Under the pieces are notes generated by a model. It was given only the letters and a program-made list of their open reading frames with translations, had not been told where the DNA came from and did not search any database. DNA of 64,000 nt. It comes from Cenococcum geophilum 1.58. Its lineage: Eukaryota > Ascomycota > Dothideomycetes > Gloniales > Gloniaceae. Each line of letters begins with the position of its first letter. Position 1 is the stretch's first letter. The stretch lies in assembly GCA_001692895.1 (NCBI GenBank), contig KV748226.1, positions 374,329 through 438,328 on the forward strand. Direction: 5' to 3'. Positions 1 to 64,000 of the stretch are shown here, piece after piece. The position numbers and the translations under genes are program-made.

Positions 1-237
1 TATAGGGCAGAATAGGGTTTAGGTTGTGGTCCTGGCAGAACTTAGCAGAATTCGGTAAAACTTGGCAGAATTCGGTAGAACTTAGTAGAATTTGGTGGAA
101 CTTGGCAGAATATGGCAGAATTCCGTAGATTGCCGTTAGATTGCTATTAGATTGCCATTTTACGGTTGGTCTCTAATTGCTAAGTTAGTAGAAATAGGTA
201 AACGTGTGTAAGGTGTTATGGGGGTGTCCCGTAACAA
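1..237. repeat. Tandem array of a ~20 bp LTR-like sub-repeat
   Basis: Imperfect head-to-tail units of about 20 bp built on CTTGGCAGAATTCGGTAGAA run over roughly the first 125 bases. They are followed by a shorter array built on ATTGCCGTTAG and then by unassigned sequence. The GGCAGAACTTGGCAGAA wording also occurs once inside the LTRs of Gypsy elements A and C, so the array is probably an expanded LTR sub-repeat. The window edge cuts it off, so its full size is unknown. Confidence 0.6.
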
Positions 238-1260
238 TAATGTTCTATAACGGCCCTATAAGGCTAGCCTCTAGGCCAATATTAGGAAGTTAGAATTTAG
301 TATAAAGTATATAAAGTACTTAGGGTTTATTATTAGTATAGACGGAATTAAGGCAAACCTAAAAAGACGGCCGTAATTAATTAATAGGAATTACTACGGA
401 CCGTAAAAGGGATATAGTCATTTTTAGGCTTTTATAACTTCTACTAACGCTTTATTAAGAACTATAGCAGAATTACTTAGCCCCTTAGCCGCCTTACTAT
501 AAAGGACTGGCCCTTCTACTTTAATACTATATATAGGCAGGCTTTTAATAAGCTTAAGAAATAACTAGTCTCCGCTCCCTTACTCGCCTACTTTAACCTA
601 AAACGGCCCTTAATGCTAAAAACGGATGCCTTAGATAGTATTATTGCTAGCGTTTATTCCTAAAAGTAGATAAATAGAGAATAGCACCCTATTACTTACT
701 ACTTAAAGACTATAATAGATACTAAGCTAAACTACCTAATCTATAATAAAGAAATATTGGCTATTATCTCTAGATTTTAACACTGGCGAGTATAGCTAAA
801 AGGGACCCCTAAGCCTATTTAGGTAGTTTTAGATTATAAGGCCCTTATAGCGTGGCAAGCGTGCTAAATAGACACCCTATCCTAATTCTACTTCCTAATT
901 ATATATAGGCCAGGCGCCACTAACTATATAGACGCTCTTATAAGGCGTAACTAGGACTTAGATAACTAGATAGCTATAAAGACCTTACTATAAACCTAAA
1001 CACTACTATAACTAGAGCACCTTAACCCTTAGATATGGGAAGAACTAAGTACTAAACCTTTAAGCGTTAAGATATGTCCTATTAACCCTATGGAATTTAA
1101 CCTTATTAATAAACTACTGCAAGCAAACCGTATAGATCCTTCTCTATAAAAGTACTGTAAAAAGGTAAAGGACGTTACTAGCCTATAGTCCCTTGAAAAT
1201 GGATTACTTAAGCACTAAAAATAGCTAGTAGTAGTAGAGGAATAGAACTTATAGACTTAG
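238..1260 (+). mobile_element. Gypsy (Ty3) fragment, reverse transcriptase end to RNase H/early integrase
   Basis: This stretch matches by eye the interior of the nearby Gypsy elements, for example 19890-20935 and 42770-43795. It covers the end of reverse transcriptase, RNase H and the start of integrase. It is a heavily mutated fossil fragment with no LTR of its own. The left edge meets a tandem array and the right edge is cut by the LTR of element D. It is the same family as elements A, B and C. Confidence 0.8.
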
Positions 1261-1477
1261 TATAAGGGGACTTTATAGACAGGGGGCTATAAGGACACGA
1301 TTATAGAATAAAATAGATTAGTAAGAAAGACAAATCCTTAAGAAGGTAAGGCCTCTAGAATTGTAGAGACTATATACTATAGGTATATACCTTTAGTATA
1401 TAACCAGCAACTATCTAAAGGGCGTCTAGGGGTTATCCTAAGGGCAACCTAAGGTATCCGCAATAATATCCCTTATA
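1261..1477 (-). repeat. LTR of element D (left copy, 3' LTR in element orientation)
   Basis: 217 bp, begins TATAAGGGG and ends CCCTTATA on the plus strand, consistent with a TGTAAGGG...CCCTTACA ancestor. It pairs with 15851-16067 by transitions only. Confidence 0.8.
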
Positions 1478-2105
1478 TTACCCCCCATTTTTTATAGTTA
1501 GCCCCTAATCGCTATTACCTTATAATAAGGAGATTATAAGGGTTTAGAGAGATATTAGAGAGATATTAGTATACCGCTGTATATTATCTATCTATTTAAC
1601 CCCTATTTTAAACTCTTAAAAACCTTAATAAGGAAAAAATATAACTAGAGAAAAGATATAAGGATTACTAGGAGACCTACTAGAAGCTTACTAAAAGCCT
1701 AATAGTAACTATCTAGGCTAACTTAAGGATTTTTATATAACTTTATATTTAAGCCTTTATGCCGGTTTATAATTAATTATAAGCATTATAGGCAATTTGG
1801 TATTCCTAATATAATTCCATAAAACTATTTAGTATATAGCTTAATATATAGGGCCTTAGCTTACCGTCGTTTTTAACTATTAAGATATAATATATAATAT
1901 ATAATCTATAATCGTTTTTTATAATCCTTTATATTACTAATATATTACTCCCGTATTTACCCTTAGGCTATTAAATACGGTTAAGGTATTAATTAGTTAT
2001 TTAAAGAGACTTATCTCTTAAGGTTTAGTATATATATTTTTAATCTGGTAGTCCTATATTATATATTTAGTATAGCTCTATTACCTAGTAAATAGGGATA
2101 CTTTA

Positions 2106-2262
2106 TATTAGACTCACAAGGGGATATCACGTAGCTACGGTTCGTAGATAGTATAATGGTTGTTATTCTTTTTAGGAATAAGGAAAGGGGTAAGGAACTT
2201 AAGGTTCCTCACCGCGCTAGGGCCATATTAACACGTGACGGCAACTTGCCTCATTCCCAACA
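2106..2262 (-). repeat. LTR of Copia-1 (left)
   Basis: 157 bp direct repeat partner of 7940-8096. The TGTTGG...CCGACA termini of the right copy appear here in RIP-altered form. Confidence 0.9.
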
Positions 2263-2462
2263 CTGGCAACTCTTCTTTTTGTGGTTGCTATCTATATATA
2301 TATAAACAGACAGAATGCAATAATACCCAATAGTGTACAACAATACCAGACAGTGTATAACAATACTAAATAATATGCGACAATATGCGACAATACGGCA
2401 GTTGGTAGGATTTGGCGGATAACGCGAAGATATAGGGGCCGCTAAGGCGCTAGTAGTAAGCA

Positions 2463-2509
2463 AGCCAATGGCGATTTTCCATCCTGGGGATGGAAAATCC
2501 TAATTAGCT
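2463..2509. repeat. 47 bp palindromic element, copy 1 (in Copia-1)
   Basis: A near-perfect palindrome whose core arms are GATTTTCCATCC and GGATGGAAAATC, with outer AGCCAAT/AGCT ends. It lies between the end of the Copia-1 coding part and its 3' LTR. The same 47 bp unit recurs at 29104-29150 and 51638-51684. Confidence 0.8.
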
Positions 2510-2597
2510 AGCTTAATGACTAGTATCGGCAGAACTCCACACCGCTACCCAAATCGATTAGGCGCGGCGCTCTTAGCACAAATCTGACTAATTAGAC

Positions 2598-2620
2598 AAC
2601 TTTAACCGGCGGTTAAAGTT
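2598..2620. repeat. 3' hairpin AACTTTAACC...GGTTAAAGTT, copy in Copia-1
   Basis: Ten-base perfect inverted arms around a 3-base loop, next to the 3' end of Copia-1. The same hairpin sits near the 3' end of Copia-2 and of Gypsy elements A, B and C. Confidence 0.8.
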
Positions 2621-5600
2621 CTATAAGATCTTAACTTCTCTAAATTTCCCTCTTAACCTAACCTTTAACTTGTATATATAGAGTATTTGTGTTAACGAAT
2701 GTCTCTAGTGCCTTATTTGGGTTTGCCTTTATTATTATATCTGCTAGGTTATCTTAGCTATTAATTTATTGGATTTTAAAGAGTTCTTAACGCTTATAGG
2801 ACTGCCGAAGTGCCATAATATCGATTATAAGGTGTTTCTCCTTTGTGGTACTAAGCTTGACTAAACACTCGTAGAGGGAATATGAGTTGGTGTATACGAT
2901 TGTAGGAATAGCGGGAAGTTTGAGTCGGTCTATAATTATCTTAAGGGTAGTTCTAATTGCAATTGCTATATTAACTCCGCTAACTATTCTATATATCTCT
3001 GACGCTAAAACGCTTTAAGTAATGCGCTTACTTTTGGTTAAGCTCTAATAGATAAGATTACCGTAAATCGTGAAGTTATTCTCTCCGGTAAATTCGTTTG
3101 CGATAATAATCTTATATCCCAGCTAGGAGCTAAAATCTTTATTATTTATAAACGATCCATTGACAAATATAAAGAGCTTAGTGGTAGGAAGATTAATAGG
3201 CACGTAGAGTAGTCCCTAATTGAGATAGTTCATTTACCAGAAAAGACGTTTATTTAGGGTAAGAATGTCGTCCTTAGTTGGTTTCTGGTGTTAGGCGGCA
3301 ATAGAGAGATTAAATAAAGCCTTAGGTTAACAGATAGAAGTAATATAAGCTCTATAAGTGCGTTACTCTATATATCCTTGCTTTAGGGAATTAACGTTAA
3401 TAACGTTAATCTTCTTACCTTAACCCTTCTGGCGCAAAGCAATAGAATCCTTATTTAGGGAGAGGATGCATCTATTAAAGAGTAATGGTATTATTAAATT
3501 AAGCTTTTCTTTTAGCTTTACTATGAGATTTGCTTTTACTAGCTTATCTTCTTTAAGAGCTAAGAATTAGTTGTCCCCTAAGATAATTATATTATTAGTT
3601 TATATGCCGATAATTCCAAACGGAGTTCCTATGGTTATAATAAGGAAGCAGGGATTAAATATAGAAGTAGTTATTAAAAGCTTCTCTTTATGGTACTTAC
3701 TATAGGTAGCCCACTAATAAGTTCCTACCTCTGTAATTCCATATAATAGCTTAAGCACAACCATAATCGTATCTTCAGGATACTAGTAGTAAATTTGCTC
3801 TAGAAGGTATGCTAATATTAAGCGCTAAAGGTACGTCTCTAATTGGGTGTAGGCTTAAGTGATATCTTATAAATAAACCGCCATTCTATTCTTTATTAAG
3901 GAGGGAGCTAGCGCAACAATAACTCGCTAACTAGCTCGTTAAATCGTAGGAGACTGCATAAGAATTACCTCCTTACCATTATTGTTGTAGCCTTAGATAA
4001 TAAGCCTTAATTTCTTAAATAGGGCGTTAGTAGCTTTACCCTTAATCTCGTTAACTATTCTTAACTTAAAGATACAAACTCCATCGAACTTGGTAGGGTT
4101 ATACTTCTCAAATTTAAAGACTCCTCTTATAATAAGACTATTGATCTCCTGCTTATTAGATGCTTAGAAAGGAGCTCCTAGAGTTATAATACGACCTTCC
4201 TTTTAGAGCTATTTTACGAGTTCGAAGTTAGCCTTCTCCTTAGCTGTTATAAAGGCCATTAATAACTTAACTCTATTCTTAATGGCGGCAACAAATTGTT
4301 CTTTAAAATTAACAAGATGTTAGCGATTTTATAATCCCTTTAGGCGACCTCTACCGCGTCGTAGTTATAATACATCTACTACAATTATATTGGGATTGTA
4401 GTTGCCTTCTAGAGCATATTAATTATAGTTCTCTTCTAAGGCATCTTCTAGGGCATCCTATAAAAGCTCGGAATTGTTATCTTTATAGTAAGGCTTAATA
4501 ATAATTAAACGGAATTAAGTAGGTCCGTAAGGCATCTAAATAGTATAAGTTTAACTATTAATTATAATAAGTTGGTATGGGCCTAACTATCCTCCCTTTT
4601 TACGCCATACGCGTACCTTAGACTAAAGTGGCAGATCGAGCGTAGTTAAGGTATTTGGGCTATTTCTTATTCCTAGTACGTTGTTAACCTAGCGTATAGC
4701 ATAGAGACGTCATACCTTCTTTATTGCCTTATGAATAGCCTTAGCTCGTTACACAACGGAGGGAGATAGTGGAGAATTGTTAGTTATTTAAGGGTAGGCG
4801 CTAAAGACTAGTAACGTAGGTATAAGTCCATCTGGGCCAGCGGAATTGTTAATAGCTTTAACAGCTATTTATAAGGTAAGTTCTTTGCTAGCGTCCTTTA
4901 GTTCCGAAGAGATAATCTTATATACGCGGCGTAATGACGTATAATATCGTTTTACTTTTCTAACACTATTATATGCCTTAACAGGGACTTCCTTAACCTT
5001 AATTGCTATTACCTTTATCTGTTATTAAAACTCTATAGATAAGAAGTTCTTTCCTATATCGTAAATAATTTAATTAGGGGGTCCTAAATAAACATCAATC
5101 CAGTATAACTAAAGGGTCTCCTATACATTTCTGGCTAATATATCTTTTAAGAAACGCGCGGCTTAGAAGGAGGTTAAGAAGTTAATAACTTAGAGTACTG
5201 GCTTGCCGCTAAGATATATAACGTTAATAATAATATAGAAGTTGAAGTTGTAGTTATTCTTAAGGGTAAACTTAAATCGGCTAGGGGACTTCTGGTTCAT
5301 TTGGTAGTAATAGCAATACTTTATAAGATGCTTAATTGCCTTAACCTTAACTTTATAGCCTACTTGCTAAAGAACCCTAAGCAATTAATAAATAGATAGG
5401 TGGCTAAAACGGTGGTGCAGTTGGCATAATTCCGACTTAGTTAAGTGGCTCTAAGCAATACTCTTTTCTAGTTAATAAAGGAGCAACTAGGGGTAATCCT
5501 ACTTACGCACAACGGGTACCCAATTATCTCCCTAAATAAGTATATTTTTAAGGTTGTTAAGCCTAACGCCTAACTTATCTATATCTTTAATACAAAATAG

Positions 5601-7939
5601 AAACAGAGTGTTTATAGGAATAATGTAAAAACTAATGTACCCTAAGGGGGTTTAAACCCTAATTGTGCTGAGAGAGATTGCAGTACCTTTACTAAAACGA
5701 ATCGTATGCTAGCCTGCCGTTAAATAGTTAATCTAAACAGAGCTATTAAGCTGCTAAAGGGCTTAAACTTAAGGTTCTCCTACTATAGATACTCCTGCGG
5801 CTTTAGTATCCGGTATAATACCATAGAAGACATTCACCAAGTATCTATCGTTGAAGGAAAACGCGGAGCTCTCCTTTAGCTCGTTAAAGATATCTAACTT
5901 TGTAATAGAATGGAGCGTAGATTAGTCATTAAGGACAGCAACGGTTTATATACCATTTACCTTACCATACTTAGTAAAGTATTGGTTAGGTAAGTAGTCC
6001 TCAATTTCCATATCTATAAGGAGCTGTTCAGTCTTATTAACCTTACCCTTAAGGTCTTCTACGCCTTTATATTAAACCAGGAAGCTTTAGAAGTAGGCCG
6101 TAGTAACCTTATAATTTTTAACATTTCTTACACTCTGACGGAACTTATTATATACCTCTTTTCGCTTATTAAGGGAGTGTCTAGTTAACTAGTAATTTAG
6201 CTTCTTATAAACGTAGCATTTCTTCTAGCAATTACTTTAAAATAAACCTCCATAAGGACCTCTATAATTACCTTATAGTTAACGTTAATTATACCCTCTT
6301 CTGTATTCCCTACCACGGCCACTATATATTTAATTAGTCCAGTTATAATTGTATTAGTCGGGAATACTTAGTTAGGTAGGGTTTTCGGTATAGAACTATT
6401 AAGATTCTTATATTTGCATCGCAGTACCTATAGCGGAGCGTAGCTTAGTATATACTCCTTTAAACGTATCTATAGGTTTATATAGCGCCAAGTTACACTT
6501 ATAAACGCTACGGTATACTAAGATAACCTAGTCCCTTAAGCTATTCTTATTTTAGTAAGTTTTAGTAAGACTATATTGGATTTTCTAGAGTTTATTAAAG
6601 AGTAGTTAAAGGCACTCTAAACGAGTCTTTATTGGGTTAGAAGTAATAACTCTTTAGAACATAGTCTCCCGCCATTTAAACATATAAAGTTAGCGATTCT
6701 TATCGGTCTTAAAGTAGGCTCTAGTAAGCTAAAGCATTGTATTAAAGTTATAGTTTTTACCCGTAATATAGTCGTAATAGAATATTACCGCCCATCCCTT
6801 TAATATAACAGAGAAAGCGTGATAGTACTAGTGGCGTTAAATTCTAACCTTATTACAACAGTTATAAAAGACCTATAGTTTTACTCCGAGTATATTATAC
6901 AGTTCTCCTCTAAACTTCTTCTCTTCGTCCGAATATACCTTTATTAGATTCGTAACTTCTTATAGTAAAGGCTCACCGGTTAGCTGAAGTGGAGGAGGTA
7001 AAGGCGAAGTAACTCTAAGTAGGAGAGCACCTCTAGGTAGGAGAGCAGCTCTAGATAGGGGGTTAGCGTTCTAGGGGTTTTAATACGAATTAAAGTTGCC
7101 TTCTAAAGAATATGGGTTGTTTTTAGGTTTTCATAGTTAATATATAATCTCAGCTTCCGTCTATATTAGTTCTTCTACACTAGTAATAACGGCCTAAATA
7201 TTACTAGTAATTAGGTTACCGTTCTTAGTAACGTATACCCCATTCCTATAGAGGAAGTCTTAAAAGTCCTAAACAATATTAACGTTGCTAAGTGCCTAGG
7301 TATCAGCAGTCTATCCTATAAAATCCTCTCTAAAATACTCCTATAGTTATAAGTCGGCGTAGTATTTATTTCAATAGAATATAATATAGTGTAGAAGAAA
7401 GCCGTTAACTTGTTTTATGGTATAAGTTATTATATTAAAGGCGAATTCGTCCTAATCTTCATTAATAAGTTTCGCGTGCTTAGCTACCCCTAGTAGTAAG
7501 GAGTCTTTCCAGTTATTTAAGGTAGGCGTAGCCATGTTTTTAGAGGGAGGGAAGTATTATTAGTATAGGGATTATTATTTAGTACGCGTTCGTGATGTGT
7601 ATTTATTATTTAGTACGCGTTTATTGTTTAGTACGCGTTCGTAACGTGTATTTGCGGTTATAGGGCTTAGGACCAGTTCTAGCCTTAAATCGCGAAGACT
7701 TGTAAAGCGTATTGTTCTGCGTAATGGACGCAAGAATCCGTAATCTTAAAAAGGCTTAGGACCAGTTCTGGCCTTTAGATCCTTAGATTTGTAGAAGAGT
7801 TCTATTTAAGGTTTAGGACCAGTTCTAACCTTAAAAGACAGCTTCCTCTAGCATAAGTAGCACTGGTACAGTGGCTCGTCTCTTCTTGGTGAAAACCTAG
7901 CTGTTCTATAGTATAACTGTGAAGTTAACCACTAATCAG

Positions 7940-8096
7940 TGTTGGACTCACAAGGGGATATCACGTAGCTACGGTTCGTAGATAGTATGATAGTTGTTAT
8001 TCTTTTTAGGAATGAGGAAAGGGGTGAGGAACTTAAGGTTCCTCACCGCGCTAGGGCCATGTCGACACGTAACGGCAACTTGCCTCATTCCCGACA
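7940..8096 (-). repeat. LTR of Copia-1 (right, 5' LTR in element orientation)
   Basis: 157 bp, TGTTGGACTC...TTCCCGACA, followed by the duplicated target cttta. Confidence 0.9.
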
Positions 8097-8101
8097 CTTT
8101 A

Positions 8102-9680
8102 TAATAGCGACTATAGCTATTATATAATTATTAAGAACATCTATAACGTTAACCATTAATACTATAGTATTGTTTAGGTATAATTTAACCTATATATATC
8201 TTTAATTAACGTTTTAATTGCCTTCCCCTAGCTATATACTCAGTTTTTATAAGGAAGTAATAGTTAAATAATATATACTTATATTTCCTTTTTTTTTAAA
8301 TAACGCTATTATAACGGAGTTATATTAGTAAGGTTACGGCTATTTACTAAAATGGTATTAGACGGTAAAGTATAAGAATACCTTTACTTATTAAACTACA
8401 CCTTTTCTTTAACACCTTACTTTCCTATTATTAACCTTTGTCTAATTTAGACGTATCTTTAATATATTATTAAAACTTTCTTTTTTTTAATCATTAATTT
8501 AATATACCTCTTTAATCTCCTACTAACTATTCTTCTAAGTAAATTTTATAGCATATTTTAGCTTTACCTTTATATATAAAACCCTAATCTCTACTAACCC
8601 GTAACTAGTGCTGTCCTATCTAAATAATTTTGCCTATACATCTTTAAAAGATTAGAAATCTAATAATAAGATTTTAGAGGCTTATAATAAAATGCATTAC
8701 GTTAGATTTAATACCTTTAGTCCTTATAATTAATATATATATACTAAGAGCGGCAGTTATACTAAGGTAAGCTTTTCTATCTTTAATAAATTTCTATTAC
8801 TAACTTTAAGCTTTAATAGCCTAGGCCTAAGTAGCAACGTTCCTTTAATGTCCTTAACTACTATATCGCCTAGGCTCTCTCCTATTTAAACACTAATACT
8901 AAATATCTAGGTTAAATTTGAGATTATGCTATAGCTATTTATACCGCCTATAACTCTTAGTAAGCTAGCTAGCAACGCTTAATATAAGAGTAAGGTTAGT
9001 ATATTAGGGATAGGGTAAAGAATAGGGGTAATAAGAAGAAGGTTACTATCTACTATAGAAAGGAGTTTATATATACGCATTAAGTTTTAAAAGAGTATAA
9101 TATAATATATTATTAGGTAAGTTACCCTTTGGGTACCTAGCAAATAGGTAACTAATAGTTGCTATAGTAAGGTCTTAGTAGTTCTAGACTATACCAGCCA
9201 GCTAATATATCTATTTATTCTAGGCTTAAGTGTATCTTTATTAACTATAAGCTTACGCTATAAGAGCTTTGTTAGTATTAGTTTAGACTTAATATTAGTA
9301 TTAAGCGTTTAAGAATCTCTACCCTAGCTACATCTTATTATCCTACCCCTATTTTTATACCTACTCGCATCCCTATTAAGGGGTCTAGATCCTATTCTTG
9401 TTAGCTATTACTTAATAGCCTAATAGATACTAATCCTACTCCTAATAATAAGGCATAGTGGCTTTTTAGATTAGGAATTTATGGTTTAGACTTTTAAGAT
9501 TTGTTCTTATACATAGTAGCAATTAAGGACCTTAATTAAGTGCTTAAAAAAGCCTTGTAAGGCTTTTAAAAAGGGCTTAGAAGCCCTAAGAATAATATTT
9601 CTAGTATAGATTAATAAATAAGAATACAATTCTAGCAAAATGCTCTATTAACTCTATGCTATATATATAAAAAGGCTAAG
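8102..9680. other. Unexplained 3' part of element D
   Basis: Together with 1478-2105 this makes about 2.2 kb between the chromodomain-like end of the D polyprotein and its 3' LTR. That is far longer than a usual Gypsy 3' untranslated region. I recognise no protein family on either strand. It is AT-rich and RIP-altered. It may be an extra open reading frame lost to mutation, or an older insertion whose ends I cannot see. Confidence 0.45.
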
Positions 9681-12600
9681 GACCCGTCCTGCCTTAGGCT
9701 ATAGCCCTAATCCTTATAGTTTCTAGAGCCTATCTATTCCATATCTAATTTAACCTATTTACTCTTTAGGGCCTCTTACGGCCTACTATAAGCTTTCTTT
9801 ATAAGTCGCGATAATACCATAATATTAAAGCACTTTTTGCGATCTATAGATTATAAACTTTAGTCCTAATATTCTTTTAAAATATCTTTATAATAATTAA
9901 GGTAATCCTCTAGTTCCTATATAGAGTCCTTAATAGGCTAGCCTAGCTATTTAACTTTATATTAAAGCTTGTTCTTAACGGACTTATAATATAGTATAGC
10001 TTTAACCTTATACTACTCGCCTACTACCTTAGGGTACTTAATTAGGCCTAGACGGAAGTTCTTTTTTAGTAATAGTCTATACTATAGCTCTAATAGGTTT
10101 ATATAAACACTAAATATATATAGGCTATATATAGGTAGCTAGAGATAGTAGGCTAACTTATTAATTTATTTCTTAATTTAGAAGGGACCTAAGTATCTTA
10201 TATTAAGCTTCTTTAATAGTTAATAGGTCTTAATATTTGTTAAATATAATAGAACCTTATCGCTTACTCTAAAATACTTATCCTAGTACTTGCGGTTATA
10301 CTAAAGTCTTTACTACTCTTAGGCATCTTATAGGCTCTGCTTTATATACTTTTATTACTCCTCCTATTCCTAGAGGTATCCTTATATTCTTTAGTAGATA
10401 TCCTTAAACTTCCTAATAGGATCCTATAATTAATTATACGGCCTTAGCTAGTAATTATTAGATATACTATTAAACTTAAATAGTTAGACGCTATAGGTAG
10501 TCTAGATTAGTATATACTTATATAATATATATTACTTTAAATTATAAGCGTACTCTGTGTACGGAAGTAGCCTACACTAGTTATCTTACTAGTAGTTTAA
10601 ATATATTTATAAGTAAGACCCCAGTTCCTAGTGCTAGCGTTTTATTTACCTATCTATTTTTAAATAGAAGTATAGGTCTAACTAGTACTGGCTTATAAAG
10701 ACGCTACCCTTATTAATAATAATAGAGTATGGCTAATCTACTTTAAGAAAGCATTTTTCCTTAATTAGGTTAGTAAGCGCTTATATATTAATCGTCTTAT
10801 TAACAGAAAGGTATTAAATATACTTTAAAAACCTATTAATAAGTATAAGGACCAAATTATATGTTTATTCTTAGCTATCTTTAGATAGTAGGAGATTCGT
10901 AATAAAGTCTATAGCGTAATATTACTATAGCTTACTAGCAAGGGAAACTAATTTAAGTAGACCCTATAGCTTATACCTACGGATCTTATATACTTAAAAC
11001 TTCTTATAATAGCTAATATACTCCTTTACTTCCTACTTAAGCTTTAGCCAATAGTATTTACGCTAAAGTAATTCTACTATTTTAGCTTAACCATAGTAGC
11101 TACCTAGAGGATTATCGTAATTTTTTATAAGAATCTTCTATTATAGATTTGCTTCTAATAGTACCTAAACCTTACTAAATCTATATAGTAGGCTTATTAA
11201 GTCTAATTCCTAATAATAGCACCTAGTAGCTTTTTTTCTATTATATTTCCGGTCTGCTTTTATATTAAAGATGGTATAAAAAGCGTCCCTTTATTATACC
11301 TTACGGATAAAATCTATTAATCTTTTAGATAGTTTTTAGGTAAAAGCTATTTCGTTTTATACTACTTCAAGTATAAGACTAAATAGTACTATAGATCTTA
11401 TAACTCTTTAATACGTATATATTAGAAAGGCCGCTATAAGGTTAAAGTCCTTTAGTTATTATAGGGCTTCAAATTCTAATTACTCTATAGCTTTGCTATT
11501 AGTTTAAGGAAATAGCTTAGTAATTAAAGATAGTATATTACTGAGTTCTATACTTATGTTAGGGATATCCTATTTAGGTATATTTAGACCCTTAATAGTA
11601 ATAGACTAGGTACTAGTTAAAACGTTAGTAAAAGCTAATAGGGTTTATACCGCCTAAGACTTAGTATATAAAGCTATAGGTATTTAAGCATCCTATACCT
11701 AAAGCTTATTCTATAATATAGAGAGTAAGATATTTATTATTAATTTTCCTTCTTCCGTTTTAAAGCCTTTAGTATAGTCTAGCTATTATAACGGTCTATT
11801 AGTAGGGTTATTATCCTCTAGCTTATATTTAATCTTAAAATTAAATCACGCGAGCTTCTCTATTTATTTAGCTTATTAAGGTATAAGCTCCTTTATAGTT
11901 ATAAAATAGTATAAATTATAGTAATCTAAGAGTATACAAGTGGTATGGCTTGTATACTTAAGGTAGTATTGCCACTATTTAAAGCAGTTAACTATAGCTA
12001 GCAGTTTCTTATTATGGGTATAATACCTAACTTTAGGTCCCTAGAATTTTCTACTATAGAATATTACTAGTTTTTAGTAAAGCTGGGTAGCGTTTAGATA
12101 CCTATTAGGTTATAATAAGATACTAATAAGAGCAAAATTTAATATATTAGTAATTATTATTAATGGCTAATTTAGGCTAAAATGCTATAGTAATAGAGCT
12201 TTTATAAACTTTACGCGTAGTTTTTAAAAGGCCTTCTAAACCTTTCTAGGCTATAACTATAGTTTATATTATTTAGTTAGTCCCTTTTTAGTTTTCTTTC
12301 CTACCGCCTTTAAGCCTTTTACTCCTTAGGTTAGGTTTTAAAAAGCTTCCGTAATATAGTTAAATAGGTATTAAATAATGTCTAAGTAATTATAAATAAA
12401 GCGCTTATAGAAATTGGCAAAGCCTAGGAACACTTAAATATCCTAATAGCTCTCTAGCTCTAGTTACTCCTAGATTACCTATACCTATATTAGGTCTATA
12501 ACTATACCTATAAGCGTTATAATATAACCCAGAAACTTAACCTACTTAGTATTAAAGATATACTTTAACGCTTTAGCGTAGAGGCCCTAATTATCTAAAT

Positions 12601-15600
12601 GTTCTAGTACTTTACGGACGTATTGCTTATACTAATCCTTATCTTCTAAGTAGATTAGGATGTTATCTAAATAGATAATATATATATATAGTTAACTAGT
12701 CCCCTAAAGCTCTATAAATATATAATTAGAATATTATAGATGTATTAGCTAGCCAAAAAGGCATTACCAAATACTTAAAGTGGCTGTATTAGGTCTTAAA
12801 AGCAGTTTTTTATTTATTCCCTTCTTTAATATAGAGCTTATAATAGGCGTTTTATAGATCTAGCTTTATAAAGATCTTTACCCTAAATAGTCTATCTAGC
12901 ATTTTACTAACTAGCAGTAGTAGGTAACGGTTTTTAATTATAATCTTATTAAGGCCGCGATAGTCTATATATAGCCTTATAGTTCTATTTGGTTTTAAAA
13001 TAAAGAGGATTAGCGCGCCTACCGGCGACTTACTATGCTAGATCTATCCCTTTTCTAATAATCTATTAAGGTATTCCTATAGGATCTTAAGCTCTTTATA
13101 AAAGAGGTTATAGATAGGAAGGTTTAGTAGTTATTTACCTTCTTTTAGATTAATTATATAATTATATTCTAAGTTCTATAGTAAAAATTTAGCTTATCTA
13201 CCTAAAAACACCCTTAGTAAGCCCCTTACGCCTAATAGAATATTTAATAAATTAGGGTCGCGTTTGTCCTCTATATTATTATTAGGTAGTTTTTAAAGCT
13301 CCTTTAAAATGCTTATAGGTAGCGTTACGCGCTATAGTAGTTACTTATATATAGTTACCACCGTATATTAAACCGTTTTATATAGTAGCTAGTAGAGGGT
13401 AGGGAAATCCTTAACGCAGCGTTTAAGGTGCTGTGGTGTGCCCTCTGCGTATTACTTAAGCTAAAGTAACCTATAATAATTAAAGTATTTTATAAGATCC
13501 TTAAGATTACTGCCTCTCTATAATATCTCCGCGACCTATTTACTAGTTTCCTATAGAATCTTTATTATAAAAGGGTTATCGCCTATACTAGGGATTAAAT
13601 CTAATACTCCTTTAGGTATAGAGCGTATACTATTTTACTTAGAGCTATATACTCTAGGATATTTTTTAAGCTTATTAGTAATATACGCCCTTCTAATTCC
13701 TAGTCATTCTACTATTTAAAGGCTCCTATTTTAAAGCGTATCTTAAAATCTACTTCTATAAGCTAAGGGTATCTAAAAATAAGGTTATAACCTATAAAAT
13801 TAGCCGCTTAGAAGGGTTACGGGCTAACTACTTTAGTATAGTTATATATATCGGCCACTAATACTATAAGCTTATAGGCACTATATAGTTTAATCCAATG
13901 CTTATTTAGGAAGCCTATAATAGGTTTTTACTACCTTAGTAATAAAATAAGCTTATACTCTTTTACTAAATTACATTATATAAGATTAATTTTAGCACCG
14001 CTATTATATAGTACTTAGAACTAATATATCTTGCTTATAGGGAGTACCGTTTCTATCTTAATAATAATATAAAGAGTCTCTCCTTTTATATTTCACCTTA
14101 GCTATAGCTAGAAGAGGTCCATAACTAGGGCGTTTCTTTTTTTGGATTATTAGTACGGTTATTACTCTACTTATTTTTCTAATAAAATCTACCTCTAAAG
14201 TTTTCTTTTAACTTTTTAAAGTGTTTCTATAAAGGTACTAAATAGGTATTAAGTTAGCCCTAAAAGTCTTTCCTATTACTTAAGGCCCCTAACTTTAACC
14301 CTTTTAAAGTTCTCTTTAAGAACGGCTTCTTTAAAGGTTAGGTCTACCCTATATTACTATTAAAGTGCCTATACTTTTAGTAACCCCTTAACTTTCTACT
14401 AAAAGAGGTTTAGTTCCTTACTATATCTTTAGTATTTAGAACCGCTTGTTTAAAATCCGTATATATAGTAATCCATAATAGGGCTCCCACGTGCTTTATT
14501 TTATTATAAATTACTAGCTTAATTTTAGCCTAGATAAACCCAATCTTCTCCTTATAAATGCTACCGTCCTTATTTTTAAAGAGCTTTAAATCTATCTATT
14601 AAGCATAAGTTTCTATAAAGCTTATAAACTAGCGGAAGTTATAGCGGTTAAACTATATCCTATTCTAGAATAGCTCTATATTATTATATTATATAATATA
14701 TAGATCTTAAGTCCATTTCTTTAAGAAGGGTTATAGCTATAGCTATATAGTAATTTGCTCTTTATTAAGCTAATTAAGTGTAATCTAGTTTAGTAATTAG
14801 TCTCTAATCTTGCTAATAATCTAGTATATACACTCTTTGGTATTATCTTATATTATTAGCATCTTAAAGGAGTTATCTACCTTATAAACCTAATCGTCTA
14901 ACTACTAGGCGTTAGGTCTATAGAGGAGTTCTAAACTACTAAAGGCCTTAGCTAGTTAGTCTATATCCTTTTTCTATTTATAGCGTAGATAACTCTTTAA
15001 GTCTTCTATACCTCCTTAAATAGGTATTAAGTAGCCCCTAAAAAGCCCTTAGCCTTAGCTAAGTTATAAAAGATTTTATCTAGCCTAGATTAAGCTCTGC
15101 TAGATTTAAACCTACCCCTAAAGGTTTTTAATATATTTATTAGTAGCTTCCTAATATCTATCTTAAAGATAATTAGTTTAGGGCTGTTAACTTTCTAACC
15201 TTGGCCTTAGGGAAGCTCTAGCTATAGAGGTATTATTAGTACTAGTAGCTGGTATAGATTTCCTAGTAAGGCTCGGGTCTTAAGTTAGTAGTTAGGTTAG
15301 ATTACCTAAAGGGGTAGGCCTACTTAGCTTATAAGTAGTCTATATATTACTACTATACTAATTATACGCCGGTAGTCTTCTAAGAGGGTTCCGGTTAGGT
15401 CCCTAGTTAAATATATTAATATATTTCTCTAGCATTTTTAGTTTAGAGGAAGATTTTAAAGTTGCCTCTAGCGCTTAATCTTCTAATTAGCCTAGGTAGG
15501 GCTAGAGGGGCTCTAGTTACTTTTTAGTAGCGTTATAACTATTATAAAGGGTATTTATATTTTCCTTAGCGGTAACCGTAAGTATATAAAAGCCTTTAAG

Positions 15601-15850
15601 TTCCTAGCGCATTTAGGTATTAGGGCTCGTTTAACCGTCTTACCTAGAGGTTTATATTATCGCAATCTCTCGCTATTAAAGGGACCTTCTTATTTTAGCG
15701 CAACGGCTTTCTACAAAGTGCTTATAGAGTTTCTATTTAGGTTATTACAAGGTTTTAAAGGAGGATAGTAGTTATAAATAAAAGATATAACCAAATAATC
15801 TAGTCCTTAAAGCCAACTACCCTTTTAAAAAGGAGTAGGAAGGATTTAAA

Positions 15851-16067
15851 TATAAAGGGACTTTATAAATAGGGGGCTATAAGGACATAATTATAAAACA
15901 GAATAAATTAGTAAAAGAGATAAATTCTTAAAAAGGTAAGGCCTTTAGAATTATAGAGACTATATACTATAGGTATGTGCCTCTAGTATATAATTGGTAA
16001 CTATCTAAAGGGCGTTTAGGGGTTGTCTTAAGGGCAACCTAAGGTATTCGTAATAATATCCCTTACA
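15851..16067 (-). repeat. LTR of element D (right copy, 5' LTR in element orientation)
   Basis: 217 bp, begins TATAAAGGGA and ends CCCTTACA on the plus strand. It is the partner of 1261-1477, and a related truncated copy lies near 48036-48200 on the opposite strand. Confidence 0.85.
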
Positions 16068-16705
16068 CTTTCTCTTTCTATTTTAGACTCTTTACCACTA
16101 CTAATAAGCCTAGTAAATAAGCGCAACTCTTCTAGCAACTTATTATCTATATAATCCCCTAAAGCTTTACGGAATACTATAAAGGCGGTAAAGTAAAGAG
16201 CTTTTAAATAGTAAGAGTATAGTTAATAGGGTATATAAGGCAGCGGTAAGAGCGCTACTAGTATAGATAAGAGTAAGGGTAAGGGTAAGAATAAAGGCAA
16301 TATTATATAGACTAAAGGACTTTATAGGAGTACGCGTGCGTAAGGCTATAAGAGGGCGTTATAGGTATCTAAGTAACAGCAATTTAAATCTTTTAATTAT
16401 ACTTTTCTAACTAGGAAATTGTATACTAGCCTAGACGTAACCAGAGATGTTACTATTTAACTTAGTTTACTAACTTTGGAATAGTGCAATAAGTTATAAC
16501 TAAATACCTTTTATCTACCCTCTTACCTACCTTAAATAAAGCTGCCGCTGCACGCTATACTTAATATATATATAATAAAGCTCTTTATAAACTGGCTTAA
16601 TTATACTACTAATATTGCTAATATGGCTAGGGGGTAATTAATATTTTAGAGTTAATATTCTAAGAAGATTTTTAGTTTTCTAAGCCAAAAATCCGCATTA
16701 AGTAA
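16068..16705. other. RIP-altered intergenic or repeat-derived DNA, unassigned
   Basis: AT-rich sequence between element D and element A. With 22667-23473 it forms the pre-insertion locus of A. I see no gene. A short low-complexity stretch of AAGGGTAAGG-type units lies near 16270-16310. Confidence 0.5.
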
Positions 16706-16932
16706 TGTTACGGCGCTAATAGAACTTGGCAGAACCTCGCACCGGCAAGTTGCCACAGATTGCCGTATATTGCGGTCACGTGACGCAAAGATCTTATAAA
16801 ACATCGAACGGCGCTACTCTTCTTCTCCGTTTCTTTCCCTAGCTTTAGATTCTCGTTTATAGACAATCCAATTATATAGGCTTGTGTGCCCCTTTTGCTA
16901 TGCCTATGCCTTAATTAACTAAGTTGCTAATA
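16706..16932 (+). repeat. 5' LTR of element A
   Basis: 227 bp, TGTTACGGCG...GCTAATA. It is followed by the leader starting TTATCTAAAGC that is also seen after the 5' LTR of element C. Confidence 0.9.
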
Positions 16933-19900
16933 TTATCTAAAGCTTTCTCTACTCTTTCTTCCTAAGAAGGAACTTAAATATATCTATAAGAATATAGAAT
17001 AGGACCCTAAGGATATTACTAAGACCATAAGGACAGGACCTATAAGATATATATAGACTAGAACCCCTAAAGAAATTACCCAGAATTACCTAATACCCTT
17101 ACCACTATGCTATAAAACATAGTAGTAGGTAAAGCAGCTGTAGGACCCTTAAATACCTTAGATAAAGAAACAATTAACGTTTTAACCCCCTAGGCGGAGC
17201 TTGCGGCTACTAATACTAAAATTAAACGACTGCGAGAGCTGCTTAAAGCTAGAGATACCCCTATATCTAATAATAAGTTATTATTAAACAACTAAAGACT
17301 TGCTATAGTCCTTTAGGCTTTATCCTAGCGCCTTAGTAGATTAAACGAGGCCTATATAGCACTAAAGCAGTTAATAAAGGTTACGGATCCCCCGCTACTT
17401 ATAGATAGAACTAACCCTATATTTAATAATTGGAAGCTTTAATTACGGGATAAGCTTAAAGTTAATATAGACTACTTCCCTAACGCTTAAGCTAAAATGG
17501 CCTATGTTTTTGGCCGTACTAGCGGAGATGCCTAGATATATTTATGCTTATAATATACTAAAGACTTAATAAACCCCTTTGTCTCTAAAGAAGAAATAAT
17601 TAAATACTTATCTTCTATTTATAAAGACCCTTTTAAAGTATAAAACGCCTACCTTAGCTATAAAAGCCTAAATATAAAAATAATAGAGACCTTTTTGGCC
17701 TTTTAAACCCGCTTTTTATACCTAGCTAGATAGGCCTAAATCCCCTAGAAAGACTTACTGCTAGACCTTTTTAATAAGCTTGCCCTAGACTTATAGCGGG
17801 CTGTATTACTAGCTTATACTATAGTATAGACGTTAAAGGAACTTATAGACTATTGCCTAGCTATTAACTAAAGCCTCCGTTAAATTAAGGTATATATTAA
17901 TTAGCTAAAAACTAGAAACCTTATAAACTAGGCTATAAGTACTACGAGTATAGCCTATAGTGCCCTAGTATAATTAGCAACTCCTATAGTTAACCTAGTA
18001 GCTAGCTATACAGCTACCCCTATTATAGGCCTGGTGTATACTCGGCCTATATATAGTAACCCCTATATATAGGCCCTTAGCGATTAAGGAGTTTACTTCT
18101 TATACGGTTAAATAGGTTACCCTATAAGGAACTGCCTAATAAAGGTAAAGATAAATAAGGTTCTATTAATTTAAGAGGATAGTACGGAGCCAGAAAAAGA
18201 GGAATTTTAAAAGAAGACTCCTCTCTAGGGTTAAAAGGGATTAATATATTATATATTAATCTAGGTCGGCTAGTTAGTAGAAGAAGCTACACTATCCCTT
18301 ATACTTTATTTTATAATAGATATTAAGTTTTAACCTATACTTTAGCTAACTTAAGAGTAAATACCTTTACCTTAATTAATATAAAGTGCGCTGTATAACT
18401 AGCTAACTTTTTAAATATACCCCTTAAAGAACTACCTAAACTAATCCCTATTTGCGGTTATAACGGACGGATAGGACTACCTATTATAACTATCTTATAG
18501 ATTTACCTCCGCGTTAATAGACGAAGGTAGTATAATATCCCCTTCCTTATTACGGACCTTAGAAGCTATAATATAATCTTAGGAAGAAAATAGCTAGCTT
18601 ATTTAGGCTTATAGCTTAATATATAAAATAGGCAGCTTATCTAGCCTAAAACTATACCTCTAACACCTTCCTTTATAAAAGAGATTAGTATTATAATAGA
18701 AAACCTTATACGGCCGTAGATAAACACTATTTACTAGGCCGATATAACGCGTAGGGACTAGGCTTTTATGAAGGATATATAGCTTAATCCGTAACGGATC
18801 TGTATACTACACCACACCTAGACTATTAGTATTACACTACTCGCACTAGAGATTTAGGAAGTTAGTAGTGGCCTAGCTAAGTCCCTAATAGAGAACTTAG
18901 GCCCTACGCAGCTATAAAGAAAGACTAGGGATATTAGATAATATACTAAACTAATAAACTAGAAGGATAACTTACGGAAAATAGAATATAAGCTAAGGAA
19001 GACTATAAACCTTATACCGCAAAATACGGCCTAATAAATATCCGTAAAAAAACCTATAGACCTCCCACTAGTTAATATCTGCTATATTAGCGCTATAGGA
19101 TTCTACTAGAACCTAGTTTAGCCTAATACCGTTGCCTTTATAACTAGCTTATATAAAATTAATTAAATAATTAAAGAGAAAGAAGCCTTAGCCTAAGAGA
19201 AAGGCGGGCTTATAAATAAGGAGCTAGTAGAATAGAAACTGCCCCATTAATACTAGAAATTTAAAAACATTTTCTCTAAAGTAGTATTTAATATACTCCC
19301 GCCTTACCGACCATATAACTATAAGATTAAAATTAAGCCGGATAAGGTGGTTACCCTTAGCTATAGCCCCCTCTAATAGTAATTTACTGCCGAATTATAG
19401 GCTATAAAGTAGTATCTTATTAATAACCTGGATAAGGGCTTTATTAAGCCTAGTTAAGCCCCTTTTAACTTACCTATTCTCTTTACTAAAAAGCTAAATA
19501 AAGGACTTTATTTTTATATTAACTACCGCAAGCTTAATAATTTAACCCTTAAAGACCACTACCTACTACCTTTACTTAATAAGACTTTAGCCTAAATAAG
19601 TTAAGCTAAAATCTTTATAAAGCTTAATATCTGCTAGGCTTTTTACTAAATTAGGATAGACCCTAAATTAAAAGACCTTATTATATTTTAGACCTATTAC
19701 GGAACGTATAAATATAAAGTACTACCTTTTAGACTAATTAACGGACTAGCTATATACTAATAATATATAAATAACGTACTATTTAACTACCTTAATGACC
19801 TCTATATAGTATACCTAGATAATATTATAATCTACTCTAAAAATAAACTAGAATATGAAGAGTATATCTATAAAGTCCTATAATAGCTTTAAGAAGCTAG

Positions 19901-22334
19901 CCTCTAAGCCAATATTAAGAAGTTAGAATTTAGTGTTAAGCATATAAAGTACCTAGGGTTTATTACAGTATAAATAGGATTAAGGTAGACCTAGAAAAGA
20001 CGGCCGTAATTAACTAATAGGTACCCCTAAGGACTATAAAGGGGGTATAGTTATTTTTAGGGTTCTGTAACTTCTACTAACGCTTTATTAAGAACTATAG
20101 TAGAATTACCTAGCTACTAAGCCTACTTACCTATAAGGACCGGCCCTTTTACTTTAATACTGTATATAGGCAGGCCTTTAATAAGCTTAAAAAACAACTA
20201 GTCTCTACTCCCTTACTCGCCTACTTTAACCTAGAATAGCCCTTAATGCTAAAAACTAATGCCTTAGATAGTGTTATAGCTAGCGTTTACTTCTAAAGGT
20301 AGATAGACGGAGAATAGTACCCTATTACTTACTATATAAAGACTATAGTAGATGCTAACTTGAAGCTAAACTACCCGATTTACGATAAAGAAATACTAGC
20401 TATTATCTCTAGCTTTTAGCACTAGCGAGCCTAACTAAAAGGCATCCCCAAGTCTATTTAGGTAGTTTCTAATTATAAGGCCTTAGAATATTTTATAATA
20501 ATAAAGGCCCTTATAGCCCGATAGGCGCGCTAGGCGGATACTCTATCTTAGTTTAACTTCCTAATTATATATAGGCTAGGCGCCACTAACTATGCGGACG
20601 CTCTTATAAGGCGTAAATAGGATATGAATAACTAGACAGCTATAAAGATCTTATTATAGACCTAAGCGCTACTATAACTAGAGCACCTTAACTCTTAGAT
20701 ATAGGCAGAACTAAATACAAACTCTTTAGATGCTAAGATATGCCCTATTAACTCTATAGAACTAGACCTTATTAATAAACTACTATAGGTAAACTGGACG
20801 TCCCCTTCTTTATAGGAGTATTATAAAAAGGTAAAGAATGTTTCTAGCCTATAGTCCCTTAAAAGTAGACTGCTTAAGCACTATAAATGGCTAGTGGTAG
20901 TAGAGGAATAGAACTTACGGACTTAGCTTATTGCCGAAGTATATACCTAGGTCTTTACGGCTTACTCTAAAAAAAATAAAACCTATAGGATTATTAGCGA
21001 CCGCTACTACTAGCCCGGAATAATTATAGATATTAACCGCTATATATGGAACTGTAATAACTACTATAGGTCTATAATTCTATAAGATAAGACCCTAGGA
21101 TTATTAAAATCCCTCCTAATATCTAACCGCCCTTAGTAATATATCTCTATAGACTTTTATAAGCTACCTCTAGACCGTGATAGATATAATATGGTTATAA
21201 TTCTAGTTAACCGCTTTGCTAAGCGCCCGTTTTTAATTCCCTATTATAAAAATATTAATACTAAAAAGGCGGCCTAACTATATATCTACTATATCTACTA
21301 AATTTATAGATTACTAGATATTATTATATCCGACTATAGGCTATAGTTTATATTAGTCTTTTAGAATAAGTTTACCTAAATTCTAGGTATTAAGCTAAAG
21401 CTTTTTATAGTATATTACTCCTAAATAGATAATTAAACAAAGATTATAAATTAATACTTAGACTAGAGACTCCGGCCTTTTATTAACTACTTCTAGGATA
21501 ACTAGGCTAAACTATTACCCTTAATAGACTACGCCTAAGTAACCCTACCCTACGACTCTACTGGATTTGCTCCTATTTAACTAGAAATGGGTTACCTACC
21601 CTATATAAGCTTTAACTGGGAAAGACTAAAAGGGCCCTAGACTATACGCGAAAAACTATCTTATAAGGAAGCCTAGCAGTATACTAAGCGCTTAAAAGAA
21701 GCTTAGAAAGTAGCCTATATAAACCTAAAAAAGGCCTAAAAATTAATAAAATAGTAGGTAAATAAGCATAGGCGCGAGTCTAACTTTATTATAGGTAATA
21801 TAGTCTAGGTTATAATAAAGAACTAGAAGATAGAATGGCCTAGCTATAAGCTAGACTATAAGATAGTAAGACTATATAAGATTTTTAATAAAGTAGGCAA
21901 CTTATATAAGGTTAAGCTCCTAAACTTAATTAAAGTTTACCCTATCTTCTTACCGGATAAGCTATAGAAAGCTATAAATAACCTACTACCTAGATAAAAG
22001 AATAAACCTTCCCTACTAATTTAAGTTAATAGTAATAATAAATAGGAAATTAAAGAAATACTAGCCTATAAACTTATAAAGGGAATATTAAAGTATTATA
22101 TTAGTTAGAAAGGATATAATCTAAACCTTACTTAGTACCCTATATAGAACTTTATAGGTAGTCCCTATAAGCTTTAGAAGTTCTATAGCTATTACCCTAA
22201 TAAACCCAGACCGCTAAAGTACCTAAATAAGTAGATAAAATGCTAGCATAATAAAGATAATAAGCTACTAAAAAAAATAAGGATAAAAACGCCCTGGAAA
22301 TTTCTTAGTTATATAAGGTCTTAAAATATCTAGG

Positions 22335-22357
22335 AACTTTAACCAGTGGTTAAAGTT
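22335..22357. repeat. 3' hairpin AACTTTAACC...GGTTAAAGTT, copy in element A
   Basis: Ten-base inverted arms just upstream of the polypurine tract. The surrounding ~100 bp resembles 28968-29075 in Copia-2. Confidence 0.85.
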
Positions 22358-22434
22358 ATCTAATTAGTTAGATTCTCTTACTAAGACTTTTAGTAATAAA
22401 GCCTAAGGGTAGGCTTTTTTAGAGGGGGGGGTAA

Positions 22435-22661
22435 TGTTATAGTACTAATAAAACTTAGCAGAACCTTACACCGGCAAGTTGCTATAGATTGCCGTATATT
22501 ACGGTTACGTAACGCAAAGATCTTATAAAATATTGAACGGCGCTGCTTTTCTTCTCCTTTCCTTTCCCTAGCTTTAGATTCTTATTTATAGACAATCCAA
22601 TTGTATAGGCTTGCGCGCCCCTTTTGCTATGCCTATGCCTTGATTAACTAAGTCGCTAATA
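22435..22661 (+). repeat. 3' LTR of element A
   Basis: 227 bp, TGTTATAGTA...CGCTAATA, directly after a run of G and followed by the target duplication agtaa. Confidence 0.9.
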
Positions 22662-22666
22662 AGTAA

Positions 22667-23473
22667 TGACGTTTAGGAATATAAATATACACCCCTTTTA
22701 TATCTATACTACTACTAAATCTTTTAGATTTTATACTTAGAGCTACTTATAATAGGTGTTTCTAGAAAATCCACGAACTTAAAGTTTAAAAATTAAATAA
22801 TGTTAACGTTTTATATAGGGGTTATTAATTAAGCTCCTAGGATAGGATTTTTAAAGTTTAATACTATATTAAGTTTTATAACTTCCTAATAACTATAAGC
22901 CCACCCTCTTCCTCTTATTACTTGGTGCTAAGCCTCTTGTTATATTACTGCCGAGCCTTATTATATTACTAAGCTATTATATTATTGCCGAGCTATTCTC
23001 TCTACCTCCCTCTCTACACCCCCCTTTCCTCTCGCAATTATCTCCCCTCTTCTAAAAATTAAGATCTATAAGATTAACAAATAATTAAAAATTAAGAACG
23101 ATTAAAAAGTAAGATTAATTAAAAATAAAAAAAGATTAATTTTGGTTCCCTGTAAGAATTAACCTTATTAGCCGTGCAATTAATTGCCTAATTAGGTAGA
23201 TAGTAAGGTATAAGGGGTACGAATTAGATGTTGCTAGGTATCCGCACTACCTCCTATAAGGGAGTCTTAGTATATACCTTATATCTTATTCTATAGGTAT
23301 AGATTTGGATTAAATTAAGGTAGCTACTTTATCTTAATCCCACTAAGCTATATAGCAATTTAGATATTAGGTAACTAAAAATATTTAATATATAAGGCCT
23401 TAAAATAAAATTATAATTAATCTCTATACTAGCCTAAATGTATACTAAAATTGCAATTAATATAATATTTATT
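22667..23473. other. AT-rich sequence without a recognisable gene; short tandem repeat
   Basis: No coding region seen. About three imperfect ~20 bp units built on TTATATTACTGCCGAGC lie at roughly 22936-22995, next to a pyrimidine-rich stretch (about 22998-23055). This is probably decayed intergenic or repeat DNA. Confidence 0.5.
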
Positions 23474-23478
23474 GCCTA

Positions 23479-23679
23479 TATTGGGAATAAAGGCAAGTGG
23501 TCACTATATAAGGCATATTGCTATTACGTATAGCAAGTTGCCGTCACGTGCCGCCGCGGCACTAGCGTAGTGAGGAACCTTAAGTTCCTTACCCCTTTCT
23601 TTAAGACGAACAATAAGAAGAATAATTATTATACTATCTACGAACCGTAGCTACGTGATATCCCCTTGTGTAACCAACA
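23479..23679 (+). repeat. 5' LTR of Copia-2
   Basis: 201 bp, TATTGGGAAT (RIP form of TGTTGGG) to GTAACCAACA. Confidence 0.9.
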
Positions 23680-25346
23680 CTAATTAGTAGTTAACTTTAC
23701 TGTTATACTATAGAGCAGCTAGGTATTCCACTAAGAAGAGATAAGCCACTATACTAGTGCTACATGTGCTAAAGGAAGCTGTTTTTTAAGGTTAGAACTG
23801 GTCCTAAACCTTAAATAGAACTCTTCTATAAATCTAAGGATTTAAAGGCCAGAACTGGTCCTAAGCCTTTCTAAGATTACGGATTCTTATGTCTATTACG
23901 CAGAATAACACACGTTACGAGTCTTCGCAATTTAAGGCTAGAACTAGTCCTAAGCCCTATAATCGCAAATATATATTATAAACGCGTACTAAATAACAAA
24001 CGCGTACTAAACGACAATCCCTATACTAATAATACTTCCCTCCCTCCGAAAATATGGCTATGCCTACCTTAAACAACTAGGAAGACTCCTTACTACTAGG
24101 GGTAGCTTTATACGCGAAACTTATTAATAAAGATTAGGACGAATTTACTATTAATATAACAACTTATACGGCAAAACAAGTTAACGGCTTTCTCTTATAC
24201 CGTATTATATTCTACTAAAGTAAATACTGCGCCGATTTACAGCTATAGGAATATTTTAGGAAGGATTTTATAAGATGGACCGCTAACACCTAGGCACTTA
24301 GCAATGTTAATATTATTTAGGATTTTTAAAACTTCCTCCGTAGGAATAGGGTATATATTACTAAAAACGGTAACCTAATTGCTAGTAATATTTAGGCCGT
24401 TATTACTAGTATAGAAGAACCAGTATAGACGGAAGCTAAGATTATACGTTAACTACGGAAACCTAGAACCAACCTATATTCTTTAAAAGGCAACTTTAAT
24501 TTAGAATAAAACCCCTAGAACGCTACTCTCCTACCTAAAGGTACTCTCCTACCTAGAGGTGCTCTTCTACCTAGAGGTACTCCTCCTCTATCTCCGCCGC
24601 CTCTAGCTCCTCTACCCTAGCTAACCAATAAGCCTCTACTATAAGAAGTCACAAATCTAATAAAGGTATATCTGGACAAGGAGAAGAAGTTTAGAGGAGA
24701 ACTATACAATATACTCAGAATAAAACTATAGGTCTTTTATAACTGCTATAATAAGGTTAGAATTTAACGCTATTAGTTTTATTATGCTTTTTTAGTTATA
24801 CTAAAGGGACAGGCGGCAATATTTTATTATAACTATATTACGGGTAGAAACTATAGCTTTAATATAATACTTTAGCTTACTAAAGCCCACTTTAAAACTA
24901 ATAAGAATTGCCAGCTTTATATATCCGAATAGCGGGAGACTATATTCTAAAGAGTTGTCGCTTCTAACCTAATAAAGACTTATTTAGAGTGCCTTTAACT
25001 ACTCTTTAATAAACTCCAGAAAATCTAACGTGGCCTTACCAAAACTTACTAAAATAAAAATAGCCTAAGGGACTAGGTTATCTTAGCATGCCGTAATATT
25101 CCTAAGTGCAACTTGGCGCTATATAAACCTATAAACACGTTTAAAGGAGTATATACTAAGCTACGCTCCGCTATAGGTACTATAATATAAACATAAAAAT
25201 CTTAACAGCTCTATACCAAAAACCCTACCTAACTAAGTACTTCTAACTAACACGATTATAACTGGACTAATTAAATATATAGTAGCTGTGGTAGGGAATA
25301 TAGAAGAGGGTATAATTAACGTTAACTATAAGGTAATTATAGAGGT

Positions 25347-25411
25347 NCTTATAGAGGTTNANTTTAAAGTAATTNCTANAAGAAGTNCTACGTTTATAAG
25401 AAGCNAAATTN
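25347..25411. other. Cluster of eight ambiguous bases (N)
   Basis: N at 25347, 25360, 25362, 25375, 25379, 25387, 25405 and 25411, all within 65 bp of Copia-2. This is the only such cluster I noticed. It points to unresolved read disagreement in a repeat rather than to biology. Confidence 0.95.
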
Positions 25412-28400
25412 CTAGTTAACTAGACACTCCCTTAATAAGCGAAAGGAGGTATATAATAAGTTTCGTTAGAGTATAAGAAATATTAGAAATTATAAGGTTA
25501 CTACGGCCTACTTTTAAAGCTTCCTAGTTTAATATAAAGGCGTAAAAGATCTTAAGGGTGAGGTTAATAAGACCAAATAGCTCCTTATAGATATAGAAAT
25601 TAAGGACTACTTACCCGACTAATACTTTACTAAGTATAGTAAGGTAGATAGTATATAAACCGTTACTATTCTTAATAACCAATCTACGCTCCATTCTATT
25701 ACAAAGTTAGATATCTTTAACGAGCCAAAGAAAAGCTCCGCGTTCTCCTTTAACAACAGATACTCGGCAAATATCTTCTATAGTATTATACCAGATACTA
25801 GAGCCGCAGGAGTATCTATAGTAGGAAAACCTTAAGTTTAAGCTCTTTAATAATTTAATACTTCTATCCAGATTAACTAATTAACGGCAGGCCAATATAT
25901 AATACGTTTTAGTAAGGGTACCGCAATCTCTCTCGGCATAATTAGGGTCCAAACCCCCTTAGGATATATTACGTTCCACATTATTCCTATAAATACTCCG
26001 TTTTTATTCTATATTAGGGATATAGATAAATTAGGCGTTAAGCTTAATAACCTTAAGAATATACTTATGCAGGGAGATAATCGGGTGCCTATTATATATA
26101 AGTAGGGTTACTTTTAGCTGCTCCTTTAATAACTAGAAAAAAGTGTTACTTAGAATTATTTAACTAAGTTAGAGTTACGTTAACTATACCATCATTTTAG
26201 CCACCTATCCGTTTATTAATTACTTAGGGTTCTTTAGCGAGTAGGCTATAAAGTTAAGGTTAAGGCAATTAAGCATCTTATAAAGTACTGCTATTACTAC
26301 TAAATAAACCAAAAGTCCCCTAGCCAATTTAAGTTTACTCTTAAGAATAACTACAACTTTAACTTCTGTATTATTATTAACGTTATATATCTTAGCGGCA
26401 AGCTAGTACTCTAAGTTATTAACTTCTTAACCTCCTTCTAAGCCGCGCGTTTCTTAAAAGATATATTAGCTAGAAACGCATAGAATACCCTTTAGTTATA
26501 CTAAATTAATATCTATTTAGGACCCCCTAATTAAATTATCTATAATATAGGAAAGAATTTTTTATCTATAGAGTTCCGACAATAGATAAAGGCAATAGTA
26601 ATTAAGGTTAAGGAAGTCCCCGTTAAGGCATATAATAGTATTAAAAAAGTGGAGCAATATTATACGCTATTACGCCGCGTATATAAGATTATCTCTTTAA
26701 AACTAAAGGATGCTAGCAAAGAACTTACCTTATAAATGGCTGTTAAAGCTATTAATAATTCCGCTGGCCCGGATAGACTCATACCTATATTACTAGTCTT
26801 TAGCGCCTACCCTTAAATAACTAATAATTCTCTACTATCTCCCTCTGTTATATAATAAGCTAAGGCTATTCGTAAGGCAATAAAGGAGGTGCGATATCTC
26901 TACGCTATACGCTAGGTTAATAACGCATTAGGAATAAAAAATAGCTTAAATACCTTAACTACGCTTAATCTGCCACTCTAGTCTAAAGTACACGTATAGC
27001 GTAAAAAGGGAGGATGGTCAGGCCTATACTAACTTATTATAATTAATAGCCAAACTTATACTATTTAGATGCCTTACAGACCCACTTAATTCCGTTTAAC
27101 TGTTATTAAGCCTTACTATAAAGATAACAATTCTAAGCCTTTATAGGATACCCTAGAAGATGCCCTAGAGGAGAACTATAATTAATATACTCTAGAAGGC
27201 GACTATAATCCCAATATAATTATAGTAGATACGCTATAACTATAACACGGTAGAGGTCACCTAAAGGGATTATAAAATCACCAACATCTTATTAATTTTA
27301 AAGAACAATTTATTACCGCCATTAAGAATAAAGTTAAGTTATTAATAGCCTTTATAACAGCTAAAGAGAAGGCTAACTTTAAGCTCGCAAAACAGCTCTA
27401 AAAGGAAGGTCGTATTATAACCTTAGGAGCTCCTCTCTAAGCATCTAATAAGTAGGAGATTAATAGTCTTATTATAAGAGGAGTCTTTAAATTTAAGAAG
27501 TATAACCCTACTAAGTTTAATAAAGTTCGTATCTTTAAGTTAAGGATAGTTAATAAGATTAAGGGCAAAGCTACTAACGCCCCATTTAAGAAATTAAGGC
27601 TTATTATTTAAGGTTATAATAATAATAGCAAAGAGATAATTCTTACACAATCTCCTATAATTTAACGAGCTAGTTAGTAAGTTATTATTATATTAGCTTC
27701 CTCCTTAATAAAGAATAGAATGGCGGTTTATTTATAAGATATTACTCAAACCTACACCTAATTAGAGACGCACCTTTAACGCTTAATATTGGCGCATTTT
27801 CTAGAGCAAATTCGCCACCAATATCCTAAAGATACGATTATAGTTATGCTTAAGCTATTATACGGAATCGCAGAGGCAGGAACTTATTAGTAGGCTACCT
27901 ATAGCAAGCACTATAAAGAGAAGCTTTTAATAACTATATCTATATTTAATCTCTGCTTCCTTATTATAACTATAGGAACTCCATTTGGAATCGTTGGCAT
28001 ATAAACTAATAATACTATTATCTTAGAAGACGACCAATTCTTAGCTCTTAAAGAAGATAAGCTAGTAAAGGCAAATCTTATAGCAAAGCTAAAAGAAAAG
28101 CTTAATTTAATAACACCATTACTCTTTAATAAATGCATCCTCTCCCTAAATAAGGACTCTATTGCTTTACGCTAGAAGGGTTAAGGTAAGAAGATTAACG
28201 TTATTAACGTTAATTCCCTAAAGTAAGGATATGTAGAGCAACGCGCTTGCGAAGCTTATATTACTTCTATCTATTAACCTAAGGCTTTATTTAATCTCTC
28301 CGTTGCCGCCTAATACTAGGAACTAACTAAGGATAATATTCTTGCCCTAAATAAACGTCTTTTTTAGTAAATAAACTATCTTAATTAGGGACTACTCTAT

Positions 28401-29002
28401 ATACCTATTAATCTTCCTACCGCTAAGCTCTTTATATTTGTTAATAGATCGTTTATAAATAATAAAGATTTTAGCTCCTAATTAGGATATAAGATTATTA
28501 TTATAAACAAATTTACTAGAGAGAATAACTTTATAATCTATAGCAATCTTATTTATTAGAGCTTAATTAAGAGCAAGCGCGTTACCTAAAGTATTTTGGC
28601 ATTAGAGATATATGGAATAGTTAGCGGAGTTAATATAGCAATTGCAATTGGAACTACCCTAAAGATAATTATAGATCGACTCGAACTTCCTATTATCCCT
28701 ATAATTATATATACTAACTTATATTCCCTCTATAAGTGTTTAGTTAAGCTTAGTACTATAAAGAAAAAGCGCCTTATAATTAATATTATAGCACTTTAGC
28801 AATTCTATAAGCGTTAAGAACTCTTTAAGATTTAATAAATTAATAGCTAAGATAACCTGGTAGATATAATAATAAAGGCGAACCTAAATAAGGCACTAGA
28901 GACGTTTGTTAATATAAATACTCTATATATATAAGTTAAAGGTTAGGTTAAAAGGGAGTCCCTAGAAATTTCTTAGTTATATAAGGTCTTAAGATATCTA
29001 GG

Positions 29003-29025
29003 AACTTTAACCGGCGGTTAAAGTT
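29003..29025. repeat. 3' hairpin AACTTTAACC...GGTTAAAGTT, copy in Copia-2
   Basis: Same 23 bp hairpin as in the Gypsy elements, followed within about 50 bp by a polypurine-like AGGAGGGGGGAG run. Confidence 0.85.
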
Positions 29026-29103
29026 ATCTAATTGGTTAGATTCTCTTGCCAAGACTTTTTTAGGAGGGGGGAGTATGATATTCTACAGACCCTGACTTAA
29101 CTT

Positions 29104-29150
29104 AGCCAATTAGGATTTTCCATCCCCGGGATGGAAAATCGCTATTGGCT
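29104..29150. repeat. 47 bp palindromic element, copy 2 (in Copia-2)
   Basis: The best-preserved copy: perfect 13-base core arms GATTTTCCATCCC / GGGATGGAAAATC around one base, with outer AGCCAAT / ATTGGCT ends. Confidence 0.85.
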
Positions 29151-29382
29151 TGCTTACTACTAGCGCCTTGGCGAGTCTTGTAATATGTCCGCCTACTACC
29201 CTCTAAACACGATATCTACCTACGACTCCTAAGTAAGAAAGCACCACGTGCTAAGAGGCAAATTTTGGGATAGCGAGACTTATATTATAATGGCAATAGT
29301 AAGTAAGGAGGATTAATATTTGTTACGCTAGTTAAGCGGTATATATATATACAGATGGCAACTATAAAAGAAGAGTTGCTAG

Positions 29383-29583
29383 TGTTGGGAATAAAGGCAA
29401 GTGGTCACTATATGAGGCACATTGCCATCATGTATGGCAAGTTGCCGTCACGTGCCGCCGCGGCACTAGCGTAGTGAGGAACCTTAAGTTCCTCACCCCT
29501 TTCTTTAAGACGAACAATAAGAAGAATAATTATTATACTATCTACGAACCGTAGCTATGTGATATCCCCTTGTGTAACCAACA
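29383..29583 (+). repeat. 3' LTR of Copia-2
   Basis: 201 bp, TGTTGGGAAT...GTAACCAACA, followed by the duplicated target gccta. Confidence 0.92.
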
Positions 29584-29588
29584 GCCTA

Positions 29589-29830
29589 TTAAAAGAAGTA
29601 TCTAATTACTACTATAAGAGACTCTTAAAAAGAGCTTAAATTAAGATTTAAATTGTGCCTATTTTAATTACGATTTATAATTAATTAAGGTAGAGAGAGG
29701 GCGTTAAAAGGCCTTAAATTAAAGCACTAAATTAAGAGAAGCTTTAAATTAAGGCTTTAGATTAAAGCTTTAAATTGTGGTTCAAATCGTGGTTCAAATG
29801 GGGCGATATTTTGATGAGGCGAATTTGAGG
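29589..29830. repeat. AT-rich imperfect repeat of TTTAAATTAAGGC-type units
   Basis: Several scattered 12-15 bp variants of CTTTAAATTAAGGC and its inverted partners, plus two copies of GTGGTTCAAAT near 29778-29800. This marks the transition from RIP-altered DNA to the GC-normal island. No gene seen. Confidence 0.5.
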
Positions 29831-30445
29831 CGTTGGCGGTTTGGTGCGTATGGCCCACCATAGTACCGTAGCGAAATAAATTTTTGCTAGAGGGGGGTGG
29901 AGCTACATTCGAGAGTCTGGCAAAGGGTTAGCTTAGGTAGTTGGACGGTCCCGATTCCAGACAAAAGCCATTGATTAGCTGTTGTATTCAAGCTAGACCA
30001 CTTGAGATTTCTAGACCAGTGTAGCAACTTCTATAAAGAATGTAGTATTCAATTTCAGCATTAAGGCAGGCAATGGCTCTTAGCAGTTGGCAGTCGTCTC
30101 ACGAGCCTCTGCATGCTGTCAGGACAATTACTAGTCTATTGCGTACTGTAGCATAAAAATCAGCATATCTAGCTGAGATAAAAGAGTATTAATGTTTAAT
30201 CAAACACCGCGAGAACGTATTTAGCCATATTTTACCTTAGCCAGATTACTTTTTAAATTGCGACTAGGAAATAACTTTTGACGGCTTTGATTTAGCCATA
30301 TCCTGGGGGGTAATTACATAACCTTTACAACACATGACGCTGAAGAAATTATTGACTGTTAACTATCACCAAAAAGACCGGTCGTATTGGCAACGCCAAT
30401 TAGGACAATATATAGCCTCAAATCCCGGTCGGCAGGAATAGAAGA
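29831..30445. other. 3' flank of the Helo/Hsp70-like gene, no further gene seen
   Basis: Base composition is normal and not RIP-like. I looked in all frames for the missing C-terminal part of the Hsp70-like protein and found nothing convincing. GGTGCGTATGGCCCACCATAG at about 29842-29862 resembles, in inverted orientation, a motif upstream of the gene at 33414-33450. Confidence 0.5.
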
Positions 30446-33196
30446 TTAAGTATTTCCATGGGAAGAAAGGCTTTGGGTAATACTACCCATACGGTCAAGA
30501 ATGAGGCCATTAGAGACGGCGAGGTCGCTGAAAATGTGTTATTAAGAACGGGACAGCGAGTGGATCTTCATTACTTACGGACATTTGCAGATAATAAGAT
30601 TCACTTGGGCTTCTTTGCCGAGGTATTCTCGGACACGCTTTTGAACGTAAGGAAACGAGATACGGTTTCCTGAAATAACCAAATGCGACTAATACTTGAG
30701 TTTCATTTAAGTTTATAAAGAGGATGGAGAATCTAAAGTTCTTACAATTTGCTTAAAAGACTTGAGCCAATTAAGGAAGGAGAACAAACTCCCCAGCGAT
30801 TTGTCATACATACACCAGATCTCGCCACTTTTGTCCAGATTGAATTAGTTCGATTTCACGAAGTATGCAAAATTACCCTAAATTTAATGCTTACATAGTG
30901 AATAACATTCTTCCATCCCTAATTCGGGCATCGGCGTGGTAGAATTCCCGCGGAACGAAGGGCAAGCGGAGCTCAATTTTTTCAAAATCATCCAAGGCTT
31001 CGGTCTCGGATCTAACAAAAACCTGAAATGTCTCAAGCAAACCGTCCGCTATACATTGCAGAGAGTAGGGAAAGCTGTCTTCAGGAATAAGCTTTAATCG
31101 CCTCTTAACCTCGTCTTCGAAAACGTGGTCGATATTGATAGAATAGGATGGTCCACCTAGTAATCTTAGTGAAGGACATGTAGTTGAGCTGGACTTTACA
31201 AAGTAAATATTAAGCACAAACCATAGGCAAACTTAAGCATTTTAAGCTTAGGTATCTTAAAGTTTTTACCATCTGGACCTTTAAGAATTTCTAATGAAAT
31301 TACTTCAAAGGCTGGGATGCTCTAACCCGAAAAGCGTTAGCCAGCTAACTTTTCCTTTGAATTAAGTAGGAAAGCGTACTTCAGAACGTTCTCCATCGTT
31401 AAGGACAAGCAAGATGTTGCCTTCCTGTAGTTTCACATCCATTGATGCATATTTTGCTATAGCCTCCTCCTCTGTAAGTTCTGTGCTTATAGAATGCTCC
31501 ACGGTCTCTCCAAACCCAGCCCTCTCCAGGATGGCTCTAAAAAATGAGATAACCGTACCGCTATCCTCCCATACAGTTGGCACGCTGAAAGCGTACTCTA
31601 CCTTATAAGTCCTCCAATCATCAATCTTAAAGAATTCAGTTAAGGAACGAGCGGTATGTTTGTACAATGATCTTAAGAAGTCTTCAAACCACATTTCCAC
31701 GTCTTCGAGTGACTCAAATTTATCTTTTGTAAGCGCCTGGTGTGCTAAGCTTAGCATTCTGGGATCGAGATAAGCCGTGAATCTGTCTCTTACGGCTCTC
31801 GAAGAGCCGACATTACAGTCCGCAGGGCATTCGAAACCCCATGATATATTGCGCCTCCTGCCTACTTCATACGTAACGGCTGTTGGGACTCTGCGTACCA
31901 GGCGGTCATTTGAGCCTGGCCATTCGAGGATATGCATTGCATAATCTTCAGTTTCATAGGGAATTTTGACGTATGAAACAGCTGTAACAAAGTATTGCGT
32001 TTAGCGAGAGAGCTATATTAATATATGCGTATAACGTTGCGAAGTCATACGCGAAATGCGCTTACTTGACCTCCGATTGCTCGCGTTTTTGTACGTACCG
32101 GTCGATTTCATGCCTACATGGACTCCAACAACCAGTATTTCATCAGCCTTGGGCGCGACTAAAGACCTAAAGATGTCATGTTCGCGTTGATGTGAGCCCT
32201 CGGGGTTCCCCTGATTAGATAGACTTCTGCAGCTAACCGCCTTGGTCTCGTAGCAATCACTATTAGTAAGCTCTTTATAAGATACTGGGAGCGATATAAA
32301 GGACACCTTAGACACCTTGTCGAGGGTAGTATCTGAGAATAAAGAAGACATGCCACGGAGACGAGCCGAGTCCGTTAGTGATAAAGCGGAACTACGGCAG
32401 GCAACTCGCTTGTACACTCGACTGTTCTGCAAGTCTTTCTCGAAAGGCATATTATTTATCCAGTATTGGTGACGAGTGAGACCGGAATCCTGGTTAATGT
32501 CTAGGTTGCGGAGGCCAGCTGTGGCAGCCCCGGATTGTAGATCGGCGCAATTCCGTACAGTAAGCGCAAGACTACTGTCGTTATCTTGAATTGAATTAAA
32601 TCGTCCCGCTAAGTCTTCATTGCTTTGTAGGATTTCATAAACAAGGTTGGATAAGGCGTTCATTGAGTTTTCTACCTCGCGCATTGATTGACTACATAAA
32701 TGAGTATGTAAAACAAGTCTTGGAAATTTAAGGCTTGGGAAGCTTGCCATTGAATTATAGTCAGCATTAGAGATAGTGACGACTTAAAACCATTCAGTTG
32801 TTGGATAAAGCCGAGTATTTCTCGCTCCTTAATTAACCATCGCAGTCGATTAAATATAGAAGCACTAGCTCGGCTGGCATCGCTTCTCGAGCAGCTAAGC
32901 CCTATACTGTCGAGTAAAGGTGTAAGATTAGAGTAGGTTAGTACACATCCCGTTAGTATAGCTTGTACTTCTTCGACTAGTATTAACGAGAGTCGGTCCG
33001 GTAAGGGTATAGCTTCTCCATCCAGATACTGCTCTAGACTCTTAAGAATCTGAGTAATGCTTTCTACCTCTCGGAGGACGGCTGTGACCGATTGAGGGGT
33101 ATCTCTTAGCAAGGCTATATTTCGTAGCAGTGATACCATCCTACACCCGGCGGTTAGAAGGCCAACGATCGACGCTGTAACAGAAAGGGGATCCAT
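30446..33196 (-). CDS. Helo-like N-terminal domain fused to a degenerate Hsp70-like (actin/HSP70 fold) domain
   Basis: I read eight exons on the minus strand: 33196-32748, 32691-32099, 31981-31380, 31321-31233, 31164-30895, 30827-30746, 30688-30579, 30527-30446. They give 2277 nt (about 758 residues) with consistent phases. Intron 1 is GC-AG; the others are GT-AG, 50-117 nt. Residues 1-149 start MDPLSVTASIVGLL and match the Helo-like N-terminal domain of fungal STAND and cell-death proteins. Residues 150-335 are a linker with the FEKDLQNSRVYKR stretch often found after that domain. Residues 336-745 follow the fungal Hsp70-like family (e.g. RRVPTAVTYE, FPYVQKRVREYLG, DLAVSNGLILDRM). Key nucleotide-binding residues are lost: phosphate-1 DFGTT reads HVGMK (341-345), phosphate-2 DAGGGTTD reads NDGERSES (542-549), and the adenosine-side SGGLGSSPY reads SGNRISFPY (701-709). 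The substrate-binding-type C-terminus is absent. So it is likely not an active ATPase; a regulatory or cell-death role is inference. The gene is not RIP-altered. An alternative reading is two adjacent genes split near 32.0-32.1 kb. Confidence 0.78.
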
Positions 33197-33413
33197 CGCT
33201 GATCGAAGACGAATTTTTAGTAGTTAAAAACACTACGCGCGGATAAAATTATAAATGGCGGGATTTAGAGAGGATGTCTAAAATAAACTGGAAGGAGATG
33301 GTTGTTAAGGGCCAGCAATTTAAATTAGCCAACGCCTTTTATTAATTTCCGAGCATAGAAGGGCAGCTCTTGAGATAACTCGTGGCGTAATATTACTGGC
33401 GTTAACGTAATTG

Positions 33414-33450
33414 ACCCCCTAGTGGCCCATACCCCCAAGTGGCCCACTTT
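33414..33450. repeat. TIR-like motif CCCCCTAGTGGCCCATACCC
   Basis: Two copies of AGTGGCCCA spaced 17 bp, in the style of sub-repeats in DNA transposon ends. An inverted, diverged counterpart lies at about 29838-29862 beyond the other end of the gene. Confidence 0.35.
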
Positions 33451-33499
33451 AAAACCTCACCAAAAACCCTAAAAATCGTTTTTTAGTTATCTCGGTCCC

Positions 33500-33562
33500 A
33501 GACGATAATCCAATCATAAGCTGCTTACATAACAGGTTAATCAGCTTATATTATTATCGTCT
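33500..33562. repeat. Inverted repeat (AGACGATAAT / ATTATCGTCT with inner ATAAGCTG / CAGCTTAT)
   Basis: A 10-base outer and an 8-base inner pair of perfect inverted arms around a ~18-base centre. It could form a cruciform, be a protein-binding palindrome, or be a small MITE-like remnant. It lies 300-370 bp upstream of the start codon. Confidence 0.65.
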
Positions 33563-33597
33563 AGTATACGGTTCAGAAATTTATTAGTCCCACGCGC

Positions 33598-33799
33598 TGT
33601 CACGGCACTGGCAGAACTTGGCAGAACTTTGCGGTCACGTGACTAGAGGACCGCATAAAAGAACCCTTCTTCGACTGGCGCTGCTCTCCTTCTCCTTTCC
33701 TTTCTCTAGCTTTAGATTCTCGTTTATAGACAATCTAATCGTACAGGCTTGCGCGACCCTTTTGCCGTGCTTATATCTCGATTAACTAAGTCGCTAACA
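33598..33799 (+). repeat. 5' LTR of element C
   Basis: 202 bp, TGTCACGGCACTGG...TCGCTAACA, preceded by the duplicated target cgcgc. Confidence 0.92.
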
Positions 33800-33868
33800 T
33801 TATCTAAAGCTTACTCTACTCTTTCTTCCTGAGAAGGAACTTAAATATATCTATAAGACTACGAATAG

Positions 33869-34095
33869 TGTTAGCGACTTAGTCAATTGAGACATAAGCA
33901 CGGCAAAAGGGTCGCGTAAGCCTATACGATTGGATTATCTATAAACGAGAATCTAAAGCTAGGGAAAGGAAAGGAGAAGAAGAGAAGCGCCGTTTGATAT
34001 TTTATAAGATCTTCGCGTCACGTAACCGTAATATACGGCAATTTATGGCAACTTGCCGGTGCGAGGTTCTGCTAAGTTCTACTAGTGCCGTAATA
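33869..34095 (-). repeat. LTR of element B (left, 3' LTR in element orientation)
   Basis: 227 bp, TGTTAGCGAC...GCCGTAATA on the plus strand, the reverse of the element A LTR. Confidence 0.9.
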
Positions 34096-34172
34096 TTACC
34101 CCCCCCTCTAAAAAAGCCTACCCTTAGGCTTTATTGCTAAAAGTCTTAGTAAGAGAATCTAACTAATTAGAT

Positions 34173-34195
34173 AACTTTAACCGCTGGTTAAAGTT
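34173..34195. repeat. 3' hairpin AACTTTAACC...GGTTAAAGTT, copy in element B
   Basis: Same 23 bp inverted repeat as in A, C and both Copia elements, close to the polypurine tract. Confidence 0.85.
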
Positions 34196-37100
34196 CCTAG
34201 ATATCTTAATACCTTATATAACTAAGAAATTTCTAGGGTGTTCTTATCCTTATATTCTTCTAGTAGCTTATCGTCTTTATTATACTAGCATTCTATCTAC
34301 TTATCTAGGTACTTTAGCGGTTTAAATTTATTAGGGTAGTAGCTATAAAACTTCTAAAGCTTATAGGGACTACCTATAAGGTTCTATATAGGGTACTAAG
34401 TAAGGTCTAGGTTATATCCTTTCTAACTAATATAATACTTTAATACTCCCTTTATAAGTTTATAGGCTAGTATTTCTTTAATTTCCTATTTATTATCGCT
34501 ATTAACTTAAATTAGTAGGGAAGGTTTATTCTTTTATCTAGGTAGTAGGTTATTTATAGCTTTTTATAGCTTATCCGGTAAGAAGATAGGGTGAACTTTA
34601 ATTAAGTCTGGGAGCTTAACCTTATATAAGTTGCCTACTTTATTAAGAATTTTATATGGTCCTACTATTTTATAGTCTAGCTTATAGCTAGGCTATTCTG
34701 TTTTTTAGTTCTTTATTATAACCTAGACTATATTGCCTATAGTAAAGTTAGGCTTACGCCTATACTTATTCGCCTACTATTTTATTAATTTTTAGGCCTT
34801 TTTTAGGTTTATATAGGCTACTTTCTAAGCTTCTTCTAAGCGCTTAGCGTACTACTAGGCTTCCTTATAAAATAGTTTTTCGCGTATAGTTTAGGGCCCT
34901 TCTAGTCTTTCCTAGTTAAAGCTTATATAGGGTAGGTAACCTATTTCTAGTTAAATAGGGGCAAATCCAGTAGAGTTGTAGGGTAGGGTTGCTTAGGCGT
35001 AGTCTATTAAGGGTAATAGTTTAGCCTAGTTATCCTAGAAGTAGTTAATAAAAGGCCGGAGTCTCTAATCCAAGTATTAATTTATAATCTCCGTTTAACC
35101 GTCTATTTAGGGGTAATATACTATAGAAAGCTTTAGCTTAATACCTAGGATTCGGGTAAACTTATTCTAAAAGGCTAATATAAACTACGGCCCGCGGTTA
35201 GATATAATAGTGTCTAGTAGTCCGTAAATTTAGTAGACGTAGTAGATATATAATTAGGCTGCCTTTTTAGTATTAATATTTTTATAATAGGGAATTAAGA
35301 ACGGGCGCTTACCGAAGCGGTTAACTAGGATTATAACCATATTATATCCGTTATGGTTTAGAGGTAGCTTATAAAAGTCTATAGAGACGTATTACTAGGG
35401 GTGGTCGGGTATTAGGAGGGGTTTTAATAGTCCTAGGGTCTTATCTCGTGGAATTATAGACCTATAGTAGTTATTATAGTTCCGTATATAGCGGTTAATA
35501 TCTATAATTATTCTAGGCTAGTAGTAGCGGTCGCTAATAATCCTACGGGTTTTATTCTTTCTAGGGTAAGCCGTAGAGACCTAGGTATATACTTTAGTAA
35601 TAAGCCGGGTCCGTAAGTTCTATTTCTTTACTACTACTAACTATTTCTAATGCTTAAGTAATCCATTTTTAAGGGACTATAGGCTGGTAACGTTCTTTAC
35701 CTTTTTACGGTACTCCTATAGAGAAGGGGCCGTACGGTTTATCTATAGCAATTTATTAATTAAGTCAAGTCCTAAAGGGTTAATAGGATACATCTCAGCG
35801 CCTAAAGAGTCTATACTTAGTTCTGCCTATATCTAGGGGTTAAGGTACTCTAGTTATAGTAGCGTCTAGGTCTATAATAAGATCTTTATAGCCGTATAGT
35901 CACCTAGGTCTTATTTACGCCTAGCAAAAGCATCCGCATGGTTTGTAGCGCCTAGTCTATATATAATTAAGAAGTTAAACTAAGATAGGATATCCGCCTA
36001 GCGTGCCTACTGGGCTGTAAGGGCCTTAGTTATTATAAAGTATTCTAGGGCCTTATAATCTAACACTACTTTAATAGGTTTAGGGGTCCCCTCTAGCTAT
36101 ATACGCTAGTACTAAAAGCTAGAGATAATAGCTAGCATTTCTTTATTATGGATGTGGTAGTTTAGTTTAGCATCTATTATAGTCTTTAAATAGTATACAA
36201 TAGGGTACTATTCTCCGTCCGGTTATTTCTGGGAAAAAAACACCGGCTATTACGCTGTCTAAGGCATTAGTTTCTAGTATTAAGGGCCGTTCTGGGTCAA
36301 AGTAGGCAAATAAGGGGATTAACACTAGCCGTTTTTTAAGCTTATTAAAGGCCTGTATATATATAGCGTTAAAGTAAAAGGGCTGGTCTTTTTTAGTAAG
36401 GCGGTTAAAAGGCCGGGTAATCTTACTATAGTTCTTAATAAAGCGTTAGTAGAAGTTATAGAAACCTAAAAACAATTATACCCCCTTTATAGTCCGTAGG
36501 GGCGTCCACTAGTTAATTATAGTTATTTTCTTTAGGTTGGCCTTAATTCCGTCTATACTAATAATAAAACCTAGGTACTTTATACGCTTAATACTAAATT
36601 CTAACTTCTTAATATCAGCCTAAAGGCTAGCTTTACGGAGCCGTTATAGGACTTTATAGACGTACTCCTTATATTCTAGTTTATTCTCTAAGTAGATTAT
36701 AATATTATTTAAATAGGCCGTATAGAAGTCGTTAAGGTAGTTAAAGAGTACATTATTTATATACCGCTGGTATATAGCTAGTCCGTTAGTTAGTCTAAAA
36801 GAAAGTACCTTATATTTATACGTCCCGTAACGGGTTTAGAATATAGTAAAATCCTTAGACCTAGGGTCTGTTCTAATTCAGTAAAAGGCCTAGCAAATAT
36901 TAAACTTTATAAAAACCTTAGCTCTACTTATTTAGGTAAGAGTCTTATTAAGTAAGGGTAGCGGGTAGCGGTCCTTACGGGTTATATTATTTAGCTTATA
37001 GTAGTTAATATAGAAGCGCAGTCCTCTATTTAGCTTTTTAATAAAGAAAATAGGTAAGTTAAAAGGGGCTTAGCTAGGCTTAATAAAGCCCTTATTTAGG

Positions 37101-39622
37101 TTATTAATAAAGTACTACTTTATAGCCTATAATTCAGCAATAGACTATAGGTAGAGAGGGCTAAAGCTAAGGGTACTTCCCTTATCTTGCTTAATCTTAA
37201 TCTTATAGTTATATAGTTAGTAGGGTAAAAGTATATTAAACGCTGCCTTAGAGAATACGTCTTTAAATTTCCGGTATTAATTAGGCAGTTTTTACTCTAC
37301 TAGTTCTTTATCCATAAACTCACTTTCCTATCCGCTAAGCTTGCTTTCCTTTTCCTTAATTATTTAGTTAATTTTATATAGGCTAGTTATAAAGGTAATA
37401 GTATTAGGCTAAACTAGGTTCTAGTAGAATCCTATAGCGCTAATATAGCAGACATTAACTAGTAGGAGGTCCGTAGGTTTCTTTAGCGTCCGTTAGGCCG
37501 TGGTTTACGGTATAGGGTTTATAGTCTTTCTTAGCTTACGTTCTATTTTCCGTAAGTTATCCTTCCTATCTATTAGTTTAGTGTAACGTCTAATACCCCT
37601 AGCTTTCCTTTATAGCTTTATAGGGTTCTTTATAGGGAACTTAGCTAGGTCACTACCGACTTCCTAGGTCTTTAGTGCGGGTAGCGTAATATAGGTAGTT
37701 TAAGGGCGGCGTAGTATACGGATCCGTTACAGGTTAAGCTATACGTCCTTCTTAAAGGCCTAGTCTCTGCGTATAGCATCGGCCTAGTAAATAGTATTAA
37801 TCTAGGGCCGTATAAGGTTTTCTATTATAATGCTAATTTCTTTTATAAAGGAAGGGGTTAGGGGTAGAGTTTTAGGCTAGATAAGCCGTTTACTCTATAC
37901 TTTAAGCTACAAGCCTAAATAGGCTAGCTATTTTCTTCCTAAGATTATATTATAGCTTCCTAAGTCCATAATAAGAAAGGGGATGTTATACTACCTTTAT
38001 CCGTTAACGCGGAGGTAGATCTATAAGATAGTTATAATAAATAGCCCTATACGTCCGTTATAACCGCAAATAGGGATTAGTTTAGGCAGTTCTTTAAGGG
38101 GTATATTTAAAAAGTTAGCCAGTTTTATAGCGCACTTTATATTAATTAAGGTAAAGGTATTTACTCCTAAGTCAGCTAAAGCAGAGGTTAAAACTTAATA
38201 TTTATTATAAAATAAAGTATAAGGGATAGTACAGCTTCTTCTACTAACTAGCTAACCTAGATTAATATATAATATATTAATCCCTTTTAACCCTAGAGAG
38301 GAGTCTTCCTCTAAGGTTCCTCTTTTTCTAGCTTTATACTATCCTCCTAAATTAACAGGACCTTATTTATCTTTACCTTTATTAGGCAGTTCCTTATAGG
38401 GTAGCCTATTTAACCGCATAAAAAGTAAGCTCCTTAATCGCTAAAGGCCTATATATAGGGGTCGCTATATATAGGCCAGGTATATACCGGGCCCATAGTA
38501 GGGGTAGCTACGCGGCTAACTACTAGGTTAACTATAGGAGCTACTAATTATACCGGGGCACTATAGGCCGTACTTATAGTACTTATAGCCTAGTTTATAA
38601 GGTTTCTAGTTTTTAGCCAATTAGTATATACCTTAATTCGATAAAGACCTTAGTTAATAGCTAGGCAATAATCCGTAAGTTCCTTTAACATCTATACTAT
38701 AGTATAAGCTAGTAATACGGCCCGCTATAGGTCCAGGGTAAGCTTATTAAAGAGGTCTAGTAGTAGGTCTTCTTAGGGGATTTAGGCCTATCCGGCTAGG
38801 TATAAAAAGCGGGTTTAAAAGGCTAAAAAGGTCTCCGTTGTTTTTATATTTAGGCTTTTATAGCTAAGGCAGGCGTTCTATACTTTAAAAGGGTCTTTAT
38901 AAATAGAAGACAAGTATTTAATTATTTCTTCTTTAGAGATAAAGGGGTCTATTAAGTCTTTAATGTATTACGGGCGTAAATACGTCTAGGCGTCTTCGCT
39001 AGTACGGCTAAAGATATAGGCTATTCTAGCTTAGGCGTTAGGGAAGTAGTCTATATTAACTTTAAGCTTATCCTATAATTAAAGCTTCCAATTATTAAAT
39101 ATAGGGTTAGTTCCGTCTATAAGTAGTAGGGGGTCCGCAACCTTTGTTAACCGCTTCGGTGCTATATAGGCCTTAGTAGATCTACTAAGGCGCTAAAATA
39201 GGGCCTAAAGGACTATAGTAAGTCTTTAGTTATTTAATAATAACTTATTATTAGATATAGGGGTATCTCTAGCTTTAAGCAGCTCTTACAATTATTTAAT
39301 TTTAGTATTAGCAGCCACAAGCTCCGCCTAGGGGGTTAAAACATTAATTATTTCTTCGTCTAAAGTATTTAAGGGTCCTATAGCTACTTTACCTACTACT
39401 ATAGTTTATAGCATAGTAGTAGGGGTATTAGGTAATTCCGGGTAATTTCTTTAGGGGTTCTAGTCTATGCGTATCTTATAGGTCTTTTTCTTAGGGTTCT
39501 ATTCTTTTCTTTTAGGTCCTATCCTTATAGTCCTAGTAATGTCCTTAGGGTCCTATTCTATGTTCTTGTAAATATATTTAAGTTCCTTCTTAGGAAGAAA
39601 GAGTAGAGTAAGCTTTAGATAA

Positions 39623-39849
39623 TATTAGCGACTTAGTTAATTAAGATATAAGCATAGTAAAAGGGTCGCGCAAGCCTATATAATTGGATTGTCTATAAAC
39701 GAGAATTTAAAGCTAGGGAAAGGAAAGGAGAAGAAGAGAAGCGCCGTTCGATATTTTATAAGATCTTTATATCACATAACCGCAATATACGGCAATCTAT
39801 AACAACTTACCGGTGTAAAATTCTACTAAGTTCTACTAGTGCCGTAATA
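39623..39849 (-). repeat. LTR of element B (right, 5' LTR in element orientation)
   Basis: 227 bp, TATTAGCGAC...GCCGTAATA, followed by the duplicated target aatag. Confidence 0.9.
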
Positions 39850-42800
39850 AATAGGATAAGAACACAGAATAGGACCCTAAGGATAGGACTTAAAAGAAAA
39901 GAACAGAACCCTAAGAAAAGGATATATAAGATACGCACAGACTAAAACCCCTAAAGAAATTACCCGGAATTACCTAACACCCTTACCACCATACTATAAA
40001 CTATAGTAGCAGGTAAAGCAGCTATAGGACCCTTAAATACTTTAAATAAAGAAATAATTAACATTTTAACCCCCTAGGCGGAGCCTACGGCTACTAATAC
40101 CAAAATTAAATAACTACGAGAGCTACTTAAAGCTAGAGATACCCCTATATCTAATAATAAGTTATTATTAAATAACTAAAGACTTGCTATAGTCCTTTAG
40201 GCCCTATTTTAGCGCCTTAGTAAATTTACTAAGGCCTATATAGCACTAAAGTAGTTAGTAAAGGTTATAGACCCCCTACTACTTACAGACAGAACTAACC
40301 CTATATTTAATAATTAGAAGCTTTAATTACAGGATAAGCTTAAAGTTAATATAGACTACTTTCCTAGCGCCCGAGCTAAAATAGCCTATATCTTTAGCTA
40401 TACTAGCAAAGACGCCTAGACGCATTTACGCTTATAATATACTAAAGACTTAGCAAACCCCTTTATCTTTAAAGAAGAAATAATTAAATACTTATTTTCT
40501 ATTTATAAAGACCTTTTTAAAGTATAAAACGCCCGCTTTAGCTATAAAAACCTAAATATAAAAATAACGGAGACCTTTTCGGCCTTTTAAACCCGCTTTT
40601 TATACCTAGCCAAATAGACCTAGATCCTTTAAGAAGACCTACTACTAGACCTCTTTAATAAGCTTACCCTAGACCTATAGCGGGCCGTATTACTAGCTTA
40701 TACTACGGTATAGACGTTAAAGAAACTTATAAACTATTACCTAGCTATTAACCAAGGCTTTTATTAAATTAAGGTACGCGCTAATTAGCTAAAAACTAAA
40801 AACCTTATAAATTAGGCCGTAAGTACTATAAGTACGGCCTATAGTACCCTAGCACAATTGGTAACTCCTATAGTTAACCTAGTAGTTAGCCGTATAGCTA
40901 CCCCTACTATAGGCCTAGTATACACCCGGCCTATATATAGTAACCCCTATATATAGGCCCTTAGCGATTAAGGAGCTTACTTCTTATATAGTTAAATAGG
41001 CTACTCTATAAGAAACTGCCTAATAAAGGTAAAGATAAATAAGGTCTTATTAATTTAGGAGAATAATATAAAGCTAGAAAAAGAGGAACCTTAGAAAAAA
41101 ACTCCTCTTTAGGGTTAAAAGGGATTAATATATTATATATTAATCTAGGTTGGCTAGTTAGTAGAAAAAGCTATACTATCCCTTATACTTTATTTTATAA
41201 TAGATATTAAGTTTTAACCTTTACTTTAGCTAACTTAGGAGTAAATACCTTTACCTTAATTAATATAAAGTGCGCTGTAAAACTAGCTAACTTTTTAAAT
41301 ATATCCCTTAAAGAACTACCTAAACTAATCCCTATTTACGGTTATAATAGATAGATAGGGCTACTTATTACAACTATCTTGCGGATTTACCTTCACGTTA
41401 ATAGACGAAGGTAGTATAATATCCCCTTCCTTATTACGGACCTTAGAAGCTATAATATAATCTTAGGGAGAAAATAGCTAGCCTATTTAGGCTTATAGCT
41501 TAATATATAGAATAGGCAGCTTATTTAGCCTAAAATTATACCCCTAACGCCTTCCTTTATAAAAAAGATTAGTATTATAATAGAAAACCTTATACGGCTA
41601 TAGATAGACACTATTTACTAAGCCAATATAACGCGTAGGGACTAGGCTTTTAAAAAGGATATATAGCTTAATCTATAACGGATCTATATATTACGCCGCC
41701 CCTAAACTACCTATATTACACTACCCGCACTAAAGATTTAGAAAGTTAATAGTAGCCTAGCTAAGTCCCTAATAAAGAACCTAGGCCCTATATAGCTATA
41801 AAGGAAGGCTAGGGATATTAGACGCTATACTAAACTAATAAATAGGAAGGATAATTTATAGAAAATAGAATGTAAGCTAAGGAAGACTATAAACTTTATA
41901 CCGTAAACTACGGCCTAATAGACGCTAAAGAAACCTACAGACCTCCTACTAGTTAATATCTGCTATATTAGCGCTATAGGATTCTACCAGAACCTAGTTT
42001 AGCTTAATGCTATTACCTTTATAACTAGCCTATATAAAATTAACCGAATAATTAAGGGAAAAAAAAGTAAGCTTAGCAAATAGAAAAATAGGCTTATAGA
42101 TAAAGAACTAGTAGAATAAAAACTACCTAATTAACACTAGAAATTTAAGGATATATTCTCTAAGGTAGCGTCTAATATGCTTTTACCCTATTAACTATAT
42201 AACTATAAGATCGAGATTAAGTAAAATAAGGGAAGTACCCTTAGCTTTAGCCCTCTCTACCTATAGTTTATTGCCGAATTATAGGCTATAAAGTAGTACT
42301 TTATTAATAACTTAAATAAGGGCTTTATTAAGCCTAGCTAAGCCCCTTTTAACTTACTTATCCTCTTTATTAAAAAGCTAAATAGAGGACTGCGCTTCTG
42401 TATTAACTACTATAAGCTAAATAATATAACCCGTAAGGACCGCTACCCGCTACCTTTACTTAATAAGACTTTTACCTAAATAAGTAGAGCTAAGGTTTTT
42501 ATAAAGCTTAATATCCGCTAGGCCTTTTACTAAATTAAAATAAACCCTAGGTTTAAGGATCTTACTATATTTCGGACCTATTATAAAACGTATAAATATA
42601 AGGTACTTCCTTTTAGACTAACTAATAGACTAGCTACGTACTAGCGGTATATAAATAATATACTCTTTAACTACCTTAATAACTTCTATACGGCCTATTT
42701 AGATAATATTATAATCTACTTAGAGAACAAACTAGAATATAAGGAGTATATTTATAAAGTCTTATAACGGCTCCGCAAAGCTAGCCTTTAGGCCAATATT

Positions 42801-45187
42801 AAGAAGTTAGAATTTAGTATTAAGCGTATAAAGTACCTAGGTTTTATTATTAGTATAGATAGAATTAAAGCCAACCTAGAAAAAACGGCTATAATTAACT
42901 AGTAGACGTCCCTACGGACTATAAAGGGGGTATAATTATTTTTAGGTTTCTATAACTTTTACTAATACTTTATTTAGAACTATAGTAGGATTGCCTAGCC
43001 TCTTAACCGCCTTACTAGGAAAAACTAGCCCTTTTACTTTAACGCTATATATATGTAGGCCTTTAATAAGCTTAAAAAACGGCTAGTGTTAGCCCCCCTA
43101 CTTGCCTACTTTAACTTAGAATGGCCCTTAATGCTAGAAACTAATGCCTTAGATAGCGTAATAGCTAATATTTTTTCCTAGAAGCAACTGGACGGAGAAT
43201 AGTACCCTATTATATACTATTTAAAGACTATAATAGATGCTAAACTAAACTACTACATCTATAATAAAGAAATGCTAGCTATTATTCTTAGCTTTTAGCA
43301 CTGGTATATATAGTTAGAGGGGACCCCTAAACCTATTAAGGTAGTGTTAGATTATAAGGCCCTTATAGCCTAATAGGCACACTAGGCGGATATCCTATCT
43401 TAGTTTAACTTCTTAATTATATATAGACTAGGCGCTATAAACTATATAAATGCTTTTACTAGGCGCGAATAAGACCTAGGTAACTATATAGCTATAAAGA
43501 TCTTATTATAGACCTAGACGCTACTATAACCAGAGTACCTTAACTTTTAGATACGGGCAGAACTAAATACAGACTCTTTAGATGCCGAGATATACCCTAT
43601 TAACTCTATAGAACTAAACCTTATTAATAAACTACTATAGGTAAACCGTACGGCCCCTTCTCTATAGGAGTATCGTAAAAAGGTAAAGAATGTTTCTAGC
43701 CTATAGTCCCTTAAAAGTAGACTGCTTAAGTATTACGAATAGCTAGTAGTAGCAGAGGAATAGAACTTATGGACTTGGCTTATTGCCGAAGTATATACCT
43801 AGGTCTCTACGGCCTACCTTAGAAAAAATAAAACCTATAGGATTATTAGTAATCGCTACTACTAGCCCAGAATAATTATAAATATTAACCGCTATATACG
43901 GAACTGTAATAACTACTATAGGTCTACAATTCCACGAGATAAGACCCTAGGATTATTAAAACCCCTCTTAATACCTAATTGTTCTTAGTAATATATCTCT
44001 ATAGACTTTTATAAGCTACCTCTAGACCGTAATAGATATAATATAGTTATAATCCTAGTTAACCGTTTCGGCAAGCGCCTGTTTTTAATTCCCTATTATA
44101 AGAATATTAATGCTAAAGAGGCAGCCTAATTATATATCTATTACGTCTACTAAATTTATAGACTACTAAACACTATTATATCTAACCGCGGGCTATAGTT
44201 TATATTAGCCTTTTAGAATAAGTTTACCTAAATCCTAAGTATTAAGCTAAAGCTTTTTACGGTATATTACCCCTAGATAGACAGTTAAACGGAGATTATA
44301 AATTAATACTTAGACTAGAGACTTTGGCCTTTTATTAACTACTTTTAAAATAACTAGGCCGAACTGTTACCTATAATAAACTACGCCTAAATAACCCTAC
44401 CCTATAACTCTACTGGACCTACCCCTATTTAACTAAAAATAGGTTACCTACCCTATATAAGCTTTAACTAGGAAAGACTAGAAGGGCCCTAAACTATACG
44501 CGAAAAACTATCTTATAAGGAAGCCTAGTAGTACACTAAGCGCTTAGAAGAAGCCTAGAAAGTAGCCTATATAAACCTAAAAAAGGCCTAGAAATTAATA
44601 AAACAGTAGGTAAATAAGTATAGGCGCGAGCCTGACTTTACTATAGGTAATATGGTCTAGGTTATAACAAAAAACTAGAAAATAAAACGGCCTAGCTGTA
44701 AGCTAGACTATAAAATAGTAGGACTATATAAAATTCTTAACAAAATAGGCAATTTATATAAGGTTAAGCTTCCAGACTTAATTAAGTTTATCCTATTTTT
44801 TTTACCAGATAAGCTATAGAAAGCTATAAATAACCTCCTACCTAGATAAAAGAATAAACCTCCCCTACTAATTTAAGTTAATAGCGATAATAAATAGGAA
44901 ATTAAAGAAATACTAGCCTATAAACTTATAAAGGGAGTATTAAAGTATTATATTAGTTAGAAAGGATATAACCTAGACCTTACTTAGTACCCTATATAGA
45001 ACCTTATAGGTAGTCCCTATAAGCTTTAGAAGTTTTATAGCTACTACCCTAATAAATTTAAACCGCTAAAGTACCTAGATAAGTAGATAGAATGCTAGTA
45101 TAATAAAGACGATAAGCTACTAGAAGAATATAAGGATAAGAACACCCTAGAAATTTCTTAGTTATATAAGGTATTAAGATATCTAGG

Positions 45188-45210
45188 AACTTTAACCAGC
45201 GGTTAAAGTT
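45188..45210. repeat. 3' hairpin AACTTTAACC...GGTTAAAGTT, copy in element C
   Basis: Same hairpin, about 80 bp before the 3' LTR of C. Confidence 0.85.
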
Positions 45211-45287
45211 ATCTAATTAGTTAGATTCTCTTACTAAGACTTTTAGCGACAAAGCCTAAGGGTAGGCTTTTTTAAAGGGGGGGGTAA

Positions 45288-45489
45288 TGTCACGGCACTG
45301 GCAGAACTTGGTAGAACTTTACGGTCACGTGATTAAAGGACCGTATAAAAGAACCCTTCTTTAACTAGCGCTGCTCTCCTTCTCCTTTCCTTTCTCTAGC
45401 TTTAGATTCTCGTTTATAGACAATCCAATCGTATAGGCTTACGCGACCCTTTTGCCGTGCTTATGTCTCGATTAACTAAGTCGCTAACA
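45288..45489 (+). repeat. 3' LTR of element C
   Basis: 202 bp, TGTCACGGCACTGG...TCGCTAACA, after a G-rich polypurine tract and followed by cgcgc. Confidence 0.92.
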
Positions 45490-45494
45490 CGCGC

Positions 45495-46365
45495 TAATTT
45501 GTATATAATCCTTACCAAAACTTATATACTATACTATTTTTTCAGCTATTAATTAATAACATACTAACGTCTTTATAAATAATTAGCTAATATTACGTTT
45601 TAGAGCTTTATAGGGCGATTCTAACGCTGCCAAAATTATTATAAACGGCCTGGTAGTTACCGCTACGTTTTACCCTAAATATTACCGCTAAAATAGTAAA
45701 CATTTAGCCAGAACTATTAACCATTACCAATTTTTAACGTTTAACCTCCTATATTAATATTTATAGTAGATAAACACCTAAATAGCTAATATATTATATC
45801 TAGATTAATTCTATGCCTTATTACCTGCTTTATTGCTCCTCTATTACCTATACTACCTAAATATTAACCTATAAACGCCCTACTAACTCCGTATTTACTA
45901 ATAAGCTATATAGTGCCATTTAGTATAAAGAAACGCTTAAAGGCCTTAATAAGGAGGCTAAAAGTTAGAAATACGCCTAGTATAGTATATAACTGTCCTT
46001 ATACTACTAGTAAGGTAGTAAATAATACTATTAATATAGTAGACGTCTTTAAAAAGCAACGCTTTAATAGTAAGGTGTCTTAGTTACTAGTAGTAGATAG
46101 TAAAGCTTTTTAGTTATAGTAGATAGACCTATAAATATCTTAACTCTCTACCAGCTTGGCCAGCTAGGATATACCTTAACTCTCTACTAGCTTAGCTAGT
46201 TAGGATATACTAAAAATACAGGTAGCTAGAGCCTAGAGAAAAATCTAAGATAAAAAAAAAACCTAATATAACAACTTAAGCATAAGATAACGCAATTTAG
46301 GATACTATATTACTGCTATATAATAACAAATTCTATATAAAAAATAAGTAGGTATATTTGGAGGC
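45495..46365. other. RIP-altered DNA, originally upstream of the host gene; no gene recognised
   Basis: Before element C inserted, this sequence joined directly to 33597. It is AT-rich and stop-dense on both strands, so it is probably itself an old repeat. A two-copy 36 bp tandem repeat lies at 46139-46210. Confidence 0.5.
46139..46210. repeat. Two-copy 36 bp tandem repeat
   Basis: Units 46139-46174 and 46175-46210, built on CTTAACTCTCTACYAGCTT and ending GGATATAC. The differences are transitions. Confidence 0.85.
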
Positions 46366-47110
46366 TGTCACGGGAGTTACCCGCGTATGTTCGTCCCGTG
46401 ACACCTACGCACGTACTATCGCAACCCCTATATCTTCGAACACGTTTCCTAACCTATTCCTGTTCTGCATCAAACGTCTTAAACCATCACGCGTCAATAT
46501 ACTTAGCACGGTCAATAGCTAGCAATCAAGCTTATTTGTAAACTGCTTTGTCGACTCCGTAACACTACGTTCGATCCCCTACCTACTAGTATTATAGCTG
46601 CTAGACCAGTCACAGGCCGCAGTGCTACGCCGCATTGCACGATGCATAGGCGGGTAGCTAGACTGCCGCTGGCTGCGAGGCTAGAATTATAATACTAGTA
46701 CCGTCGTCTGCCGCATACAATAGGAAGGGTACCTGCTGGCATGTTACTGCCCTTTGGTTTGACCTAATGGCTCACATCCTACTACATAACGAACACGAAC
46801 ACGGAAGCTGGCACCTTACTACTGTCCTACCGACCTGCAATATTACTGCCCTGCAACCGACAAGACCTCGCGCCGTTACGCCTGCGAAATGACCCCGATA
46901 ACCCATCGTGCCGATAAGCCTACGACCTGACCCGAATACGACTAGGTAGAGCTTTACTCCCTAGACCCCCGAACCTGTTGCTTGCATTATACTGCTGCCC
47001 GAACCAATAAGCCTCGTGCCGATATACCTACGAGACAACCCGTTGCTGGTACTATACTACTACCGTCCGAACCTACTGCTGAAGCTCTCTGCATCTAATA
47101 CCTGAATTGT
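46366..47110. other. GC-balanced non-coding patch with two inverted repeats
   Basis: Unlike its surroundings this 0.75 kb is not RIP-altered. It has CpG-rich sequence but no ORF of note. TGTCACGGG / CCCGTGACA (46366-46374, 46395-46403) forms a 9-base hairpin at its left edge. A 13-base inverted pair, TACTAGTATTATA / TATAATACTAGTA, lies at 46584-46596 and 46688-46700. Loose repeats of the ACTGCYCGAACC and CTRCGA type run from about 46820 to 47080. It may be a low-copy repeat or an LTR start; I cannot decide. Confidence 0.5.
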
Positions 47111-47194
47111 CTTAAGCCACCCAAACCTATTGCTATCTATATCTACCTACCCATTAATATCTATTTATTTATGCCTACTTATCTATGCTACCTT

Positions 47195-47216
47195 GATTTA
47201 ATTAATTAATTAAATC
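47195..47216. repeat. 22 bp perfect palindrome
   Basis: GATTTAATTAA followed by its exact reverse complement, made of TTAA repeats. Confidence 0.85.
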
Positions 47217-47227
47217 GTTTATAGTGT

Positions 47228-47352
47228 TTGCTAGCTAGTCGTTATTGTCTAGCTCTAGCGGCTGTTATCTAGTTTTAGTAACAGTTGTTTAGCTCTAGTA
47301 ATAGTTGTCTAGTTTTAATAACAGTGGTCTAGTTTTAGTAACGGTCCTCTAC
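47228..47352. repeat. Minisatellite of ~24 bp units
   Basis: About five imperfect units built on TTGTCTAGTTTTAGTAACAG, alternating with a TAGCTCTAG variant. Confidence 0.75.
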
Positions 47353-47462
47353 TAGCTACCGTTTTAGTGCCTCCCTAGGTAGAAAGGATATAAAGAAGGA
47401 AGAAAGGAAGGGTAAAAAATAAGGTAGCTATAAAGGTAGAGGTATATATAATTACTATTAGG

Positions 47463-47705
47463 AATATAGTGGGGACTTAATATAGAGCTTTGTGTAGAGC
47501 CTTTATATATAAAGCTTTACGTAAAGCCTTATACAGAGCCTCTATATATAAAGCTTTGTGTAAAGCTTTATAAAGAGCTTTATGTAGACCTCTATACGTA
47601 AAACTTTATATAGAGTGTTATGTAGAACCTTATATAAAGCTTTATATAGAGCTTTATACAGAGATTTATATAGAGCTTTATATAAAGCTTTATATAAAGC
47701 CTTTA
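47463..47705. repeat. Minisatellite of ~12 bp units (AGCTTTATATAG type)
   Basis: Roughly twenty imperfect 12 bp units such as AGCTTTATATAG and AGCCTTATATAA. It is rich in TpA and may itself have been shaped by RIP. Confidence 0.75.
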
Positions 47706-47710
47706 AATAA

Positions 47711-48035
47711 TAAGACTATATAAAACTATATAAAATTATATAAAATTGTTTTAATCCTAATATATATTTAAATATATTATATACTAGTATATTATAAGCT
47801 AAGAACATAGTAAAAATTCATTTGCGTAATTGGTATATAACTTTTAGAATAAAATATTATAATACCTTAATTGCATATTAAGGAATATGCAGTTAGCTTT
47901 TAAAGTTATTAAGTTAGTTAACTACGTGTTATTTAACTTTTAAATATGTTAAGTTGGTCAATTATATATCAATTACGCGAAACGCGCTAAGTAAAATCTA
48001 CTTGAATCTCAGCCTGCGAATATTTTCCCAATATA
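47711..48035. other. AT-rich spacer, no gene seen
   Basis: No coding or structural signal beyond AT-rich sequence. The junction with the D-family fragment is somewhere near 48030-48040. Confidence 0.4.
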
Positions 48036-48483
48036 GGTGCCCCTTAAATAGCCGTTAGTTATATGCTAAAGGCACTTGCCTATAGTATATAGTCTCTCTA
48101 ATCCTAGAGGCCTTACCTCCTTAAGGATTTATCTTCTCTACAATTTATCTTATTTCTATAATTATACCTTATAGCCCCCTATCTATAAAGTCCCCTTATA
48201 TTTAAATCCTTTCTACTTCTTTTAGAAGGGCAGCTAGTTTTAAAAACTAGATTATTTATTTATATCTTTTTATTTATATCTACTATTTCTTCTTTAAAAC
48301 CTCGCGATAACCTAAATAGAAACTCTATAGATACTCTATAAAAATCCATTACTTTAAGGCTAAAAGGTCCCTCTAATATTAAGAAATTATTATAATATAA
48401 ACCTCTAGGTAAGACGGTTAAACGAGCCCTAATACCTAAATATACTAAAAGCTTAAAAACTCTTATATACCTATAGTTACTAG
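48036..48483 (+). mobile_element. D-family Gypsy fragment: partial LTR, leader and start of gag (left piece)
   Basis: Reverse-complement match to 15590-16000 of element D: LTR remainder to about 48200, then leader and gag start. It is interrupted by element H and resumes at 54735-54866. It is a fossil fragment, strongly mutated. Confidence 0.8.
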
Positions 48484-48726
48484 TATAGGAGGGTACGACC
48501 ACTCTCAGATAGGAAAGTCACAATGCTGTCTGTCTGTCGGTCGGTCGGTCGGTCAGTCAGTCGGTCAGTCGTCAGTCATAATCAATTAGTAGGAAAGCAG
48601 TCAGTAAGAAGAAAGGAAAGAATGTATTCCGGTAGGTCGTAATATCTAAGAAGGAGGAAAGCCGAAGGCTCTATAAATACAAGAAAATGCCAAGGTACTA
48701 GGCGTGAGCCATTTTACCTTACTACA
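48484..48726 (-). repeat. LTR of element H (left)
   Basis: 243 bp, TATAGGAGGGTACGACC...TTACTACA. It includes a (TCGG/TCAG)n tract at about 48530-48580. Confidence 0.88.
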
Positions 48727-49667
48727 TACCTCCCCCACTAAGAACGTTGTCCCCTAACGTTCTATACTATAGAAGAATAGCCAAATAAAAGAATAGCAAA
48801 AGCAGAATAGAAAAAGGAAAGCGTATCCCTAAAAGAACACAGGTAACCTTATCCTCAGCCCTCCTATAGAACTATCCTATAGTGTCCTTCCTACTAGCGG
48901 TAACCAAAATAGCTGTAAACCAGAAATGACAATAGCAGTAGCAGCAGTAGTAGCAGTAACAGCAGTAATAGTAACGGTAGTAGTAGTGGTAAAAAGCAGA
49001 CAGTTGGCGCAGTAAGACAAAGTAAAACGGTTAATGGTAGAGCGGTTAGTAATAGAACAGTTAGTAGAAGAACTTGGTCTATATAATAAGCAGTAGGATA
49101 TCTAGCAGCAGAACTTTTAGTAACAAAAATCTCGGTAGCGGCAGACGGTTAGTAGCAGTTAGTCAGTAGCAGCTAGTGAGAACGGTAGCAGTAGAACAAT
49201 TGGAACAATATAACGGAACAGTCGGAATAGTAATGGCAGTAGTAGCAGCGGCAGAATAGCTGGTCGGCAGCAGTAGAACAGATTGGTTAGAATAGCAGTA
49301 TAGAACGGCATAATAGACCTAGCAGATTTAGCAGTAAATAGACCTAGCAGCGGTACAGATCTAGGACGGTAGAGACAGCAGTTGGTTAAGATAGTAGGGA
49401 TAGAACAATCAGACGGAATAGCAGCAGCAGCAGCGGCGGTAGTAGGGCAGTTAATCAAGACGGTAGAGGGTATAACCCGACTCAGTAGTTCGGCTAGTCG
49501 TTTAATATTAAGGCTCTATCCATAGCGTTATATCAGGCCCTACATCGCCAAGCTTTACATCTACATAGCTCTGCATCTAACTGTGCGGCTAACTATGCAT
49601 CTAGCTGTGCATCTAGCTGTGCATTAGTAGCTCTGCATTGCATAGTCTGCGTCCATATCTGCGTAGG

Positions 49668-49960
49668 TGCCTACATGCCTACTTTGACTGTCAATCAAAG
49701 ACGTTTAACGGCGACGACGTGCAACAGATCGTTCGGTCATTCAATTAAGGTAAAAAATCGGCCCGGTTGAAGGCTCTAACTGTCCTGATTTGAATGCGGA
49801 GACGGCGTTTAGCTAATTGAGATCTGATAAGGCCCTGGCTTGACTTAAGGTGTCTTCTACTGCATATACAACTAAGGCTTTGTATCTATAGACAATTGAT
49901 TAAGGCTTTATATATATAGGCGTCCAGTTAAGCTGCCGTGCTATTGTCCAATCAAGGCTC
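49668..49960. repeat. Element H internal module, copy 1
   Basis: Contains GTGCCTACATGCCTAC, ATCGGCCCGGTTGAAGGCTC, GGCGTTTAGCTAATTG and CAACTAAGGCTTTGTATCTA in order. The same order of motifs occurs in copies 2 and 3. Confidence 0.65.
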
Positions 49961-50208
49961 TATATCTATATGCTCCATATCCGTAGGGTCTATATACAAC
50001 TCCGTGTAAGACTCCGTATAAAGTTCCGTATCTATATCTATAGAAAAGATCATTCTGGTTAACCAATCCGTAGGCGTTAAGACGGGCAGCAATTAATTAA
50101 TAAGGGGGGAACAGCTAAGGGAAGAAGCTCTAGCAAAGGCTCTAAGACGTTAATTAGCTGTGCTTCTAACGTTCTATCAGCCGTATACTGGTTTCCTAAC
50201 TAGGTCTA

Positions 50209-50500
50209 GTGCCTACGTGCCTACGTGCCTACGGTGATACATCTTTAACTGCCGATCGAAGACATCTGACGGCGACAGTAACTAATTCGATTTAACTGTG
50301 ACAATATATAATCGACTAACATTCAAATAGGGTATTAGGTCGGCCCGACTAAAGACTCTAATTTAACGACTTAACTTATATAGGCGGCGTTCAACTAATT
50401 AGGATTTAACTAAGGCTCTAGCTTAACTTAGGGCGTCTTCTACTGTACGTACAATTAAGGCTTTACATCTATAGGTTCGGCATCATACAGACAATTGATC
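50209..50500. repeat. Element H internal module, copy 2
   Basis: Same motif order as copy 1, with GTCGGCCCGACTAAAGACTC, GGCGTTCAACTAATTAGG and CAATTAAGGCTTTACATCTA. Confidence 0.65.
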
Positions 50501-51224
50501 AAGACTCTAGCTGCATAGTCGTTCGGTTAAAGCCTTACATCTATACAGTTAATTAAGGCTCCGCATCGTATAATTAAAGCTCTTAGTATCCTCTAGACGT
50601 CCAACCTAGAGACCTATCTTAAGACGTCCGTCCTTATAAGCATAAACGGCAGCTTCTAATAGACTACTATCGCGGGCCTAGTACTTTTCTAGGACGTCTT
50701 TTATAGCTACTTTCTTCCCTTTCTAGGCTATCTTTGCTTTTAACTCTTTCGGCATATCCTTAAGCTTTTGCGGCTGCTGCTATAGGCCCTACTACTAGTA
50801 GTACGCTCACGTATCCTTAATCTTCTTTTAGCTTAAGAGCCTTCTTAGGATAGTCTTCTACTTCTAGTTTCTTTATCCTTATTCTACTGGCTCTACGCTT
50901 CGCCTAAGCTATCCTTAATATCTTTAAAGCCATCCGGTGGCAGCTTCTTAGCTATTATAACTACCTCCGTCATATATCCCTTATCTTTATATCCGCGATA
51001 CAGTCCTTCATTAAGACAACCTCTAAGGAAAAATACTGGCTCCTATGCGTCCAATTCCTACTCCCCTTATAATCCTTAACAAGGCCCTTCACAAGCTCAG
51101 CTAGACACGGCTCGGTTCTATCTTTAGTTGCATAAAGATAGCTTAGGCACGCAGTACTTTATCACTAATATCGTGCTATTACCTTTATATAGGTCCCTTC
51201 CTTACCGCAGTGTCCATTCTCGTT

Positions 51225-51545
51225 GTACAGCTAGTATAGTGCTAAATTCGGGTAGCAGTAACAGTTACAGTCGTGCTGCGATTAGCTGTCGTTCAAATAA
51301 GGAACAAAGTCGGCCTGGTCAAAGGCTCTAATTTAACAACATTTAACTAATTTAATTTAGGGACGAGACATACTAATATCAAAGCTCTGGCTTAATTCGG
51401 TTCTTTAGCTGGCCGTAGGTCTATATCTATATACGGCTAATCATAGCTTTTATACAGTTGTTCGATCAATGCTCTACATACAGCTCTGTATACAGCTCTG
51501 CGTCTAGCTCTATATTATATAACCGGCTCTATATCTATACAATCA
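51225..51545. repeat. Element H internal module, copy 3
   Basis: More diverged copy with GTCGGCCTGGTCAAAGGCTC, followed by several CAGCTCTGTATA-type short repeats. Confidence 0.55.
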
Positions 51546-51637
51546 ATTAAGGCTCTTAGTACCGTTCTTATTATGCAGCTAGTACATTATTGAATTCTAG
51601 GGGCGGTATAGAGTTCTACTGGCTCTATTGCTAAATA

Positions 51638-51684
51638 GACCAATCAGGATTTTCTATCCCCGGGATAAAAAATCGCTATTAGCT
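51638..51684. repeat. 47 bp palindromic element, copy 3 (in element H)
   Basis: GATTTTCTATCCC / GGGATAAAAAATC core, the same length and layout as the copies in Copia-1 and Copia-2, with a few transitions. Confidence 0.8.
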
Positions 51685-52516
51685 CGGCAACAGGCGGTAA
51701 GCTAAGCTGACATCTTTACAGCAAGCCGTTGCGACTAACACGTCTTAACGCGTTATAATTAAGAAAGTAAATAAAAAAAGGAGCCTTAGGAAATACTATA
51801 ACTAAGCAGACAAATAGAAATCTTTTATGCGGCTATTACCTACGTCCCCTCCCCCACCTCAGAACTTAACTGTCCCCTAGTTGAACATCCTACACCTACA
51901 GCAGAGCCTGCTTTAAAGCTTGCTGCGGAGCCTAGTTACACAGTTATCTCTAAAGTCACGGCTAAGGGTTAAATAATCCGTCCATAGGTACCACTTAATA
52001 ATAGTCTTCCCTAGCTTCAGCTGCCTTATCTATAGGCCATAACCTAATCTAGACGTAATCTCCTAGCCTTATATTATTCTCCTACGGCTTTATAGCTATC
52101 CTAGTTACACGGCTATCTTTAAGGGTTAGGCAATTCTAATAGTAGTCCCCCCAGTTTATACTTTTCTTATTACTAATCTTTAGCGCTACTCCATTATAGA
52201 AGGCCCGCTACTACGTCTGTTCTTTCTTTAGTCTATTTAGGTTTACTCCTTAGTACGTATAGAGCCAGTTCTTAATATTTTTCAATCGTCCCTTATTGCC
52301 GAGCCACAGTAGTTTAGGTCCAAGTCAATCGCATATCCTAGCTACCAGTCTTCCTTAATTAAATAGATATATAAATCCTTACTAAATAAGATCCTTTAAG
52401 CCTTAATATTCGTGCTCGGTAAAACGGTAACTTCCTCCACATCCAAAACAGGTCCGTTAGCCTTATCCTCGCGTACCCCATATATCCCATTGCGGCCGTC
52501 CAAAGGCAGTAGAACC

Positions 52517-52597
52517 CTACGGATATCAAGAGTTCTGCGGATATTAAGAGTTCTATAAATATCAAGAGTCCTACAGATATCGAAAGTCCTATAAAGG
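52517..52597. repeat. 18 bp tandem repeat in element H
   Basis: About 4.5 units built on CTACGGATATCAAGAGTT. The period is a multiple of three, which fits a former coding region with a six-residue repeat. Confidence 0.75.
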
Positions 52598-54491
52598 TTA
52601 AGTGCTATTCTGCCAGTCTTTATATCCTAGTGCTAGGCCATATCCTTATGCTAGGCTTTAAACTATAGCCTAATCTAATAGCGTTATAAACCTTTCTGGG
52701 TCCGTTTCCTGGCTAACTTAACAGGCATTAGCTGTCTCATTTAGCTAAAAGATTATAGGTAGTCGCAGGGCAGTATCTTTGCTTATAACCGGCTGCTAAT
52801 TACAGAACTGCTTAACTAGCTAACGAAGGCTCTGCTCCTCGGGGTCCATTTTTAACAGATAATCTACGCCCTTATATAAACTAAGCCTATCCTCTATAGC
52901 TCTCTATAACTAATAAAAGTTAAAAAACTCTCATCTATCTAGATTAGCTCCCGTTTTGGCTATAGCATACCTTTAATATTTAAGCGGAAGTCCTTTTACA
53001 AACCAGTACCCTCGCTAAGCGTTCCCTAGATTACCTACCTCCGTAACCCTTTAGAAGATCAGTATAAACTACCTACAGTACTCACGTACGCCAGGTGGGC
53101 TGCTCCTATACTATAGTACATAGGCCTCCAAGAATTCTACCGTCTCCATTTTACGAAAGCGGTCACTTCCTTAGTATTCTACCCTAAGCTTCCTTACGAG
53201 CTCCGTCCAATTGCCGGCTATAAATTTAGGCAGACTTCGGATCCATATTCCTATCTAGTAATCGCAGTATTCCGGAAGACCCTAGTACTTTTCCTTACTC
53301 GTTATATAATATTAAGCGCATAGCCGTTTGTACTGCTTAATAAACTATAATATATTCTATCCTACAAAGTAAGGAGTTCTAGCAGTTCTTAGGGCTAGCA
53401 TAGGCTGAACTATAACATAGATCTTATCTTAAGCCGTTAACTACTAGTTATAGAATAGTACATCTAGAGCTTCCTTGGGAGCTTATAGGTGATCCTTACG
53501 GCTCCTATCCTTCGTCTACTAATAGTCATCGGTCCTAGGTAAACGCTGCGGTAGGTCTGCTTATATAGCCATAGTCTTAACAGCGGGTGTCCTAGATGGC
53601 TGTCCTGGTAGTACTTTAGTACATATATACTACGGCTAGTCCACTTATACATCTGCGTCCCTAACAAAAGGCACCTACTTCTTAACGCCTAAGGGGGAGT
53701 CTCCCTAAGAAAGGATAGAGTCTTCATCATCTATTGTCACCGGGTCTTAATACGTTCGTCCATTTCGGCCTACTATCGTTCCACGTAGTAGGGTGCTACT
53801 AAGTCTTACGCTTCTACCTATATCTACTTCTTTATAAAACGCCTCTGCAGCCACCGCTAACACAATCTAGATAACTCAAAAGAAGATAAAGCTAAGCCAG
53901 AATAGGAAGCTTTTAAGGGCAGATCTAATCTTATATACTCGCGACCTTAGCTAATATTCTCTCTTCTGTTCCTAAAGGGCAGCGCTAACTTCCTCTACCG
54001 CTAGATGCCTTAGATCTCGTTTCCATCTAATTAATTAGCTCTTAGCTTATTATCTCTATATCTTTAATAAAGCTCTAGCCATGCTTATACGCGGGTAGTA
54101 GAAATATCGGGTAATTCTAACCGGTCAAAGTCGTCTAATTGGCTCGCCTATTTACTAGACGTCCTTACTCGTAATTTCCATAACACTCTTTTGCCTCCTA
54201 TTGCCACTCTTTGGCCTATACATTAAGTCTAATGTCCGTCTTTTCCGCTGTCTTTCTGTTTAGGAACTACCTGGTTCCCCTCGCTATCTAATACTACCTA
54301 GTTCTCTGCTTCTGCTGTCTTATTAGTCTAGCTAGCGGTTCTTTTACAGCTAGTTATTCTTCTACAGCTAGCGGTTCTTCTATAGCTGTAGTATATTTCT
54401 ACGTATCTCCTATATATATAGTTGTATATAAAATGCCAGACTTCTAATCTAAAGAGCTTGCTATTATCCCTATATAGAATACCATAAAATA

Positions 54492-54734
54492 TATAGGAGG
54501 GTACAACCACTCTTAGATAGGAAAGTCACAATGCTGTCTATCTGTCGGTCGGTCAGTCGGTCAGTCGGTTAGTTAGTCGTCAGTTATAATCAATTAGTAG
54601 GAAAGCAGTTAGTAAGAAGAAAGAAAAGAATATATTCCGGTAGGTCGTGATATTCAAAAAGGAGGAAAGCCGAAGGCTCTATAAATATAAGAAAATGCTA
54701 AGGTACTAGGCGTGAGCCATTTTACCCCACTACA
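54492..54734 (-). repeat. LTR of element H (right, 5' LTR in element orientation)
   Basis: 243 bp partner of 48484-48726. Differences are transitions. Confidence 0.88.
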
Positions 54735-54866
54735 CTAGTAACGCTAAGGAAAACGTAAACACCCTCTATAACGGTCGCAACGCTACTAAAAAGTAGCTAG
54801 AACCCCTTTAGCCCTATTTAGGCTAATTAGAAAATTAAACGCTAAAGGTAACTTTAAGACAGTATA
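54735..54866 (+). mobile_element. D-family Gypsy fragment (right piece)
   Basis: Continues the gag-start region of 48036-48483 on the other side of element H, and matches 15455-15570 of element D in reverse complement. The match ends near 54866. Confidence 0.75.
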
Positions 54867-55509
54867 TCTAATAGCTAGCAACGCTAGTAGCGTAGCTACT
54901 AAGAAGCTAATAATGTAAGCAGTTAGCTAGCAGTTAGTCTACGTATAGGGTAGTTATAATTAGTTAATAGTTAGTTGGTAATAAAACTATAGCAAGCTAA
55001 TAGCTTACTGCCTTAGTAGTAAAGAAAGGAGATTTAGTAGTGTTTTAAAGCTTTTAGCAGAATTTAGATCTTTAGCTAAAATCCAGTTAGTGTAACGGGA
55101 CTAGCCTAGTTATAGTAGGAATGTCTCGGTGAAATACTCGATAGATAAATTCCGACGCTTTGACCAAATTCTGCCAGATCAATCGAATTCTACCGAAGTC
55201 CGTCAAAGACCGCGTATATATATGCGCACGCACCGACCACCAAGCCCCTAACTATTTAATTATATAATTTTCTTGTTATTCCCTTCTCTTCTTTACGCAA
55301 CGTCTTGTTCTTAGCAAGAACTATATACCCTTAGATTTAGATAGAATTTATATCATTCCTTTAAATCTTCCCTAAAGTCTCTCCGCGACCTTATAGTTAG
55401 CTATATAATAGGAAACCCTTAGGAATTTCTCGCTTAGCTATAGTAAATAGAAAATTTTCTCTAATATCTCTACTACGCATATAAACCTAGTCCCCTATAT
55501 TTTTATTAC
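54867..55509. other. AT-rich sequence, possibly an LTR-like piece; no gene
   Basis: TGTAACGGGACTAGCC at about 55092 and the promoter-like sequence after it (TATATATATGCGCAC) resemble the start of an LTR, but I find no partner copy in the window. Its far side is at 57555, beyond the gag-only element. Confidence 0.35.
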
Positions 55510-55678
55510 TGTTCGGATCACGGTAGGGGGGGTTTTTGGTCTCAATTAATTTCTTCTTTTTTCTTTCTACTTCTACAGGTGGAATTTGATGGATCTCCTG
55601 AGCTCGCTTAGCTTACGTGGTTAACCCAATTGGTTATAAGCAACCGTGTCTACTATATTACAGAACCTTATTTAGACA
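55510..55678 (-). repeat. LTR of the gag-only element (left)
   Basis: 169 bp, TGTTCGGATCACGG...ATTTAGACA. Confidence 0.92.
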
Positions 55679-56501
55679 CTGGCAACAACTAGGAAATAAG
55701 AGAAAGGGGTACTAGTAAATAAGTCCGTAGTCTCTATCCCTCTCCCTTTTCAAATTCGGTCCAAAACACCTCCGCCTTAGGGTCGCCGTGATAACTAGGA
55801 CAGGGTTCTATATCAAGGTAGAAGTTAGAAGCTCCAAACCTTGCTATAAAGGTATCCCCTTGGTTATCGTCGTTATCGTTAGTATCGCCGTTACTGCCCT
55901 TAAAATCGGAGATATATTAACGTATTTTTCGGTCCCTTTTGTCCTTTATATAGTTCGTAGACCAATATTCAGATTTGCTGCATACAAAGCACTTTTTGCC
56001 CTTATTGCGGTATTAACGGTTAGGGGGGTAATATTATCGGTCAGTATAGAATGATTTAATCTCTAGTTTTTGTTTACCGTACGTTACAATTAAGGATTTA
56101 ATATCGCTAATAAGGCCGGCAAGGGTAGTAGTAGGTCGGAAACAGGCTGGTTTGCAAGCTAATACATCTTAGCACACAGTAAGAAGCTTATTATAGAATG
56201 TCGTATTATTCTAAAGGTCCTTTGCTAACCCACGTTATAGCTACCATATCTCGTTAATTAATACCTGAAATGCTTAGCCTGTATTAAGTCCTTTTTAAGC
56301 AGTAACTTGTTTAAGTGTAATCGCATTCCACTTTAATAGGATGTCGCGTTTGTATTCATCGCCCTTAAAGTATAATTTTAGGCCTATGCATACATTCTTG
56401 AGAAGGTTAAGGTCTTTAAGGTAGGTAAAGTAGTATTTAAGAGCAAGGCCGCGGAGTATAGTAGGAATAGCAATAATATACGCTTGCTTAGGGACGCTAG
56501 C

Positions 56502-57149
56502 TCAAAGGCAGTAGTTTTGGAAGATCTTAAACTTAAAATTAAAGTTATCTTGTTCGCCAGAGTATTTAACTTCGTCCGTGTAGAGCTTAGCTAAGTTGGT
56601 AATCTCTCTTCCGAAGCTTCCTTGTACGGCAAGCTGGTCTATAGCTTGGGTCGCAGTCAGTAGTAATGGTAGAGCTAGGGTAGGGTCGTCAGTAGGGTCG
56701 TCGGTAGGGCCATCGGTAGGGTCATCGGTAGGGTCGTCGGTAGGGTCGTCGGTAGGGCCGTCGGTAGGCCATTTTAAGGGAGTTGGTTCGTAAATAGTTC
56801 CTAAGAGGCCGTCTATAATTAACTTCCTTGCCTCCTTCCGTACGTATACTCTATTTTTACGGAGGTAATCCCTGATCTTCTTTAATTGATCCTTGCCAAG
56901 GTTATCCAGTATATCCTTTATAAAGGACTTAAAGTCGTTAATAAAGCTCTCCCATAAGTTGAATCCCTTCCATCCATTTTCCTTATATATTGATAAACGC
57001 CAATTAACGAATGCTTTAACTTCCTTAATATCAGTTACGGTCGCGTCAATTCCAGTCTCCCATTTTTCGGTATCCGTCGCGGAGGTAGCCATCGCGGAGG
57101 TAGCCATCGCGGAGGTAGATTTTTCAGTATTTATTGCGGAGGTAGCCAT
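56502..57149 (-). CDS. Gag-like protein of the short LTR element, 215 codons
   Basis: Uninterrupted reading frame starting 232 bp inside the 5' LTR (right copy), with two in-frame repeats of an AMATSA-type sequence at its start. Residues about 127-156 are a proline/threonine/aspartate repeat (PTDDPTDGPT type) encoded by the 12 bp tandem repeat at 56680-56769. The C-terminal YSGEQDNFNFKFKIF resembles the conserved entry of fungal retrotransposon gag proteins (SGExDNFDFKxxIF type). Related sequence continues beyond the frame's end, so the ancestral protein was longer. Structural capsid role by family; whether it is made is unknown. Confidence 0.7.
   Translation of the reverse strand: MATSAINTEKSTSAMATSAMATSATDTEKWETGIDATVTDIKEVKAFVNWRLSIYKENGWKGFNLWESFINDFKSFIKDILDNLGKDQLKKIRDYLRKNRVYVRKEARKLIIDGLLGTIYEPTPLKWPTDGPTDDPTDDPTDDPTDGPTDDPTDDPTLALPLLLTATQAIDQLAVQGSFGREITNLAKLYTDEVKYSGEQDNFNFKFKIFQNYCL
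56680..56769. repeat. 12 bp tandem repeat, about 7.5 units
   Basis: GTAGGGTCGTCG units with few differences. It keeps the reading frame of the gag-like ORF (four residues per unit). Confidence 0.92.
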
Positions 57150-57380
57150 CTTTTGGTTCCGCAGTTGATTTGATTTAACAGTCGGATTAGAAGCGTGGAA
57201 ACCTACAAACTAATCGTTCTGAAGGTGTAATGGACGCAGGTTAGAAGCGCGAGTAACCTCATAAACTAGCCTTTAGGCTTAGCAAGCAATACTTTAATTC
57301 TTAGCCTTTAACGAGAGGTCTAGAGAATTAGGTAGTGCCTCTCTTTATTATACCTTGCTAATCTATACGGCACTGATCAG

Positions 57381-57549
57381 TGTTCGGATCACGGTAGGGG
57401 GGGTTTTTGGTCTCAATTAATTTCTTCTTTTTTCTTTCTACTTCTATAGGTGGAATTTGATGGATCTCCTAAGCTCGCTTAGCTTATGTGGTTAACCTAA
57501 TTGGTTATAAGCAACTGTGTCTACTATATTACAGAACCTTATTTAGATA
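57381..57549 (-). repeat. LTR of the gag-only element (right, 5' LTR in element orientation)
   Basis: 169 bp, TGTTCGGATCACGG...ATTTAGATA, followed by the target duplication attac. Confidence 0.92.
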
Positions 57550-57554
57550 ATTAC

Positions 57555-58833
57555 TTATGCAAAATATAAAGTATATTACATTTTACGCCCTAGTAAGGTA
57601 GTAGAGCTTCTTCCTCTACTTTTTCCTCTACCTCTCCCTTATTAACTTTATCTACGCGTCCTTTAGTACCGCGCAGGCCTTATAGATTAACTACTTCTAC
57701 CCTTCTTTTAACTAATAACAATACTAAATTAGGCGATTAAAATATTTTTATATCGTAAGAGCTTCCTCTAGCTAACTAAAACTACGGCTATATCTTTTCT
57801 ATTAATTAGGGCAATCTCTACCTAATATTAGACGGTAAGCTTATTAGTAAATATAGATATTAAGTTATTAATAAGCGGTTACTATTAAGTAAAGCCTCTA
57901 TATTACCAATATAGAAGTATAAAGTAGACATTTTTTAGGATAGTCCTTTAGGTAAAAAGAGGCTCTAGTTATATAAGCTCTATTATCTAGCTTAAAGACT
58001 AGGTGCTTTACTTATAATAAACGGCAACAACTATATTAGTAGCCATTTAAAATTAAAGTATAGCCTTATTATTAACTTAAAAGCCATAGTAGTAGTATAC
58101 AACTATCCGCCGATTAAGCTTTTACTCTAGCTACTAGCTATAAACGCCAGCCGTTTTAGATAGCTGGCTATATTTAAGCCTATACTAATTAGATAATTCT
58201 ATAGAATATTACCTTCTATTAAGCTACAAGTCCTTATACAAGCGCTCTACTAACATTTAACCGTCCTTAGATTTAGGAGTATCTCTAAAAGGCGCCTATA
58301 TTCTTAAGCGATTAGATTAAGGCCGTATTTAATAGCAACGCGTTAGTATTAAAAATATCCTCCTTACTGCACTTAGTAAAATTAACCTTATTATTAAAGC
58401 TTTAATATATAGTAAATGCGTAAGAAAGCTTAAACGCTTATTAATTAATATAAGCGATTAAGCTAAATTTAACCTTATATGGGAGAAAGGCTTTATAGGC
58501 AAGATTTATAATATTATTAAATATATTATACAATTAATAGGACGCTAAGAGGACTTTGCTAAGAATTAGGCCAAAGCATGCATTAAGGAGAATCTTTTTA
58601 ATTAAGTAGAGCTTCTACTTATTAAGGACGGAGGTATTTAGTAGAATTTAACCTACTTTATACTCCGCTATATATTGCTTCTTTATAGAGCGATTAATAA
58701 ATATCTACTAGCTTAGAGGAAGCCCGCTAATAATAGCTACAATTTATTTTAGAACGCGCTTACTAATACAGATTAGCAGTAAGTAAATGTAAGAGGCCAG
58801 CCTGACCGGAACGTATGATTATCTAATCGACAG
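57555..58833. other. Decayed repeat-like sequence, family not recognised
   Basis: AT-rich, stop-dense sequence between the gag-only element and element G. Long stretches lack stops other than TAG/TAA at former CAG/CAA sites, which hints at a former coding region, but no family motif is visible. Confidence 0.4.
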
Positions 58834-59141
58834 TGTCACCGGTAAGTAGAAGGTAAGTCGAAGGTAAATAAAAGGTAAGTTAAAGGTAGAATGAGTTTTA
58901 TGTATTAAAGGACAAATGCTTCTAACCACTTCTATTCAGAGACTAATCGCTAGTTCTTCTCTAGAGGAGAACCAGCTCCCTATATAATCTTTCTAAGACG
59001 CTAGCAAAACCCTTTGCCCCTTATCTGTCTGACTATATCTTCTAGGACGTAAATGGAATATAGGTGAGACCTCCTTCTGGAACATAGATAAGACCTCCTT
59101 CTGTCTCATCTAATATGTACCTTCTAGGGAATTCCGTTACA
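58834..59141 (+). repeat. Probable 5' LTR of element G
   Basis: About 308 bp, starting TGTCACCGGTAAG and ending ATTCCGTTACA. The limits are inferred from TG...CA ends only, because no second copy is in the window. Confidence 0.5.

Positions 59142-64000: not shown

Follow-up and report, generated by a model that had tools for sequence, protein, structure and literature searches.

In the window, a 64-kb stretch of Cenococcum geophilum 1.58 DNA, sequence evidence points to a single gene in which a HeLo-like module is fused in frame to an Hsp70-type domain. Each of the two halves comes from a known family. The most familiar carriers of HeLo-like domains are ATP-driven NLRs and small effector proteins, and among the open-licence papers listed, no title or abstract opening dealt with a HeLo-like/Hsp70 fusion. 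The nucleotide-binding motifs of the Hsp70-type half are replaced, and this half has the look of a pseudo-ATPase maintained by selection, as opposed to a decayed allele. The gene and its parts are as follows.

30446..33196, minus strand: whole gene from start to stop codon, 8 exons, 7 introns, 759 aa
33196-32748, minus strand: exon 1
32691-32099, minus strand: exon 2
31981-31380, minus strand: exon 3
31321-31222, minus strand: exon 4
31156-30895, minus strand: exon 5
30827-30746, minus strand: exon 6
30688-30579, minus strand: exon 7
30527-30446, minus strand: exon 8
32692..32747, minus strand: intron 1, 56 nt, GC-AG with donor GCAAGC, phase 2
31982..32098, minus strand: intron 2, phase 1
32580..33196, minus strand: HeLo-like/PigL_N (PF17111) module, residues 1-187, by Pfam match, interrupted by intron 1
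32250..32444, minus strand: second conserved N-module block, residues 233-297, F..DL..SRVY.R ... SLP....N..Y, in exon 2
30446..32135, minus strand: degenerate Hsp70-like nucleotide-binding domain, residues 336-759, lacking the C-terminal region found in the paralogues
32106..32120, minus strand: phosphate-1 motif HVGMK (residues 341-345), replacing DxGxT, in the same exon as the N-module block
31776..31778, minus strand: Thr416, replacing a Lys
31380..31400, minus strand: phosphate-2 motif NDGERSE (residues 542-548), replacing DAGGGTT
30647..30673, minus strand: adenosine (third) motif SGNRISFPY (residues 702-710), replacing SGGLGSSxY

Gene structure and continuity of the two halves

Rebuilding of the reading frame yielded 759 residues with no internal stops and consistent exon phases, reproducing the eight-exon minus-strand gene of about 758 codons, with matching phases and no stop, that a preliminary description had proposed. 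The place and phase of intron 1 are those of a GT intron in the paralogue L038 (C9), in which the same Cys codon is split. The other six introns are all GT-AG and lie after residues 347, 548, 581, 668, 696, and 732, in phases 1, 0, 1, 2, 0, and 2, respectively. Comparison with five in-genome paralogues, to whose models the aligner added extra introns, revealed that these six were matched in both place and phase by L023 (6/6), L022 and L024 (5/6 each), and L025 and L027 (4/6 each). When two distant templates (P0004 and P0010) were used in protein-to-DNA alignment, introns 2, 5, and 6 were recovered unchanged with both, and intron 4 was recovered exactly with P0010 and with a donor 4 bases off with P0004; intron 3 differed with both templates, its donor agreeing with P0004, and intron 7 lay beyond the reach of these alignments. 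The public protein K441DRAFT_666849 (P0001, 529 residues) is 100% identical to residues 231-759 and thus agrees with introns 2-7. This model starts at Met231 and so comes without residues 1-230 and the HeLo-like part, and the GC donor of intron 1 probably made the gene predictor miss that intron.

A division into two separate genes at 32.0-32.1 kb, which the preliminary description had named as the outcome that would speak against the fusion, is contradicted by the continuity of exon 2, which runs stop-free from the N-module block at residues 233-297 into the phosphate-1 motif of the Hsp70-like half, and by intron 2, which coincides in place and phase with the first intron of L022, L023, and L024. 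Residues 1-297 also align as a single unit with P0002, P0009, P0012, and P0014, as do residues 2-293 with P0013. The public model, with its start at Met231 and its omission of exon 1, would fit two adjacent genes joined in error, but such a wrong join is highly improbable given that exon 2 by itself holds both the N-module block and the first Hsp70 motif, that intron 1 matches the L038 intron, and that the joint between exons 1 and 2 is gapless when aligned with three relatives.

The gene is flanked by an inverted pair (28960-29059 and 34139-34238; 100 nt, 95% complementary), and its carriage as transposon cargo was considered. This candidate was rejected, and the gene is not read as a mobile element, because the pair is a high-copy repeat of the 177-Mb host genome (40 of 1568 candidate matches were scored) and the gene itself did not turn up a second time. 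Other repeats nearby include two 127-nt inverted arms at 33677-33991 (91% complementary, with a 61-nt spacer), which lie some 0.5 kb upstream of the gene and are MITE-like but overlap longer repeats, and a large inverted pair at 37411-42000 (1912-nt arms, 88%, 334 nt between them), outside which a 215-nt pair extends to the limit of the stretch searched. Apart from the gene, a single open frame in the window is 230 aa or longer (56502-57209, minus strand), and its sole Pfam match above cut-off is a PT disordered repeat.

The N-terminal module and its partners

The Helo-like domain previously proposed for the N-terminus was borne out by profile search, with residues 1-187 matching PF17111 at 46.6 bits (E 3.6e-12), above the curated cut-off of 27.2 bits that governs membership in the family. 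Across the full protein and at E up to 10, PF17111 was the sole Pfam domain, with no NACHT, NB-ARC, repeats, or kinase, and no amyloid signalling motif was matched within the Pfam classes. Searches of the PDB with profiles of the domain (E limits of 1 and 10) yielded no HeLo chain, which is a weak test. The best 19-residue mean hydrophobicity of the first helix was 1.68, and seven relatives ranged from 1.34 to 2.04. The second conserved block aligned with all seven relatives tried, at z scores of 7.2-14.6 over shuffles.

Five relatives of the N-module came from the database. The partner domains scoring over cut-off in them were a RhoGAP domain in P0009 and a RhoGEF domain in P0012, while P0014 gave PH matches at sub-threshold scores only and the Pfam scan revealed no partner domain in P0002 (the nearest relative) or P0013, so that the module occurs with several partners, none of them dominant. 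Residues 1-297 align with P0009 and P0012 at 32% and 29% identity, respectively, and the partner domains in those proteins are GTPase regulators, whereas the partner here is Hsp70. The PF17111 profile itself scored above cut-off in P0013 only, with P0009 just below it (26.7) and P0012 far below (12.5). In the protein model of P0009, inserted residues occupy the site of intron 1, probably from a retained intron, and public models of the N-module family may be wrong here. In the same genome, the locus L032 shows a putative LIM-like cysteine pattern, noted by eye.

The HeLo-like NLRs and HELLP-type proteins, as portrayed in passages of PMC4986451, PMC9815663, and PMC12881547, share a PF17111-type N-terminal domain with the present gene, which differs from them in lacking a STAND ATPase, repeats, and any Pfam match to an amyloid motif. 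The function of HeLo-like domains is entered as unknown in a table of a 2014 paper. Elsewhere in the genome, 28 of the 60 listed PF17111 matches (on C62, C3, C1, C9, and others) contain four or more in-frame stops. Four of these, L005-L008, belong to a single repeat family (0.9-2.1 kb at 88-90% identity) with RIP-like dinucleotide ratios that are clear in three loci and weak in L006, and the family has the appearance of a repeated element with a HeLo-like gene on board.

The fusion itself was searched for both inside and outside the genome. The N-module was present in none of the seven Hsp70-like paralogue loci examined (tblastn, E up to 1e-3), and no second protein covering both halves appeared among 16, 1, and 4 database matches (about 8000 candidates scored in each search), which is weak evidence of absence since the second and third searches missed relatives found by the first. 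A profile search containing exon 1 returned no exon-1 relative and says little, because known relatives, P0003-P0011 among them, escaped it as well. Only this strain may carry the fusion. The preliminary description had looked to orthologues for the same fusion together with the same motif losses; the latter were found in part, at phosphate 2 of P0017, and the former was seen in no second protein among the database matches.

Motif loss and probable selection in the Hsp70-like half

The protein alone gave no Hsp70 match in Pfam or NCBIfam, and a profile that included degenerate rows (A4) retrieved no Hsp70 chain from the PDB. A profile built from five intact paralogues (A6; L022, L023, L025, L027, and L028) did retrieve Hsp70-family PDB chains, with a best E of 3.3e-5 and the three motifs aligned, so that the Hsp70-like second half proposed earlier is upheld by ATPase-domain homology through the paralogues. 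The two profile searches suggested at that stage thus diverged, with the Helo-like domain found directly and HSP70 reached by way of the paralogues and not from the protein alone. Fungal Hsp70-like proteins (Alternaria P0004-P0008 and Boeremia P0010, with PF27033 in most rows), which we take to be HSPA12-like, have the motifs at the same positions and are 27-28% identical to the present protein over residues 330/336 to 716/757. Their ATP motifs are kept in P0004, P0006, P0007, P0008, and P0010, whereas those of the present gene are replaced; the longer of these relatives have a C-terminal region, and a HeLo-like part was seen in none of the matches.

The alignment is gapless at every one of the three nucleotide motifs, where HVGMK, NDGERSE, and SGNRISF stand in place of the phosphate-1, phosphate-2, and adenosine motifs of the Hsp70 family. 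Two replacements are exactly as first described (HVGMK at 341-345 and NDGERSES at 542-549), and the third, SGNRISFPY, is confirmed with a corrected position, at 702-710 in the rebuilt model and not at 701-709. Inspection of the codons by eye suggests that most replacements need a transversion or two changes, in agreement with the earlier view that they are not of RIP type; D542N and S708F could each have arisen by one transition, and the former might be of RIP type, in which case that view would not extend to it. The acidic residue of LTEEEA, in the Hsp70 connect-1 region, is kept. The substrate-binding C-terminal part is absent, and the protein ends with the ATPase domain. When the C-terminal parts of four paralogues were searched against 27500-30700, nothing better than E 0.43 was obtained, and this match was rejected as a downstream remnant because it falls in exon 8 itself.

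Within the genome, all three motifs are intact in six of the seven paralogue loci; an eighth, weaker paralogue at C47 is outside this set. The locus L026 (C52) has altered phosphate-2 (DSSGGIT) and third motifs together with in-frame stops and is a decaying member of the same Hsp70-like family. The closest paralogue, L022 (C51), shares the contig with the gene at a distance of about 62 kb and is 45% identical over 165 residues.

Closer relatives came from a protein search with profile A3, the four matches of which were P0001 (the protein itself), P0017, P0018, and P0019. Identity to the present protein is 73% over 186 positions (363-548) for P0017 and 89% over 131 positions (402-532) for P0019; P0018 is 41% identical and stands nearer the intact paralogues (46-49%). 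The best match of P0017 in the genome is the present gene (72%), with the next at 45% or less. No DNA locus was found for P0017 in genome_contigs or plasmids, or for P0019 in viral_contigs. Phylogenetic analysis grouped the gene, P0017, and P0019 in one clade, supported at 100/100, whose stem measures 1.67 changes per column, in a tree where P0017, P0018, and P0019 are partial sequences and L028 is a very long branch.

In a motif alignment of 17 rows (P0005, P0011, P0015, and P0016 left out), the phosphate-2 motif of P0017 reads DDGERSK against NDGERSE here, while GGGT is present in 12 of the 13 other covering rows, the thirteenth being L026. Residue 416 is Thr in all three clade rows and Lys in all 14 others, and this Lys column is presumably that of the catalytic Lys of Hsp70. 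The phosphate-1 Asp is kept in 12/14 other rows, P0003 and P0018 deviating probably because their models start there, and the GG of the third motif is kept in 13/13 other rows. Among the clade relatives, phosphate 2 is covered by P0017 only, and the first and third motifs by none. An orthologue with intact motifs, which the preliminary description had put forward as the sign of a decayed allele, was not encountered, and P0017, the sole clade relative covering any motif, shares the change. That P0017 has the same replacement at its one covered motif suggests an old loss that selection has preserved.

Four intact paralogues agree at 122 columns, and the present protein keeps 74 of these. In a protein comparison with one relative (P0017, residues 363-548, its intron-read residues excluded), the kept family-invariant columns were unchanged in 37/37 cases versus 75/116 for variable columns (Fisher p 2.4e-6), and inclusion of the intron-read residues gave 37/38 versus 75/119 (p 8.6e-6). 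At 12 of 17 lost family columns, P0017 was identical to the present protein. The corresponding comparison with P0019 (25/26 versus 74/85, p 0.29) was not significant. The combination of lost catalytic residues and a constrained scaffold that marks a pseudoenzyme was therefore found over residues 363-548 by protein comparison with one relative. When neutral change was simulated to a level of 0.055 per site, a bit under half the divergence giving the amino-acid difference of P0017 and with indels uncounted, the CDS was stop-free in 13/2000 runs with no base bias and in 10/2000 runs with an AT bias of 2; for the 186 codons shared with P0017 at full divergence, 7.7% of 400 neutral runs, or 2.5% under AT bias, were stop-free. 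The RIP dinucleotide ratios were 0.98 and 1.06 for the whole CDS, compared with 1.73-1.93 and 0.30-0.38 for the two large repeat-rich flanks, and exon 1 by itself was mildly RIP-like (1.39 and 0.74).

These results bear on whether the gene is under relaxed selection and being lost in the strain, with the fusion an accident of a transposon-rich region. The heavily RIP-affected surroundings, the mildly RIP-like exon 1, the long stem branch, the missing C-terminal region, and the in-frame stops of the related L026 are all consistent with such a loss, but 759 open codons, splice sites at all seven introns, the neutral simulations, the constraint seen against P0017, and the identical kind of phosphate-2 change in P0017 render it quite unlikely. 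The shared phosphate-2 change, Thr416, and the P0017 constraint point instead to a selected pseudo-ATPase.

Possible roles of the fusion

The reading favoured here, tentatively and at a little less than even confidence, is that one gene encodes a two-part switch or scaffold in which the pseudo-Hsp70 controls the N-terminal module, with an adaptor output. The Hsp70 fold would have lost ATP-driven cycling and would be kept as a fixed-shape surface for sensing or docking a partner protein, and would in this way govern how the N-terminal module clusters or is placed at the membrane. Such control would resemble that of MLKL, in which a pseudokinase governs a four-helix bundle: the proposed logic, a helical effector joined to a dead ATP-binding enzyme fold, may be compared with MLKL as presented in parts of PMC12881547, whereas the dead fold here is of Hsp70 type with no pseudokinase match and killing is proposed only. 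A membrane or signalling adaptor output appears somewhat more likely than cell killing, since RhoGAP and RhoGEF proteins are among the carriers of the nearest N-modules.

For the role in cell death, allorecognition, or defence that the preliminary description had suggested, no direct evidence was obtained. The gene could encode a cell-death effector, a membrane-breaking HeLo-like bundle restrained by the pseudo-Hsp70 and freed in allorecognition or defence, as would accord with the PF17111 match, the hydrophobic first helix, and the evolutionary link between HeLo-like domains and the MLKL four-helix bundle that a review (PMC12881547) draws in passages that also place some HELL domains on kinase or pseudokinase proteins. 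This role is nonetheless unlikely, considering that no NACHT was found near the gene among the 86 matches listed (from 88 scored of 162 candidates), the only one on this contig being about 825 kb away, that two of the five N-module relatives carry RhoGAP or RhoGEF domains, that the hydrophobicity of the first helix falls inside the range of its relatives, and that the PDB profiles yielded no HeLo chain, weak as that test is. An all-in-one class of fungal executioner, in which a nucleotide-independent Hsp70 would gate a HeLo-like bundle in the allorecognition or defence of an ectomycorrhizal fungus, is likewise rather unlikely. The Hsp70-like domain might also remain a ligand-gated switch that binds a nucleotide or some other small ligand by a non-standard mode, with which the kept acidic residue of LTEEEA and a phosphate-2 change that is shared and not random are compatible; the change of all three loop motifs and of the otherwise invariant Lys makes this distinctly improbable.

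If the favoured switch or scaffold reading is true, a chaperone ATPase, like a kinase, would be convertible to a fixed regulatory scaffold for a HeLo-like module, and if the executioner reading is true, the logic of MLKL would have been built on a chaperone instead of a kinase. Either way, C. geophilum offers a testable case consisting of one gene in one genome, with the intact paralogue L022 on the same contig.
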